NCBI GenBank assembly: GCA_035582835.1
Contig: JAYKAV010000112.1
Span: forward strand, 4,298,586-4,362,585
Length of the DNA: 64,000 nucleotides
Origin: Phoebastria nigripes
Lineage: Eukaryota; Chordata; Aves; Procellariiformes; Diomedeidae
Reading direction: 5' to 3'
Part shown: in pieces, positions 1-64,000 of the stretch
Layout of the letters: every line of letters starts with the position of its first letter
Numbering within the stretch: position 1 is the first letter of the stretch
The notes under the pieces: model-generated
The model's input: the letters and a program-made list of their open reading frames with translations, nothing else
What the model was told of the DNA's origin: nothing
Databases searched by the model: none
Program-made: the position numbers and the translations under genes

Positions 1-447
1 AGCACGTGTTCTCTCTTAAATAAAATAATAATATTAATAAAAAAAATTCCCAAACCCCACAACTCTCAGAAAAAATGCTTTTCTGCAAGAGGCAGCCTTG
101 CCAGCTCAGCTTGGGATCTGCGAGTCGTGCTGAGGGCTGGCTTGTGCATCGGCAGCAACAATAAAGATAATGCAGCTGGAAGTTAGTTAATCATGCGTGA
201 GTCAGAAAGGAATCCAACTTGCTCCGCGGGAATAACAGGAGTAAAAAAAAAAAAAAAAAAATAGGCAACGTTTATTTTAGACACAGCTGTAAACAAACCG
301 TTGGGAGGAATGGTGAGCCTGTCAGTTGAACGAGGAGGTACCCATGTCCAGCCGCTTCTTGGATTGCAGCTAGACAGCGGAGGGTATTCTGGTTTTTCCC
401 TCTCTCCTGCTAGGCCAAAAGCCACCAAATGACGGCCTCTTAGCCCG
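1..447. other. Non-coding flank, nothing recognised
   Basis: A/T runs occur near 20-50 and an A run at 243-261. No gene or repeat family was recognised. Confidence 0.5.
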
Positions 448-905
448 TGTTAGGAAAATCTCATTCCTTAATTATTGTACCAATTAGCCTTTATAGTATG
501 AAATATATCAACTTTCCTAATAGTATGAAATTGTATTAACTTTCTTAAGATATATATAGTGTACATCATATACTGCATAGTCATGCTTAAGTAAGCATCA
601 ATATTCATGGTGAAGCAAGCATGACCAAAGGACCCCAGCCCATGACAAGGAGAAGCAGGACAGCCCCCACCCGGACGGTAAGGACCTTTGTTTCTCAGAA
701 TCTTAAAGCCATCCACGAAGGACAAAGGATACCCCTGGACTACTGAGGTAACAGCAGCACCCTAGCCCCTCCGACGTCTCTGTGAAACCCTCCCCTTATC
801 TGGCATCATAGACAAGAAACTGTAGCACGGCTGACTCCAGGGATGTCTAGATCAATAAAGAAGCAGGTGGATGATGGCTGTAGAACTATAATTGCTTTGC
901 AAAAC
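448..905 (+). repeat. LTR-like interspersed repeat, copy 1
   Basis: The segment starts TGTTAGGAAAATCTCATTCC and resembles the one at 4333 over about 450 bp. Shared stretches include CTTTATAGTAT, GAAGGA(C/T)AAAGGATACCCC, CTGACTCCAGGGA(T/C)GTCT and TTGCTTTGCAAA. AATAAA lies at 854-859. TG at the start, AT-rich body and the polyadenylation hexamer suggest a retroviral LTR. I could not fix its 3' end or any target duplication. Similarity to copy 2 fades beyond about 905. Confidence 0.6.
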
Positions 906-3900
906 TACGTGTTTGCGTTAAGTTATTCCACGACTTAGCCATTTTGCACTATTAATGAGCGCTGCTCACTGGTCCGACACTTGCACCACTCTCCTTGGCC
1001 CAAGGTTTCTATCTGGAAGCTGACCTCAGCATCCCGTCACTATTTCATCATTCTTGAAAATTTCACTTGGAATGATGATGGGATTGAATCCCATTGCTAT
1101 TTTATCAAAGTCAGCTGGGGATGTGATCCATCACATAGAAGACAGGCGGTGCGGCTAGTTCTGCTCTGCCGTACCAAGGACAAGCCACAGGATCTTGGAC
1201 AGACGATGAAAATGTGGACTTGCCACTTGAGCCACCCCCCAGCGTTATTCCCTGGGACCCTGACAAGGAGCGGCAGCATTTTTTCTGATTGCTCCCATCC
1301 CACTCCCCCAGCCATTAGGCTCTTTGGCTGGGAAGTTCCCAGCAGCCCTCCTTGCTTTCCTGCAGAAGGAGGGAGCAGGCGAATCCGTCCTGCCACGCTG
1401 CTTTTCCCCAGGTGTCTTGGGATTGCTGTGTGATGGCCCTTCACCTCCAGTCGTCCCTTCTGACGGGCGGCTGGGGGGGCACCGGCTCAGGTGCCGGTAT
1501 TGAACATGGCCAGTCAGCCCCTCCATTTGCTGCTGCGCTTGTGTCGTGCCGTGCTGGCGTGCTGGGATGGCTGCGGTCCTTTCCTCNTCAACGCTTAGCA
1601 GGTGCTTCTAGAAGAACCTACCGCTAAGTGAGGCTACTATTTTATTTAGCAATGCGATCAATAGCCTCTTGGCATGCAGCCTCTATTTTTTCCAAGACAT
1701 CTATTTGTGAGGGAACAGAATTACCTTGCTGCTGTTCAAACTGACTCAGCGTGCCCATCTTTTTCCTTCCTCCCATGTACAGGATTGCTTGTCTGAGCAC
1801 AGACACCACCAGCGTCTGAGCACACCTGCGTCGCTCTTCTCCTCGGTGCCTATTTTGGGGGCCATGTCCTTTTGCAGGTCTTCTTGCTCCAGAACATGGT
1901 TCATTTGTACGTCTGGCCGTGGCATTACCCTGCACTTGTATCCGCTGTTTCCCTATCTGAGCAACAAAGCCACTTTGATACAGCTCCCTTTTGCAACATC
2001 AGTAAGAATTCCCTGAGCCCGAGTGTTAATACTTTGCAGGAAAGAGTGATAGTCTAAGAAACAGCAAGAAAGAGAGGGAAAGAAACTACAGTAAAATTAT
2101 TAATGATCTATACTTAAGAAGCTCATGCTTCTCACTGAAGTTATCGTTAGTATGCCCAGGTTATTCATCCAAGGTCAGCGAACGTAACATAGGAGACTTC
2201 TGCTGAGAAGTTCCAGTGGAACAGGTGCCCCATGACGTGGTCGTGTGGTTTATGGCTTCTTGTTGGACGAACTACGAGCGACTGATTGCGACAGCCACAA
2301 AGCAGAATGGATTTTTCACAGAGGATCTGAAAGCCGACTGCAACACCAAAGTTGATTTGTAATTTTTATTACAGCTGTAGCTACTGTGTAGGATTGAAAT
2401 GTTGCCTACCACAGGAGATGAAGGACCTCTTCTTGTACTCACCAAAACCAAGGCAAAACTTCTGCTGGCTTCATCATTTAAAAAAAACCCCCTCGTCACC
2501 CAAAATTAGCCACTATGTGGCAGGTTGTTAGAGGTGCTCCCCGTTAGCAGCATTATTTTCCTGTTAATAGTATGCTTCCGCTTAGGAGTGGCCTCATACG
2601 CTCTCTCAAGCAACATGCAGAAGTCCATCCGCTTTCCAAGGGGAGAATTACAGGTGCTTACTCCACTGAGTCACTGTTACACACTTCAAAGTTGACACGA
2701 GGTTTCCTTTAAGTTTGTAGCCTAATTTTCAACTTCTTCCTGAGGCCCAGCTTTCCCAGCATTTTCCCCAGGGTAGAATTTTACTTGAAGTTTGAAGGGG
2801 AAAGGAGGAGATGAAGCAACTTTGAAATGACAGCATTTACATATTTGGGGGGCATTTTTAATTCCTCTAACACTTATCTATTCCAAGGTAGTTTGAAGTG
2901 TTAAACTCCAGTTTGTTTTGATGATCTTGTGGAGGAAATCTGTCTTTTATTGTTTCAGAATAAGTTAATTAGGATATAATCAGCGCACAGGCACACACAC
3001 ACGTACCATGCTAAAATGTTACTGAAGTTGAAAAGTCAAAGACACAAAAATTAGGATACAGCATAATTAAGGCTGTGTACGCTTATTTAATGTCTCCTTC
3101 ATGCATTCACCTGATATGATTTTAATTCATCACATACTATTTTCTCTACAGGATCCATAATCCATGGCAGTATCCATGCCAGGAAAGATACTCAGTTAAT
3201 GGGCATCCAACCAGTAATGTTCTCCCGGGTCACTGTGCAGTCCCTGCACCTTTTAATTTGTATTAGTCATACCTTGCTGCAGTAGCAGAATTATGAATTT
3301 CCCCATGTGCTTTTCCATAAAATTCAGGGTACAGCATCGGAATATTTCACAAATANGCACATTGACATTTTCAACAAGAGCATGAGTCAAAAGGAATAAT
3401 AGCACACCCTTTAACAGCTGGGAAGTTGAGGTACAGGTGAATTAAGTCCAGAGTGGCCACTAACTTGGAGCACTCAATTTAGTGGATGAAATTTCAGAAT
3501 ATGATTTTTCAGATACGCAGATTATTTCAGAAATACAGCTTCCTTCGGTTGAGCTGCAACTGGATGGAGGTGCTGAGACCTCAGTCTGAGTTTGGGCCTC
3601 AGCTTGAGCACTCTGCAAATGAGAGCTATACAATTAGTGATCCCCCTCCCAAGGCACGATGTAAATGCCTTACACTTTGGCACAAAGAAAACCCACGGCA
3701 GAGCGCAGAATGCAGTCCCGCCAGCCAGCACTCAACTGCTTTTCTCCTTCCCTAATCACTGCCTCATTTATTACAAGCTTTCCAGCTTTCAAAAGAAAAG
3801 GTCACTGTATGATTATTACTACTAAAGTCTTTGTCAGCTTAATGAATTTGCTCCAGCTGGAATAGCAGAAATACAATTTTTTTTTTTTTTTTAAAGAAAG

Positions 3901-4332
3901 CCTTTTTTCAGAAGTATGTTTCTAAGAAAGTTGCAGGCTAGTGCCAGTGATGAAAAAGGTGCTAGCTAAAATCTATTGATGTTAAACATAACAAAGATTA
4001 TTTTTTCCCCCAGAAGACATGTAGTATGTTAATCCAGCTGCTGTGGATTGCAGGAGCTAGGACTGTTTCTGGAGGTTCTCATGTTTCCTTGCAACGTCCN
4101 AGACACGGAGATGGATCTTGTCTTTTCAGCGTGACACATGTATCATGTACAAAAGATATTATTCTTAACTACATCCTGCATGGGCTGACTGGAAGATTAA
4201 ACAGCTTAATAATTGTCCAACAAATCATTAACACATCCTATGATGCAAAAGGAGCCAATTAAAGTGTACTACTGGATTCCCTTCCAATAGCTGCCGCGCA
4301 GAGCAAGCGGCTCCTCACTCCAAGATAAGCAC
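906..4332. other. Intergenic, no gene recognised
   Basis: Short open frames on both strands (for example minus 1935-1642 and plus 981-1433) match nothing I know and lack splice or codon support. A GC-richer patch at about 1200-1560 is not CpG-rich. A short (CA)n tract lies near 2990-3003. Confidence 0.5.
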
Positions 4333-4995
4333 TGTTAAGAAAATCCCGTTCCCTAACTATTATATCAATCAGTCTTTATAGTATAGAAGTGTATTAAATT
4401 TGTTAATATATGTATTAGTTCACATTATACACTGTAATGTAACAAGGTAGTGAAATTTTTCTGGAGACTGGTATTGTTCACGCTTAAGTAAAACAAACTA
4501 AAGGACAGCCCAGCCCTGGAAATAAGGACTGTGCTTCTTGTAAGCTTAGAGCTGTCCATGAAGGATAAAGGATACCCCAGGACAACCAAGATACTGCCAG
4601 CATCCTACCCCCTCTAATACGTCTTTGAAACCCTTCCAGCGTTGTCTAGCCTCCAGGATAAGTAACTCTAGCAAGACTGACTCCAGGGACGTCTGGATCA
4701 ATAGGTAAGCAGCAAGAATGCTGCAAAATATTGTTGCTTTGCAAAGTTTTTCTATGATTAGTAATCGGTGGCGTGGGTGTTAGTGATTACTCAAATCGTG
4801 TTGTACCTGAACGTTTGAAGGGTACAAGAACCCTGTGTGAAATCACATTCAGGGTGCCCCAATTTGGCTGGGCCACCTCATGCACATGAATATATATTTA
4901 CCCTTGGAATTCTCCACGTTGCGTCTGAGCCTCTCTCCTCGGTAGGCACGGGCCAGTTGCGAACTTTCCTGACCTACTTCCTAATCGGAGGGTTA
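4333..4995 (+). repeat. LTR-like interspersed repeat, copy 2
   Basis: It starts TGTTAAGAAAATCCCGTTCC and matches copy 1 to about 4750. The following 250 bp (to GGAGGGTTACA near 4995) could be the rest of the element, since it ends in CA, but copy 1 does not confirm this. No matching flanking duplication was seen. Both copies lie in the same orientation 3.9 kb apart, which leaves open whether they are two separate insertions or the two ends of one decayed element. Confidence 0.5.
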
Positions 4996-7900
4996 CAGGG
5001 AGGGTGACGCCAGCAGTAGCGCCTGGTGGGCTGGGGAGTGGCTGCCGTCCCAGCACACGCAGCTGTGGACATGGTTAGCTCATCTGAAGGAGGTCTCTTT
5101 CCACATCAGTTGCTTTGCTATTTCCTAGCATAGAGTTGGGGAATTTTTCAGTCTTGTTCAGTANGCATCAGCTTGGATTTTCAGAGTATCACAAGTATTT
5201 TCCATTGTGCTGGTTCACATGCCTGAAGAAACAGCAAAACCTGTGTTTCTGTTGCTGGCGCTGTCAGGGCTTTTGGCAGGCACAGGGTTGGAGTGGGACA
5301 TCCTCTTGTTGGGCGCTGATCTCCATCCATCTCTGGATACCCGGGGTCAGTTTGCCCACCGAGCAGGAGGGGGTTCTGCAAGCAAATCCGTGGTGAAAAT
5401 GGGTCAAGTTACACCTGTGTTGCAATCCCTGTTTGAACTGTGGCTTAGCAAAGCCCCACTTGCACTCCTCTGGACTGCTGCGCATGCTTAAGTGCAACAG
5501 CACCTCGACCAGGCTGAAAGCTAAGGGCCCAAGCATTTACCCCACATGGGTGGAAAGTGCTGTTGCCCAGGCTTGTATCGTGCCAGGGTGTCCTGAGGTT
5601 CAGTGAGATGACACACACCATGGCAAGGGACCCTTCTGGCATCTGGCGTTGAGCTCATTTTAAAAAGCAGGATAGCACACTGCAGTTGGTGGCACCCCAA
5701 ATCCCTTCTGGTGCCAGCTGCCCACATGGGTGGTTGGCCGGCCAGATGGTGGGCACAGCAGGTGGCATCTCCGTGGGTACAGGAGACATCTATCAGTGTC
5801 TGGGGACCTCTCCCATTTCTGGAGTGCTGCACAAACATTTTTCAGGGAGATGGGCTGCCTTGGAAATACAGACAGGGATCAGCGTTTCTCAAGGTACGCT
5901 CTCTCCCGGTCCTGCTAGGACATCATTATCTTCTCAGATGTTTTATCTCACTCTTGTCATGCTTGACTTTTGCATACATATAACCTTACATATCTTTTCA
6001 CATGGTATTTTTTCACTGAGAGACATCTTGTTTTCCAACTGCTACTATTAGCTGGAAAATGACCCACTGAAATATAGCACTTTGCCCCATTTCAGAAGGG
6101 ATTCCCTTATAGTTTTACAATGTTGATGTGACACTGCACACCAGCAAGTCTTCTCTGAGACTGCTCTGGAACAGATTTTCTAGGAGCCTGAAGGAGGACA
6201 TCCTGGTGTTGTGCTCGAGCATCCTATCTACGGTCACGACTTCCCGCGGTTTGTGTGCTGAGGCCCAGGTACTACCCTCATTAATAGCAGCACGGGGGCT
6301 TTCGTTTCGGGAGTGCTGCCTGGGATTCACCAAAGACAAAGCTGGACCTCAAGTGTGAATTCTTTCCCCACTTTAAAATTCTTGGTCGGTTGCAATCCAG
6401 CATGAGAAAGGCAAATAACGTCCATTAGATGCACGCATGAGATACTGTTCTGCCTGCAAGAAACTTTCTTGTCCTGTTTTGATCNCTTCTTTACTATGAG
6501 TCAGCCTATGACACATTTTCATGAAACTCCCAGACATTATGCTTACAAAATTAAATGTGGGTCAGATGGGAAAAACATTATGAAGAGCTGACAGTGTTAA
6601 GACAGAGAAGAGATCATGTTCCTACAGGTGGAGAGCAGTGCAATGTCTTGTTCCCCCTGGAAAATACTGATCGCTGGCTTCATGACCCCACTCAAGGAAC
6701 ACTCTGGGAGTCCACGCTGCAGCAATCCAATTGTAATTGTAAAGTGATTCCTGGTAAGGTGTTCAGCGTGGGCCCTCACAGAGCACCCATCACCTTGAAC
6801 TTCATTGCTATCATCAACTCAAGCATTAGAAACCTCCTGATGACATCCCTGGCCCTAAAAGTCTTGCAGCCTACAAAAGGCATAGGCAGGTTGGAAGATA
6901 AAATTTGGAGAGAACATAGCAAAATAATAATACGGCTGTTGTTCTTTACCAGTCAAGAGCAGACAGGACAAGGCAAGTTTCCACGTCCTAAACAATGAGT
7001 ATTTGTCCTTTTTTTTTTTTCTTTTTGGCAGAGGCAAGCGTTGGAAGGAGTGTGTAGTCATTTTTCATATTTTGATTAAACGCTGATTTTGGGTCGCCAT
7101 AGNAGAGCAGGCTGCTTCAGCGGAAAGGTCAGCCATCCTGTTCTGTGGGGTGCGGCCGAGGGGATGAATTTCATCAGCCTGTCCAAATCAGGGCATCTCT
7201 ATTTCTGAGTCAGAGCCTTCAGTTTTTCCGCTCAGCAGGCCGTGCTGTGGAAACGTGTGCTCAGGGAAGATCACTGGATGGTCACTGGGGGACTTGGAGA
7301 GGGAGCTGGCTCCAAACATCTCAGCCGAGAAGGCAAACTGGATGTTTGCTGCCCCAGGAATGAAAATCCGTGTGCCAGGACTCTCCTGGAGCAGGAGGCG
7401 GCGGCGGATGCCAAGCTGAGATGAAGAGTGAGGTTACATGGTGGGGGTCAGCAGGGATGATGGTGTCACCCAGCCAGGAGGTGTGGATGCACACATCTCC
7501 CCANGCTTAGCCACCAGGACCCAGGCAGGACCGCCTGCCTCCACCACTGGGGACTGGGGAGGGCGGCAGCACCGTGGCCACCTTCCCCACTGGAGAAATG
7601 GCCTTCACCAAGGAAGTGTCCATTACCTCAGAAACCAAAAAGCCAGGCAAGCAAGGCTGAACAAAGCTATGGAGGAGGCTGAGGGAGGTTTCTGCTTACA
7701 CAGAAGAGGTGAGGCAGTAAGAGGACCTGAAGGAGGAATAAGAGAGTAACAAGCAGGAAGGGCAGGAGGCTTGAACAACTGATTAGTGAACGGGCACCGT
7801 CAGAAAAGAGACCAGAGCCAGAGAGCAGATGTTTCAGTCATATGGGAACGGCATGGCTGAGACTGGGAAAATAATACGGGAGTGTGAACAGACATGAGAT

Positions 7901-10900
7901 CTCGTCTGGAAAACACAGTGCAGGCAGGAATAGAAATATTTAGACAAAGCCTGAACATTAGGGCCAAACCATAGGAAACCAAGATTACAGGTCTGAGTAA
8001 CAAGAAGTACAGCGATATGGATGGTTGTGATCAAGTGTGAAAAGATCTAGCCTTTTGGCCATAGCTAGGTACCCACGAAGGGCTGTTAGGAGGATGCATC
8101 ATGGCTTATTTCAGATGCAGGGAGAAAGAAGGTAATAGCTGAAGCTGTGTTTGAGGCTGACATTGCCCAGAGGGGCACCAGAGACGAAAGCCAAGAACAG
8201 CTCTGAGGGACAGCATCCTTCTGCCCCAGGACAGAATGGATTAGGACCTGAAAGAAAGGGGAATCAGGAGACAATGGTCACAAAGCTTCCATGCATGACA
8301 GGATGTAATGGCAAAACACATTGTGTAGGTGACAAAAACAGACTGGGGGGGACCTAAAGTAGAATTAGAGGAAAATAAAAGTCAGCGGCTCTGGGTAGCA
8401 CATTGATGGTGTTTGGAGGTGAAGGGGCAGGCAGGCAGGAAGGGCAGCGTGCTGTGGAGCGAGGCTGGCCCGTCTGTTGTACGACGGGTGCAAGAGGTGA
8501 CGTTTTCCATGTAGGCTGGTGAGAAGCTGAGGGGAAGAATGAGGTAAAGGGTAAGAGAAGGCAGGAGATGAGAGGCTGCAGTTGCTGGGGAAGGAGAGGC
8601 TGAAGACAGCAAGCAGTTTTAAGCTTCCACGGCAGCAGTGCCATGGGGGGATGAACCAAAACAGGCTTTTTCAAATGGCTGGGATGTCTTCTCAAATGTC
8701 TTTTTGCTTTGAAGAAATGAGCAAGATTCCGAGTGGAGAGGATTTTGAGAAAAAAAACCTGAATTCAGCCACAGGACCATAAAGATAGAAGAATGGAAGA
8801 AGAGGGCGAAAAGGTAAAATGCTTGCTTTGTTGGATTTTTTTTTTTTTTTTAACCTACCTCCACTGGATTCAGGCATTAATTACTGAAGAAAAGCAAAAT
8901 CACTTTAGGGAGTTGGCAGCCAAAGATAAGGTTACATGCATATAAGTTGGCTCAGATGCAACAAAGATAATCCTTTATGCTGCTTTATTCAACATCTTCA
9001 TCCAGGTTCATTGGGTGTTATCCAGCCAAGAACTGATCAGTTTTAAGATTGATCCAGATTTTAAGGAAGGCAATAGTAAAACTTCAAAGGATTAGATCAG
9101 CCCCTTCAATGAAATATCNGAAAGCAACTCTGTCTATCAAAAGGACTGCACAAGCAAAATGTAGGTATCGGCTCTGTCATAAACAAATGGATGAATATTT
9201 TGTGAATCACTCTGTCNGGGAGCTAAACAGCAGCACTGGAAAGTGAATGCCAGTTTAACAATCACCATCTCCCCAATTAAAACTAATGATTTGGAAAGAA
9301 GCAAGACGAGAAGGGAAAAACACTTCTGTGATTAATTCCAACTGCAGTTTGTTAGTATACAAGCAAACCTTTCGGAAATTGAAAGAGTACAAAAATAGGG
9401 GTAGGGAGTTTGTAGCCATTTTGATTCAAAGTATTTTTTAATGAATGCAGCAGTGATTAGAAGGAGTAAAAACACATTAAGACTCTCTTCCGTCAAGGTA
9501 TTTAGAACGAGATCTCTTAAAGCCATTGAGGTTCCCAGTGAAATTTACTCTGAACAGCGAGCAGGGCTGTGCAGAGCCAGATACGGCTTTCAAATGCGTG
9601 TGAAGTTCATACATAAAGCTCATCCTTCTACTTATGCAACCACACGAGTAAAAATTTTGTAGTTTCTCAGTCACAGAAACACATGGCACTTACTTTTAAG
9701 AGCTATAGGGAGATGTATTTTAAATGGCCATCCCTATAAAGTCCTGATATGGAATAGCCACAGCTGACTGCTAAAGCTGACCATTAGTTTACATGTTACC
9801 ACATGAATAAGCCCTTTTCCAGCCTAATCTCAAGCAACCTGTGCGTGACACATAGTCTACCTTTATTCTCCCTGCATACATACACACATCTATTTTGTGG
9901 TTTTATTAAACTAGTAATCAGCAGACTCCACTCTCGTCTCTTCTAGCAGCCTCTTCTCCCCAGGCTGCTTGGCTCAGATCCTCTACAAACATTATTTAGA
10001 CAGTGTCTTTCAACTTCCTTATTTTTCTAGGTGGGGCGGCAAGCCCAACCCTTCAGTAGAGTCAGCAGATTTCACGTACCATGGAGTCAATGCCAGCTAA
10101 CCAGGTAGAGTAGCGCAGGCAGGTGTCATTGATGACTTACAACTACATTCAAGACTAATTAGTTCCAAGGCGTGCTGTACCTCCCTAGGCAGGTCAACTG
10201 GCTCACTTCAGACTGAAATTCAAACTGGTCGCTAAGAAAAAGACTCACAGTGTCTGGAAACCTAATCCTTGCATCTCTGGTTTGTCAGGTCAAAGAGAAC
10301 AAACAACAGTGCCGTTAAGTATGAATAGATGCAGGTGATTTACAGAAAGATACAGTCTGCTGCTACACAGCTGCAAAATTAAAGGTCTTCTGGATACTGT
10401 GCCAGTGGTTTAGATTTACACCACAAGGGAATAAGAGAGCTCCTAATGCCTCTCTCTCTTTTATTTCAGGCTCGGTCAGCCTGACTTGATTCTTAAAGCA
10501 AATTTCTGGAAACAGAGATTGAGAAACAAAGCCGTGCAACTTTTTTTACATTTATCCCTTTCCATTTCTCTTGAGCCCACATATCATGGGACTGACATAC
10601 GAGGTCAAAGAAGCTGAAAAGCTGACAGTGCTTTTGCAGCACATGCCAGGAACAGAGCCTTATTCCATGAAGGGTTACAGGAGCGGTGATGTACGTGAGA
10701 GTATTAGGAAAGGCAGAAACCCCACTGCTACAAGTCAGTCCCAGTTCTTCCCACCTCTAATGATTGTTATGGCAAGGTGCAGGATCCTCCACCGGCACCT
10801 ATGCCAGAACCAACATTGCATCTAATCTCCTGGCTGTAGAGAACTGAAGCATCCCAAGTTTCAACAGACGAGGCTTGAAGAAAGTTTAGACTAGAAATAA

Positions 10901-12427
10901 ATAATAAATATTTAACTGTGATGATAATGGAAGGTAATTACCTGTGAAGGTAATTAAAACGAANACATTTTACTAAGGGCTGTGATGACTTCTCCATTAA
11001 TGGGCCTTTGTAAATTCAGGTCAGATTCCTTCCTCCTCCCCTTTCCTAAACATGCCCCCATGGTCAAAATAGAGTCAATTCAGGAGTATTGTTTAATGGC
11101 TGTGTGATGCAGAAAGTCAGAAGAGATGATTANGGAGCCTCTGTACAACCTATGAACCAGTCTAGGACGCAGATCCCTAATGCAACTCTGTTCTAGTCTC
11201 TCTGCACTCATTCTGGTTGGAAAGTCTCTCTTGGAGCTGTGTGCCCATGTTTGGGTGAAGTTTCACTCGGGGCTTGCACAGTGGCATTAATATTGCCCTG
11301 TCTTCACCAGAAATCCCTGAGTACATGCCTAAATAACAAATGCTAGGCACAGGAGTGGTGACAACGCTTGACTTGCTGCCAGAAGATCTGCGTAAAAGCA
11401 TTCACAGCAGGGCAGCTTAAGGGTATTCTGATTTAATTTAGAACTCAAACATAATTTTTCTTAATTAACAAAAAATACTCTCATTGTTTCCAGAGTCTGA
11501 CCCTGGCCCCCCTCCCAACCCATAAAACAACCAAAAAAACCCCATGATAGGCCAAATAAGCAATAGTGATGGAAGCTAACTATTACCCGTTTACAAGGGT
11601 TTTCTCCCTTTATTACCTTCACACAAATACCTTATGGCTNCTGCAGCTGTAAAAGGATTATTAACAGAGTGGTTTGCGTTCCCACCACACACTGAACACC
11701 CCAGTTGCTATGTGGGTGTCAAGCTTCAATCAAGGCAATGTGTAGCAGCCATCGAACACTTACTGTATATCTCTGAAAGGCACAGCACACGCACAGTGCC
11801 GTTCAGGTGTGCCAGAGGTACTGTCCTCCAGTAAAACTGGGTCCATAGCAGTGGTGCTCCAGGTTAAAAACCTGCCAGTGAGTCAACAGCATGAGCTGCC
11901 AAGACAGAGGAACTTCCTGACAAGTGAAATTGCTGTTTGTGTTTTGCTCAGCACGTCACACCCAGTATACGTTACTTGGAAAACAGCGTGTGAGCAGGAG
12001 ATCACATTGCCTGGGTACGAAGCTGCTGGTGGAAAACAAGGTAAGGAGGTCAAGAGCACAGCCAAACAAGCGTTGCTTCGTTTGTGTCTCAAAGAGGGGA
12101 TTTTGAGTGCGAGGAATTCTACAAGGGGTCTTGCTTGCATGCCAAGGGGGTTGGAGAGAGTAATGTTAATCAGGTGCAGAGAAAAGGCTAGCAGCAGATA
12201 GGATCACGTAAGTATCCCTTTCTAGCCCACTTGCAGTGAATGGCATTTGGCCAGCATTTCACCTTCTGCATGGGTCACCTCATGGAACTACAACAGGCAT
12301 ATTCCATGGGCTCCTCCACTCCATGTAACTTCTGTTTTCAAGAGAAAAAGGACAGAAAGATAAAGGTAAGAAGTAAGTTGAGGAAAACTATGGTTACTGC
12401 CTACCCAGACCGTAATAACAGAAAAAT
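4996..12427. other. Intergenic, no gene recognised; purine-rich stretch at about 7560-8850
   Basis: No exon of LONRF2, the left-hand neighbour of CHST10 in mammals, could be found here. The longest open frame (6555-6998, 147 codons) resembles no known protein. From about 7560 to 8850 the plus strand is rich in G and A (GGCAGGAGG, GGAGAGG and similar), a compositional asymmetry with no clear repeat unit. Confidence 0.5.
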
Positions 12428-13550
12428 GTGGGTTGGAAAGGATCTCTGGAGATCATCTATTTCAAACCCTGCTCAACACAGGGCCAAACTCAAAGTTAGA
12501 TGAAGACACTCACTCGAGAAGGCTGCTGTGTACAGCTGAGTTTCACACACCTCCAAGGACGGTGATTCCTCAGCTGCCCTGGGCACCTGCTCCAGCNCTG
12601 ACTCACCCACGCTGTAAAGAGCCTCTTTTCTTATACCTAGACAGAGTTTGCCAAACCTCGTGACCACTGTCCGTCATCCTTGCAGCTCCAAGAATATTCC
12701 ATCTTTTCTATAGCCAGCCACCCATTAGGTAGTTGAAGAACATAGTCTATACAGCTGAGGAACACACCATATATAAAAGGGATAGGAGGAGGTAAGTTTA
12801 TGCACTATGTGCTCCCCAGCAAATTGGTCCCTACACTGCGCTGATGCCTGGGATTGTTCTGCCCCAGGTGCTGAACCCTGCACTTCTTGTTGAGCTTCGT
12901 GAACTTCCAGCTGGCCCAACCCTCAGGTTTTTCAATGCTGCTCTACCATCCAGCATAGCAAACCCTTCCCTGCCCAACATGCAATTTAATGTCATCTCCA
13001 AAATCGCTGAAGGTGCACTCTAGCTTATCATCTGAGATCAGTGATGAACATATGAAACAATACTGACCTCTTGTATTGACCTTGGGATGCTCTGTTTGCT
13101 ACGCTTTGCCACCTGGACATTGAGCCATTGATTACTTACCTTTGAGTCCAGCAGTTCAGCCAACTTCCAATCCATCTTCCAGTTCCTTCACCCAGCCTGC
13201 GTTTCCTTAGCTTTCAAATGAGAGTCCTGTGGGAGACCACGTCAAAAGTAATTTGAGAGACACGATAAACAATATCTGCTGCTGTCCCTTTGTCTCCAGA
13301 GAGAAGGCAGCCAGGCTGCCCAGGTATGATGTGCCTGTGGTGAAGCCGTGCTGACTGATCCCGATGGCCACCTAGTACTTCATCCCAGGGCATGTGCTGT
13401 GCAATCCTTGCTGCCCAAGGGATGGAGAGGAGGCTGACTGCCCTGGTGCTCCCTAGATTCTCATTCATTAGTGTTAGCCTTTTTCCCATCATCAGGGAGG
13501 TCTCCATGATCTTCTACTGATGATCTGCAGCAGCCTTGCACTCACCTTGA
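12428..13550 (-). mobile_element. Old, degraded CR1 LINE fragment (minus orientation)
   Basis: The left end, GGGTTGGAAAGGATCTCTGG and the following GATCATCT, is the reverse complement of a CR1 3' end. Farther right come recognisable CR1 stretches: the piece around 12545-12600, GTGCTGAACCCTGCACTT near 12868, the GACATTGAGCCATTGA segment near 13115, TGAAGCCGTGCTGACT near 13340 and the TCTCCATGATCTTCT stretch near 13500. Divergence and indels are heavy and no long frame survives. The open frame at 13214-13507 is a fragment of the reverse transcriptase region. It is the oldest-looking CR1 in the window. Confidence 0.8.
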
Positions 13551-16500
13551 ATGTCAAGGTTGCAAAGCCATGGTCAAAAGTCCAAGAGTGATCTAAACAG
13601 GTGTGAATTTACAAAGAGGGATCCTAGGGCTTTATTCATGCTGGCAAGTGATGGGGCCCAACAGGAGCCAATGCAGCGCCAAGGGCACTGAGGAAGCTAC
13701 ATCCATACTCGAGGGGTTTCCCTTCAGACTGGCTGTAGCCTAGCCCTGCTCAGGGGAGGACACATCAGGTGCTCACATTCAGCTCAGGAGCCCAGTTCTC
13801 GTGCCCCTGCAGCAAGGCATGTGAACCACAGAATCAAAGGGGTGGGTCAGCCCTGAGCTTCATTTCAAAGCTCCAACTATAACTTGCACTAGACAGTCTG
13901 TGATTTCATAGCCTCACAGCCAGCATTAACACCAGCCGCCCTGGCCTCTAGGGAAATGTGCCTGCTAGTCCTGGCTCCCTAANTTGTCCCCTCACATCTA
14001 TGCGTTATGCCTGGCTCTCCTCCTCCACGGCTGGGCAGCTTTTCCATGCTTTGTTTTGTCCTTCAGGTCATGTCTATGACACTGCCCAGAGCATGACATC
14101 TTTTCTATTCCTGTAGAGTTTTCCAGCTAGTAATTGTTTTCCCAAAATGCCTGTGAGGTGAAGGAACACGTATTAACCTGGCTTATAAGTGGAGATCTGG
14201 TGTACAGAAAGCCTAAGAAAAAAAAATACCCACCCATTTTGGAATGTCAGCTGAGGCACCTAAAACCTGATTTATTATTATATTCAGACTACAGCCTTGA
14301 GTGACTTCAGCTGCAGCTGTGAACAAACAGGGCTCATGCAAGTCATATCCCAAGGCTTGCGGTCAGAGAATGAGGAACCTGTCACCAGCGACCACTTGTG
14401 AGAAGCCAGGGTTAGATGATGTAATTAGCATCATGCAAAACTTTTGTGGCAGCTGCTGACATTGTAAGATTATCTTTTTTCTTCCTGCAGTTCTCCCCTC
14501 TCTCAGTACCCACCTTCTATCTTCTGCAAGAGATAACAAAACAGAACACCAGCATCTTGCTCTTCTTCAAGACTTTGTCTTGCTCAAGACAGGAGCACCC
14601 ATCTCTCCAGTACAATGAACGAGAGATGAATTCTGTGAAAAAATAGCATATGACAATGTAACAAGAATAACTCCTATGCTAAGAAGCGTGGGTGAGAAGG
14701 GCAGGGGGAAGCCCCTAATTTTGGCATTTCCCAGCCTTTAGTACCAGCTGTTGCAAACTCGGCACTTCCTCAATGTAAATTTCTAGACATAGGCCAAAAA
14801 AAAACGCAAAAAGCAAAGCAAGTCCTGTCAACCACAGCATCCTTCATAGGTTCTTAGTGAAAATCTTCTTGCTCTGTCAATCCCTTGCTTCTCCTCCGTC
14901 TCCCACCTTGTTCTCAGTTCTATTAGTCTTCCTTCCCAAGCATCCCTGAAGTGTTCAGTCTCCTTATCCATGCCTATAGCCCAGAGTCCCCCCAAATTAT
15001 CCTTGCCCTTCTAGTCCCCAGTGGCTCGCTACTCGGGACTAGCACGTAAGGCTGCAGCAGGCTGTTGCAGCGAGAAGCAGCGATTGATGGAAGAGCCCTN
15101 TTCACCAGTTGCGGGCTGGGACAGGTCATACCCTCTATGAAGAATTTAGCCACCAAGCTCTAGGGATTTTCCCAGTTTGTGTGGCCTGAATTCTTCAAAG
15201 ATTTGTCATTTCCCCAGGGGTTTTATCACACAAACAGCAAAAGGCACATTTCAAACAACAGAGCGACTTCACCTTCTGAGTTTTAAGTCCTTCATCCNTT
15301 GCAAGAGATCAGTGTAGCACACCAACATTTTTTTCCCATCAAGGGCACAACACAACCTAAGTAGTTTTCCTAAGGGGTATTCCCAGAAACAGCATAACCA
15401 TTTTAGCTCTTAGAAACAGTCAGCAAAATTAGAAGTAATCAAAGCCAGAGATTTATAAAGAAAGCATTTAGGAAACCTAATTGCACTATCAGCTCTACAT
15501 GCTGTAAAAGAAACTGCCTCAGCCAAATGCCCTAAACCACTTGTAATCTCCTCCAAGTTGAAGATGAGGTGCTCTAGGATCCAGTCACACTTGCAGAACT
15601 CACCTCAAATAACACAGGTGTTAAACAAAGCAAAACTCAAGTAACCCCACGAAACCCCAGGTTCCCTGACTCTCACCCATGCCTGCCCTCTCAGGTAGAG
15701 CAGAGAATACACTAAATCTTTCTGTGCCTTTAGCTCAAGTAAAGCGCCCAGCAGACTCAATACGTTTCAGAGTAATACATTACAAAGAAAGCCCTCAACT
15801 ACATGTTAAAGTTTCAGGTGGCTAATGAAAGTATCGCTCCCAGTCTGGAGCNTAAGGTTGCTGCACCGATTGCAAACACATACACCTCTGATTGTTCGTG
15901 TGTCAGGGCAAAATTAAAATAATGCATCAAATTAAGCTCCTGACAGTATTCAGCGTAACCTGCATTAGCCAAAAGCCCTGGCAGCCTAAATGCTAAGTTC
16001 ACTCTGCATGATTGAACCCAGAGGTTACAATTGCCTTTTAAAGGTATCTGCTGATAGTAGAGCCATTAATATTTTATTCCTGCTGTATCTCCTACAGGAA
16101 CTTTTCACCTTCTCTAAACACGTTACAAATATCTTCAATACTCCCAGCCTCATAGGAAAAGTTTTGTTTACAGGGCGCAGTCATCAATAAAGCCTATTTG
16201 GTATACTGTACCCCCAGCGACTGCTTCTTCATGTCTGATGATGGCAGTTCCCCTCTGCAGAAAGTGCTCGTTATTCTCCCCTTCAGGGATGGGGAAGAAG
16301 AGGTGAATTGAAGCTTCATGATTCATTTTCAGGAGGCAATACCTGTTTGAGCAGGATCGGCAGAGCCTTGTAGAGGTCATCCTGAGCAATGACACCGCAT
16401 GGATGCCTGTGCGCACTGTGCCACGCTGACAGTTGAGTCAGTCTGGCCAGTTAGAGATGGGATATCTGGATTTGAAGCAGAACTCTAGTTTCAGTGTGCT

Positions 16501-19500
16501 GCCCAACCTCTCCCTTGGATTAGGAAGGGAGAGGGGCCGGGGATCCCAAAAGCTTTACAGAAGTACTCCACGACACTCTTTACCTTCCCTCTTGTTTCCG
16601 ACCAAGTCACTTCTGTTTGTGTCAGACATCCAACTCAAACATAGACAGGGGAAGCACCGTAAGCTTTCCACTAAAGAAACAAAGTTAGGGAATTAACTCT
16701 GCACTCCTGGCTCCTTACAAAATTTGACATTTCTTCAATCATCTCCAAATACGATTAATGTGCACTGAAGAAGATAAGGAGGCAGGAGATGGCAACAGCT
16801 CCCCAGCTATAGCCCATCTCTTGGCATACAAGACTGGGCTGAATGTATGTGGCCGTGTGAGATTGGCCCCACCTGCCTCTGCTGATCCTTCTCCTCCAGT
16901 CAGATCACCCAGCGCTTGCACACCAGCCCTGCTCCGCCGTGCTTGCAGCCACGGCTCACTGGTCTGAGAGAAGAGATGGGACCTGAAGGATCAGCTGGGA
17001 CATGAAGTCCAGGCCTCTGCTGCTTTAACAGACAGTGGCATAGCAGCCTAATATTATTTTGCTTCCTTTATATACACCAAAATGATGACAGAGCCTGTCA
17101 TCGGGCAGGAAACCTCCTCCCAGTTTCCAGCCTCAGCTGGCTCCTGGCCAACTCAGACTGGTTTGTCTTTGTGACTCCATCATCTTCTGGCTCCCCCCTC
17201 CTTCTCTGGATGTGAGCTTCTCCCACTCCTTCATTTCCCCCAATAGAGGTTTAGACAGCAGTTATACCCCTTCTCCTTTCTTAGGCTAAACAAGTTCTGC
17301 TTGCTGCCTGGGAGGTGGGCTCTTCAGTCCACTCAAACACCAGCAGCCCTGCTGTCCATCTCTGCTAGATCCCGCCGATCACAGCTGATGAGAACTGGAA
17401 ACGGAGTCAAGGCGAGGCCTCTCCACAGCCTTAGTCACCACATTCATATTTATTGGCTGTTATTGGAAGTATTTAGCTGGATGCGTGCAGAATCAGGTGG
17501 TAGCTTTCTCATAGCCATGTTAAGCCACTGGCTTACAGTTCTTCATGAAAGCCTTCACACTGAACTTCTGGCCCACCTACAGTCCAATTACATACTTNCC
17601 AATGCAAAGTGTTTAAACCTGAATCAGTTCCAACTAGAAGCTGCAGAAAACAGGTCCCAAAATAACGGAAGTTGGAAAACTCTTCCAATACTACTTCAGA
17701 ACAGGAGAGGAGTGCACAAAGCAAATCTACCATGCTGTATTTTAAGCCCCAAATCCATCAGTAAGCAGATTACAATAAAAAAGTATCACTACCTAATGAA
17801 GTGATTTTTCTCTGACTGGCAAGCAATCATATGATAGACCCTTACATGGAGATACCAGTAATGCACATAAGTTGTTTTCCATCAGAATGGCATTTCCAAT
17901 AACCTGTTAAGTCAACCCTAAACCCACAAAACCCAATTACAATTTACTGCAGTACCTTGCTCTCACACAGAGATGTACTTAAACGGTGTGCTGAGATTAA
18001 AACCTGATTGAAACACTGTTGTTATCACTGGTCAGCTTCCAGAAAAATGAAATTATGTTTATACTGTCTAGTAGTCAAGAGGAGTAAAGCAACACACTGC
18101 CACTGCTTAGAAAGCAAGGAAATAACACCTTTGCTCCATCTTTGCTATGCAGTCCTCTAACGCTTGGTGGGACAAAGGTCTAGCCTACAAGAACCTATCC
18201 TGACGACACCAGAGAACAGCAAGTACATGCATGCATGCATGCAACCCAGCCGCCAACAGGAAACCCACCTACACTACACACTACACTTGACCACAGCCAA
18301 AAGGCTGAGAACCTAGCTCCTAAAAGCAGCCAAACAAGAGTACACAAAATGGANCAAATGGTGTGGAACTGTGAAAGGGGGTGTGGAAGCCCCTTCCTCA
18401 TGCTGCTTCTTTCTTTCTTGCTGCAACTCTGTCCCTAATCCCTTTCCTCTCACACNTTTCTAAATCCGTAATTTTAATCATAAATACATACCGCGATGGG
18501 TTTTACAGCAAAGAGCTAGACTGAAAAGATAATGAGAGGATAACAGATGCTGGCAGATGAAAGAAGCTTGTGAAGTGGACAGAGGCATACGAATAAAGGT
18601 CCACTTTGGAGTCCTGTTCTCTCCAGAGTCTTTGCTGAATCTTCTTGCTCNCTGCCTTTTCACAAGTACAAACAGCACAGCATTGCAAAGAACAGTCAGG
18701 AACCGAGGAAACTGAGAAAGTGCAAAGACTCGACTCTTACTCTACAAAACGCTTGAAGTACAATGAGAGTAAAATAGGTGGATCCAAAGTGAAGCTTTGT
18801 GGTATGGCAGATTTCAAATTTTACTTGCTGTAAAACCTTACTGGAAGCCATTCAAAACATAAGAACAAAGATGCCAACGATAATTTTTCCATAAGTGAAT
18901 TCCTGACCAATACCTGAAACATCTAAGTAGCTCATGCAATCTTGATGTTTCACAGTCACCACAAGTCATTCGTGATTGATAACAACTCCCTGAATTTTCT
19001 CTTTGTGTTCCTCAAAATTATGGAGAACATTTTGTATTTCCTACAGCTTCTTCCGCCCTTCTGACAAAAGGAGAATGACGGGTCATACTGTGGTGTATCA
19101 TCCAAAGACCTCTCAGGACATGGGAGAGAAAACTGAATAAAACAGAAAGGCCGTAGACAGGAGGAAAAAAAGATCTACATGACTAAATGTTCCTACTTCT
19201 TAAATCATAGTAGGTGTGTAACACGAATATGTTGAAAGAGCTAGTTATTCCACAAGAGCTTTTTCTTTTCCTTGTATGCTTCCAGCATAGCTATACATTT
19301 TTCCTAGATGAGATCCATTTACTTAGGCACGATTGAGAGCCTTGGCTAGGTTCTCAGTATTAAATCACTTTCCAGAGCATGTACAGATTCCCTATGGTCC
19401 ATGTTTACCCTCCTATTTGCAGATTTGCTTTTGTCCCACAAACTGCTCAGAAATGACTTGTACACATCCAGGGCGGTCAATGTATGTCTGGCAGTTAGGG

Positions 19501-22500
19501 TGGGTACTGCATTGCCAGGGGTGCAACCTTCAGGATTATTTTTTCATTACTTCCTTTCCACTTTTTTTTTTTCCCCCCTTCCTGTGATTTCAAACAGACA
19601 CCCACAGCAGATGCTTCATGCTTTCAGCCTGCCATGTGCATGCTGTCCCATTGGCAGCTGCTCCTCTGGCATGCACATACACCATATGGGGAAGCACGCT
19701 TGCTCCTCTAACATCTCCCATAAAGCTTCAGCAACTTTCCTTCAACATGGAGTCCAGCATCTCTGGGGGCTTTAAAGTGATTGCCCACGGCTTTTTTCAG
19801 CATTGCTCTCCCAGACATTGCCTTGTCTGGGTTTACCAGTCTGGAATTTCTATCAGCGCGGTTCCTTTTTATGACTCAAAGCAAACACCCATCTTTTTTC
19901 CCCTTTCACTCCTGCCTGGATTAAAAGGGAAAAACGATGATTTTACAGTAGCTAGCCCTGAACAGCACCATTTCTGTGCTTACACCAGCCTGTTGCCACG
20001 AGTTGCATGGCTGCAGGCCTAACGCTGCTCGCTTCATACAGGAAACTTCTCCTACTGCATAGCAAAACAGGCTGCAGGCCTTTCAAAGCTGCTCTGGTGG
20101 CAATGAGATGAGGCACCTCAGGCTACTGCCCCANGCAGGAAAGCAAGATGACAGCTCAGCTGCGCACAATTGCATTAAAAGCACAAAACCAGAGATTTAT
20201 ACAAGGCAGCACCAAAGTCAGCTGCACACATCTGCGTGAGCTGAACTCACTCCTCCTCCAGGAGGGAGGCACTCTGCGCTCGCCAGCCCGAGCACTGCAG
20301 GCTTTGCTGCTAATAGGATCATTTCCTTCTAAAACCTTCCCCACGGCAGCGGCCCAGGAAAATGCACAGCTAAGTTAGGCTGAAAGGGAATTTTCCACCA
20401 CCCGCAAGCCTCTTTCTACCTTGCATAAATCTTCTCAAGCGCAGGCCACAAAGGAACTGCACCAGCCTCTGCAGATGACATGTAACAAGCAATTAGACAC
20501 GATAAATCTTCAGGGCCCAACTCCTGTGTCAAGTTTCCTTTACACCCTCACATTTAAAATAAGCATACGTTGAATTTACACCTCCTTTCAGGTCCCTTCG
20601 CATTGCNGTAATAACAGGATGGGGGCTTAGTGTAAATCACGATAAGGCCATTAAGCAGAAAGATCATTCACCCTCTCTCTGTCAATTAAGGGATATCAGA
20701 TACAGGCAGATACACTGCCGAGACATCCTTTTTCATCTGAGAACACAAGCTTAAACAATCCTTATATAATCACTCTTTTCTCAGCAAACTTTCTGGAGCA
20801 CAGATAAGATCAAAGGTGGCTTTCCCAGCCAACGAAGTTATTAACACCTCAAGGAAAAAGTAATATTACACAAAAGCCAGAGCTGTCTGATGGCTTCCTT
20901 GATCTGAGGACAGAGACAAGTGGTAGCAGCAGGGGGCTGCTACCCTCACTACAAACAGGGCAGCATCTAAGCACGAATAGGAAAACAACATACTTATCTG
21001 TGAAAAATACGTATTTTCAGGCCACTTCTGAATTGCTACTTCTTTTAAGGAACAGTTCCCAAAATAAAAAATTGCACATATATTTTAACTACAGAAAAAC
21101 ATCTTCATGGCACGTGATCAGAAAGCACACCAGTGATAATGCACTGTGTGCTGAAGTTAAAAGAAAAGGGGACATGCATTGCCCTTAAAGTTGGTTCACA
21201 AGCAAGTGAATTCTGGATCCATTTTCACCACAAGGAAGAAAAAAAACAACCCAAGACCTCTAAAAAACCCCAGTCAGCTGATCTCTAGAAGTGTCCTTAA
21301 TTTTATAAGGAACGTGAGGATAACAGACCATGGAATACATTTTAATTTATAATTTTTGTCTTTGTTAGCTGAGATCAGAGGCCAGACTTGGAGCACTAGG
21401 GAAGGGAGTCCATGAGAAACAAGGAGCTCCACGATGAGCAGAAGCAGTAGAACTCAAATTTCCCATCTGTACCTTCTCTAAAGCTAACATACAGCACGGA
21501 CTCTCTGATGTACAAAGAACGTTTCCTCTCCTATTTTCAAGGAGATTACTGCAACTCACTATCCCTAGGAGCTCAACTTTCCTCTGTAAAATGGGGTTAA
21601 AATGGGCCAGAGGATTCAAAAGCTTCTGAGGAGAGACAACAAAGAGAGAGAGATGCACAAAGTAAGGATGTGAGTTTTCTGAAGCTGTTAACGACAATAA
21701 GAAAAGAGAAGTAACAATCTGGGCCAGCAGTTCCCAAAATACGACATAAATATCACCTGCAGTTTGAAAGCGGTATGCAAATGACATCCAAACAGCCAAA
21801 TGACGTTCATGCATGCCACTGGGACTAAATTTGTAAAAGCCTTGTATAGAGTACAATTAAGCTAAAACAAAACACAAGCATTTAATTCATCATAACTAGC
21901 AGGGCAACAGCCTCCTCCCCGACACAGTATACTCTNGCCACCCTACCTGCACTGGACCGAGGTAAGGAGAACCCTACTGTACCTCACCAAGGGCTTTCAT
22001 GTTATCCGAGTTTCTGCAAGTCATGCCAAAATCGTGCCAGCATTACTTCAGCCATGTGAGGAACAAAACCACNCTTCTAGAAAGAAAATATAGCTCAGGA
22101 GGGTACCACTGAAAAGAGAAACTTTGTGTTTGAATTGAAGAAATGGTAACGAGTGTTCCAGTCCCAGCCTGAAAAGCGTGGGAGCATGGAGCTGGGAGAG
22201 CAGTACACACCTCTGCCTATGTCAGTCCATAGCTCTGTCCACATTTGCTGTCAGATGCCCGAGAGAACTCAACGCAGAGAAAGCTATTAGAAAAAAATAT
22301 TATTACTTAATATTTGCGTAGCACTTTCCACCTGGCAACTTTTAAGAAATCAATACAGTAAGTAATTTACCAAGAAAAATAAAAACATACATTGGCATTC
22401 TGTGTGATCAGTAGCTTATGCTTTCAGAGGAAAACAATTCTACTTCATCTTTATTAGAATTAAACTTTAAGGCCTGAATTCACTATACATTATCCACTGT

Positions 22501-23540
22501 TACATTTTAAATTGGCAGAGAGGTAATCAATCAGCTCATTAGCTCCAAAATGAGTTTAACAGTACATTTTGCTAAGTTCCCATATTAAGAAAACCACAGA
22601 AAAACCTGGAGCTGTTAACATCTTTTTATCATTGGTTAAGAACTAACAAGTTAGGGCACTGTAATTGTTGTTTTTTTAAAAAAAAAAAAAAATTGAAAAA
22701 AATCCCACCTTCCAGCTTTGCCACCTTGGACTATTCTCTTGCTAACGATGCCCAGTTAATGATTCTCCCTTATTTCAATTAGTCTGTTGAGATCTTTCTG
22801 AAATCATTTCCAGCTTCAACAGGACTTCCTTTTTGTGGGTAGCAGCACGTGTCAGCTTGGCACAGCTTTCCTTTTTCACAAGTGCAAGATGCTTCCTTGT
22901 GTTGATACAGGAAGCTATCAAAAACATACTGTGGCTGGATTTAAGAGCAGATTCTATAGCACTGGCCATCATTAGCATTTCTAGCCAGCAACATTATGCT
23001 GATCTGAAAATTAATCTTTTAGGACTAAGATTTAAATAATACGGTTCACATGCTCACTGTGACAGAGCAATTCCTGTATTTCAGATACGTGGTCTCTCTT
23101 TCTCCCATGGGCTGCGGGATGAGGTGGCAGCGCACTGATTTTTATTGCTGGTGAACTCAAACAAGAGACTGCTCTTTATAAGACACAATGCAAGCACAGG
23201 CAAATATGATGGCTGCATCCATTCAGTTCTGTTTTTCTTTTTTTAATGCATAAAATGGGTACACAAATCTAAGTGACATTCAAACTCCTGGCAAGTTGCC
23301 AACTCACCCCACTGGTAACACAAATGTTGGGCATTTTTGAGTTGGGAGACCATGGCAGTGAACCACTGGAAAAATCAGGGACTCATCCTGTCTCCTTTAG
23401 CAGTAGGGAGATGAATTTTCAGAGGGGGGTAAATTTTCTGTTCTCTGAGGTACTGAACATTCAACAAGGCTGGATNTAAGAAAAAGGTAGATCCAAATAA
23501 CTAGCAGCTCTTTTATATGACATCCCACTTTTGTGGCTTC
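13551..23540. other. Intergenic, no gene recognised
   Basis: This is mixed-composition single-copy-looking DNA downstream of CHST10. Open frames are short and overlap on both strands. A (CATG)n micro-tract lies at 18227-18243 and a T7/A15 block near 22674-22692. An AT-rich, repeat-free block at 22280-22580 could be a conserved element, but that cannot be judged from one sequence. Confidence 0.5.
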
Positions 23541-24472
23541 TTTATTAATTGTAACTGTTAGAAGACAAAACAAGTTAAATTTTGTGATACTTAGAGAGCA
23601 TCTCGTGACTTCTATATGTGCTCCCGCAAATACAATTAATACTTTATTTTAAATTAATTTTCCTTAAAGTTTCCCTAGCAGTTTCATATTTCTTCTATGC
23701 TCCATTTGCATCTGGTGTTCTCAGATAACTTATATAGCCAGGAGCTAAATAATATTTTGAAAATCAAAAGTAGAATTACGAGGCTCAATAGACCAGTAGT
23801 AAGTACAGTAAACACTTGACAAAAATACAAAGACAACTGAGCTCTGGAACCAGTCCCTTTTTTAACACCTCTAAAGCTTCTGTCTAATTAGGTTCATTTT
23901 GTGACAAACAAAAANGGGATTAGATCAGCATTACTGTTATTATAGCAGCCACATGACATGACAGCCTAGATGATTTTAGTTGTCAAGCATTTAATCAATT
24001 TTTAGTCCTGTACTGGCCTCTCATTTTCAAAGCTCATGGGAGACTACATGCCTTTCTCATGAGCATGAACCATCAAAGTTCACCCACATGTCAGAGTTAA
24101 CCTACAGTGAAACTGCCATCTTTATAAATACTTCACAACATTTGAAAAATGGCATTCCGTCTGGGAGAGGGAGGGGAAGATCATAGCCCATTCGTTCTCC
24201 CTCTTTTTTCCTGGAAGAAAGAGGGGAGAAGTGGAATTCTGTATTTCAGATGACAGAGACTTCATTCGTAACAGATTGCAATGTCACATATTGAAAACAT
24301 GGTCAGTAAACAACAACTATAAGCCCCTACTTGTTCATGACAAATATTTCACTGAAAAATGGAGCAACATCAAAAAGCTAGANAACAAATGGTCATTCTG
24401 AGCTCTGTCAATGTTGCAGCTGGTATTCACGCAGGTTTAGATTAATCCATGAGACACTTCTTATCCTAGGTG
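23541..24472 (-). other. CHST10: CHST10 3' UTR, approximate, with two candidate polyadenylation signals
   Basis: Downstream of the stop, minus-strand AATAAA hexamers lie at 23648-23643 and 23546-23541, about 0.83 and 0.93 kb past TGA. Either could end the transcript. A third lies further on, near 22455-22450. The true end cannot be fixed from sequence alone. Confidence 0.35.
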
Positions 24473-25010
24473 TCAGTTAAGCAAGAAATCTGGCTCCCGA
24501 TAACCAAAGAGTTTAAAATCACCTTCAAACCGCGTGTAGAGGCGTCTTATGTCTCTCTTGCTAATTCCCGAAAAATACCGCTCTACTTTTGTTTTGTTGT
24601 ACACTGTTATGCCTGGTGGAATCGTGGGGTATGATACCAGATGGTCTATGCCAGCTGCTTTCAAGATATACGGAGCATCGTCCTCCAGGGTTTCATGGTG
24701 TCCGATCACACTATACGTGATTTCACAGGGGGCGCAAAGTTCCACATACGTTACCCAATGAATGATGTGGTCACCAAACTGAACATCCAGCCATCGGTGG
24801 TTAGGGTCACCCAGATAGCGCACAAAATCCTCAAACTGCAGCCCTTTGGTCTCTGTGCGATTCCTTCTATATTTACGAATGATGCCAGGAGCAATTTCAT
24901 GCCGGTACCAAGGTTCAAAGCGAGGATTGTGCACAAACTTGTCTTTAAATGCAGAAATGAGTCTTTCAAATGGATCTCTAACAATAAAAAACTTGAAGTA
25001 TAAATTCAGT
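24473..25010 (-). CDS. CHST10: CHST10 last coding exon (3'-phosphate motif to stop)
   Basis: The exon starts after CTCTGTTTAG and runs 538 nt to TGA at 24475-24473. It encodes residues 180-358 and holds half of the protein: the 3'-phosphate-binding motif [12 protein letters not shown] (residues 188-199), the sequons NRT (230) and NKT (318), and the conserved C-terminal domain ending [11 protein letters not shown]. The open frame is uninterrupted. The 3' UTR lies at lower coordinates. Confidence 0.97.
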
Positions 25011-28000
25011 CTAAACAGAGGAAGGAAAAAAATTAAGAAATTAAATAATTAGGGAAAGTGTTTAGCAAAGCGTTTAGCAAAGTGTTTAAAGTATGTTTAG
25101 CAAAGACTTACAACATGTACATAAACTCTGACCACAGACACAGCAATATGAATCTTACACCACTTGCATAGTCTATCAATATTATAATCAATAAGACTGG
25201 AAATACAATTTCTATCTTTTTACTAACAATTTTTGTATACAGTACAAAGTGGAAATAGTTCATCCCAGTTTTCACATTTTATTCAAACTGGAGGAGCTTA
25301 GTTTATCTCAATCCATATAAACAGTAGATGAAAGATGCTGAAAAGATGCTGAAAGCTCTGAGTCAAAGATATTTTTAATGCCATGTGATCAAGCTCAAGA
25401 AGCAAAAACATACATAAATAAAGACATGGAAAAAGTGGCTTGGTGCAGCTAAATGCAGAGGGTTGCATTTTTCACTGACAGGTAGTTAGACAAATCACTG
25501 CTGAAGTAAAAAAAAAATCTGGTATTTTATTTGATGTTTTGTCATGCTTTCAATAATGGCCAAGAACATTATTTTCATGAGACCACAGTTTTCAACAGAA
25601 TTTCACATTTTGTTGTGATACCACCGAACTGTAATATTCTGTAGTCAGAGATTATCTGTAGGAGGACTAAATTGAAAACAAAGTTTATTTCAGTAAATAG
25701 CTGAGAAAGGAGATTTAGAGCCCAATCCTCACTGAAGTAAGTGGATGGACTCTTCCCAGCCTCAAGAGGCACTTGGATCAGTCTTCAGGTTCTCCTGACT
25801 TACTCCTAACCAGGCAGGGCTAGAGGTCAGCAAACTAGATCAACAGATCCACACCATCCCTCTCTCTACACCTAATCTCTCTGATAATTTATTTCAGAAT
25901 TCCCAACCAAACCCATGTTACGCATCTCCAGCACAACTTCTGTGGTGGGCTGACTGCAACAACCCAAATCATAATGGCATTCAACTTCAAATACCCTAGC
26001 TATGGCTCAACCTCCAGGTGAACAGTTACTTTCTACNCAGGGCTGTTCACAGTGAGGGAGAATGGATCCATGTTCTCAAGAATGTGGTGACAGTATTTTC
26101 TCTTGCACACTATCAACACAATCAAGTGACCCCATTTCCACAGGCTCAGCTGTGATAAATGTATTTGTACCGCTGTATAAATTTGTACCACCAAGGTACC
26201 AACAAACCTTGGACTGAGCTCTACTGACAGCTGACACCACAGGTATAAGGGGCTGACTCTTCAGAATGGCTTAATACACACAAAACGCACACAAGCACAA
26301 GCTTACAAGTGTCCGCTGGCATCTTATGTCCTGTTCTCTACAAGGATTATATATGGCATAGGCTCTAGTAGAGATGAGAGCAGACACAGTCAAAAATCTA
26401 GCCAAATTAATTTAGAAGGCTCTACTGCAGAGAAGTATTTTTTCTGCTCTGAAAAGCACCCAAACAGGAAGATAAAGTGGTTCAGCTGAATGGACAATAC
26501 TCTCAGGCTAAGGACCACTAATGTTTTAAACCTATCCAGTTCAATCCCAGTAAGTAAATCTGCTGGCAATGACAATCTTGTATAGTAAATCTTACTGCCT
26601 ACATGTAAGACATCGGGGTGGACCTTCCAAGTAAACCTTCCTTTCTGCAGGTCAACTATGTAACAACCAGGTATGCATTGAACTACAGAAACCCTATATC
26701 CAGAGGGAGCTGCCTGGCTCACCTAACTGTATCACCAATTACACTGGTGTTCTCCTTCAAAGCCAGTAGGGAGGTAGTCACAGCAACATCTGTGAAGATA
26801 GCAGAATAGTGCCATAATACAAGTGCCGGAGCAGAAACCCCATTGTCCTCAACTCCAGATGTACTCTTCAACTGTACTCTTGATTGTCCACAACACCAAC
26901 TCCAAACCCCTCCCATACCCCTGGGGAAGCCACCTCTTACCGTTTTTTAATTTCAGAGTCACTGAAGGAGGACAAGCGTGGAAGGCCATTCTTCTCATGA
27001 TCATGTACAATGTTTTCTGGGATCTCTTCTATGGAAGAAAATGCTCCTAGACAAATCAAAAAGAGAGCAAGTGAATCTTTCAAGGGAAAAAAAAAGTGAG
27101 CACAAGCAAGCATGTGTGCCTTTGGCTGACAGCTTTTTGTTTTATCTTTCTCTTTTCTGTATTTTTAGCATTTACAGTTACTATGTTTAAAACCGTTAAA
27201 TGATGAGAGATTCTGATTGCGAAGCTGAAAACTGTTAAAATTCTTTAGGGTATGTGACATCAAGGTCCAAGACCAAATGGCCTCAAAACTCTCAGAAAAG
27301 CACATTACACAAATTTCATCAGCAATTATGTGTAAACCTATAACTCCCCACCTCAGTGTCCCCATTCCCTTTCCCTCTGCCCACACATACAAATGGAGGA
27401 AGACTAAGGATTAACTCCAAAGAAGGAACCAGCTTTTTGGCTGCGTTTCTACCACCAACAAAAAATAAATGCTGTGGGCTGCTTTTGGAACTGCTTCAAC
27501 ACAAAAGCACTTTGCTGTCAGGATCCATGAAGTTATTTTAATGACTATGCTGTGCTGAAACAAAAATTCCAATCATACAATACTACACAGATTAAAAAGC
27601 ACTAAAATTAACAATAGAAAGCCTCCAGATACTCATTTTTGCAAGCACATAAGCTGACAAGAAAAATAATGTCACTAAATTCTGAGCCATTTATTTTAAG
27701 ATCCTGATCCTGGAAGTTTCTAGGACCTTGAGAAATATCTCATGTGGGCCCCTTGGACTTTAGGAGTAAGCCTTCACACAACCGCATCATTTCAGAGTAC
27801 CAACCTGCAACAAGAACAGGGTGCTACGAAACAAGCTCTTTAGGTAAAAGCCTGTTCCAGAACTGCAGTGAATAATCCACACCATTTAGCGTCTCAGTTT
27901 TCTAATTTCTTTTTTTTTTTTTTTTTGGGTGGTGGTGGTTTTATTTTATTAATTTCAGTTTTCTAATTATATTTTTTGGTACTCTTGGTGAATTACATGT

Positions 28001-31000
28001 GGACAACAGATGTCAGATTAGACAGCCTCAGAAACTGAAACATTGCATTCATCCAGAGCAGAGATTCAGTACAAGCAGTAGCAGAGTTAGCTCCCCCATA
28101 GTGCCACAGCTGCGTTTCTCCATCCTGAACATCCAAATACCACTTAGGTATTTGGACATAAAGTATTCCTCCTCAAGTATCAGTCCTGCCTGCTGAAACT
28201 ACCCAAAGAGGAGAAAATTAGGTAAACTGCAGCAGTAGTCTTCACCAACAGATACTAGTACACTGGCAGCTCAAGGCAGAAGAGACCAGTGTTTATACGG
28301 CAACAATTTTCTATCATTATCCAACATGCCAGAACTAGGAAGCTCAAGGTGAAATGTCCCCTGCTGGTAAGACATGAGTTATGCTCCACTCAACACAGCC
28401 AAATACATCCCTGCCTGTCCAAAGCTATTCTTTGCATGTTATCTCTGTTAAATTCTGATAAGAGCAGGTACTTCTAATTCACTCATATTTTCATATTTAG
28501 TACTTTCTTGGGAGTGTAGCTTTCATAGGTATTTAAGACACATGCCCATACCTATGTGCATGCGTATCTTTCCTGGATTTTCAGCTCCCATCCATATATC
28601 AAAGTTGAAACTAATATTAAAGTTTTTAAAGACATACTCCTTGCTACAAAAGTTTTGCTGAGGGACACAGTTCCTTTGCCAATTTGTGACTGTTTCCTTC
28701 CGGGTGTGCAAACTAGCTCACACAAGGTAAAGAAAACATAAAAACACAAGTGCCAAGCTGGCTGTTTGCCAGGTCCTTCTAACAAGAAAGCTGGGTTTAC
28801 AATGTTCAGGTTTTGCCCAGATCTTGGTGAGCTATTACCACCTGCAAAACCACAGAAGGACCTCAACTGACCTGACTATATGTAGCAAATTCACAGCCCT
28901 GGTGCACAGACAGGCAAGAAGGTCTCATGTCAAACAAAGGTGTGTTATGTTAACACGATCCAGTTAAGTTTATGTGTGCAGGCAGTGGTACAATAGAAAA
29001 TCCTGAGGAAATGAGTTATTTTTATTGGCATACCAGGCTACTAGAAGAGGATGGTAGGCTACATACAGACAGGCAGTGTTCACCTTGTAGATCGTTATTC
29101 AAACATACTAGTCCCTTTACTCCCTCTTTTACAGTCCTTTATAACATACCTTTGTTGACCAAACTATTGCCTTAAGCATCTCAGAATCTTCATAACTCCT
29201 ATGATGGCTCACTGATAGCACATACACAAGATTTCAGCAGCACAGACCAACAGCAGCTGCCAAGTTTTAACTAGCTTTCTTTATGGCTAAAAAACCCTAG
29301 TTAAAAGTCAGTGGCCTCAAGTCAGAAATTTTATATTATTGTTTCTTAGGGAATTGTGATACCTTGCAATTTACTTGTTTCAAAGTCTATAAACTAGTGC
29401 CATCCCTTCAAAGATAACAAATCTACCTACCACATGCATATGGGTACTCTTTCATGACTCCAAATCACTTTTGAGCCAAGTAATAACAGTATTTATTTTC
29501 ACAGAAAGAACACGTGTATTTTCTTTAAAAGAGATGTTTTGAAAGGACTAGAAGCAACTGTGAAGAATGAAAGGCTGAAATTAAGTATCAGTGTACAGAA
29601 AAGCAGAAAGAATCCATTTTTGTGTTGTCCCAGTTGGACCAATTGTGTTCTTTCCTCCTCCTTAAAGAAACCCACACACGCACAGCAGAGTAGATACCGT
29701 TTAAAACGATCAAGACTTTTTTCCACTGAGTGTTGCCCACTTTCGGCGTCTGACAAAACAGGATCTTGTGCTTGTCACACACAAATATTCGGTCCAAGAC
29801 GAATTTGGAAACTGCAGTGTGAGAGAGATTTCTCAATGCAGTGTCTCTGCAGACATTCCTGAGAAGCTCAAGTCTTTCCATATGAACCAGGGGTTGGCGG
29901 ATCAGATTTCCAGAAAAAGCTTTTCCAGTTGGCTTTATGAAATGCAGAGAAGAAAGAAAAAACAAAAGTGCAAGAATTTAGTTTTCAGATCAAATTCCAA
30001 AAATCCCCAAACTGTGCATCCTAATGACTCCCAGATTCACGATTAAAACATTGCTATGTATTAACTAAAGGAGTAGCACACAGTTTCCTTCCTGTGCTGC
30101 TGCTGTACCTGTTGGTTTGACTCTGAAGTCATTACGTAGTAGTAGACAGTAGTAAGAGCTTTTCCATACAACAATTTAAGTCCGCTGCAGAGCAGCAGGG
30201 CCTTATCTGTGTGGATACAACATGCCTTGACCAAATATTGGAACTCCCACAAAGCTTCAACAGCAAGTAAGAAAGCTTCTGAAGGGTTGGGACAGGAATT
30301 TCAACAGAAATTAAGCTTTAATCTCTAAGAAGATGGGGCTTAGGGATGCTGACCCATCTGGCTGGGAAAGAAGAATTTAGGATAAGAGTTCTGTGTTGTT
30401 TCCTAGCACCTGTAGGCATTCAGTGTTTCCATTTATCCAAGCTGCAACAAAATTAAGTGGACAAAAATTCACACAATGAACATCAGCGCTTACTGTGGCA
30501 AATGAGAGAAGTAGGCAGGATTCCTCTCCCCAAAAATGGATGAACTGTTTGATATGTCTCATTTTTCTGAGACTAAGACAGGAACCACAACCACCTCTGC
30601 CTCACGATTAGTGGGGAGAGAGGAAAAAGGAGCTTGTCTGATTAACAGGTGATAGGAAATTTTACATTTCTACTGACAACTCTTCCCCCTTCCACTAATC
30701 GATTTACACAGTTGGCAATCCCCAATATCAATACAAACTAGGGGATGTACTGATTGAGAGCAGCCCTGCAGAGAAGGACTTGGGGATACTTATGAATGAA
30801 AAACTGGGTATGCACTGGCAATGTGCACTCGCAGCCCAGAAAGCCAATCATATCCTGGGCTGCATAAAAAAAAAAAATACAAGGCCAGCAGCTCAAGGGA
30901 GGTGATTCTGGCCCTCTACTCTGCTCTGGTGAGACCCCACCTGGAGTATGCATCCAGCTCTGGAGTCCTCAGTACACAAAATACATGGGGCTGTTGGAGC

Positions 31001-34000
31001 AGGTCCAGAGGAGGGCCACGAAAATGATCAGAGGGCTGGAACACCTCTCCTATGAAGAAAGGCTGAGAGAGTCAGGGTTGTTCAGCCTGGAGAAGAGAAG
31101 GCTCCAGGGAGACCTTATTGCAGCCTTTCAATGCTTACAGGGGGCTTATAAGAAAGACAGAGAAAGACTTTACCAGGGCCTGTAGTGACAGAACAAGGGG
31201 TAATGGTTTTAAACTAAAAGAGGGTAGGTTTAGATTAGATATAAAGATATATTATGAGAGTGGTGAGACACTGGAACAGGTTGCGCAGAGAAGCTGTGGA
31301 TGCCCCATCACTGGAAGTGTTCAAGGTCAGTTTGGATGGGGCTTTGAGCAACCTGATCTAGTGAAAGATGTCCCTGCCCATGGCAGGGGGGTTGAGCTAA
31401 ATGATCTTCAAAGGCCCCTTCCAACCCAAACCATTCTGTGATTCTATGATTTTAGGTACAGTGTCCAAGCTACACATGAAAAAGGAANGATTTTACTTTT
31501 TGTCCCAATTCTCCACAAAGAAAAAAAATCTCATTCTGCTTTTTCTGTTCGTTACTCTTCTCCAATATCCCCTGGTCAGAACATAATCTGAACAGCCTGA
31601 TAGATTGCTTATCTGTCAAAACAATTCCTTTTGCATGCAACCAGGATTAATATTATTGTTCTGTGTTTCATGCTGTCAGGAAGTCAAAAGGGAATAATTT
31701 TAGATCCAGAAACCTTATTATCCTCTTCCATACAAGTAAAGGAAGATATTAAAACTCACTACACAGATCTGCCAGCCTTCCACTGAACAAAGTGTTTCTC
31801 CCAAGTATTTTGAGGATAACTTAAATTTCTTTTTTTTTTTTTTTATACACATGAAAACAAAAAGTGTCACGTTTATACAGAAACCTACCTTCCATGCTGC
31901 ATCACAAAAATACTCTAAACAAAAGGTGACTTATGTAAACAATGGAAAAAAACCCCTGGCCTTAGCCCACTGTGCAACTAGTCTCAAATTTACATTTGCA
32001 TTAGGGATTTTCAGAGTTTCCCTGTAAATTAGCAGATACCACATTTGTTCTGCTTTATTGCTGAAAGCACAGAACTATGCATCTAAAGGATCAGCTGGTA
32101 TTGAATACTATTGTGTTCATGTTCTACTTTGGAAAAATGCTGAGATGTGAAGCACAAAGAGCACAAAACATGAAAAAGAAATGGAGACTGATAAAAAGAA
32201 TCAGAGAGACTGGGCAGAGAATTAAAGAGAATAGACAAGACACAGACTTGCCCTCAGGAACCACGAACCTGATGGCTATGGCAAGGCAGAATACACGTAA
32301 TCCAAAATTGGGCCATTACGTTAAAAAGCCTAGCAAAGATGACTGTCCTGACTTGATAAAGGACTGCTGTAACGATTTTCTCCTAGAAATGGAAACACAT
32401 TAAGTTGAATCATTCAGATGAAACAAGACAGCAGGTTACCGTAACAAACTAGCTTTGTGAAGTTAAAATTAATTCTGTTGGCTCTATCTAAATAGAACAG
32501 TCTGAATAAATAATTCCTGTCTAGCAATTCCTTTTAACAACAGGAAGCCCTTACTTAATCTCGTATTTTCTCCCACTCTTTAATACACATAACCCTTATC
32601 TCAACAGTATGCACCTGGAATTCTTCAGGCCAATGTTTTTCCTCTGGCACATGTACCTCCTCCACTTTTGTCACAGCTGTCAGTATCAATGGCTCTTGCT
32701 TGGCACCATAGCCTAAAGAAGGAAGAGAGATAAGAGCATAAGAGAAGGTGGGGGGAAGGCAACTATTTCTGCTTTACAACTAACACAACTGAACATCACT
32801 TTCTGTATTAAGCTTACAAAACATTAGGATTTGTTTCCAAATGGGAAGGTACTAGACAAGACATGAGACAGACTATGAATATTTTAAAGGATGTACTCTA
32901 TGGAAATTTTGGATGCAACTTCAGTTGAGTTTTATCAAAGAAACATGTCCATTCTCTTTTATTTTGGTCTTTTTTTAAACAAACTGTGCAAAGAGACATA
33001 GAAATCATAAATCCAAATATCACGATTGGTAGACAATTGAGTATAACTATATGGACTTGACAGTATGAGATTTTTATTTTTCAATAAACTTCCCAAAGCA
33101 TGTCCAAATAAAAAACTTAATCTATCAGGTTTCTCCTGCCCCTCATATTAGTAGATAGGTTTCTTCTGTTGTAAACTCTTAGACATTATCAGAAGAAAAG
33201 TGTCATTAAGGACCACCTTTTATTTCTTTGGTGCTCTACGTAAACACCTCTAACCAGCAATAAATACAAGATCACCTCTTCCTTTATTACTGGACTGATG
33301 GCCTTCCTTAGAGACTGCCACAACGAAAGAACACACTCAGCTGATACTCTTGTTCTTTTTTAAAGATTTTAGGGCAGCTAATAGTTTGAGACCAAATTGA
33401 AGTATGTAAGGGAAGAACCCTTTGCATCTTTTGCAATTGGTATGCTACAGGAAAACTGAAGAATAACACAAGACTGTAGCTTTACTTTACATGGTGCGGA
33501 AAGATCAAAAATAATTTGAAGCAGCTTTCCCTAACCACAAAGCAAAAAGAACATGATTTCTCCCTGAAAATTTATTTCCATCCACATTGGACTACTTTTC
33601 CCTTCATATAGCTTCTTCTATGAATAATCTTTCTTCGTCTGCATCCACAGTGGCTTACCGTTTTATGGTCGAGAAAACATGTGTACTGCCTATGTCCGTT
33701 TCTTAAGGGAGTACTCTACTCTGCCTACACTGGATTTTAACAAAGGGCACACGTGGAAAAGCAAGTTAAAACTGAAAACAATGTAAGCATCCAAGCAATC
33801 AGCTACAGTAAATATTGTTGTGCACAGCCTTACTTCACAGCATCCTTTTGTAAAATCAAAGTAGTCTGACTCAGTGAAAGAGCAGTTAAAGTATCTTTCA
33901 TTATCACTGGGTAAAAGCATGCCTGCAGATGCTACTAGGGATGATGGACAGAAACTTGCTCCTTCTCATTAAGAAGTTCCTACTGCTCACGCACCCAAGA

Positions 34001-35667
34001 CATCAGTAAAAGGCTTAAACAAAAGAATGTTGATTCATTAAGCATCTGCTGGTTTTGTTCTAGCTGCTAAGTAGACACATCCAAATAAGGACGATTTCTG
34101 ACAAGCCATATTTTATTAAGTTTAGAAGAGTTCCTCCAGGATTGGCCATCCTGTTTGGACTTTCTCCAAAATTCTGTTGGTATATTCACATTACTTCCCT
34201 TCATTAGTCCCAGTACAAACATTGGTATTTCCAACACATACATACACTTAACCACAGTCATGCCTTTGCAGGACTGGAGCTTAAGAAATTATACAATCTT
34301 CTGCCCAGAGAACTATTCAAAGGGGAAGGAAGATTCAGCATAGCGCCCCCCCCCCCCAAAAAAAAAAAAAAAAAAGAGAGAGAGAGAGATTGAGAGAGAG
34401 AGAAATTAGTAAGCCAAGATAATAAAAAGCAAGTAAACGCAAAGGGTGTACTCGAGTAATTTTTTTTTAGAATACATTTTAATCCTCCTGAAAAATTCTG
34501 ATGGAAAGAACCACTCAAAGAATACCTGAGCTGGGAAACAAGAGTTGGCATAGAATGAAATACTGGAAGATTTAACTACCTAACATAAGATCAGCTTATT
34601 TGCAGATGTACTAGGGCTCAAAAACAGCTGGGACCAAGGAAAGCTAAGTTAGCCTACAGTTCTCATCCATAAGACTTGCTGAATAAATGTCCACACAGAG
34701 GTATGCTATTTAAAAAGGTACACCTAATACATTTATCTACTATCAAGTCACCGAAACAAATGGCACTAGTGATGCCAGCGCTTCAAAAGTTACACATTTT
34801 TTGCGTATCTTAGGAAGATGCAGAAATACAGATCTCTCATGACGGTAAGTCATGTCATCACCTTCACCCTAAACTCTCTGTAGGATGGCTTTGTAACAGC
34901 AGCTCCTCAGCAGACAGAAAACTGTAACATGCTGTGTGGTGTCATCAAATGGCTTAAATTCCTCATCAGCTTAATACCATTTGGGCTACTTAAGCTAAGC
35001 AAAAGCCTATAAGCTGTTTGTCAGTCAAACAGCAGACGATAAAACTGAATGCAAGAAGCAGGGCAGAGGTGGCTAGGCTAAGTGCATTGCAAATGAAATA
35101 AAACTTTCCACAAGTTTTACATAATATTGCAGCCACAGGACAAGCAGTCACAAGAGGACAGAAACTAGTATCATATGAAATGAACTCTTTAATTCCTTGT
35201 GAATCTCCTTTGTCTTTAAACAGGTAATTGTGCTCCATTGTTTTGCACGTGAGTTCTACTCCTAGTAGATCAAGATACTGAAACTGAGTGTATTTGAAAA
35301 AACAGACCTCACAAGACAGTACTGCCAAACATGATCCCCTCTGTTCTTAATCACCAAAAAGAGAGACATGATGTTAGATTTGCAGACTTCTACCAAGAAA
35401 AGCAGAAACTGAGTATCAGCACTGTCACTTCTAGAAATTTAGTTGTTCTGTTCTCAATCCTACTGAAGAAGTGGTAACATGCAGAGAACTACTTTGCACA
35501 GAAAGAGTATTTGTGTGAAGCACTATTCAATTTTCTGTTTCACATCAAACATTAAAGTTGAACTTACCATCTGGGTCTTTAAAAGTCAATGTGATAAACT
35601 TGCTAGCAACCATGAACATGAATATCACCCAAAAGCATGCAGCTAGCAGCAGCCACTGGTGGTGCAT
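24473..35667 (-). CDS. CHST10: CHST10, carbohydrate sulfotransferase 10 (HNK-1 sulfotransferase), complete coding region in five exons
   Basis: The coding sequence joins 35667-35568, 32712-32615, 29932-29698, 27046-26941 and 25010-24473 (1077 nt, 358 aa plus TGA). All introns are GT-AG and all junctions stay in frame. The family enzyme sits in the Golgi membrane and transfers sulfate from PAPS to the 3-position of the terminal glucuronic acid of the HNK-1 glycan. Visible parts: a short N-terminal tail with a type II membrane anchor at residues about 5-27; a variable stem to about residue 85; the PAPS 5'-phosphosulfate loop PKVGNTQ at 129-135; the 3'-phosphate motif RDPFERLIS at 191-199; and N-glycosylation sequons at 101, 230 and 318. 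The human protein is 356 aa and these motifs sit two residues earlier; the extra two residues lie in the stem exon. The C-terminus [10 protein letters not shown] is near-identical to mammals. Identification is from remembered family sequence and is very secure. Confidence 0.97.
26941..27046 (-). CDS. CHST10: CHST10 fourth coding exon
   Basis: This 106-nt exon lies between acceptor TTTGTCTAG and donor AACG|GTAAGA. It encodes residues 145-179 plus two bases of codon 180, including [18 protein letters not shown] and [14 protein letters not shown]. The match to mammals is nearly identical with no length change. Confidence 0.95.
29698..29932 (-). CDS. CHST10: CHST10 third coding exon (PAPS 5'-phosphosulfate loop)
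   Basis: This 235-nt exon is bounded by a pyrimidine-rich tract ending ATAAAG and by the donor AACG|GTATCT. It encodes residues 67-144 plus one base. It contains [15 protein letters not shown], the sequon NLS at 101, and [19 protein letters not shown] with the co-substrate loop at 129-135. No other AG lies close upstream, so the acceptor choice is firm even though ATAAAG is not a strong site. Confidence 0.95.
30738..31450 (+). mobile_element. CR1 LINE, 5'-truncated 3' fragment, in the second coding intron of CHST10
   Basis: The fragment reads as the C-terminal part of a CR1 reverse transcriptase with frameshifts. Recognisable pieces are [30 protein letters not shown] and [16 protein letters not shown]. 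It ends with the CR1 3' terminus GATTCTATGAT. An internal A run near 30867-30879 and broken frames show it is dead. It is antisense to CHST10. It differs from the two copies at 42 and 56 kb, so it belongs to another, probably older, subfamily. Confidence 0.9.
32615..32712 (-). CDS. CHST10: CHST10 second coding exon (stem region)
   Basis: This 98-nt exon follows TTCTTTAG and ends CAG|GTGCAT. It encodes residues 34-66, starting GYGAKQEP and ending [10 protein letters not shown]. It aligns with the mammalian stem segment that starts VYSAKQE and ends EEKHIPEELK but is two codons longer, which accounts for the 358 versus 356 aa length. This is the least conserved part of the protein, as expected for a stem. 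The phases (1 in, 0 out) fit both neighbours. Confidence 0.93.
34346..34403. repeat. Compound simple repeat: C12, A18, then (GA)n
   Basis: A run of 12 C (34346-34357) is followed by 18 A (34358-34375) and an imperfect GA tract to 34403. It lies in the CHST10 intron upstream of the second coding exon. The strand is strongly purine/pyrimidine-segregated and the lengths are likely to be sequencing-error prone. Confidence 0.85.
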
Positions 35668-35702
35668 GTTGTCAGACATGAGCCATATAAAGTTGTTGCT
35701 TC
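35568..35702 (-). CDS. CHST10: CHST10 first coding exon with short 5' UTR part
   Basis: The acceptor CCCCTTTCAAACAG precedes 35702 and the donor GATG|GTAAGT follows 35568. The coding part starts at ATG 35667-35665 ([10 protein letters not shown]...), the start used in mammals, with A at -3. Another in-frame ATG lies four codons upstream (35679-35677) in a poor context and would add MSDN. The 35 bases before the main start are 5' UTR. The exon encodes the cytoplasmic tail, the hydrophobic anchor and residues to 33, ending in phase 1. Confidence 0.95.
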
Positions 35703-38700
35703 CTGTTTGAAAGGGGAAAGATTGACACATTAATTATTTTTGTTCCAGTTTAGAAAAATACTTTCCATAACCAAAATGACAAAAGTCTAACATGTATGTG
35801 TGTCATAAAACATAGCAGATTTCATTTCTTACTTTTTGTCCTTTTGGCTGTTTTTTTAACCAACATTAAGGCTGAGGCAATGTAACCGCCGGCTGCTATC
35901 AAAGGGAGGCTTCACCCCTCCTTCACCCCCACGTACACATTCCCGGTCCCCTCCTTGTGCTGGCAATAGCACTGTCTGACTGCTCAGGGAGACAGACCAG
36001 CAAAACCCCTGATTTTTTTTAAAGTGCAGTTTATTTTTTCATTTAACTTTGCGAGACGGCTCATTGTAGGAAAGGAAGGGAGAATGAAGAAAGCTCCCCT
36101 CTCGGTGGTAGCTAGTCAGCAGATCAACAAAGCTGTAACATTAACAGTATTCTTAGTTATCCCAAGTCAGCTCATGACATGTAACACGGAATCCTCCCCT
36201 GCCCAGCCTACATTAATTACAGGCTGGAAGCTACCAAGCTGGAACACTAAGCTTAACCTGACAAAATATTTAAATATATTAATGTCTCTTTATCTTGTCA
36301 CTTTTATTGCCAGCAAAGTATCAACCATAGGTTCTGGAAGATTTTTTAATTTCCATCATGCTAAGCACTATCCACATAAATAGTAAAAAGGGTTTCCTTG
36401 CAGCAGGGCCTACTACCTGTAGCTGCATCCCTGCAGGTAAGCCTTAAAGATAGGACTTCCCCAGGAGTGCAGGAAGGGTTACCCAAACAATTGAGACCGC
36501 AGATTTAATGCGCAAAGAAACCACAGGCAGTGACTGAATCCAAGCAGAGTGAGGATGAGGATACTGCACAGTATTACAAACACATGGTGTCTGCTCTACC
36601 TTGCAGTTTGTAAGTTTGCTGGAGTGCTCTGAGCACTTCTTAGCTTGATTTTAGAAACTGTAATCCTAATAAATTATCTTTTATGCTTAAAAGTTAAGAT
36701 GCAATATAAGGAAACCAATTATAAAAAAGATTTAAGTCCCCAGCCATTAAGAGAAATGTACAATTTTAAGCTACAACTTTCGCTGAATTCCAACTTCTGA
36801 TGTGCAATGCACCCATGGAAGCACTGGGGCTGACACGGAGTATCTGTGAAAGCCCCACTGCAAAATTTAAGCTTCCATAACTTTAAAAAACAACAACAAA
36901 AACCTAACAGCAAACATCACTGCCTACCTACCAAAACCTGAGACTCCTCAGGCTTGAATATTTATCTTGCAGAAATAAACCACCATTGTCTCAGTTGTTG
37001 CTGAAGAGATAAGACACCCGAGGGCCTGAACTCAGGTGCTGGAAAGTTCAAACATAAGCAAATGCTTCCTTTTGAGGATATATATAACATAACTTCAGAA
37101 CACTTAACCAAAGAGGATATAACACAAAAATTTCATACAATGAGATCCTCTCAACAATCCTGTGAGGTTTGTGCTTGTAGCCTCGGAAAGAACAAAAAAA
37201 CAAAACCACCCACGTAACTAGCAATAGGATCAAACTCAGTCCTAAAGTAGCCACATGCAACTTCAATAGAGTCACATCTGCATGGTTTGTGATCACACTT
37301 TCTATACAGCCACTTGAGTGAATTGTCAGGGAACAAGAGAGATGCCCTCATTCCCAGCTAAGATGCTAAAAACATGCTAGTTAATACTTCCAAGCAAACT
37401 TTGTATTAAGTTTTTCAGTCATATACCAGTATTCCACCTTTTTCGTTCCCACAAAGCTTCAATAACAGAAGTGAGCCTGGTTTTGACGTTGTTTCAGCAT
37501 GTCCACCTGCGACATCAGTACTACTGCTACGGGTGCTGATCGCTTTTCCAACTAGCTTTTGCCTTCCAGCACTGCAAATGTTTCCAGGAAGGGTTCTCAC
37601 TGCAGCTGACAGAAGTGAAACGTCTTCAGGGTATGTCGAAAGCCTGTGCAGGCAGACAAGCAGTTCAAAACAGATTTGGGACCCTAAGGAGGTATATGAA
37701 ATGGGTGTGAGGAGGAAAAGAACAGAATGCCTCCAATTAAAAAAACAGAATTCATAATTTTTAGCTAGGATGGCAGTGTTCAGGCCTATTTTTATTTTCT
37801 CAGCGCAATATTTTTCAGTTTAGCTTCTGAGAGGTCCTTTTTTTCCTTCTTTTATGATTTCATTTTTAAGTACTTCTCCTAAAGGCACTGCATTTAGGTA
37901 AAAAGATGCATCGACTGTCTTTCGGACAATTACAGGTGCTGTGACCTCCATAAAGATGATGTTTGTTGTCTCCCATTTTCTGCTGCAATTCCCTAGCTGC
38001 CAACTGCGCATGCAATGTCCAAGCCACATTATTTTTCAACATCGAAAACTGTTGGCCAGGAAGGGCAAATAATACGGTGTGAATTCTAGGGCACTGACCT
38101 CTTTCCAGCTAAGTAGTTCAAAAGTTATTCTCATCCTATCATTGCACTAGTGCAAACTTGCCCCAAGATTCATGCTGAAAACCACCAGGTCTCAATGGTC
38201 CTCATTTTTCAGTCTGCCACAACATCCACCATCTCCCATTTAGAGCACTGAAATTTATCACCTTTGCTTTCAGACATCACAATAATTTGGAAAATTTTCC
38301 AACTCTCACAAATGAGAAAAATGCAAAATAGATGTCAGGACACAAAACGTAGCAACAATATTTTTACTTTTTGGGTAGCTCTGCTAAAACCGTGAGAACC
38401 ATTCAACATACAAAATACAATTTAACCTGCCTTCAAGGCAGCACACTGACAGAAGCTTGCAGAGAACATTCTGCAGGAGGAAAGCCTCTTTCTAACCATC
38501 AGCTGCGGGCTTTTCAGAGACATGACGAATGGTCTGGACCAGACCCTTCTGTCCAACCCAGTACATTTGTTCTACATAAAGAATGACAGAAATGGCCTCC
38601 AACATTCATAGCATCCCTGCTAGTCTGCCCACTTTTATAATGGTGATGGATGCACACCATTGAGTAAGGATTATTGATCTATATCCCCTTATGTAATTCA

Positions 38701-40991
38701 TGTATTGGATTTCTAAGAGTTTGTGTTAAATGACATGGGGAAAGCAGTTTCCATGTGCTCTGACCTGAAAAGCAGTTAGCGCACACAGGACCCTGCTGCC
38801 AGATCCTGTGCTCCAGGGATAGGAGAACAACATTTCAGCCAAAGACACCTATGAACAGTACACTACTTACCTCAAGGACTGGACTCTGAGACCAGGGAGG
38901 GGACACAATTGCAGTCACATCCCTAACAACAACCACTATTACCCTTCAATACATCGAAGCTGAGAGAAAAATATTAAGCAGTTTTGTCTACTCCTTTTTT
39001 TTTTTTTTTTTTATGCGCACAGCAAATCTGCAACCATACTCATTGATGTGAGAGTCTTGTCAGAGGATTTATCATAACATAATTACAATGGCTGGCACTC
39101 TTACTCACTTCTAGCATCCTAAACAAAACTAAATCTGTATCAGCAGCTCATTACCTATCTCAAGAAGCAGAACCGTTCAAAATTATATACAGGAGTAACT
39201 CAACCATTATGCTCACTTAAATGCAATGACCAGTAACATTTTTAAAATAATGTGTTTATGTTGTTTCCCTTTCTCTAGCTTCTTCTTTAATATTTTTATC
39301 GTTTTCACATAGGGTAGTCGCACTTCCTGTTATATCTCTGATCTTACTGCATTTCTGTTGCCTCTCCTGTTACTTATTTTCTAGTGAATACATATACTAG
39401 CTTCTGTTTTTTCTCTTTAATAGTTTCCTTCAGCTTCCAAATGTGTCTTTTACTTCTTGCCTAAAACATTTTTTCTTTACAAGTAGAAAAAACAAGAAAG
39501 CTGTTGAAAGTTTAGTCTGTTTTCTCACAATGAAACATGCAGGGATTTTTCAGGTTGCTGCTTCTCCCTCTTATTGCAATTCTATACTTTTTAGGAGCAC
39601 AAGATCCCCCAAACCCCTCTCTCCATCCATTCCTCTGTCCTTCCCTCCCTGGGCTACTTACCCCAAAGACAAACGGTCACATAACCCTCAGATCAGCCAG
39701 ATGCCAGTTTTGCATGAGCAAAAATGGGATTGCAAACGCACACACAAACATGAACCAAAGATCAGGACACAAAGCGTGGCAGGCTTGACCCATGCGAGTC
39801 AAGGGCTTTACCCTGCAAGTAACACGTTACCTGAAAAAACCACTCGTACTTTGGGGAAGACTGCTGCTCTTCATGTGAACGACAGGACAAAGCGTGGAAG
39901 ATTTAAACAACATTAAAACTCAGTGCACAGCCCCTGCTCTGCAGCTTATGCTGCTTGGATAGAGGCTCCTTGGCAGGACAGTCCCTGCACGCATCGTGAA
40001 TGACAGCGGCACGCCGGTAGTCTCAAACTACCAACTGCTTGCCCATCAGCACATGACTAATGATGTAATTTGAAATGGAACTGGTAACGAAGGCCAAACA
40101 ACAGCCAGCCGGGATACCTAATCCATTTTCATCAAGGCCTCCTTTGTGTTATCTTAAAGTCAAGAGATCTGGACAATTTATTCCACTGTTTAAAAAAATT
40201 TTGGACTAAAATCTATCACACACTCCTTTGGTAAGTTGTGTGGTGCTGCTAAATCTTATAACGTACATTATAACGGGCATTTCTGAAAGCTGGCTCTTCC
40301 TAAGGCTTTCCTCCACCCCGACGGCATTAAGAGACCTATCGTCTCTGCTACTGCTGGAGAGCAGAGTCCCCCCCCGAGCACAATTCACCTGTCAGCAGGA
40401 AGAAAACCAACCACCGGAGCAGCAGCCCCTGCAACAACTGCGTAACCCACCTCAGCCCGGGGCAGGCTCTGCGTGCGCCAGCTCCACGGCCCCCAGACTG
40501 GGAACGGGACCTGCCTCCCCAGCCAGCACACCCGTGCCCTGTTTGACAGACACCAGGTCCGACTCCACAAGCACCCCATGCTCTTCGCAGCTGGGAACGG
40601 CAGCTCCTTCCCCAGCATCGGGGTTTCCCGGGGGCTCCATTCACTGCCCAACAGAGGGGTCCCCGCCAGGAAGACCGGACACGGCCGTGGTCTGACCGGC
40701 ACGGGATGAGCCGAGGCAAGGCGCACCCACAGCCCACAAGGCGGGCTCCTGGGCTAAACAGCCGTAAACTTTTCCCGTTCCCGAGAAGGAAGCAGGGCGG
40801 GCTTCCCCTCACCCCCGGCAGGTAGAGACAACAGACGCCCGCAGCGCTCGCTGGCTTCCCCGCCCGACCGGCCGGAGGAGCCTCTCCCCGGGGCTGCCGG
40901 CTGCCAGGCCTCCCCCCGCAGCCCCGGCCCGGCCCGGCCCCGCCCCGCCCCGGGGTACCGGGCCTCCCTCGCAGCGCCCCCTCCCCGGCTT

Positions 40992-40994
40992 ACC
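40992..40994 (-). other. CHST10: Candidate splice donor of the untranslated first exon of CHST10
   Basis: On the minus strand, GGCCG|GTAAGC gives a good donor with its last exon base at 40994. It would splice to the acceptor before 35702. Other usable donors lie in the island (for example ACAG|GTGAAT near 40388), so this is only the best-looking option. Confidence 0.35.
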
Positions 40995-41193
40995 GGCCCT
41001 CCAGCGCCGCTCCCCGCAGCCTCGGCCCCCCGCGGCGGGGCGCCTCTCCTGCCGGGGGCCCGCCTCACTCGGCGGCGCGGCCGGCCCGCTCAGGCGACCC
41101 CGGCTGCTGCTGCTGCGGCGGCTGCTGCATCCCCCCCCGCCCGGCTGCAGGCGGCGGCGGCAACGGCGGCACCTCCCCGCCCTCGCTCAGCCC

Positions 41194-41214
41194 CTGCTGC
41201 TGCTGCTGCTGCTG
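41194..41214. repeat. (CTG)7 / (CAG)7 trinucleotide tract in the CpG island
   Basis: Seven uninterrupted CTG units run directly into CCG units. A second impure CTG/CGG cluster lies at about 41102-41128. On the CHST10 strand they read CAG and CGG. They may lie in the 5' UTR or just upstream of it. Confidence 0.85.
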
Positions 41215-41655
41215 CCGCCGCCCGGCCCTGCCGCCGCCGCCTCCATTTCCTCCCGCCGCGGGCAGGCCTCGGCCGCGCCCCCAGCCCCGCCGCCGGGAAG
41301 GAAAGGAAGGTGAAGGCCGCCGCGGGGACGGCTCAGCTCGGCCCCGAGGAGACGCAGCGCCGCGCCCGGCCGCCCGGAGGCGGGAGGGAGGGATGGAGGG
41401 CGGGCGGGCTACGCTCCCCGCCTCTCCCTGCCCCGCCTCTCCTCACCCCGGCGGGAGCGGGGCGCCTCAGCCGGCGGGCCGGGCGCGACCCCCGGCGAGG
41501 AGGGCGGCGCTGCCTCTGGTCGGCCTCAGCCCCCACCTCGTTGCCCAGCCCCGGCCCCCGTCTCCCCGCCGCGGCCCCCCGGTGGCTTCCAGTTTTCGCA
41601 GGGTGGCCGGTGCTTCTCGGCGGGGCCCGCTGCCAGCGCTCAGCGGGACTCATGT

Positions 41656-42251
41656 ATAACACGTGTATAGGTGTGTTTCTTTTTCTTTTACTGTTAAAAA
41701 TCATAGGTCCCTAACGCTCGTGTTTCAAAAAAAGAAGGCTGAAGATACGACTTTTGTGCACCTGCAGGACTCCAATACCCACAAATCCCGTCAAAACCAG
41801 GTGNTGGTGATGGGTCTATTTTTAACAGCTATTTAAACAACTCCTTTTGGGGATGTATTGCGGTGCATAGCCGTAGGGATGTGTTACAGTGCTGAGGTGG
41901 TGTTTCCTAAACTCTGCAGAAATGAAGCTCAAACGGTGGAGCAGGGCCCTCTGGCCGGTGCCTGGAGGAAGGGGCAACGGCGGAGCAAAGCCACCCCATT
42001 TTAAAGCTCATTGAACACTGAGGCGCTGGGGACACATCTTCTGGTATGAAATCAGGTGAGGCAACATAAAGGAGGGGCTTTATGACCTGACCCTGAAAGA
42101 TGTGCTCCTGTTACCTGACCCAGCACAAAAACCGTCCTGTAGTATGTCCTCTTGTGTCTGGTCACCAGAATTAATTTGCCCACTGGGAACTTGTAAATTG
42201 AGTGGGGGGCACAGGGAAATCCCATCTTTCAGGCGAAGAATCAGAATAAAT
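41656..42251. other. Intergenic, nothing recognised
   Basis: Between the CpG island edge and the CR1 copy there is ordinary sequence without a recognisable exon. Confidence 0.5.
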
Positions 42252-42982
42252 GATCCCCATGCAACGCTATGGGCTTGGGGAAGAGTGGCTGGAAAGCTGC
42301 CTGTCGGAAAAGGACCTGGGGGTGCTGGTTGACAGCCAGCTGAATATGAGCCGGCAGTGTGCCCAGGTGGCCAAGAAGGCCAACGGCATCCTGGCCTGTA
42401 TCAGAAATAGTGTGGCCAGTAGGAGTAGGGGAGTGATCGTGCCCCTGTGCTCGGCCCTGGTGAGGCCACACCTCGAACGCTGTGTTCTGTTTTGGGCCCC
42501 TCACTACAAGAAGGACATTGAGGTGCTGGAGCGTGTCCAGAGAAGGGCAACGAAGCTGGTGAAGGGTCTGGAGAACAAGTCTTATGAGGAGCGGCTGAGG
42601 GAACTGGGACTGTTTAGTCTAGAGAAGAGGAGGCTGAGGGGAGACCTTATCACGCTCTACAACTACCTGAAAGGAGGTTGTAGCGAGGTGGGTGTCGGTC
42701 TTTTCTCCCAAGTAACTAGCGATAGGATGAGAGGAAATGGCCTCAAGTTGCGCCAGGGGATGTTTAGATTGGACCTTAGGAAAAATTTCTTTACTGAAAG
42801 AGTGGTTAAACATTGGACCAGGCTGCCCAGGGAAGTGGTGGAATCACCATCCCTGGAAGTATTTAAAAGACGTGTAGATGAGGCGCTTAGGGACATGGTT
42901 TAGTGGGCATGGTGGTGTTGGGTTGATGGTTGGACTCGATGATCTTAGAGGTCTTTTCCAACCTTAATGATTCTATGATTCT
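42252..42982 (+). mobile_element. CR1 LINE 3' fragment, young, with intact C-terminal frame
   Basis: An open frame of 217 codons (42250-42903) encodes the C-terminal end of a CR1 reverse transcriptase, with landmarks [48 protein letters not shown] and [20 protein letters not shown]. It stops at TAG and is followed by the CR1 3' UTR and the terminal ATTCTATGATTCT. The frame is still open, so the copy is fairly recent. It is strongly 5'-truncated (a full CR1 is about 4.5 kb) and cannot move. Confidence 0.95.
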
Positions 42983-45900
42983 AAACAGCATCCTACAGAC
43001 AGTCTTGTTGATCAGTCCAAACTAGTCATACAGGCATGCTGCATGAGAAGCCTTTGCTTCCAGCCTTCATCTCTTCTCCCATCTCTGCACCTTCTTTCCA
43101 AGTATGTTCTGTCCTTGGAAAGACCCACACAAACAGGATAATTTTGAGCAGAGTGATGGGAGAGGTGGGAGTCCCAAAATCCACAGAAGGAAGAAAACAT
43201 GACTGAGAAATCTAAGTGGATTTTTAGGCTTTGGGGAATGATCCCTGAATCCCAGGCCAGGTGGTCTGATGTCCAGGCTACACATGGCTGGCCCCCTCTG
43301 CAGCAGACTGTTGCAGTTCATGCTACACAGCACTTCACCCTGGTTTTCCTATGAGGTCTTGTGTGGAGAACATAAGACAAAATTGCCAATTATGGGATTG
43401 TGTGATTAAGTAAATACCTAAATAACGTCCAGTCCCTTGACGTTGATTTGCCAGAGAAGACTTGAACCCTAATAAAGTCATGCCCTAAAGCCTAATAAAG
43501 TCTGTGAGGAGCACAGGGAAGCTTGCTGCAGGATCAGGGCCAACAGTTCAAGACAGGACAAATTCAGAAGAGACAGAATTGTAGTAGAAGTTTCTGTCTG
43601 TCTCTGTGCGTCAAGTTACCAATGAATGAAAATAATCGAATGGAAGTAGAGTTTAAAATGCTTTCACAGCTAAAAAATACATTGTAAATTTATTAGAGTC
43701 CAAATCAAAACTGATACAAGCAAGTTTAAACTAGTGCCTCTTCTAGAACAAGGGAGAAGAAACATAGGTTAGAACAGGCAACCTTAACTTACTCACCTCA
43801 TGTACTTCCCAACCTCTCATTTTATGGTCTGCATCACTGTATGGAGCCTGAGTCCGAAACTCACTGACACACACGCACATGTAACTTGCATGGTTTCCAG
43901 TCCTGAGTTGTAGGTAGTAGGACTCCGTGTGCAACATGAGATGCCTCATTGAATGACCAAGAGGCAGCACTCCACCCTGTTAGAGGAGGATTTAGTCCCT
44001 CTGATCCATGCCTTTCCAGACTTGACTACCGTGGTATGCTATGCTGGAGCCTGACCAAGGAAGCCCAAGGAAGCCTAAGGACGCTGTGTTGGTGCAAACA
44101 CTGTGGCCAGCCTATGGAGCAGAACAGGCTAATGCAAATGCGTTAACAACGGTGCCTTCAGTGCTACACTGACAGCTGCTAGCCACCGGTGAAGCAGCAG
44201 AAACATAGATCTCATTGTGAACCAGTGGCCAAAAAGCAGTAATCAGAAACCCAAGTTCTCTGCCTGACTCTATGTTTGTTTGTACCAGCACCCTGGGACA
44301 CCGCATCCTTGTGCCTCCCTTTCTCTACCTGTGAAGTAGAAATGGTGATAGTGATAGTTACCTTGTTGGCAAAGCATATTGGAAATCTGTGGCTGTCACC
44401 AGTTTGAGTCTTGCAGAGGCTAGAAAGTTGCTTCTTTCTTCAGGCTTCAGAGTGATGACTACAATTGCAGCCACGCACAGATTTATTAATAAGCAGTCTC
44501 CAGTTGTGGAACCAATTCCTGCCAGATTATCAGGCTCAGCCCAAGTATTTTAACCTTTCAAGTATGTTGTTACTCACATGTATAATAATTAATCCAGTAT
44601 AAAAGGAACCAATTTTCCAAACTAAGCACAGTTAATAAGCTTTGTTGTCAGTAATTGGGCCTGAAAGTGTCTGATGAAGTTGAAGAATGTGTTGCATAGG
44701 CAACTGTACAGTTGGATTATACAGTTGCTAGTTCAGGCCAACAGGATTCTTGCTACTAATAATGCTAAACTGTAGTGGGGTTTAGAGCTTTAAATAGGCA
44801 GCAAAATCAACATTCGAGTCTGGGTTCTTTTTAATAAGAGAATTTTTACAGTGCCAGAGCACTGTAAAGGACAATTGTGCTGGTGAAAAGTCACCCTCCT
44901 CTCTCTGGGATGTTCTAGAGTGACTGCGGCTTCCTCAGAGATATGCCGCTGAAACCAATGGAAGTGACGCACCCGTTTTTCTCTAAGGACGTGGGCCTGA
45001 ACTGGGAAGTTTCATCTTAATAACATGTTCAATGTTTATGCCATTAAAAAAGGTTTTAAAGTCCTAATAACTCTTGTATATCTTTATTCCAGGTTTGACG
45101 TTTCTCCCAGAAGAGTCTTACTTGCAAAAGACAAACACACCAGGAGGACCAGGTGTGACACTGGACACCTGAGCTGCAAGAGCACATTCAAGCATTTTAA
45201 GAAATTATTATCTGTCAGTGGCAGGCTGTCTTGACTGCCCTCGGTATGAGTTAATTCTAAATAGCATTTAAGCATACCGGAATGTTTAAATGAGCCCCTG
45301 TCTTGGACAAGATAAGTAATCAGCCATACTGCAGTTTGCATTTGAACACATCCAGCCTAATCACACTGAAGGCACCCTCATTTTCCTTGGCCTTCCAAGC
45401 TCATTCTATTCAGCAGAAGCATAGGCTTGCCCATATTGTTAAACTTATGCTATATTTATTTTTTGCTCTTTGTTGTTATTTCAGGTTTTAATCCAGTGCC
45501 AATTACTAGGATTAGTCTTGGTAGCCCTTTTAGTCGTGCTTTGCCTCCATAAGAGCTGACCTTTCACCTGTTCAGCATCAAGTACTCAGGAAGAATAAAT
45601 CTTATTTAAATCAGCAGGAACACATGCTTTTCCTAGTACAGTGCCATTATTAGTGAAATCACCGACCTGCTTCATAGCTGCATTTCTGAGGCGTGACTGA
45701 TCACTGAAGGAGATCTCTTGTGTACAAGTACCTTGCTTTGCAACTGGTCAGACCTGGCACCTCTGGCACTTAGTACATTTATTAGGGTGTGATGTTCATC
45801 ACCAGATTCTGTCTCTTTCTGGAACTTGAGTAAGCTAGTTTAAATGTGGATCTGGTTGATATAAGATAGAACATACAGAATACCTTGTGGCCTCTACAGT

Positions 45901-48900
45901 CATTAAGAGGCACTGCAGCAATCGCAAAAACCAGACTGAGGAATACAGCAATACCAACAGGGGTGTACAGCCTCATACAGAGTATGAGGTAAATAGTAGT
46001 AGTTACTAGTATGGTGTAAATATTAATTCCTATGAAGTGTTATATCTAATATGATACAGTAAAGTATTAATATTAATTTCTGGATTATTTTTTATATAAA
46101 ATAACTTGAGCAAGGAGTGACCTATAAGGTGCATGTCTAAAACAGCTGGTATATAGGAAAGACTGAGGTGTGTGGAGGGATTGGGGGGTGGCTTAGGGCT
46201 GATATCTGCAGCAAAATCAGACTGGCTGCAGTAGGAGCAAGATCAGATCCATAAGCAGCAAATGAGACTTGTTTTCATTTGAAGATTAAGTCCACTTTTT
46301 ATTTCAGGGTAGAAGCAAGTTTTATCTCATGATACGTGCCTTGGAAATTGTTAAATCTTTGTATATCACTACACCATTTGATTGCCTTCTGAGTAGGAGA
46401 CACAAAGTTTAGACTGAGGTAAGTAGGTCATTAGCTGAACCACCTAGTTTACCTTATATTCTTAAGACACTTAGTCTGAGCTGGTAGTTTGAAAGGGAAA
46501 ACAGCTTTGTGGGGTTTATTAACAGCAATGAGCCGAACATGTTGCCAGGACTGGGCTAGCATAGCTAAGAACTACATTTAATTATCAAATCAATGTCAAT
46601 TAAAATTGAACCCAATAATTCAAAATTAATTATATAGGTCATAAAATCAGTGCAGCCAACAAGCAAATTATCATGTCAATGTAGAAAGATAAGTCAATTC
46701 TTTAAACAAAAATCAGAAATAACAATTGAGTTTTAAGTCCCAGTTATGGGTATTTTCCAAAGTAAAGAAATTAAGACAATTGACTGAAGCAATTAGTATT
46801 CAAAACAAGTTACTTTACTTCAAAGTAACCTGCTACCGTCTTTTAACCCTCCCCTTTCCCCATGGCCTGAATCAGACAGCTGGATTTACCAACCTCCATT
46901 TCTCTCTGTGGCTGGCAGAGTCAAACTGGCAAGCAGCTGAGTCTTAAATTCAGCTGCTGCATCCACCAAGGGACAAATTAGTTCCAGGCTATTTCCAGGT
47001 GACACTGCAGGTACAGCGCTCACCATTGCATCTGTGACTTAGGCTCCAACGAGGGCAAGCTGCAGATGCCCCTGCTGTGCCGTGCCTCGCCAGGAGTTGC
47101 AAGATTGGCAATGCACAGACACAGAGCACCAGAGCTGCAAGAAGCGAGCCAGTTTTTTAAGATTTTTTTGTCGTTGTTTCTCAAAAGGTAGTATTGGGTG
47201 GAGGCAGCTGTGCTACTCTGAGCCAATACTTCACCTTGACAGTGTTTGAGATCACACTCTCAAATGTTAAAGAAACACATAAGGACAACGTGCTAAGCAG
47301 AAGACAATTCCTGATCGATCTGATACCAGTAGTGCTGCTGTAGCAAGGGTCGGGAGAGCTGTTGTCTTCTGCTTGATTATCACCCTGTTAGAAAACTGAC
47401 CAGTTTGGGGGCAAGCAGAAACATCTGAAGGAGGATTGAAGGGTGACTTGGGTCACGGGAGCGTGAGAAGAGAAAAAGAGAGGTGGAGGGAGGCACAGAA
47501 CCTGGGTCCCATTTGCTAATGAATGCATGTAGGATCAGTTTTTTACATTAAGTGGAACAGCTTTCACAGGGACATTGAGTGTGTCAGATAATTTATAACT
47601 TGCTGGTTGGGGCTGGCTCTTGGGAGGTGACAGATGTGGTATCTGTCAGGAGGAATTTGAACATTTGTTTCCCATATCCCAGTAGCCCAATAATTAACTA
47701 GGAACAGCACCACTCTTGTGAAGGCAAGAAAAAAATGTTCATGCCAGAAATTCTAGGGCATGTAAGTCTAGAAGGGTTTTCCTAAAACAACAGACATCGC
47801 TCTACAATTCGAACTCAGGAAAGCAAGTCTGTGAGATTTGGGACTTTACTTCACAGCTCTTGGCACGTCCTCCCGGCCAAAGCAGTGCAAAGGCAGTCTG
47901 TGCTCTGGCCATGGGGAGTCACTCCCCAGGGCCCGTGTCCTGCACAGTGCAGCCCCTGTGCCTTACCTCGGTGTGTGGTCCTCCAGGTGCATGGTCCTCA
48001 ACCAAGAGTAATTTTGGAGCTATTTATGTCTGACTGTTTTAAATGGGAATTAAGAGCCTTTTTTTTTTACAGAATCTGGAGCCTCGTCCATAGTTTCCTT
48101 GATTCTTTATTTAAAAAGAAAAATTGAAACACAAGGTGGAAATTTCTTGTGTTTTCAGGGGATTATTCTGCCTTCCCAAATGTAAGCTGTTAATGATGTT
48201 ACTATGCGTGCTTGAACTGACAGTGCATGTTCACATGCTAAAATATTAAAAGGAAAAAAAGGGACAAGGAACTTCCCCAGTCAACATGTAGTCAGAAATA
48301 GGGATGGGAAGAAGAGCTAAGAGGGAGAAGTTGAATTGTTTTGAAGAATGTGGCCTTTGGAGTTGCAACACAGGGGTCAACAGAATTCTTCAGCCACTGA
48401 AACTTACGTTGAAGTTTCTTGCCCTTGAAAAACAGAGACATCAGGCCCACAAAATCTTCTAGCTTTACCTTGATTTTCTGTGACAAATTTTTATTTCCTT
48501 CATCTTAATGTTTCCCAAGATATTAGTGCACAGCCAGTCTTGGGCTGCAACAACAAAATCTTGTTCTCACTAAGGTGAGAACACATGGAAGATGATTGTC
48601 TATTTGAAAGGTCCTGTTTTTAAAATGAGTGTATTTTAACCAGTTATGGCAACCACCACCAAGGAGAGCCCTGGAAATATGGGGGGTTGGGTAAATATAG
48701 AAAGTTTTGTGACACAGCTTTCAACCTCACTACAAGGAAAAGGCTTGAGAGTATAAGATGATTTCAACATTTAATATAAAGCTTTGACATCTCCTCAAGT
48801 AAAACTGATGGTCGTCAACCAACTTCTCCATTTATTGAGTTCACCCTAAGAGCAGTTGATATTTTGGAACTGCACGACCACCAACCGCTCATCAAACCTT

Positions 48901-51900
48901 ATGTCAGGACCAGCTGTGATAGATCAACCATGAGAAGCATCATGGCTTATCCCCAGGAGTTTCTTAATCTAAAAAGAGGGAGAATGATTTTACATCTTCT
49001 TGCTATGTTTTCACCTTAAATGAAAGAAGGTTAATGAGATGAAATCTGTGTTCACAGACAATCTGTCACAAGTAGATACTTAGTTACAAAGCACACAGTT
49101 AAATGAAGAAGTCATTGTTGCTATTGCAACTGGTATTTGATAAATAGCAATATTGAAGGTGCCAGTTTTGTACTTCAAACAAAGAAAAAAGTCATTGTTG
49201 TTTAATGTATTAGACTATGCTTTATATCCATCACTGTAGTGTTCAAAAAAGTATCAGGATGTGTTTTTTCAGCTGATGTTGCTCTAAATTGCAAAATCTA
49301 CAACTGAACTCAAAATGATGAAATGAATTAAAAAATGACCAAGCCAAGCAAAGACGTGGTTTTCAAATGTGAACTAAGTATTATCACAAAAAGTGGATTT
49401 TTTAGTGGTCCAGGGTATTATCTNGGAGCACAGATCCTACTGACGTGACTCTGTTCTCAGTTCCTTTATAAATATTGTGGATAGCCCAGATCAGCTCTAT
49501 TAAGCATTCCTCCTCTTGCAATCTAACATCATAAATTTTTATTGAATACAATCTTTTTTGACCATTCGGAGCCAAACCTTTCCCTTTCTTAGGCTGTCAG
49601 CTCTTGCTGCGGAGCTCTAGGTCCTCTGTTCATCTTCAGGCCCGGCTCACAAGAATCTTACAGAATCACAACTATTTCTTTTTTTAGCATAAGGGACACC
49701 CCAGCCTTGCATTTGGAAGCATCGCACCATTTAGGCACGTTTCCCCAGCAACACTGTCTTTATTTTAAGTTGTATCCCCAGAAAAGAAGGAGGCTGCCAT
49801 CCATCCACCCACTTACGATTCCCTCTAGACATTCTGTCCTTTTATTTTTGACATCATTTAACTAGTAGGCTTTCCCCGGTTTGAAAAAAGCACCAGAGCA
49901 GTTAGCATGTGCTTTGTTGCGACATCCTTATTTCCTAATTTACATGCAGCTTCCTTGAGCACTCACTTCATTAAGGAAACCATGTCACTGAGCGGTGACT
50001 CATTGATCCAGGCAATGCAAAGAAAGCAGATTATTTTGTTTTCCAGGAATGATAACAACAGCAAAACACTGGGCTTCATTGTCTTGGATAACTCATGGTG
50101 GTAGATTGTGCCTAGCACTGTTGTTGTCTAAATGCATTCCTGTTACGGAAGTTATTGGGTCAAATCAATTTCTGCTGTTCTCTCAATGATGTTGCTGGAG
50201 TTAGAACAGGGAAAATTCATTTTGGCTATGTTTTCTCTGAACAGAAGGTGGGGAGCTCTGCTTGATTGCTTCTTTCTTTGTTTTATTGTCACACTGTAGT
50301 CAGTACGAGGTTAACGTTAAGCCACCGCATGCAGGTTTCATCTTATCCAACTCCCTCTTCCCTCAGGAAAAATCCCTTTTTTTCACTAGGATTTCACAAC
50401 TGGATAAGTGAAGCGCATTATTTATTCCATGGTGAAAATAAAGCTGCTTTAAAAAAATGCTTGTTAATGGTAGTTTGATACTGAAGTTACTTCAGCGCTG
50501 CCTTTCAGAGTTGCAGGGAAGATCATGGACTGTAGCAGCATCATTGTTATGTGCCAAAAACTCAGCAAATGACTAGAACCTGTCAGGTTACACTGTAAAG
50601 TGAATGTGTAATTTTTTTTTTTTTTTTATGTAAAACCAGCAGAAATTGTATTCTCAAATATATTTCTCAGGTAGAACAGAGGACATTTAAAAATATTTTT
50701 CAATTGATAGCTTGGATTTTGGAAATATATCCAATGCATTCTCTAGAATTTGTTTTTGAAATTTTATTATGCATCATGAAGCTTTAATATAGTCTTTATT
50801 GGCTTCCTTAATGTTGGACTCATATATATTACTGCATTTCATCATAGATGAATTGGTTTTTAATTTTACAGCCCTCCTCACTCTTCCATTAAACACTATC
50901 TTCTTTAGACGCTGTATTGCTGGCCAGGAATATGATAACTTTGTCAATAGAAAGAAAAAGAAAATTTAAATTGCATACAATTAATTCTTCTGTCTAAGGA
51001 CTATTCATCCAACTAAATAAGCACAACGTGATCTCCAGTTTCACATGGCTTCATGAGAGTACATACCTCCAGCCATCTCAAATCTCTGAGGTTAGCAGTG
51101 ATAAAGCAAACAGGATTCACCAGTTATTGCACCATATCTTTTTATATTAACAAGTGAGGAGATGGAGTCCCAATGTGTCACCTCTGCTAAAACCTCTCCC
51201 CAGTAAAATGTACTTGGGAGAAGGTGGCTGACATCACTATTGGTGTGGCTGGTTGTTTTCTTTTTGAATTTTGGCTTTTCCTCCTTCTTCATCAATTAAG
51301 TCTTTCCAGGTGAAAACCATAAGCACACCTTGGTTTTAAGTGTGGTGTCTAAAAGCAAATTATACTGTGGAGGAAAGTCTGTCTTCTCCAGTTACTTGCA
51401 GACAAGAATGCTAGAGAGGCTCCAGCCTCTGCTTGTTTCTGGTAATAGGGCTGAGACAGGCGTGTACTGCGTTTGACAGAATGTGAGGGATAGAGCGCTC
51501 CTCTGCTGAGTCAGAACTTGGTTTTCTCTGTGGATAGTCACTCTGAGAGACCTAGCTCTCTGCTGCATTCTTTGTCATTATTTCCCTCAAGTCATGCTTA
51601 TTCACTCTCAATTCTTTCCTCTTCTTTTTTGGCTTTGGAATAATTCCTTCTTTATTTCGGAGCCTTCAGAGCCAGCAGAAAGTGCAGCAGTTGCCATTTA
51701 AGACAGACAAGATGCATTCTCAAGATGTGTTACTACAAAAGGGAAAAGAAAGCTCACCTTATTGCATTTCATGCACAATGTTGCTAGCATTGAGGGACAT
51801 TCAGGTGCATAACTATCACGGAAAAACTGCTCGCAGTTTAAATCAAATCAAGATTGAAGAGGTTTATTGATTTATTAACAGCACATAATTAACAAGCAAT

Positions 51901-54900
51901 TGGTGAATAATACATTCAAGATCAATACCAACAGATAAACCACAACACTAGACACTCACAAACTGTTACTGCACTCCTACAAATTTTTGAACACCCTTCT
52001 ATAACTAATCCCCAAAAGTTCAAATCCCGCACTGGGAGTGACAAGTGCCCACCCCCCTCCCCTGGCTGTGGGGCTCCCCTCCTTGCCCACTTCTCTTTTG
52101 GGGATGTGTCTCCTCTGGCTGTGCGTGACCCCCCACTGCTCCTGACACCCCCTGAACCCCCATGCCACCGAGGAAGCCCTGTTGGGCCACAGGCGCAGGG
52201 CCCCTCTGCACTGCACCCACCAGGTCACCCCCGCTGGGTGCCGGCTGTGTCCCCCGTCCCACATGGACGCTGCACCCTCTGTGCTGGGCAGGGGCCATGG
52301 TGTTGCGGGGCCACCCCTGGCACTGCCAAACCCTGCTCGGTTCCCATCCCCAGGGCACTACCCTCTGTTACAAATTTTGGTGCATCTTTCAAACTTCTTT
52401 TCAAGCTCACTCCTCCTTTGTTTCAAAAGACTCCAATTCCCTGGTTACTGTTAAATCCTGCTGATGGTCGTCGTCTTCTTTAGCAGGACCAGTTTGGGCA
52501 AACGTCCTCTCAGACAGTTTCTGGTGCCCCGCTCATGCATGCTGTTGACACTCACATTCCTGTCTCACCAGGCCATTTTGCCAAGGGTGGTCCACAAGAG
52601 CGATCCCACACGCAACATTTTGCTGGCAAGAAATACTTATAAAGAAGAGAAAGTAAATGCAGATGGGGAATAGGAGCTACACAATGTCTGTATTCCCATC
52701 ACCACGCTATCATTCTCCCTCACTTGTCTTGTCTGGCCGCTGCATCACGTTAGGGGAACTCTTTTTCTAGACATTTATGTCTAACACTGGCTCTGGATCT
52801 TTGACTGGAAACTTTGGTCCCTGTTGGGCTTGGCAGTGGCTCAGCAACATGCAGTCCCCAGAGCAGAGACCAAAGTGAGCAGAAGGGCTCGTTCGGGTGG
52901 TCTGGAGTTCTTGGAGGCATGGAGTCCTCCCCTGAGCAGGGAGAGCCCTCTCAATTCATGGCCTACATGGAACAACTGAACTCAAGAAGATAATGGGTAA
53001 ATAGGGTGTTAATGGAGCCAAAGTCTGTAAGACAGAGTCCTTACTTCTATGCCTGTAACAAAAGCCACTGTGCTTCTGCAAACAGACCTTTGGGAAAGGA
53101 CAACAATTTAAAAAACTGCATTCAAATTTATCTGAGGAGATTAAAAGCTTTAAAAAGACATTCAACTGCGAAACGGAGAGTCCCCTCTGAAGGAAAGCCT
53201 GCCTTTTGTTTGCCAGTGACTCTTCTGGCCAGCTGCTTACGGGCAGACCAGGCAGATCTTTTGCGATCCGCCTTAGGGAATGGGTCATATATACTCTGTG
53301 CATGAAGGCTCTGGGACTCAGGAGTGTACAGAAACACTCCTCAGGGGTGAAATGCACTTCTCAATAGAGACTATAGGGGAGGCATCACTACTGACAGGCT
53401 ATTTTGGACCCGAATCCCAATAGTATAAACAGACTTAGTATTAATGGCTCTTAGTTTATTGTTGTTTGCCAGTCTGGTCTGATTGCTAGACTCAGGAGTG
53501 GCCATTTCCATGAAACTTATAATTCCAGTATTTTCAGGCCAATAATATGCTTTAAAAGCTGAAAAGCTTTTGCTTTTTGCTACAGTAAAGCATTTGCAGA
53601 GTAATGTAATCTAATGAGGTAAGAAAATACTCAGACCAATGAGTGTCCAGGCATAACCACTTCGGCCAAAGGGGAGAATGAAAGTTAGCGCAAGTCTTAC
53701 AGCTGTCAGGAGTCAGAAGACATACAAGAGTTCATACAAGTGAAATTTAACGTCAGGGAAGCAATCAGTTCATTTTCAATGCCAGTAAAATTCTGTATAA
53801 ATACATTCGAACTGAAACAGAGTGAGGAAATTAATTGCTTTCATATTAAATGAGTCAAATTACTTAACAATAAAAGTACAGATATCTTCAGCAATAATTG
53901 TAAGTGACAGTGTTTGAGTACTTACTCATTTTGAATGGCACTCAACTCAGATCTCTGACAGGAGTAAGTGCTGCTAAATATGGCTAAGGGAAGCAAAGCT
54001 TTGGGTTAAACTCCTTGCTCCTCACTCAGTGATAGATGCATAACTTGGAGTGTCCGGAGGCCTGAGCTCCCAGTTATTTACACACACAGCTTCCTAGATG
54101 GGTTGTTTCTGTGCATGGTCTTAAACCCGGGCAGATGATGAGCAATATCACCAGCGGAGGGTTGGTGGCTCATATGATATTGAAATGGATTAATGTCATC
54201 TGGTAGTGTCTTCTCTCTGGCTGGTGAGTTTAGAGTAAGTGGTGTTTGAGGAAACTCGATCAGATAGTAAAAGTGGTCTGGGATCGATTCTCCCTGTAGC
54301 CAGCTCTTGGTGAGACAAACATCTATTTTAACATATTCTTACATATTCTTTTCACATATACTAATGGAGACTTAGGATTTGGGTATCTGCCAGAAATCTG
54401 AGATGTATGGTGTATATATTAGCCTATATCCTTTACTCTAGTAATCAGTGTAAGGTATCCATTACCACAGACTGTGGTAATCCTTCTATAACCACAAAAT
54501 TATGATTTACATATAACTACACTCAAAGAAAATTAAAGCTACAAATTAAATCATTCAGATCTAGGAGGCATGGGTGAATGAATGTCGGTATTATCATTCA
54601 GCTATTAAAATCAGATCTGTTCAGCTGTCGATGCTAAGTATATGTCAGCCACTCCAGTATTTGACTGGGAGACCACCTGGAAATTTCTGGTAAGGCACAA
54701 GCTAAGGAGTCAGGAACAAATTGTTCTGGATAAATCCTTGATGAAAGCTCAACCACAGAAACTGATTGAGTTATCCCACCAGTTGCCTAAGCAGAACAGC
54801 ATACTGCTTCCCTGTCTGACTGGGGAAGCACCAAATAAAATTAAGCCAAGTGAAAGTTCCAGATTGAAGATCTTTTCAAATGCCTCAAAGCGTACTAATT

Positions 54901-55527
54901 GTAATGAACTTTCAGCCCAGTATAGCCCAATATAGCCCTTTGCCACAGTACTGTTTCCATACAGTACAACCTGGTAGGTGTAAATTGCTTCATTTCAGAG
55001 GAATTTCCACTTCTGGAAAGTTCTGGCTGAAAGCGGCAGACATAAAATCACATTTATCCAAGAAATTAGCCAAGAAACTATCCAAAAGAATGGAAACATT
55101 CAGATTCCTGGTCTAGTTCTGTAACTTCCCCATTAGCACCTGTCCTCCATTTTGACGCTCTTGATTAGCGTCTTGTCTTTGAACTCCAGCTGTATGAGGC
55201 ATGCTTTTACTGATCCCCTTGAAATATTTACTTGCTGCCCTACTGAACTTAAAGACTATGGCTTTATATCTGTAAAGTATAGCAATCCAACCACAAACAA
55301 AAGAATAAAATGAACTATTCTGTACTTATTTGACATTCTGACAACCAAATCAACACCTATACTGAAAAATAGACTAGCTGTCTATTTTACAAAAGCATGA
55401 TTTTTTTTTTTTCCACAGTCTTTTTTAACACCAGAAATTCAATGGCCAGTGTGTGCTGGTGAGAGCAAAGTTTGGGCCCACAGCTCTGAGTGCTGAGTGG
55501 AGCCTTGCCCATGTAGAAACAAAAAAT
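42983..55527. other. Intergenic between CHST10 and NMS, no gene recognised
   Basis: This is AT-rich DNA without coding exons that I can identify. TAAT-rich blocks at about 44540-44640 and 46560-46740 look like possible regulatory elements. A GC-rich patch stands out at 52020-52370. Mammals also have no gene between CHST10 and NMS. Confidence 0.55.
52020..52370. other. Isolated GC-rich patch in AT-rich DNA
   Basis: About 350 bp of C-rich plus-strand sequence has sharp edges inside AT-rich surroundings and gives overlapping open frames on both strands. CpG is not strongly enriched, so it is not a typical promoter island. Just before it, at 51861-51876, the sequence GGTTTATTGATTTATT gives reverse AATAAA hexamers, as at a transcript or LTR end. 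No family was recognised. Confidence 0.45.
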
Positions 55528-56475
55528 CATAGAATCATTAAGGTTGGAAAAGACCTCTAAGATCATCAAGTCCAACTGTCAACCCAACACCACCATGCCC
55601 ACTAAACCATGTCCCTAAGCGCCTCATCTACANGTCTTTTAAATACTTCCAGGGATGGTGANTCNACCACTTCCCTGGGCAGCCTGGTCCAATGTTTAAC
55701 CACTCTTTCAGTAAAGAAATTTTTCCTAANGTCCAATCNAAACNTCCCNTGGCGCAACTTGAGGCCATTTCCTCTNNTNCTATCGCTAGTTNCTTGNNAG
55801 AANAGACCNACACCCACCTCGCTACAACCTCCTTTCAGGTAGTTGTAGAGCGTGATAAGGTCTCCCCTCAGCCTCCTCTTCTCTAGACTAAACAGTCCCA
55901 GTTCCCTCAGCCGCTCCTCATAAGACTTGTTCTCCAGACCCTTCACCAGCTTCGTTGCCCTTCTCTGGACACGCTCCAGCACCTCAATGTCCTTCTTGTA
56001 GTGAGGGGCCCAAAACAGAACACAGTGTTCAAGGTGTGGCCTCACCAGGGCCGAGCACAGGGGCACGATGACTTCCCTACTCCTGCTGGCCACACCATTT
56101 CTGATAAGGGCCAGGATGCCATTGGCCTTCTTGGCCACCTGGGCACACTGCTGGCTCATATTCAGCCGGCTGTCAACCAGCACCCCCAGNTCCTTTTCCG
56201 ACAGGCAGCTTTCCAGCCACTCTTCCCCAAGCCTGTAGCGTTGCATGAGGTTGTTGTGGCCAAAGTGCAGGACCCGGCACTTGGCCTTGTTGAACCTCCT
56301 ACAGTTGGCCTCAGCCCATCGATCCAGCCTGTCCAGGTCCCTCTGCAGAGCCTTCCTACCCTCGAGCAGATCGACACTCCTGCCCAACTTGGTGTTGTCT
56401 GCAAACTTACTGAGGGAGCACTCAACCCCCTCATCCAGATCGTTGATAAAGATATTGAACAAGACCATTGAAATG
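55528..56475 (-). mobile_element. CR1 LINE 3' fragment, same subfamily as the 42-kb copy, opposite orientation
   Basis: The minus-strand frame 56543-55602 (313 codons) covers more of the reverse transcriptase than the 42-kb copy. It includes the catalytic region, where the usual aspartate pair reads FADN, and continues through [26 protein letters not shown] and [20 protein letters not shown]. The 3' end at 55528 reads ATTCTATGATT on the minus strand. Fifteen N bases fall within 55633-55809, and one more at 56190. The frame is otherwise unbroken, so it is a recent but 5'-truncated insertion. Confidence 0.95.
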
Positions 56476-56937
56476 AGGTGAGCTCTCACCATTTGGACTG
56501 CTTGTCTGTGCTGGAAAGGTAAATGCATGTTAACTAAAACCACAGCAAACCAGCCTAGTATTCAGCATAAACAGCCACTGTCATATTTAATACAAGATGA
56601 GCAGGCTTTATGGCAGGTTTGCCTAATAAATACCCTCCAACTTCTGTAGCTTTTCTCATCTTTCCAAATGGATCGTGGGTTAGGTATAGAAAGCCCTCAG
56701 AGCAGGATAAGGCTTTATACCAAGCACTGCCGAGCTGCAGAGGGTGAGAGGTGTGTGGGACCAGAAGCAGCCAGCTGGGATGCACACAGGAACTGCACAA
56801 TGGTGATGTTTTGCTGATGCTGTCCTCGCTGTCTGCGATTACCCACTGATTTCATTGCAGAGATCATTTACAAAAAGGAAGCCAGCCCTTCACCCTTATG
56901 CCTGTTGAAGCCCAATTTTCATCTTATTCTTCATTTA

Positions 56938-57508
56938 TGTCCTGGTTTCAGCTGGGATAGAGTTATTTTTTTTTCCTAGTAGTTGGTATAGTGCTATGTT
57001 TTGGATTTAGTATGAGAATAATGTTGATAACACGCTGATGTTTTTACTTGTTGCTAAGTAGCCTACTAGTCAAGGACTTTTCAGCTTCCCATGCTCTGCC
57101 AGGTGCACAAGAAGCTGGGAGGGAGCATAGTCAGGACAGCTAACCCAACTGGCCAACGGGGTATTCCATACCATGTGACATCATGCTCAGTATATAAAGC
57201 TGGGGGAAGAAGAAGGAAGGGGGGGACGTTCGGAGTGATGGTGTTTGTCTTCCCAAGTAACCGTTATGCGTGATGGAGCCCTGCTTTCCTGGAGGTGGCT
57301 GAACACCTGCCTGCCGATGGGAAGTAGTGAAGGAATTCCTTGTTTTGCTTTGCTTGCGTGCACGGCTTTTGCTTTCCCTATTAAACTGTCTTGATCTCAA
57401 CCCATGAGTTTTCTCACTTTTACCCTTCCGATTCTCTCCCCCATCCCAGCGGGGGGGAGTGAGCGAGCTGTGTGGTGCTTAGTTGCTGGCTGGGGTTAAA
57501 CCACGACA
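56938..57508 (+). mobile_element. Solo LTR of an endogenous retrovirus (probably ERVL-like), 571 bp with 5-bp target duplications
   Basis: The element starts TGTCCTGGTTTCAGCTGGGA and ends GGGGTTAAACCACGACA, giving the TG...CA termini of an LTR. It is flanked on both sides by ATTTA (56933-56937 and 57509-57513), a perfect 5-bp target-site duplication. A TATA box (TATATAAA, 57191-57198) and a polyadenylation-type ATTAAA (57380-57385) in the expected order set the plus orientation. No internal viral genes remain, so it is the product of LTR-LTR recombination. The 5-bp duplication favours the ERVL class. Confidence 0.93.
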
Positions 57509-57513
57509 ATTTA

Positions 57514-60169
57514 CCAATCACAACATATTTTAATCTAAAATTATGGGTGTCATAATATTGCCATTGCTAAATATATGCCAAGCCTCCTGACTCACCATAA
57601 AAAATCCTCTTGTTTCTCATTGACCCCCCACCAAAGCTTCATTTTTAACTTGTTTGTGAATAACTGTGGGCACTGAAACTCTTAACCTATTTCTCTCTCT
57701 GCACGCAGGACCTTAAAGCAGGAATTTCATTTGTGCAGTAAAAGTATGGCTCAGTAATGTGGCTTGGTGCTGATATATCCATTGGCAGAGCTGCACTTTA
57801 GCTAACACCTATGAAATGAAATGTGCAGCAGCAGCAGAAAGTTCTGATTTAAGGAAGGAGAATGTGTTCATAATATGACACATTCAGCTATTTGAAATTT
57901 TACTTTTAAACACTTTTCCCCATTCTTCCCTCATACTGCACAGTCACTGATAAAATACTATTTTCAGTTTGGTAATGAGTTGTACTGATATTTTTTAATG
58001 GAACTTGTATGACTTAATTTTTATCTCATCTTTAAGTATAAGCTTCACTTGAAGCAAATGAATAACTCCACAGGCTTCACAGGACCAACATGTAGGCAAA
58101 ATTTGCTGAAGGAAAGTACAGGGTACATTTAGGGTACTCAGTGGGAAAGGGTGCAATAAAGCAGCGGGTCCTGCATTGGGCATGAGAAGGAGGAAGGAAA
58201 GGTTCAGGCAGCATCCACTATTTTACTTCGTAAGGGGTAGGCTCTACCCACCCAGCGTGATCACACCCCCCTTTCCCTATGCTATTGCAAAAAATTCACA
58301 CTCCTAAACTCAGACATAGCTAAATACTTTGAAAGGGGCTATTATTTAAGAGGCTGTGTGGGACAGAAGTGGGATTTTAGGCAGATAACGAGTAGCCTGA
58401 GGAAGAAAGCAGCAGACTCTGCCTTCCTTACCAGACAGGGAAAGCCGGAGAACCACGTCCCATTACAGTGAATGATCACTAGCAACTTGGTAGCCATTTA
58501 ATAGTATTCTACTCTAAAAAGTAGCAAATAATAGTATTTAAAAGTAGTAGTATCTAATACGCTAGTATTCGAAAAGATAGTAACAAACACTGAATCTAGA
58601 ATGGCTCTCTAAGATCCCATGTTTCTGTTCCATGGGGCTGATTTGGGTACAAAATCTGTGATAAGCATAGCAACAGAAACAATGCTGATGAACAATAATT
58701 TTCAGTTTGGTTAAAGTAAAGTGTCAAAAGACAGAAAGAAGATAGTTAACATGAAATTGTGTAATCCTTCAGAGTGTCTTTACCTGTCTACCTCTCATGG
58801 GCCCAGCTCACACTCGTGGGGCTCTCTTTTCACATTTCTGTGACCACATTGGCATAAATGACATTACATCAAGTAGGAACCTACTTCTTGCTGCCATCAA
58901 AAATAAAACACCATCCTCCTTTTCCGAGAAAATTTAACAAACACAGAGAGTGCCTTCACTCCAGGATTGCATGGGCTTGGACAGAAAGCAGGGTCGTTGC
59001 AGAAAAGGGGTATGGGCTTCCTGGAACCCTGCATCTCCTCGTTACTCAAAGCCTGGGAGGATTTGCTATGAGAAACCATCATCACAAAACTCACTACAAT
59101 CTGCTTTAGCTCCCACAAAGGGTAAAAATTCTACAGTCAGAGGGAATAATCTCTTTGAATACTATCCTGTCTTGAAACTCCCATTTCCAGGCAAGACAGG
59201 TGAGAAGCTGACAGCTGAGTGCCTGCTATAGCAACGTCTGACCTCTCCTGGCAGCTCCCCACTCAGATTATTGCACCCAAAGGGCTGTGATGAGGCAAAG
59301 ACGGCAGCCTCTCCCAGGGGAAGGAACAAAGGGTGAACTAATGGTGCTGGGGTCACTCAGCTGCTCCTGCGCCTCTTTACGTACTCAGGACACACAGTTG
59401 TGGAGCTGACAAAGTCACATGAAGTCTGGCTCCCCTTTTCTTCTCTGCGAGAAAGCAGGTGCGTCTCCTCTCTGACTGCTCCGAGATGCTGAGATGCTCC
59501 CACCAGGAACAGTCCTGCCATCATCCTTTTAGCGCGCAGCGCAGCCATTGAGGGACATTATGAGACGAGGTGGGCTGCTGTGCCAATAATACCTTCTGCA
59601 GCTTTTTATGTCTTATATCCCACATGGAGCCATTGCCTCCCGAACATCTCTACTGCATATGTGTGAAGTCAGACAACTGGCTATGTATGTGCTCCAGCAG
59701 GCCCAAAGTCTATTAAAAAGAGGCTGAGAGGACTCTGCCTTTCTCCATCTCAGATCTGATTAGAAACCATTGCCCTTAGAACTAGCACAGAGAAAACCAA
59801 AGTCAAACCCAATGATTAAATCAGGAGGAATAGAGAATCACCTTTCTGTTATGAGCAGATCTTTGTCTTGTCTACAACCATACCTACTATGAAATGAAAT
59901 AAGAGGTGGATGGCTTTCCTTATTTCACGTGAAGGTAAACATAATAAGATGGGCCAGGACTTGTTCGATATGAAAGTTCACATCCCTTCTAATTAGAAGG
60001 CAAACTTTATTCCCCAACTGCCACAAGGAGAAATATTTTGAAAAGACTTCGGAAGCCCTACTACAAAATGAAAATCCCTGCAGCTCCGTCGCTTCTCCTT
60101 GCACAGCCTCTTCTCTCCTTCCCTCCCTCCTTCCCTTCTGTCACCCCTTGTAGAAAACCAGCTTTGGCG
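57514..60169. other. Upstream region of NMS, no gene recognised
   Basis: No exon or repeat family was recognised. Open frames near 58858-59231 are short and overlap on both strands. The region is expected to hold NMS regulatory DNA but I cannot point to specific sites. Confidence 0.45.
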
Positions 60170-60369
60170 GAGGTTTCCAAAGGGCGGAGGGCAGGGTGCC
60201 CAGTGCAGGACCCCGGGAGCCTCCCGCTGGTCCTCCCGCGGGCGGGGGTTCCCCGCTCACGGCGGGGCAGGCCAGGCCAGGGAAGCGGCGGGGGCGGCGG
60301 CGGGGGGCGGCGTGCCCGGCAGCGCCGCGCCCGGCAGCGGCAGCGGTGCGCGGGGCCGCCCCGGCGCCC

Positions 60370-60413
60370 ATTGGCTCGGCGGCGGCCCGGGCTCGGCGCG
60401 GCCCCATAAAGGC
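60370..60413 (+). promoter_or_regulatory. NMS: NMS core promoter: inverted CCAAT box and TATA-like box
   Basis: ATTGG (reverse of CCAAT) lies at 60370-60374 and a TATA-like CCATAAAGG at 60404-60412, 36 bp downstream. A start site about 30 bp after the TATA-like box would fall near 60435-60440, leaving a 5' UTR of only about 15-20 nt before the ATG at 60454. Spacing and order are classical, but the usage is inferred. Confidence 0.6.
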
Positions 60414-60453
60414 GGCCCGTCCGGCTCCTTCGTCCGCCCGCCACCGCCCCGCC

Positions 60454-60520
60454 ATGCCCCCGCCCGCCCTGCCCTGGCTGCTCGCCGCCTGCTGCCTCTG
60501 CGCCCTCCCGCGGGGCTCAG
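60454..60520 (+). CDS. NMS: NMS coding exon 1 (signal peptide)
   Basis: It starts with ATG in CCCCGCC-ATG-C context and ends TCAG|GTACGT. It encodes 22 residues plus one base. The hydrophobic core LPWLLAACCLCAL is a typical signal peptide, and cleavage is expected close to the SG|FPQP junction. The TATA-like box 42-50 bp upstream leaves little room for another start. Confidence 0.88.
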
Positions 60521-63500
60521 GTACGTCCCGCCCGCAGCACGGGGAGAGGAGGAGGGGGGAACACAAGCGAACCCCCAAACCTTGGGAAGGGCCGTCTCCC
60601 ATCGAGGGGCGCCGTCGGGGCCAGGCTCCGCGGCATCTCCGCACAGCCCTCTCCCCCCCGTGTCCCCGCAGGGTTCCCCCAGCCTTTCTCGCGCTACAGG
60701 GACGGCGCGGACCTGCCCAAAAGCCAGGTACGTCCGTCTTCGCCTTCCCCGCCAGCCCCTCTGAAAGGGGTGCGCGGCGGAGGGGTAGGGCAGAACCGGT
60801 CCAGCCCGGGCTGGCACGGGGAAACGAGACTCGCCCATGGCGGGGAAATCCGGTAGGAAATTGGCGACTGGCTGGCAACACATTATATGAAATCCCTGGC
60901 GTGGGTGGTAAAGAGAGTCGGGAGGCTGAGCCCCTTTGCTGCCCGGGGAGGTAGATGGGACAGGAACGGGCAGGGGTGTGATGTGCAGCTGTGTGCAGAA
61001 TAGGATACCTGGGTCACCAAAATCCAGGTGGGCTAATGACCAGCTAGTCCTGACTCCCTGAGCTAAAATGCAGGTCCCAAGGAATGAAAGCCCCACTGTT
61101 AATGTCTAATCTTTACTTTTTAAAGCAACTGGCACTATGTTTCAGTCAGTGGATGGAACTGTCTAATCAACCCCAGGTAAATGGACTTTGGTAATGTGTT
61201 TGATCTGCTGGGACTCTCTTTCAGAGATACTAATTGCCCCTTGTAACCCTCAGCATCAGTAGCTGCAGGTGGCAGAGCCTCCTCCAGAGAGCCAGCGGCT
61301 CTGGAGAGCGGAGCAAGTTTGCTGGTGTATGCGTTCTCCTCTCTGCAGAGCTAACACAGACCTAGAGAAAGAAAAAAAATGTGCTTTTCTTCCCATCACA
61401 GTGGTAGCTAGCACTGAAGCAAGAAGCGCTAGTCAGTGTTGTAGGAGTTACAGGCAGGGTCCTGTCTGGTCCCGGCTCTGCAGTGGTGGGTGGACAGTGC
61501 TCAGAGGAGAGGGGAGCGAGGGAGAGGCTTCACAGCTCGTTTCTGCTGTGGTGTCTCTGGCCCAGAGCTTGCAAACACTTTAGACTACTGAGTAACTTTG
61601 AAAGACCAGCCCCACTGCATTTGATACCGAGCCCAAGGGTCATTTTCAAAGGGGAGAGAAAAATCTTTGTAGGATCAGCAATTATCTGGAAACTTTCAGC
61701 CTTTTGTGTTGATTTTTTTTTTTTTTTGAAATCTTTCATTTTTTTAAACCAAGACTGGTGGAAAATAGTTCCCAGAGCCAGTTGTTCTGGTGTCTTACAT
61801 CTTACTTTCTTTGGAGCTGTAGCTATTTCTTGTCTAATGTGATTGCATGCATCAGCAAATCCTTGTCCTGTGGCAGTGAGTATGGGGCAGTGTATTTCAG
61901 TATATGGTTAAAGATTACAGTACTGATTGACTGAAATGCTTATAGATGAAATTGAGTGTAGATTAAATATGCCAAAACACAAACCTATTTGTGGAACACC
62001 TAGCATAGGAAGATGTGTTTTAAATATAAGAGGCTGATTTAGGTCTCTCTATAGCACAAGACTATATTGTAGTCACTAGTAGTATCGTGTGTATTCTCCT
62101 CATACAAAATACTAGTTTTTCAGCTCGTAATAGCTTCAGTAGGTCTTGCCCTGCTCTGAGTGGTTTTAGTGGAACCGCGTTCAGTTTACATTGCGCTGGG
62201 ACCAGAGTCAAGCTCGTTCTCTGTCAAACCATGTATACCACATCCTCTCAGTAAATGTATTAAAGTACTGTTTGGTTTTGCAGATCTCCAGCACTGTTTT
62301 GGATCTTTGTTATTCCATATTCAACAGCATGCATACAAATGAGGTAAGGTGTAATTGCTTCTTTTACTTCAAAGCATCCCCTCCCTCCTTAAACTTAAAA
62401 AGCAACCCCTCCAAAACCAACTTCTTGACATTTCTCTCCAAACAATAATGTATAATCTAATATCATCATGGTTTAGGAGACGTAGGAGAGTATATAAAAG
62501 ATTTTTTTCTTCTCCTTAGTAGTTCGCATGTAATTCTTAACTCCATTAAATTATATATCAAATTGCTGTTTTTCACCAGTTCAGAGCTCAAGAACCAAAA
62601 CATCCACTTACAGCTGGGGTCAGTATTTTAACTTGACCCTCACTTTTGAATAATACAGGGTTAAATATGCTAAAAATACATGCAACTTTGGATCAACAGC
62701 ATACTTAAGCTCATGCTGAACATGGAGGCATATGAGTTGCTTTACTGATTTAAATACTCTACTTGAGCTTGTTTTTCTGTATTTCTGAGTCAGATCCAAA
62801 AGATTAAGTTGAGGAGTTATTGAGTATAGCTCTTCCTCATTGCTGCAGTCATATTAGGACCTAGCTGAATGTCAGTTCTGCTTTATATCACTTTTTTATT
62901 ATCACCAGTTTATTGAGAGTCTTCCCCATAAAATTCACTCAGCCCCTGGGTATGTTAAAAAAGCCAATTTACTTGTGGAGTCTGAGTCTTCTGTTTTTTC
63001 AAATCATGAGTAGAGCCTTCAAGACAATAATAGAAAGTATTTTGACATGTATTTCAATATGTCTTCTTGCCAGTCTTTAGCTTATTATAATTCCAAGCAT
63101 GCTTTCCTAAAGCAGCCATAAAACTCTACAACACAGAAGGTGATTGTATAAAAAATTCTAGCATTTCAGTCTTAAATGTCTAATAAATGTTTTGAGTTCA
63201 GTATTGACTCCTATACTTCTGCAGCTTACCTAATGAGGGGACATCCAGAATCATCAGGTAACTTTGAATGAAGCCCTCTTCCTGGTTACTATTTTAGTTA
63301 CGAACTTTGCAAAAAATTCACCCTCTGTTATGCATCCTCAAGATTGGGAGCTGGATCTTGTACAATATCCNTTCAAGAGATATGACTAATATCAGCTGCA
63401 TATCTGCAATATGATTTCCTGGTGTGGTCTGATTAAGGGGTAGATCAAATCTAAATGTGAGATACAGAAAAAAGAGCTATACAAAAAGTACAAATTTTTA

Positions 63501-64000
63501 CCCAGCTGGTCGAATCTCTTATAACATGAAGTTGTACTTTCTCAGCCCATGAGGAATCTTGAGAAGACACTGCAAACACGAGTCTATATGTAGTGCACCC
63601 AAGGAAACAGTTATGAAATCCTACTGATTTCAGCTGGACTTCAACTTTCTGCATGATCCTGTATTTGTGTGGATTTAAAAAAAAAAATTTGATTCAGAGT
63701 TATAGATTATGTAGAGAAGGTAGGCGGTGCTTCAAGAGGAGGAGTGATGCCTCAGCACTATGAAAGGCGAAGTCAATAGCAATTTTAGCATTAATGAGAC
63801 TTGAACTCCATCTGGGGAACTTAAAATCTTTTGGGAGAGCTAACAGACTATTTAGTTTCAATGTCTAATCTTTGGGTAAATCTTGCAGATGGCACTTTCA
63901 AAGGAATCAAAAAGAGCTAAATATCTAAACCCAGCTACATCGCAATCACTTCCATGAGAGTTTGAAATTTCCATCTTAAAGTCAAAAACTGTTTAGAAGC
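60454..64000 (+). CDS. NMS: NMS, neuromedin S precursor, 5' part only (coding exons 1-4; gene continues past the window)
   Basis: Exons 60454-60520, 60672-60727, 61126-61176 and 62284-62343 join in frame to 78 codons. The order is: signal peptide (MPPPALPWLLAACCLCALPR), then SGFPQPFSRYRDGADL, QLALCFSQWMELSNQPQ and ISSTVLDLCYSIFNSMHTNE. The FPQP start after signal cleavage, the DG.D residues and the C.SQW...S.QP pattern match mammalian NMS with identical exon lengths for exons 2 and 3. NMS encodes a secreted peptide that activates the neuromedin U receptors NMUR1 and NMUR2. The active C-terminal FLFRPRN-type peptide lies beyond the window. Position next to divergent CHST10 matches human 2q11. 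Paralogue NMU is the alternative, but the N-terminal sequence and synteny favour NMS. Confidence 0.9.
60672..60727 (+). CDS. NMS: NMS coding exon 2
   Basis: The exon follows TGTCCCCGCAG and ends CAG|GTACGT. It encodes GFPQPFSRYRDGADLPKSQ (19 residues with the split glycine). The mammalian counterpart has the same length and also begins GFPQP. The intron before it is only 151 bp. Confidence 0.9.
61126..61176 (+). CDS. NMS: NMS coding exon 3
   Basis: This 51-nt exon lies between CTTTTTAAAG and CAG|GTAAAT, in phase 0 on both sides. It encodes QLALCFSQWMELSNQPQ, close to human QLAYCLSQWAPLSRQPK. The corresponding NMU exon is about 16 codons and also ends SQPQ. Confidence 0.9.
62284..62343 (+). 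CDS. NMS: NMS coding exon 4, resembling NMU exon 4
   Basis: This 60-nt exon sits between TTTGGTTTTGCAG and GAG|GTAAGG, in phase 0 on both sides. It encodes ISSTVLDLCYSIFNSMHTNE. It resembles the 20-residue NMU segment beginning ASNALEELCFMIMG at the same place in the precursor, including hydrophobic spacing and the cysteine. Mammalian NMS goes straight from its exon-3 equivalent to the short segment before FLFHYS, so this exon seems absent from mammals. Confidence 0.82.
62580..62618 (+). other. NMS: Weak candidate for an additional small NMS exon
   Basis: After the acceptor-like TTTTTCACCAG, 39 nt read FRAQEPKHPLTAG in phase 0, followed by GGG|GTCAGT, a passable donor. The peptide resembles the human NMS stretch RTQEATHPVKTG. 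However the preceding conserved FLFHYS motif is missing, and the distance to exon 4 is only 236 bp. It may be chance. Confidence 0.2.
62619..64000 (+). other. NMS: NMS intron, later exons not seen
   Basis: I found no FLFHYS-type exon, no dibasic RRMKR segment and no FLFRPRN exon. The remaining exons are expected to the right of the window. Confidence 0.6.

What the first reader, a model, noticed from the sequence alone, without database searches (positions are those of the whole stretch)
62284..62343. Bird NMS keeps an NMU-like fourth exon that mammalian NMS appears to lack
The exon is exactly 20 codons, phase 0-0, with good splice sites. It encodes a Leu/Cys/Ile-Phe pattern (VLDLCYSIFNSM) that lines up with NMU (ALEELCFMIMGM), also a 20-residue segment in the same position. 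From memory, human and mouse NMS join the SRQPK-type end directly to the short segment before the FLFHYS motif, with no such block. This suggests NMS and NMU arose by duplication of one gene with this exon, and that mammals lost or stopped splicing it. The exon may encode part of an uncharacterised propeptide.
Basis: partly seen in the sequence, partly recalled or inferred. Interest (0 to 1): 0.8.

Follow-up and report, generated by a model that had tools for sequence, protein, structure and literature searches.

The report
Bird neuromedin S: reciprocal exon loss
This is a real, ancient exon of the brain hormone gene neuromedin S that birds share with reptiles, amphibians and lungfish; people appear to lack it, while birds have lost the neighbouring hormone block that people keep.

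Summary
The exon is real: 62284-62343 (+), 60 bp, phase 0-0, AG/GT splice sites, ISSTVLDLCYSIFNSMHTNE. It is in 112 of 115 listed bird NMS entries. It is not a bird novelty: 56 of 59 crocodilian, turtle, squamate, amphibian and lungfish entries carry it; three snake isoform models skip it. The same genome's NMU gene has the matching 60-bp exon (2 of 20,000 permutations score as high). So exon 4 is ancestral to the NMU/NMS pair. Its absence in mammals rests on a recalled human sequence plus published lengths and exon counts; no mammalian NMS was retrieved.

Birds lack the block that normally follows exon 4: exons 5-7, encoding NSRP and two cleavage sites. None of 115 bird entries has FHYS. Only an exon-6 relic remains, 62565-62618 (0 of 1,000 shuffles as high), with its 3' splice site gone; no exon 7 was found in the intron or genome. 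Human-type and bird NMS thus look like reciprocal exon losses from one ancestral plan. Birds should make a 17-residue NMS from a single KK site, after a two-cysteine helical pro-region. Processing, disulfide and splicing are inferred.

The parts
60454..60520 (+). NMS coding exon 1 (signal peptide MPPPALPWLLAACCLCALPRGS-)
   Evidence: donor GTACGT; joins in frame; matches bird NMS models; signal-peptide reading is by eye
60672..60727 (+). NMS exon 2 (GFPQPFSRYRDGADLPKSQ), 56 bp
   Evidence: AG/GT flanks; 78.5% pairwise identity over 40 bird entries
61126..61176 (+). NMS exon 3 (QLALCFSQWMELSNQPQ), 51 bp, first conserved Cys
   Evidence: AG/GT flanks; Cys in 138 of 138 entries where exon 3 is recognised before exon 4 by L..x..[QE]W
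62284..62343 (+). NMS exon 4 (ISSTVLDLCYSIFNSMHTNE), 60 bp, second conserved Cys; the finding
   Evidence: Cys in 166 of 168 entries with exon 4; homologous to NMU exon 4 at G000:C1741:985862-985921
62475..62501 (+). possible relic of exon 5 (RRRRRVYKR against ENNQEIYKR); not significant
   Evidence: best match for the lizard exon 5, in the right order and strand, but 222 of 1,000 shuffles score as high; the alligator form prefers other places
62565..62618 (+). decayed relic of exon 6, the N-terminal part of NSRP (AVFHQFRAQEPKHPLTAG against FLFHYSRAQDPTYPLKAG); no AG before its old start, gtcagt after its end
   Evidence: BLOSUM score 54, 0 of 1,000 dinucleotide shuffles as high, best shuffle 34; flanks; a Strigops automated model (P0029) reads the same DNA in another frame

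Best explanation
The 60-bp exon is coding exon 4 of the bird neuromedin S gene and the direct counterpart of exon 4 of neuromedin U. It was present in the NMU/NMS ancestor. It encodes the second helix, with a conserved Cys, of a small pro-region; exon 3 encodes the first helix and first Cys (Cys shown by alignment, helices by model; the disulfide is inferred). In the ancestral NMS plan, exon 4 is followed by exons 5-7: a KR cleavage site, the NSRP peptide FLFHYS..., and the RRMKR site. Birds kept exon 4 and lost exons 5-7. Human-type NMS kept exons 5-7 and lost or stopped using exon 4. In birds the only dibasic site usually left between exon 4 and the receptor-binding end is KK in exon 8, so the likely product is a 17-residue amidated peptide DSHGTLGRPFFLFRPRN-NH2, with the two-Cys pro-region as the rest of the precursor (inferred). 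Where exon 8 is skipped, no dibasic site remains there.
For: Exon anatomy and splice sites. Exon 4 in 112 of 115 bird entries and 56 of 59 non-bird entries; the other three non-bird ones are snake isoform models that skip it (P0153, P0157, P0172). Own-genome NMU has exon 4 (60 bp), exon 5 (30 bp), exon 6 and exon 7 with splice sites; NMU exon 4 against 59 distinct NMS exon-4 peptides: 2 of 20,000 permutations as high. FHYS in 0 of 115 bird entries, 55 of which run on past exon 4. Exon-6 relic: 0 of 1,000 shuffles; exon 7: 435, 842 and 324 of 1,000 shuffles as high for lizard, turtle and crocodile forms; the same test finds the paralogous exon 7 in the NMU locus (score 64, 0 of 300). Genome-wide, lizard exons 6-7 match only NMU exon 7 (one candidate scored). 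One N in 62344-65138. Crocodilians keep exon 6 (P0039) and exon 7 (P0130). Cys: exon 3 in 138 of 138, exon 4 in 166 of 168, the two others Emydura models with Trp. Models: helices at exons 3 and 4. Of 44 bird entries that reach PFFLFR, 33 have KK before it; 11 have no dibasic site, 6 by clean exon-8 skipping and 5 as read-through models.
Against: No RNA data: the sequences are database entries, by their names mostly predicted models. No mammalian NMS was retrieved, so the mammalian half rests on recall and published counts. Reviews say human NMS also has 10 exons, which fits loss of exon 4 only if the ancestral NMS had 11 coding exons; bird exon 11 was sought by a simple pattern and not found. 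The exon-6 relic is still an open frame of 18 codons, so one genome alone does not prove it is dead. In rat NMS the corresponding KK is not cut (recalled), so KK cleavage in birds is unproven. Model confidence is low overall (mean pLDDT 58.4 and 62.0). My permutation set for exon 4 was picked with a pattern that asks for Cys or Trp at position 9.
Confidence: 0.8

Rival explanations
1. Exon 4 is an ancestral cassette exon that is alternatively spliced widely; mammals still carry it in the genome but always skip it, so nothing has been lost.
For: Three snake isoform models skip exon 4 and make the exon 3 to exon 5 junction of recalled human NMS (P0153, P0157, P0172). NMS exons 3, 4, 8 and 9 here and NMU exons 4-8 are multiples of three, so skipping keeps the frame.
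Against: Among 115 bird entries only three lack exon 4, all pheasant-family read-through models, one of which (P0036) runs from an extended exon 3 to exon 8. Mammalian introns could not be searched here.
Confidence: 0.35
2. Birds still splice a short NSRP-like exon from the 62565-62618 region, using the CAG inside it as a new 3' splice site, so NSRP is altered rather than lost.
For: The relic is open over 18 codons and tttttcaccag stands inside it, in frame with FRAQEPKHPLTAG and a gtcagt donor.
Against: None of 115 bird entries contains RAQ or FHYS. The one model that touches this DNA, P0029 of Strigops, reads it in another frame. The KR site before NSRP and the RRMKR site after it are not found at significance.
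Confidence: 0.07
3. The bird exon 4 arose independently, or the NMU resemblance is chance.
For: Only Ser2, Leu8 and Cys9 are identical between the bird NMS and bird NMU exon-4 peptides (by eye).
Against: Same length, phase and place; permutation test 2 of 20,000; exon present in lungfish, amphibians and the sauropsid groups retrieved.
Confidence: 0.02

Closest known systems
NMS of crocodilians, turtles, squamates and amphibians (e.g. P0130, P0163, P0147, P0137)
   Same: Same exon 1-4 plan, same Cys pair, same PFFLFRPRN-GR end
   Different: They keep exons 5-6 with FLFHYS and, in some models of each group but in none of the 18 frog entries, exon 7 with a dibasic site before NMS; birds lack these
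Human NMS precursor (recalled; UniProt Q5H8A3 is the accession named in PMC8283259 and PMC3514618)
   Same: Exon 2-3 peptides, TKK, GRPFFLFRPRNGR
   Different: Appears to join exon 3 to exon 5 without exon 4; keeps NSRP. Not retrieved here
NMU of the same bird genome (G000:C1741)
   Same: Exon 4 of 60 bp with LEELCF; two Cys; exon order
   Different: Keeps exons 5-7 with FLFHYSKTH... (NURP region); exon 8 is one 54-bp exon where NMS has two (36 and 42 bp)

Membership tests
Neuromedin S gene | C-terminal FFLFRPRN followed by GR amidation/cleavage signal | tested here: met
   exons at extended coordinates 65617-65658 and 66648-66677, DSHGTLGRPFFLFR + PRNGRTIEGS
Neuromedin S gene | Is NMS rather than NMU | tested here: met
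   most of the 120 listed hits are named neuromedin-S, a few UniRef entries 'Neuromedin U' or uncharacterized; a separate NMU gene is in the genome; no tree was built
Neuromedin S gene | Neighbour CHST10 (recalled for human 2q11.2) | tested here: inconclusive
   a Sulfotransfer_2 open frame lies at 24476-25048 (-), E 9.7e-43; which member of the family was not tested
NSRP-bearing NMS precursor (four cleavage sites, PMC5585327) | first site (KR) then FLFHYS... | tested here: not met
   0 of 115 bird entries with FHYS; relic only at 62565-62618
NSRP-bearing NMS precursor (four cleavage sites, PMC5585327) | second/third sites (RRMKR) before NMS | tested here: not met
   no significant exon 7 in 62344-65138 and only NMU exon 7 genome-wide
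NMU/NMS exon-4 type pro-region | 20-codon phase 0-0 exon with central Cys after a Cys-bearing exon 3 | tested here: met
NMU/NMS exon-4 type pro-region | Disulfide between the two Cys | not testable with these tools
   helices predicted; no coordinates or biochemistry seen
Mammalian-type NMS (no exon 4) | exon 3 joined to exon 5 in mammals | tested here: inconclusive
   no mammalian sequence retrieved; recalled human NMS fits published lengths

The most novel reading that the evidence does not exclude
Birds have rebuilt NMS as a minimal precursor: a two-Cys helical hairpin (exons 3-4) attached directly to the receptor-binding peptide through a single KK site, and exon-8 skipping (6 of 44 bird models) removes even that site, so that birds switch by splicing between a 17-residue NMS and a hairpin-tethered NMS of about 70-80 residues, with no NSRP at all.
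Probability: 0.12. Interest if true: 0.65.

Novelty: new variant of a known kind. Interest (0 to 1): 0.5.

Why it matters
NSRP and NURP are reported to act without NMUR1 or NMUR2 (PMC8283259, abstract passage). Birds look like a natural NSRP knock-out that still has the NURP exons of NMU, and human-type NMS like a natural exon-4 knock-out. That makes two open questions testable: what NSRP does, and whether the two-Cys pro-region is needed to sort or fold the precursor. It also suggests that mammalian-type NMS peptides may be longer than what birds make, which matters if such peptides are used in chick experiments (which peptide was used in the chick studies cited in PMC5089991 I did not see).

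Tried and rejected
Pfam on the 78-aa precursor gave only DUF6419 at E 0.071, below its cut-off, dropped. PDB sequence search gave nothing better than E 0.22. Foldseek of the newt model against PDB: 64 matches at E<=10, none at E<=0.001, no fold named. Text search for human NMS letters in papers: 0 papers. Paper searches for bird NMS exon structure or NSRP; judged by titles and abstract beginnings, no listed paper describes exon 4 of bird NMS or loss of NSRP. Three lists were cut (15 of 230, 12 of 15, 10 of 181), most subscription papers are not held, and PMC545815 (Mori 2005) is not held, so prior description is not excluded. The zebra finch prohormone survey has 0 uses of 'NMS' in the main text (passages). 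The cichlid survey lists both NMS and NMU in a fish (passages); fish NMS was not examined. Papers opened (PMC8283259, PMC3514618, PMC5585327, PMC5089991, PMC2873334, PMC3499383, PMC4992253, PMC8074168) were seen only as passages. Exon 5 relic: not significant. Exon 11: simple pattern search found nothing. Pfam NMU gave three own-genome matches over the cut-off; only the strongest, C1741, was followed, the other two (L006, L007) were merely looked at. Ten plus ten long open frames of 342 listed were scanned with Pfam; one gave a family. Per-exon conservation for exon 4 failed through a wrong pattern and was redone. The pattern missed P0113 (bird) and P0129, P0130, P0160, P0163, P0164, P0173 (non-bird); counts given are. 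A Cys count (137 of 137) used a pattern that already demanded the exon-3 Cys; it is replaced. The human NSRP/NURP identity I computed is 15 of 33, whereas PMC5585327 gives 42.4%. On checking, exon-8 skipping proved clean in 6, not 11, models, so I lowered the novel-case probability from 0.15 to 0.12.

Full report
WHAT IS THERE. The window is G000:C3:4298586-4362585 (+) of an unnamed 1.2 Gb genome; its best protein relatives are bird NMS entries. Four coding exons of NMS are in the window: 60454-60520, 60672-60727, 61126-61176 and 62284-62343. The fourth is the finding: 60 bp, no stop, acceptor ...ggttttgcag, donor gtaagg. The rest of the gene lies past the window end; in window numbering carried on into L002-L004 it has exon 8 at 65139-65174 (ESQIAAAKFTKK), exon 9 at 65617-65658 (DSHGTLGRPFFLFR) and exon 10 from 66648 (PRNGRTIEGS), each after an AG, exons 8 and 9 before a GT. 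I number exons by the ancestral plan below, so birds have 1-4 and 8 onward.

IS EXON 4 REAL. One phmmer search with the 78-aa precursor returned 122 proteins, 120 listed: 115 bird and 5 alligator. 112 of 115 bird entries hold the exon-4 peptide, in 32 distinct forms with 91.6% mean pairwise identity; the three without are pheasant-family models that read through the exon-3 donor. Exon 2 averages 78.5% over 40 entries, exon 3 90.5% over 103, exon 8 87.2% over 38, exon 9 93.0% over 44, each over the entries that a pattern recognised. The sample is biased towards entries sharing exon 1-4 words, and by their names the entries are mostly predicted models, so this supports but does not prove splicing.

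OUTSIDE BIRDS. Two further searches with the exon 5-7 region of alligator and lizard NMS gave 34 and 41 proteins; with the five alligator ones these make 59 distinct non-bird entries: crocodilians, turtles, squamates, frogs, newts, a caecilian and a lungfish. 56 of 59 have exon 4, or the part of it that their model covers (sequences); the three without are isoform models of two snakes (P0153, P0172, P0157), which join ...QPQ or ...QSQ straight to ENNQEL.KR. The ancestral plan read off these models is: 1 signal; 2; 3 RLALCFSQW...QPQ; 4 VSSSVMDLCNSMFNSLQIDE; 5 ENNQEIYKR; 6 FLFHYSRAQDPTYPLKAG; 7 SFPVHPLMRLAPKLSERRMKRFLDP; 8 ESQIAAAEFTKK; 9 D....LGRPFFLFR; 10 PRNGRTV.... None of the 18 frog entries has exon 7 (the one HPL found by pattern, in P0140, lies in its signal region). 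These searches used exon 5-7 letters, so presence of exon 6 in them is by selection; presence of exon 4 is not.

NMU IN THE SAME GENOME. Pfam NMU gives three matches over its cut-off; the strongest is G000:C1741:993795-993848. Upstream exons found with the recalled human NMU and a lizard NMS and read with their flanks include exon 3 (IDDACSAYLSTDSHPQ), exon 4 at 985862-985921 (ASRALEELCFLVMGFLQKPQ, 60 bp, ttag/gtaaca), exon 5 (GLDEKDNTKR, 30 bp, the size that PMC5585327 gives for mammalian NMU exon 5), exon 6 (FLFHYSKTHDSGNSGIM, 51 bp, again the published size) and exon 7 (SSVLHPLLQLVPQLNERRLKRYKVD). Against 59 distinct NMS exon-4 peptides, NMU exon 4 of this bird is matched or beaten by 2 of 20,000 permutations of itself, recalled human NMU exon 4 by 1 of 20,000. 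Same place, length, phase and Cys: one ancestral exon.

WHAT BIRDS LOST. None of 115 bird entries has FHYS, MKR or RAQ; 55 continue more than three residues past exon 4. Neither exon 5-7 search returned a bird (0 of 34, 0 of 41). In the 2,795-bp intron 62344-65138, with a single N, the lizard exon-6 peptide scores 54 at 62565-62618 (AVFHQFRAQEPKHPLTAG), best of 1,000 dinucleotide shuffles 34; turtle, newt and alligator forms give 0 of 1,000 too, at the same place, the alligator form narrowly (40 against a best shuffle of 37). Its old start is preceded by ...atcaaatt, without AG. A Strigops (kakapo) automated model, P0029, contains SRTKTSTYSWG, the same DNA in another frame, so the relic is not private to this genome. 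Exon 7 scores no better than shuffles (435, 842, 324 of 1,000 as high), although the same lizard exon 7 finds the paralogous NMU exon 7 (score 64, 0 of 300 shuffles). Genome-wide, lizard exons 6-7 match only NMU exon 7, E 0.95, the one candidate scored; that search is not sensitive enough to list the exon-6 relic. Exon 5 is undecided (222 of 1,000). Crocodilians keep exon 6 (P0039) and exon 7 (P0130), and kiwi, ostrich and tinamou entries (P0055, P0073, P0120, P0030, P0041) lack FHYS, so the loss most likely lies on the bird stem (inference).

MAMMALS. The recalled human NMS is 153 aa with a 34-residue NSRP, the recalled NMU 174 aa with a 33-residue NURP, as published (PMC8283259 and PMC5585327, passages). 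In it ...LSRQPK is followed by DNQDIYKR, the exon 3 to exon 5 junction. Reviews give human NMS 10 exons; that fits an 11-exon ancestor minus exon 4, if the last coding exon is separate, which I did not establish. A mouse variant 8 aa shorter (145 against 153) would fit skipping of an 8-codon exon 5. These are consistency arguments.

MECHANISM. Shown: where exon 3 is recognised before exon 4 its Cys is there in 138 of 138 entries, and the exon-4 Cys in 166 of 168 entries with exon 4; the two others are models of one turtle, Emydura, with Trp. Predicted: helices over exon 3 and exon 4 in the bird model (39-53, 57-76; block pLDDT 76-83 for residues 41-70; mean 58.4) and in the newt model (46-59, 64-80, then 85-103 over exon 5 and the start of exon 6; block pLDDT 79-89 for residues 41-100; mean 62.0). 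Inferred: a Cys-bridged helical hairpin that helps fold or sort the precursor, with exon 5-6 as a third helix in the ancestor. Birds lost the third helix, human-type NMS the second. Processing: of 44 bird models reaching PFFLFR, 33 have KK before it; 11 have no dibasic site between exon 4 and there, 6 of them by joining exon 4 to exon 9 and 5 as read-through models. A KK cut gives DSHGTLGRPFFLFRPRN-amide, 17 residues; a frog entry is named nms-17 (P0140), in line with KK cutting there; that Bombina NMS is a 17-mer is recalled.

VERDICT. Observation confirmed, interpretation partly supported. The finding is better described as reciprocal exon loss in NMS: exon 4 in the human line, exons 5-7 in birds. 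New variant of a known gene, useful because it supplies natural deletions of two poorly understood precursor parts.

Noticed in passing
window 24476-25048 (-): Open frame with a Sulfotransfer_2 domain (E 9.7e-43), perhaps the CHST10-type gene that neighbours NMS in mammals (neighbourhood recalled).
   Followed up: partly
window 40001-43000: GC-rich stretch (0.61, 0.69, 0.51 per kb) with long open frames on both strands and no Pfam match in those tested; perhaps a CpG island or promoter of a neighbouring gene.
   Followed up: partly
window 55605-56561 (-): Open frame of 319 codons without Pfam match; 16 of the window's 49 N lie in 55600-56500. Perhaps an interspersed repeat.
   Followed up: no
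P0086, P0097, P0101, P0107, P0109, P0110, P0112, P0113, P0114, P0115, P0120: Eleven bird NMS models skip exon 3, removing the first Cys but keeping exon 4.
   Followed up: partly
18 frog entries among P0131-P0152: None has exon 7 (dibasic site before NMS), while all keep exon 4; an independent partial loss or consistent skipping.
   Followed up: partly
P0129, P0170 (geckos): The KK before the NMS core reads MK in two geckos whose models also lack exon 7.
   Followed up: no
L006 1501-1548 (-) (G000:C36:119517-119564): Second-best Pfam NMU match in the genome (23.1 bits, E 0.144); read by eye on the reverse strand it begins like NMU exon 8 (EELQGP..SQSRG) and soon meets a stop. Chance or a decayed copy; not tested.
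   Followed up: no
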